Shown here: piece after piece, positions 1 through 9,637 of the stretch
How positions within the stretch are numbered: the stretch's first letter is position 1
How the letters are laid out: every line of letters starts with the position of its first letter
From: a bacterium
GTDB lineage: Bacteria; Orphanbacterota; Orphanbacteria; Orphanbacterales; Orphanbacteraceae
Length of the DNA: 9,637 nt
NCBI GenBank assembly: GCA_025782575.1
Contig: JALGYY010000006.1
Span: 1 to 9,637 of the forward strand
Direction of reading: 5' to 3'
Position numbers and translations under genes: made by a program
Notes under the pieces: generated by a model
Told to the model about the DNA's origin: nothing
The model's database searches: none
What the model saw: the letters and a program-made list of their open reading frames with translations, nothing else

Positions 1-47
1 CGACGGACCTCGCGGACTACCTTTTCTGGACCAGGACTCTCATGCAT
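1..47 (-). CDS. Partial 5' end of an unidentified gene running off the left edge
   Basis: An ATG at 47-45 opens a frame that stays open to the window edge (15 codons, beginning MHESPGPEKVVREVR). An AGGAG Shine-Dalgarno motif (58-54) sits 6 bases upstream, which is good spacing. The fragment is too short to recognise a family. A second ATG at 43-41 in another frame hits a stop after 8 codons, so it is not preferred. The gene would be divergent from the secreted-protein gene at 160, with a 112-base spacer between the two starts. The call rests only on the start signals and the open frame. Confidence 0.4.
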   Translation of the reverse strand, partial: MHESPGPEKVVREVR

Positions 48-60
48 GGACTTCTCCTTT

Positions 61-70
61 CCTATTTATA
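61..70 (-). promoter_or_regulatory. Possible -10 box for the left-edge gene
   Basis: On the minus strand this reads TATAAATAGG, with a TATAAA hexamer close to the -10 consensus. Only a poor -35 match (TTAAAG) lies about 16 bases upstream. Transcription from it would start almost at the Shine-Dalgarno site, giving a very short leader. The divergent spacer (48-159) shows no better promoter for either gene. Confidence 0.2.
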
Positions 71-159
71 GTACTCGGATATGTCCTTTAACTCTTCTCT
101 TGACTCTGTCTCACTTTCGCTGAACCGCTACACACGCAAGGTCCGGTGGAGAGTGAATA

Positions 160-777
160 ATGAAACTTGTTATGGCGTCAGTGTTTATGCTGATTTTCCT
201 GCCTGTTCTGGCAGGGGCTCAGGTAATCGATTTCTACGGCTACGCGTGGGAAGAGGGCACGGGAGAGATCGAGCTGAAGCTCGCCGGCAAGGTAGATGAC
301 ATCCTTCCACCTCTCACATGGACTCCCTCGTTCGAATACACGATCTATCTGTTCAATCTGGCGCCCGGCACGACAGTCGTGCAGGGCGGAGGGTGGGAGC
401 ACACCCCTTACACGGGCGGTCGTTTCCAGATCTGGGAAGACACCACTCCTGATCTCGCGTACGGCACTTTTCCGCCGAACGCCACCGTCCCGTTGACATT
501 CGTAGACGGAACGCTCTATCTCGAAGGGGATTTCACGACACTTGACGTGTATCGGAATCCGGGAATCGGCATCGGCAGCTTCCAGGGTGACCTCCTGTTT
601 ACAGGCGGAACCCACCTGATCGAACTTGCCGTACCAGGCTGGACTTTCGGCGGCACGACAACGTATTCGCCGGATCTTCCTGATGGTTATTCGGAAACCT
701 GGGACGGCATGTTCTATAGCGAGACGACCGGATCCGAAGAGCAGACCTGGGGCGGGATCAAGGCTCTCTTCCGCTAA
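160..777 (+). CDS. Secreted protein of unknown function
   Basis: The 205-residue product starts with a clear Sec signal peptide: MKL, a hydrophobic core to about residue 17, then AGA (18-20) with predicted signal peptidase I cleavage before Gln21. The mature part is about 185 residues, acidic, rich in Gly, Thr, Tyr, Trp and Phe, with alternating polar/aromatic stretches that suggest an all-beta exported domain. There is no further membrane segment, no lipobox, no cysteine in the mature part, and no PEP-CTERM-like tail. I do not recognise a family. The ATG at 160 is supported by GGAG at 148-151 with an 8-base spacer and by the signal peptide beginning at that residue. It is alone on the plus strand, and its last 20 bases overlap tail to tail with the membrane/TPR gene. 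A long antisense frame covers it but lacks protein-like character. Confidence 0.82.
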   Translation: MKLVMASVFMLIFLPVLAGAQVIDFYGYAWEEGTGEIELKLAGKVDDILPPLTWTPSFEYTIYLFNLAPGTTVVQGGGWEHTPYTGGRFQIWEDTTPDLAYGTFPPNATVPLTFVDGTLYLEGDFTTLDVYRNPGIGIGSFQGDLLFTGGTHLIELAVPGWTFGGTTTYSPDLPDGYSETWDGMFYSETTGSEEQTWGGIKALFR

Positions 778-2737
778 GCCTTTCAAGACGGCGTTGCGCT
801 TCCCGGGAATCCGGGAAGCGCTGAACCACGGACCGATAGGTATCCTGTGCCCGGTCCGTTTTTCCTTGTCTTTCGTACACAAGGCCGAGGTCGAGCAGGA
901 ACGCCTGGTTTTCAGGAGCGATTCGCACGGCCCTTTTCAGCGCCCTGGCGGCACCGTCATTATCACTCTCTTCGGAGAGCAGCCGTCCGAGACTCCCCCA
1001 CGCTCTCCCATCTTTTCTCTCTCGCCGAAGTCCGTCCCGGAGTGACTCGATCGCCGCCCGGCGGTCTCCTGATCGAGCGAGCAAGTAGCCACGGTTAATC
1101 ATCACGTCTCCCCTCCACGGCTCGAATTCAAGCGCCTTACTGAGCACTCCGGCTCCCTCTTCATCCCGGTCTGTGCTACCGAGAATCGCCGCCAGATGAA
1201 TACGGGGGAGTACAGAGCGGGGTGCCTCTCGAATCGCCCGCCGGAGCTCCTGTTCCGCTCTGCCCGGATCGATTCTCTCGAGGACATCACCACCGCTCAG
1301 GACAGGAAAAGGAACGGTATACATGGGGAGATCTCGCCGATCGCACTCATCACGGGATATGTACAGCATGGATGTATCATCCCACCAGACGAGGGACATC
1401 TCGTTTCCGGGCAGGCGTGGCTCTGCCCATTTGTGATCGATAAGACAGTGGCCGATATCGTATTTCGCGATGATCTCCCGCCAGGTGTGGTTCGCAATAT
1501 AACGGAGCGTCGGTTCGTGGAGCTGGCTCCGCCCGTCCGTAAAAACGGGGCGCTCGCCTTGGAATCGAGAAATAAGATAGCCGCCGTAAATATTAGAGTT
1601 AAAAAGATTTCCCTCCGGGTCGAGGCGGGCGATTGCATCGGCGCCGGCCACAGGCGCGAGTTGCCGATTGATCCCGGTGCCGAACTGATATAGCCCCTGG
1701 GAGGCACCCGGGTCGAGTGCGCGGACCGAGTAAGCTATGAAGAAGAACGAGGCGACGGCAGCGATCACTCGGGGAGTCGTTCGGCCCCGACCTTTGGGTA
1801 CCTGGAACGCATCCGCCATGACAGGGAGCGCCAACACAACGAAGATCGGCATGAGCCGGACGGAACGGAACGTCACCAGAGCGACCGGTAGCAAAGTCAA
1901 GAGCACGACCGGGTCGCGGCGAGCCGCTCGAACGGCGAGAACCAGGGCCGCAATCAGGAAGATCATCTGCAGCGGATCGCGATTCCAGTCGATCGGCCTG
2001 AGCTCCTGGATCGCGAACTTTGCGAAATCTTGGACATGACCCAAGGCGAATGAAATATACTTTACATGAATCGGGTTCAGGAAAGTAACGAAGAGGGAGA
2101 TGGCGGTCCATTTAAGGAGCCGGTTACGAGCAGGCGCATCGAGGCCCTCGCGTGACGGCAATAAACGTGCGGCGATCGCCTCACCAACCCAGATCGACCC
2201 CATCACGAGAATGCCGAAGAGTGCGCCCGAATGAAACTGAACCCAGACCAGGAAGAGCGCCGGTAACCATCGCAGGCGATCAATTCTTCCCCTCCGATAG
2301 TCGTAGAGAACCGACCAGACAATGGCGACGCACATGAAGGTGACGAGGTCCGGCCGGATGACGAAACGAAATCGGGTGACAATAAGGCCCGCAAGAAGAA
2401 GGGCGAGCACGGAAAACGGGTCGGCACCGTTCCGGAACAGCGTCCTTCCCATGACGACAAAGAGGAGCGCCAGTAAGATCGCTTTGGCGATGATCGCGCC
2501 ACCCAGTCCGGCAGCGCTTACGATTGCGAAGCTGACGATCTCGAACAGCCATTGTGTGGGGGGATAGCTCCGGCCTTCTGTGGTATACGAAAACGGGTCG
2601 GCGAAGTGGAGGGCCCGATTGCTCAGCGTCTGCTCGCCGTTCGCGAGATGCCACCAGAAATCGGGCGCGTTAATGGCAAAGAAAGCGGATAGAAATACGA
2701 GAACGGCCACCACGCCGAGGATGATTGCGCGAATCAC
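758..2737 (-). CDS. Polytopic membrane protein (GT-C-like) with C-terminal TPR domain
   Basis: The 659-residue product has an N-terminal signal-anchor helix, then an extracytoplasmic loop with PDFWWHL (25-31) and DPFSYTTEGRSYPP (47-60). These resemble the first-loop acidic motif and conserved segment of a widespread family of GT-C-fold-like membrane proteins. Further hydrophobic segments run to about residue 340. A soluble part follows with NIYGGYLISRF (382-392) and RPVFTDGRSQL (396-406), also typical of this family. Residues about 490-650 contain roughly four TPR repeats, a protein-interaction scaffold. A likely role is lipid-linked sugar transfer or envelope glycan/protein assembly, but neither donor nor acceptor can be named. 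The start codon is GTG (2737-2735), overlapping the TGA of the Maf gene by 4 bases. There is no good Shine-Dalgarno site, so translation is probably coupled. Start choice is supported because the first helix begins at residue 3. Confidence 0.85.
   Translation of the reverse strand: MIRAIILGVVAVLVFLSAFFAINAPDFWWHLANGEQTLSNRALHFADPFSYTTEGRSYPPTQWLFEIVSFAIVSAAGLGGAIIAKAILLALLFVVMGRTLFRNGADPFSVLALLLAGLIVTRFRFVIRPDLVTFMCVAIVWSVLYDYRRGRIDRLRWLPALFLVWVQFHSGALFGILVMGSIWVGEAIAARLLPSREGLDAPARNRLLKWTAISLFVTFLNPIHVKYISFALGHVQDFAKFAIQELRPIDWNRDPLQMIFLIAALVLAVRAARRDPVVLLTLLPVALVTFRSVRLMPIFVVLALPVMADAFQVPKGRGRTTPRVIAAVASFFFIAYSVRALDPGASQGLYQFGTGINRQLAPVAGADAIARLDPEGNLFNSNIYGGYLISRFQGERPVFTDGRSQLHEPTLRYIANHTWREIIAKYDIGHCLIDHKWAEPRLPGNEMSLVWWDDTSMLYISRDECDRRDLPMYTVPFPVLSGGDVLERIDPGRAEQELRRAIREAPRSVLPRIHLAAILGSTDRDEEGAGVLSKALEFEPWRGDVMINRGYLLARSGDRRAAIESLRDGLRRERKDGRAWGSLGRLLSEESDNDGAARALKRAVRIAPENQAFLLDLGLVYERQGKTDRAQDTYRSVVQRFPDSREAQRRLERLSGREP
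828..863 (+). terminator. Probable rho-independent terminator of the secreted-protein gene
   Basis: A perfect 8-bp stem (ACGGACCG at 828-835 with CGGTCCGT at 852-859) encloses a 16-base loop that can form a small inner hairpin. It runs directly into five T residues (859-863). It starts 50 bases after the TAA at 775-777, on the correct strand. It lies antisense within the 3' part of the membrane/TPR gene. The large loop lowers confidence. Confidence 0.5.
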
Positions 2738-3318
2738 CGAAGCGTATCGACGCCGAAACGGCGGAGAAGTTCAGTTACTTGAATGAGCGGAAGCCCGACT
2801 TCGGCGGTCGGATCGGTTGTTTCGATCGATTGGAAGAGGGCGATACCGAGCCCCTCGGCTTTATAGGCACCCGCACAATTGAGAACATGTTCGCGCTTTA
2901 CGTAGCTCTCGATCTCCTGATCGCTCAGATCGCGCATGTGAATGCGTGTGACATCGACTCCTGTTTCGACGTGCTCGTCATCGATAATCTGCACGAGCGC
3001 GACCCCTGTTACGAGGCTGTGTGACTTGCCGGAAAGCAGTCTCAGCGACTCACGTGCCTTTTCTGCGGTTCCCGGTTTCTTGAGCGCCTGGCCGTCGATC
3101 TCGGGAATCTGGTCCGCACCGATCACAATGGCCCCCGGATATTGAGAGGCAAGCGATCGGGCTTTCCGGACGGCAAGATGAACCGCGCGCTCCTCGACGG
3201 GAAGATCATCCGCACCCTCTTCATCACAAAGGGGGGCAAGCGAACGGAACGGAATGCCAAGCCGGCGAAGCAACTCCTCCCGATAGGAAGACGTTGATGC
3301 GAGAATTATATCTTTCAT
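2734..3318 (-). CDS. maf: Maf/YceF-type nucleoside triphosphate pyrophosphatase
   Basis: This 194-residue protein has the usual Maf length and motifs. The N-terminal ASTSSYREELL (7-17) is the substrate/phosphate-binding signature. IGADQ (66-70) carries the catalytic acidic residue. CAGAYKAEGLG (148-158) contains the conserved Lys153 and Glu155, and GLPLI (175-179) is also conserved. The DQ rather than DT at 69-70 and the segment around YVKREH...CAG match E. coli YceF more than YhdE. YceF-type enzymes hydrolyse m7GTP to m7GMP and pyrophosphate, so this is best read as a cytoplasmic house-cleaning pyrophosphatase acting on methylated or modified nucleotides. The ATG at 3318 has a weak upstream AAGG. 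It lies 48 bases after the DHH gene and overlaps the following membrane/TPR gene by 4 bases. The specificity is inferred from sequence resemblance. Confidence 0.93.
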   Translation of the reverse strand: MKDIILASTSSYREELLRRLGIPFRSLAPLCDEEGADDLPVEERAVHLAVRKARSLASQYPGAIVIGADQIPEIDGQALKKPGTAEKARESLRLLSGKSHSLVTGVALVQIIDDEHVETGVDVTRIHMRDLSDQEIESYVKREHVLNCAGAYKAEGLGIALFQSIETTDPTAEVGLPLIQVTELLRRFGVDTLR

Positions 3319-3366
3319 ATCGCTACTACCTTACTGTTGCTGATCCCGTTCGAGCGCGGGTCACTT

Positions 3367-4368
3367 TCACTTGTTGCTCTTTCGGGGCCCCATGTTCGAC
3401 TGGATCGTCCGTTTCACCCATGAGCGAATTCCTTCGAGATCCGCGATGTCCAGCTCCTCGGGCAATTCGACGCTCCTGATCTCCGCCCTGGCTGCCATCT
3501 TGTGCCCGCCGGCGCTCCCGATCAAATCAAAAGCACGGCGCGCAATGAGGCCTACATTCACCCGCGGCCCCTTCCCGCGGAAAATTACGACCACTCGGTT
3601 CCGATAGGTCCCCCCCACCGCCACGACACTTACTTTTTCGAGACCGATGAATGTGTCGGCCAGTATTACGAGACTGTCGGGCGGCACCGGGCCATCGAGA
3701 AAAACGAATAGGAACTTCTTCCGTACCTGAATCTGCGGAATGGCCCGGCCGATCAGTTCGAGATCGGAGCGCGAGAATTGCTCATGCTCCATCTGCCTGA
3801 GATGAGTCATATTCGCCAGCGGTAAGAGATGCGCGTAGGCATTTACGTCCTTCCGCGAAATCGACCGCGTAAGCCCCCCGGTATCCGTCTTGATCCCGAA
3901 GCAGAGCGCCGTTGCCAATGGCCGCGGGATCTTGATCTTTCCCCGATAAAGATACTCGGTCATGATCGTAGCGGTGGCACCAATATTGGGCCGCACATCC
4001 GCGAACTCCGCCTCGAACGGTTTGACCGCCGGATGGTGGTCAATAACAATGCTCGGCGCCGGAATCGGGTGATTCTCGAATTGGTCCGGCTGACCATCAA
4101 CGAGTGCGACCTTCGAAAAGAGACTCACATCGATTTTGTCGAAACGCTCACTTCGGATCTTCAGGATCTGCACCATCGCACGGTTTTCGAGCCGGACGAT
4201 TTCACCCACATGAGCGATCTGGCTCGACTGCACCTTACCGGACATGAGCCGCTTCAGAGCCCACGCCGAAGAGAGTGCATCCGGATCGGGCTTCATCAGG
4301 ATCAAAAGACGATCCGACGGCACGACCGTCTTCCAGAGGTCTTTCAACTGCTGGGGGATGCGCGCCAT
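3367..4368 (-). CDS. DHH-family phosphoesterase (NrnA-like)
   Basis: This 333-residue cytoplasmic protein has the DHH plus DHHA1 two-domain layout, with a length typical of NrnA/RecJ-like phosphoesterases. Visible motifs are KPDPDALSS (26-34, motif I metal-binding aspartates), VALVDGQ (88-94, motif II Asp91), VIDHHP (108-113, the DHH motif), KTDTGG (160-165, motif IV Asp162), and GSAGGHKMAA (284-293, the DHHA1 substrate-binding loop). Known family members are Mn-dependent and degrade nano-RNAs, pAp or cyclic dinucleotide products; which of these applies here cannot be told. Motif I differs from the common H-x-N-P-D-G-D-A form: the usual His is Leu24 and the Gly is Pro29. The ATG at 4368 is preceded by GGTGA with a 7-base spacer. 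It lies 24 bases after the aminopeptidase gene and 48 before Maf, so it is likely part of the same operon. Confidence 0.9.
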   Translation of the reverse strand: MARIPQQLKDLWKTVVPSDRLLILMKPDPDALSSAWALKRLMSGKVQSSQIAHVGEIVRLENRAMVQILKIRSERFDKIDVSLFSKVALVDGQPDQFENHPIPAPSIVIDHHPAVKPFEAEFADVRPNIGATATIMTEYLYRGKIKIPRPLATALCFGIKTDTGGLTRSISRKDVNAYAHLLPLANMTHLRQMEHEQFSRSDLELIGRAIPQIQVRKKFLFVFLDGPVPPDSLVILADTFIGLEKVSVVAVGGTYRNRVVVIFRGKGPRVNVGLIARRAFDLIGSAGGHKMAARAEIRSVELPEELDIADLEGIRSWVKRTIQSNMGPRKSNK

Positions 4369-4392
4369 AATCTCTTCACCGGATCGATCGAT

Positions 4393-5520
4393 CTAAAGTC
4401 GACCAGGATTCAGACCCTCCAATTCCGGAACGACGAATATGCCGTCCTTCCGAATCAGCTTGTCGTCGAAGTAGATCTCCCCGCCACCGAACTCGGGCGT
4501 CTGGATCAATACCATGTCCCAGTGAATCGATGAGCGGTTCGTATTGTCTGCATCGTCGTATGCGTTTCCGGCCGCCATGTGCAGACTGCCGCCGATTTTT
4601 TCGTCGAACAGAATGTCGCACATCGGCTTCTTGATTTTGGGGTTGAAGCCGATCGCAAACTCACCGATATATCTCGCTCCCTCATCCGAATCGAGGATCT
4701 TCTTCAACGCTCCGTTGTTGGAGCAGGCGGTATCGACGATCTTGCCGTTTTCGAACTGGAGGCGAATATTGTCGAAAGTCACACCATGGTAAATCGTCTT
4801 GGCATTGTACTGGATCACACCGTTGATACTGTTCTTGACCGGTGCTGTGAAGCACTCACCATCCGGAATGTTTCGATCGCCTGAGCAGGGGATCACCGGA
4901 ATATCTTTGATCGATAACGTCAGGTCGGTTTCGCCGGGACCGAGAATCCGTACTTTATCGGTCTTCCCCATGAGAGCGGCGAGAGGCTGCACCGCTTCGT
5001 TCATCTTCTGGTAATCGACGAGAACGACGTCGAAGTAAAAATCTTCGAACTTGTCTGTTCCCATTCCGGCGAGCTGTGCCATGGATGGTGTCGGCCAACG
5101 CAATACACACCACTTCGTCTTCGGCACGCGGTATTCGGTGTGTACATGGGAAAACAGATTATCCTGATACGCCTTCATCTTTTCGGCGGGGATGTCGCCG
5201 AATTCCGTCGTGTTATGGGCACCCCTCACCCCGATATAGGCCTGCACCTTTTCCATCTGGAAGCGCTCCACCTGACCCATCAGCTCGAGCCGCTTCTCAA
5301 TCGCCTCGACCGAGCCGATCTGATACAGGTCCCGAAGGATCTGAGTATCCTTCCAGAGCACGATCGGGGTACCCCCGGCTTCGTCCGCTGACTGGATGAG
5401 CGCTCTCACCATGCCCCGAGGGATATCGGCTGCTTCGATCAGCACGTTTTCCCCCTTCTGCAGGGAGACCGAGTGCTGAATAAGCAGATCGGCAAGTTTC
5501 TTGAATCTAGGATCAGTCAT
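4393..5520 (-). CDS. M29-family metallo-aminopeptidase
   Basis: The 375-residue protein matches the M29 (AmpS/PepS/AmpT, 'thermophilic' aminopeptidase) family in length and motif order. Candidate ligands of the two-metal centre are Glu222 in DGECFTAP, Glu287 in IGEFAIG, His314 in GSLHMAAG, and His333 and Asp335 in SIHWDMV. The N-terminal half has the usual family opening, including QKGENVLIEA (21-30). Enzymes of this family remove N-terminal residues from short peptides in the cytoplasm; no signal peptide is present. The product is slightly shorter than the usual ~400 residues but all predicted ligands are retained. The ATG at 5520 is fixed by a strong GGAGG site with a 7-base spacer. It is the first gene of a probable four-gene unit with the DHH, Maf and membrane/TPR genes. 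Confidence 0.92.
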   Translation of the reverse strand: MTDPRFKKLADLLIQHSVSLQKGENVLIEAADIPRGMVRALIQSADEAGGTPIVLWKDTQILRDLYQIGSVEAIEKRLELMGQVERFQMEKVQAYIGVRGAHNTTEFGDIPAEKMKAYQDNLFSHVHTEYRVPKTKWCVLRWPTPSMAQLAGMGTDKFEDFYFDVVLVDYQKMNEAVQPLAALMGKTDKVRILGPGETDLTLSIKDIPVIPCSGDRNIPDGECFTAPVKNSINGVIQYNAKTIYHGVTFDNIRLQFENGKIVDTACSNNGALKKILDSDEGARYIGEFAIGFNPKIKKPMCDILFDEKIGGSLHMAAGNAYDDADNTNRSSIHWDMVLIQTPEFGGGEIYFDDKLIRKDGIFVVPELEGLNPGRL

Positions 5521-5527
5521 CGGAAAG

Positions 5528-5532
5528 CCTCC
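5528..5532 (-). promoter_or_regulatory. Ribosome binding site of the aminopeptidase gene
   Basis: On the minus strand this is GGAGG, 7 bases before the ATG at 5520-5518. It is the strongest ribosome binding site of the central operon and fixes the start. Confidence 0.7.
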
Positions 5533-5576
5533 GGATTTCTTGGATTTTGGGTGGTGCCGGCGGTTGCGTTCTACAG

Positions 5577-5582
5577 ATTATA
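5577..5582 (-). promoter_or_regulatory. Candidate -10 box upstream of the aminopeptidase operon
   Basis: The minus strand reads TATAAT, a perfect -10 consensus, in the 125-base gap between the asparagine-synthetase-like gene and the aminopeptidase gene. A start about 7 bases downstream would give a leader near 50 bases. No good -35 hexamer lies 16-18 bases upstream (that region is GC-rich), so the promoter is tentative. Its place just after a likely terminator supports a transcription-unit boundary here. Confidence 0.4.
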
Positions 5583-5606
5583 GGGAAAATACGGGAGTAC
5601 GCCCGG

Positions 5607-5628
5607 AAAAAACGCACCCTCCCGGGCG
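5607..5628 (-). terminator. Probable terminator of the asparagine-synthetase-like gene
   Basis: Read on the minus strand, a GC-rich hairpin (CGCCC, loop GGGAG, GGTGCG with one bulged T; 5628-5613) is followed at once by six T residues (5612-5607). It starts 17 bases after the TAG stop at 5648-5646. The same left arm can instead pair with 5606-5600 in a 7-bp stem (CGCCCGG/CCGGGCG) that puts the T run in the loop. The two structures exclude each other. Confidence 0.5.
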
Positions 5629-5645
5629 GAACCTGGAAATCGGAG

Positions 5646-7520
5646 CTATTCCCCCGCCTCCTCCCCATCGAAAAAGCGGCGGCACCAGAGTTCGATGCCC
5701 ATAAGCGTCCAGATGATACTGAAATAGTCATCGTTCCCGTTCATGTGGTCATTGACGATCCGCTTCACTTCGCCCGCATTCATGATTCCACGGTCGGCGA
5801 CCCGTTTGCTCAACAACGTCGAGGTCAGCTTCTGTTTCAAAGCGCCCCGAAGCCAGTCGGTTGTCACGATGGTCGCCCGCTCGTCCCGAAACCGGTACCG
5901 TCCGCCGGTCCAACGGCTCAGCCGAGACTTGAGCTGCCGGCGGCGCCAGGACCAGAAAGTCTGGAGGAGCGACGGATTCGCAGGCATGCCGGTCCCGTGG
6001 TGAGGGATGTGATCCAGATCGGGCGCCAGCCGATGAATGAGCTCGTGTACGCACCCCGAGTCCACATAATGACTGGGAGGAGCCTCGAACATGCAAGTGA
6101 CAAGATCGTAATCGCTGAGCGGCTGGCGCACCTCGACCTGGGTCCTCATGAAAGAGCCGCCGGTTCCGCTGAATCGTCTAAGGCGCTCTGTGATCGACGT
6201 GCGCCATGCCCTCTGAGGGGCGAACGCCGGAAAACCGCTCCCGAGCGACTCCCGATATCCCGGCTGGGGATCCTCTCGCATGGCATCGATGTAGGGATCG
6301 TGGAAGAGGCGCTCGGGGAGGAGCGACTTCACAATCGCCTCCCTCCTCCCGAATACGTGATGCCTCAGAAACTCCTCCTCCGAAGAGGGTGCCAGCACAT
6401 CGAATCCGGGCACCGGATACATATAGAATGAGAGGCTGCCGGTCGGTATTCCTTCGAGCACCACAGGAGAGTGTTTTCGGATCAACGGAAGCAGAGCGCC
6501 GATCTGGCAATGTCTTGGGGAAACCATACAATCGGTGAACCAGTTATAGGCGTCCAGATGTTCCAGAAAGAGTGCCGGCTTGATTTCCAACTCATGATGA
6601 CGGGTACCGAGAACACCGGCGACCATCCGGGCATACTTTAGATCACGACACCCTCTCTCGCCGAATGTATAGGTGTGAATCGATCTGTGTTCATGCGGGA
6701 TGCCGGCCATCATGATACGAGTATCCATGCCGCCGCTCAGCGTGGAGCCTGCCCCGGGCGGTTTGCGAACGGCGTGATCCATGGCGCGAGCGAGGAGCGG
6801 CTTGTATTCCTCCAACCATTCCCCGGTGGTGCGAACCGAAAAACTTTCGGGGAATGAGAGTCTCCAGTATTCCTGAATCTCAATCCGGCCATCCCGCCAT
6901 CGAAGAGCTGATGCCGGAGGAACCAGACTCACCCCTTCGATCGTCGTACGATTGCCGAACACATGCTGAAAGTGAATGAGATCGGCGATCGCCACCGGGT
7001 CGATAGTGCATCCGAACTCAGGAAAGGCGAGCACCCCTTTGACTTCGGGAAAGAATGCGAACCCACCCGGGATTGCCGCGTAGACGACCTGGCGGCTCCC
7101 CCACCTGTCGGTCACAATGACGAATTCACCCTTCCGCTCGTCGTGCGCTGCGAAGGCCCAGCTCCCGCTGATATCAGCAAATCCCTCAGGCCCTTCCAGC
7201 AGAAACAGCTTCAGAAAGAGTTCCGGCTCGCTCGTCATTTCTGAAATCGAAACGCCCTGCGCAATCAACCGGGCCTTGATCTGATCCGGATCATGCGCCT
7301 CACCATCGAGAACAAATCGGATTCCTGTTTTCTCGTCGACCAGAGGCTGTTCGACATCATGGAGCAATCCGAGATGGACGACTCCCAGGCCGCACTGATC
7401 TCCGGCCCGGTTATCAACTTTGCAATAGGATGTATGACAGAGGAGCCGGGCGATGTGATCGACCACCTGTTCGGCATTCCGGCCGGATCGACTGCTCATG
7501 AATCCGAAAATTCCCGCCAT
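5646..7520 (-). CDS. Asparagine-synthetase-like protein without glutaminase cysteine
   Basis: The 624-residue protein has the two-domain AsnB layout: an Ntn-type amidotransferase-like domain (about 1-215) and an ATP-pyrophosphatase synthetase domain (about 235-600). The synthetase domain has the PP-loop LSGGMDTR (261-268). A C-terminal part around EVRQPLSDYDLV resembles the family's conserved C-terminal helices. It begins MAGIFGF where true glutamine-dependent enzymes have Met-Cys-Gly-Ile, so the catalytic Cys2 is Ala and glutamine hydrolysis is not expected. The second loop, normally EGxGGDE, is EGIPTGS (356-362), losing the acidic residue. The protein may use ammonia or an amine, form an intramolecular amide as beta-lactam synthetase and lasso cyclase do, or be non-catalytic. 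The ATG at 7520 is chosen over an upstream in-frame ATG at 7613. The longer start would overlap the preceding gene, whereas 7520 begins at the family's first residue and has AGGGAG 4 bases upstream. It lies 32 bases after the glycosyltransferase-like gene. Confidence 0.85.
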   Translation of the reverse strand: MAGIFGFMSSRSGRNAEQVVDHIARLLCHTSYCKVDNRAGDQCGLGVVHLGLLHDVEQPLVDEKTGIRFVLDGEAHDPDQIKARLIAQGVSISEMTSEPELFLKLFLLEGPEGFADISGSWAFAAHDERKGEFVIVTDRWGSRQVVYAAIPGGFAFFPEVKGVLAFPEFGCTIDPVAIADLIHFQHVFGNRTTIEGVSLVPPASALRWRDGRIEIQEYWRLSFPESFSVRTTGEWLEEYKPLLARAMDHAVRKPPGAGSTLSGGMDTRIMMAGIPHEHRSIHTYTFGERGCRDLKYARMVAGVLGTRHHELEIKPALFLEHLDAYNWFTDCMVSPRHCQIGALLPLIRKHSPVVLEGIPTGSLSFYMYPVPGFDVLAPSSEEEFLRHHVFGRREAIVKSLLPERLFHDPYIDAMREDPQPGYRESLGSGFPAFAPQRAWRTSITERLRRFSGTGGSFMRTQVEVRQPLSDYDLVTCMFEAPPSHYVDSGCVHELIHRLAPDLDHIPHHGTGMPANPSLLQTFWSWRRRQLKSRLSRWTGGRYRFRDERATIVTTDWLRGALKQKLTSTLLSKRVADRGIMNAGEVKRIVNDHMNGNDDYFSIIWTLMGIELWCRRFFDGEEAGE

Positions 7521-7524
7521 TCCA

Positions 7525-7530
7525 CTCCCT
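7525..7530 (-). promoter_or_regulatory. Ribosome binding site that decides the asparagine-synthetase-like start
   Basis: The minus strand reads AGGGAG, with a short 4-base spacer before the ATG at 7520-7518. Together with the MAGIFGF opening it favours this start over 7613. Confidence 0.55.
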
Positions 7531-7552
7531 GACCTGAATGTGCTGCCGGGTG

Positions 7553-8638
7553 TCAGCCCGTCGCGTGATCGAGAATCAGGCGTGCCGCTTTTGCCGCACC
7601 GCCGGTTACGCAAGTTATCGGCGGGGCAGCCGCTCGTTCCAGCTCATTCAGCGCGCCCGCCACGTCACCATGGTAAAGCTGCTCAATCGTAATCTTCGCC
7701 GCCCGCAGGTAGCGCTCGATACCCTCCACAAGATACGGATACTCGGGGAAATCAAGCCGCTCCGCATAGACCATGGGAGTCTGATTGGCGGCGCACTCCG
7801 ATACGATCCCGAATCCCGGTTTGGTGATCACAGCATCTACAGATGCGACCAGATCCGCAAAGGGAAAATCAGTCCTGCTGAGCGTCGCCACTCCCGGCGC
7901 CGATATCCGGAGCGGTTCCACTGCAAGGAAATGCCAATCCTCGGCCGAGGTGAGCCGGGCGGTCGCCGCCTCATCCCATTCAAGCGATGCAAATGACAGC
8001 AGACCGAGTCTTTTGTGCGGATCGAGACCGGTATGCTCGAGAATCTCGCCCTTCCGGTTTTCCCCCGGTTCGGTAACCACAGGCACATCGATACGATTGG
8101 GGAACGCGCTCATCGGTTCCGCGAACGGAAGCCTGATCAAAAGATCGGCTTTCCCGTAGGCACGTTCGAAGAGGCCGGCGTAGTCATCCCAGTCGCTCGT
8201 CCGGCCTTCGATCTCTCGATAGATGAAGTCCCACCCGAAGTTCCCCGCCGCGATGGCCGGGATGCCGAGAGCCCGGGCCGCCATGAGCGGTATTCCCGGG
8301 ATATCGCAAACAACAGCCGACGCTTCCCGCCTCCCGAGATACTCCGATTCCTGCTCCACCAGACCACCCCAGTCAGCGCTCAACACGTGGAGCGCTTCGC
8401 CGGTCGCCTGCAAGTCTGACTTCATCGAATCGACCTGCACCAGCCCGACGTCGAACGAATCGGGCCGGATCTCGACACGGCCTCCCGTCAGTCGTGACCG
8501 GATCAGACCATCGGGAAGGCTGGTTACCAGAGTGATCGGCGTGCCGGGCGAATGCTCGGTCAACGCGTTCACGATTGCACATGAACGAACCCCATGACCG
8601 TAACCGTGCGCCGTAATGTAGTAGATGATCGGATTCAT
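7553..8638 (-). CDS. GT-B glycosyltransferase-like protein, L-arabinokinase N-terminal type
   Basis: The 361-residue protein has an N-terminal Rossmann motif HGYGHGVRS (11-19; the G-x-G-H-x-x-R pattern of MurG/UGT-like GT-B folds). In the C-terminal half it has KPGFGIVSE (273-281), which resembles the nucleotide-sugar-binding segment of GT28/GT1 proteins. Segments DVGLVQVDS (63-71), NFGWDFIY (133-140) and LLIRLPFAEPMSAFP (166-180) closely resemble the N-terminal domain of plant-type L-arabinokinases. The GHMP/galactokinase domain that follows in those enzymes is absent here. There is no signal peptide or membrane segment. Activity is unproven: glycosyl transfer to a cytoplasmic or lipid acceptor is the simplest reading. 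The ATG at 8638 fits the family's N-terminus, although only a weak purine-rich AGAG lies about 12 bases upstream. It probably forms a unit with the asparagine-synthetase-like gene 32 bases downstream. Confidence 0.82.
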   Translation of the reverse strand: MNPIIYYITAHGYGHGVRSCAIVNALTEHSPGTPITLVTSLPDGLIRSRLTGGRVEIRPDSFDVGLVQVDSMKSDLQATGEALHVLSADWGGLVEQESEYLGRREASAVVCDIPGIPLMAARALGIPAIAAGNFGWDFIYREIEGRTSDWDDYAGLFERAYGKADLLIRLPFAEPMSAFPNRIDVPVVTEPGENRKGEILEHTGLDPHKRLGLLSFASLEWDEAATARLTSAEDWHFLAVEPLRISAPGVATLSRTDFPFADLVASVDAVITKPGFGIVSECAANQTPMVYAERLDFPEYPYLVEGIERYLRAAKITIEQLYHGDVAGALNELERAAAPPITCVTGGAAKAARLILDHATG

Positions 8639-8967
8639 GATGATTTCAATCTCTATTGTAACCGATCGATTGCAGTCGACCTAGTATCGATCAATCTGTC
8701 TGCACTCACTTCTATGGAGTGAAATTCGCTTAGCGAGCTCATCCCCCGCCAGATTGACAACTAACCAGGCAGGCGGATCTGTTCGGCCGGGCCATGGCGA
8801 AGTGTCCGAAGATTTGAGAGATGGTTTTCAATGGCCGTCTCACCCCCCGAAGATCGTACCGATTCGGACGATTGCAAGAGAATTGAAACTGTCCGCCCAC
8901 GTATTAATTCTCACAGTCCACTTCCCCTGTTCCAAGTTCAGCGTTTCGCGTCATACTCCCCGGCCGA
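8639..8967. other. Gene-poor intergenic stretch
   Basis: These 329 bases lie between the end of the HNH remnant and the start of the glycosyltransferase-like gene. I see no credible coding region. The only frame of note (8754-8981, plus strand, 75 codons) has no ribosome binding site or family resemblance. Minus-strand TACAAT at 8660-8655 could be a -10 box for the glycosyltransferase-like gene but has no matching -35. Short inverted repeats occur, for example GAGAATT at 8878-8884 with AATTCTC at 8906-8912 (21-base loop) and TCGCT/AGCGA near 8728-8738, none with a T tract. Confidence 0.6.
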
Positions 8968-9534
8968 TCAACGGGTTATGAGTGACATCTCTCGAGCCGC
9001 CAATCGGTTATGTTTGCCGCAGAGAAGGCGCAGATTCTTGAGGGAGTGCTCTCCGCCCAGGCAAAACGGCGTGATGTGATCGATCTGCAGGTGAGCGGTC
9101 GAGTCACACTGCATGCCGAGAGAACTGGTGTACGTACACCGCCCATTGTCGCGGGTGAACACCGCATCCCTCAGTTGGGCGGGAATGTGACGTGAGCGAC
9201 CGGTCGAAATCCGTGATCGCTCACCTGAAGAATTCCTCTCACTTGCCGACTTTGCCCCGCTCGCGGTTGCCGGTTTGTCCGGCGATTTGTTCTGCGACCT
9301 ACTCTGCTTCCTTGCTTCTCTCTTCTTCCGCCGTGCCTCTTTCCGCTCAGGATCGCGCTTCTCCAGCAGGTCCTTGATTGCTCTTCCCATAATCGCCTCC
9401 ACATTCCAGCTTCGGGAGCAGACCGTCTTCGCCCGCTCCAGATCCCGGCAGAACTCTTCGCTCACTGAGAACCGGATTTCATAGCGCTGCTCCTGCTCTT
9501 GTTGCTGATCCTGTCGGGAATCGCTACCAACGGA
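8968..9534 (-). pseudogene. HNH endonuclease, 3' remnant truncated by an insertion sequence
   Basis: About 188 codons remain. They begin with a Gln/Glu-rich stretch, then YEIRFSVSEEF and a helical segment, matching the 'sensor-like' region that precedes the nuclease domain in a large family of bacterial HNH proteins. A Lys/Arg/Ser/Gln-rich linker follows, then the HNH domain itself. In the domain RHIPAQLRDAVF leads into GRCTYT, then LQIDHITPF (catalytic His, codon 9078-9076), LKNLRLLC (Asn) and KHN (last His). Family members are normally about 350-400 residues with an N-terminal alpha-helical domain; that part is missing. Upstream of 9534 the frame continues only through the insertion sequence end (to an ATG at 9624), giving unrelated residues. 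The nuclease domain is intact, so a short product started inside the element (for example ATG at 9564) cannot be excluded. Confidence 0.7.
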
Positions 9535-9550
9535 GGCTGTCCAAAAAGTC
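9535..9550 (+). repeat. Putative terminal inverted repeat of the insertion sequence
   Basis: GGCTGTCCAAAAAGTC begins with GGCTGTCC followed by an A tract, a common style of insertion sequence terminus. The partner copy is not in the window, so repeat status is inferred. Confidence 0.45.
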
Positions 9551-9602
9551 TGATTCGCTGGCATATTTTCGTTATTCTGGGCAGAAGTGAAGGAGGGCCA
9601 GG

Positions 9603-9637
9603 ATGAGCAAGTTCCGCACGCCACGAGATCGGCACCA
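9603..9637 (+). CDS. Transposase, N-terminal fragment
   Basis: ATG at 9603 is preceded by AAGGAGG (9590-9596) with a 6-base spacer, the best ribosome binding site in the window. Eleven full codons read MSKFRTPRDRH before the edge. The pattern of an early aromatic, then Arg-rich residues, resembles the N-terminus of IS1182-like transposases, but eleven residues cannot settle the family. The position just inside a putative inverted repeat supports a transposase. Confidence 0.5.
   Translation, partial: MSKFRTPRDRH

Follow-up and report, generated by a model that had tools for sequence, protein, structure and literature searches.

A conserved Cys-less branch of the asparagine-synthetase superfamily with an altered second active-site loop

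The 624-residue protein encoded in the window, that is the whole 9,637-nucleotide stretch analysed here, which is an entire contig (C16) and ends where that contig ends, represents a conserved and selected, Cys-less branch of the asparagine-synthetase (AS) superfamily. Its membership in the superfamily is given by the presence of both domains, by the SGGxD PP-loop and by the fold. The gene is located on the minus strand with an ATG at 7520 and a stop codon ending at 5646, and a sequence resembling a ribosome binding site, AGGGAG, is found just upstream of the ATG. The positions of the gene and of its active-site elements are listed in Table 1.

The window protein matches PF00733 (Asn_synthase) with 78.2 bits (E 1.3e-21, gathering score 21) and GATase_7 with 44.7 bits (E 1.6e-11, gathering score 25), both above the threshold. 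With 128.3 bits the match to TIGR01536 (asn_synth_AEB, NCBIfam) is below the curated cut-off of 267.1, and the same holds for the lasso cyclase model NF033535, which covers the N-terminal half of the protein (E 1.4e-17) with 63.5 bits (cut-off 525). No characterised family that fits the protein was found in the Pfam, NCBIfam and PDB sequence searches, in line with the initial annotation, which had described it as a divergent member. An AlphaFold2 model built on an alignment of eleven sequences (pLDDT 83, pTM 0.87) predicts a complete AS fold with good confidence, and in structural alignment this fold spans residues 2–619. The top structural match is TsnB9 (7ylz) with Z 35.2 over 542 residues, and the model also aligns to E. 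coli AsnB (1ct9; Z 35.0, rmsd 3.3, 467 residues), to beta-lactam synthetase (Z 31.6) and to carbapenam synthetase, CarA (Z 28.8).

Table 1. Positions of the AS-like gene, its active-site elements and the neighbouring gene in the window.
Feature	Position	Strand	Basis
Cys-less asparagine-synthetase-like protein, 624 aa	5646..7520	-	ORF; Pfam; AlphaFold model
MAGIFGF, Ala in place of the N-terminal nucleophile Cys	7500..7520	-	Sequence
Retained PP-loop, residues 260–269, TLSGGMDTRI	6714..6743	-	Family alignment
Second loop, residues 355–362, LEGIPTGS	6435..6458	-	Alignments to AsnB/ASNS and canonical relatives
Probable catalytic-Lys site, residues 505–513, IPHHGTGMP	5982..6008	-	Alignment A3
Glycosyltransferase-like neighbour, upstream of the AS-like gene	7553..8638	-	Homologues match PF13528/TIGR00661

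The protein starts with M1-A2-G3-I4-F5-G6-F7, with Ala in place of the glutaminase nucleophile Cys2, and the first PP-loop reads T260-L-S-G-G-M-D266-T-R268, with the SGGMD at 262–266 intact. The second loop, L355-E-G-I-P-T-G-S362, aligns on LSGEGSDE in the profile alignments to AsnB (1ct9) and human ASNS, and the canonical relatives give the same placing; AsnB residues Glu348, Asp351 and Glu352 (human 364, 367 and 368) are thereby replaced by Ile358, Gly361 and Ser362, and all three acids are gone. The initial annotation had pointed out the replaced Cys2, the intact first loop and the altered second loop, and all of these stand, with a refinement for the Glu that remains in EGIPTGS. This residue, Glu356, aligns with Ser346 of AsnB (human Ser362), one step ahead of the G in SGEG, and as placed by these alignments it is not the catalytic Glu and stands at the ribose-binding Ser position. 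The catalytic Lys (AsnB Lys449, human Lys466) falls at Gly509 when the K-x-G-x-P motif is followed in alignment A3, and was thus probably lost, a grading chosen because the global profile alignment gaps this stretch and leaves the Lys position ambiguous. A Lys is present at this place in five of the eight family members, among them the paralogue on contig C45 of the same genome; the remaining three, the window protein and the two relatives closest to it, have Gly, Gly and Arg.

Judging from the missing residues, it is close to certain that the window protein has neither glutaminase activity nor asparagine synthesis. In human ASNS the acids of the second loop mainly form the aspartate-binding pocket, and the mutants E364A, E364Q and D367A are inactive (PMC6748925). 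The loss of these acids therefore speaks for a different substrate at least as much as for an absence of catalysis. It is possible that the window protein has no catalysis at all; against this stand the above-average conservation of the PP-loop, of Asp293 and of a number of family motifs, and the role of the lost acids in ASNS, where they are ligands of the substrate.

A scan of the genome contigs with the single protein gave no match, and a scan with a family profile then gave ten loci. Full-length members number eight with the window protein included and come from four of the seven genomes examined for the phylum, and the others are 38–44% identical to the window protein; one of them is a paralogue on contig C45 of its own genome. 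The remaining AS homologues of that genome are a canonical AsnB on contig C24, with MCGI and GGDGGDE, and a short weak match. All eight members have Ala or Pro instead of Cys2 and S-[GSA]-G-x-D-[ST]-R in loop 1, where S262, G264, D266 and R268 are invariant, and in all of them the second loop is free of acids after L-E-G. Five of the ten PP-loop positions are invariant in these eight sequences, compared to 100 of 624 in the whole protein (p 0.012). Conservation is also unusually high at Asp293 and in the motifs EVRQP and W.xDxM...H.xI, and Glu356 is invariant. The second-loop residues after G357 vary. As these alterations recur in seven homologues, from this genome and from related ones, the altered sites of the window protein are not due to chance or to sequencing errors. 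Two ortholog pairs, both from other subfamilies than that of the window protein, have a dN/dS of 0.16–0.19 (NG86) or 0.09–0.10 (YN00), indicating that the family is under selection; it is maintained and is not a decaying pseudogene.

In a maximum-likelihood tree of 32 proteins the eight members constitute one 100/100 clade, nested in a clade of 14 that is also 100/100, and the 18 other homologues, nearly all of which carry the Cys, fall outside. With up to three candidates scored per genome, this wider clade has at least 14 members. The six further ones (L044, L053, L054, L055, L057 and L089) all have Pro or another residue instead of the N-terminal Cys, and DSR or DTR after the PP-loop. Five of them keep an Asp or Glu in the second loop (GFAGD, GHAGD, GASGD, GHGGE and GLYGE), and that of L055, GHGGG, is acid-free. 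As aligned, the second loops of the wider clade form a graded series, with the family of the window protein at the acid-free end. Asp72, Asp266, Arg268, Asp293 and Arg465 are invariant in all 13 aligned members. Three of the six further members are found in glycan gene clusters and adjoin glycosyltransferase genes: L055 lies behind one, and L053 and L057 have a flippase next to them and a FemAB/GNAT protein as well as glycosyltransferases in the vicinity. The substrate of the wider clade may be a glycan precursor.

At three loci of the wider clade (L080, L082 and L083), Cys-less AS homologues of the SGGLDSR type lie within glycan clusters. In two of these cases a flippase is immediately adjacent and a FemAB-like gene is close by, a context possibly reflecting amide formation of an undescribed kind during the assembly of surface polysaccharides. 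A literature search on a Cys-less AS clade, on AS pseudoenzymes and on AS-like amidation in glycan clusters gave nothing relevant, which is no proof of absence.

The glycosyltransferase-like gene is separated from the AS-like gene by a 32-base gap. Its protein has no Pfam match of its own, its homologues match PF13528 and TIGR00661, and single-sequence folding gave a pLDDT of 31. Homologues are found in roughly a tenth of the genomes sampled and in none of the six further genomes of the phylum. The family loci were inspected for a conserved operon partner, and none was found; the neighbours are an amidase (on two related contigs), a methyltransferase, an acyl-CoA ligase with a DUF1028 protein, a convergent ORF without an assigned family and, in the window, the glycosyltransferase-like gene. 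Since the neighbour lacks homologues in the rest of the phylum and the neighbours elsewhere differ, the link to the glycosyltransferase is not a family trait. The interpretation in the initial annotation thus survives as far as the two altered signature sites and the want of a fitting characterised family are concerned, and both of the options it named, an amide-forming step not yet described or a non-catalytic protein, are among the readings weighed below; the proposed association with this gene is not supported.

In two genomes (L028, 6041–9374, and L029, 143–3493) the AS-like gene starts within about 35 bases after an amidase gene; the pair is conserved in that subfamily, and L028 has a carbamoyltransferase upstream. 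Elsewhere in the window, the minus strand at 8968–9624 encodes a protein resembling HNH endonucleases, which weakly matches IscB and Cas9d models in their HNH region and is probably an ordinary HNH protein. A 659-residue protein, hydrophobic in its N-terminal half and with TPR repeats at the C-terminus, is encoded at 758–2737, also on the minus strand, and its gene overlaps a Maf-like gene (2734–3318) by four bases.

The reading we put forward, with a probability that stops a little short of even, is that the window protein is an ATP-dependent, glutamine-independent ligase that still binds ATP, and that the carboxylate it activates is not aspartate. The PP-loop would still bind ATP or pyrophosphate, and the invariant Glu356 would take the place of the ribose contact, Ser362 in human ASNS. 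The carboxylate would be activated as an acyl-AMP and joined to an amine from a source other than the glutaminase site, a mode of work that might resemble that of beta-lactam synthetase or lasso cyclase without membership in either group. The AS fold, with its Z scores to 7ylz, 1ct9 and beta-lactam synthetase, the invariant PP-loop, the residues that are invariant throughout the clade, the low dN/dS and the glycan neighbours of the distant members all favour a ligase. Against it, the Asp351 equivalent of beta-lactam synthetase is a magnesium ligand. The inactivity of the human E364A, E364Q and D367A mutants (PMC6748925), the Gly509 probably at the Lys place and the lack of a conserved partner gene also count against a ligase. 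That the family forms acyl-adenylates as an active ligase without a second-loop acid, and that the wider clade comprises amide-forming enzymes of bacterial surface glycans, appears unlikely when taken together; to our knowledge, the metal and substrate arrangement implied by acyl-adenylate formation without such an acid is known nowhere else in the AS superfamily.

The same losses could, as the main rival reading has it, be those of a pseudoenzyme, a non-catalytic protein of AS fold in which binding of nucleotide or phosphate is kept for stability or sensing and which serves as a scaffold or regulator. One protein lacks the glutaminase Cys, all three acids of loop 2 and probably the catalytic Lys, the succession from Lys in five members to Gly, Gly and Arg in the other three, which are the window protein and the two closest to it, looks like stepwise decay, and the loop-2 residues beyond G357 vary; we find this explanation quite conceivable, though on balance somewhat improbable, as conservation is unusually high in the PP-loop, at Asp293 and in the motifs EVRQP and W.xDxM...H.xI, and related genomes retain several paralogous subfamilies that are strongly constrained. 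At the other extreme, an ordinary asparagine synthetase or amidotransferase with misaligned active-site residues would account for the weak TIGR01536 match, but 128 bits is far from the cut-off of 267, none of the eight members has a Cys at position 2 or an acid in loop 2, and the genome already has its canonical AsnB on contig C24, which leaves this idea with hardly any credit.

On contig C13 of the same genome, genes for a PqqD-like protein, an HprK-related kinase, a lasso-B2-like transglutaminase, an NTP_transf_5 nucleotidyltransferase and an ABC transporter are arranged in a row (L085, 4608–9420), a lasso-type RiPP gene set without an AS-like cyclase alongside. The window protein might act in trans as the cyclase of this set, and the few AS homologues of the genome offer little choice. 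The B2-like gene is found in all seven genomes of the phylum while the AS family is found in four, the NF033535 score is 63.5 against the 525 bits required, and lasso cyclases keep the loop-2 acids, making such a role very improbable.

Should the protein be catalytic, carboxylate activation on the AS scaffold would be feasible in the absence of the acidic loop on which human asparagine synthetase depends, and a new amide-forming clade would be indicated. If the protein is non-catalytic, it would be a clear example of a pseudoenzyme under selection in the superfamily, of which the literature search found no other. Either way, caution is needed against annotating these genes as asparagine synthetase.

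Compared to AsnB and human ASNS, the window protein has the same two-domain fold, the SGGxD PP-loop, the E-x-R-x-P motif and the same order of elements, but it differs by the absence of the N-terminal Cys and of Glu348, Asp351 and Glu352, by Glu in place of Ser346 and by the probable absence of the Lys. Beta-lactam synthetase and CarA share the AS fold and match the window protein weakly by sequence; both are without glutaminase activity, and in both the Asp of loop 2 and the catalytic Lys are retained. Beta-lactam synthetase is characterised by a Tyr/Glu catalytic dyad, by Lys443 and by closure of a beta-lactam. Lasso cyclases of the McjC type are also Cys-less AS homologues, with retained acids in loop 2. 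Among the Pfam matches of the window genes, which extend to the end of the contig, there is no PqqD-like or B2 gene, and the sole B2-like gene of the genome is on another contig than the window protein. The hydroxyamidotransferase TsnB9 (7ylz) is the best PDB match by both structure and sequence, but has the N-terminus MCGV and SGEAADE in loop 2. The members of the unnamed SGGxD[ST]R clade resemble the family of the window protein in being Cys-less, in having DSR or DTR after the PP-loop and in grouping with it in one 100/100 clade.
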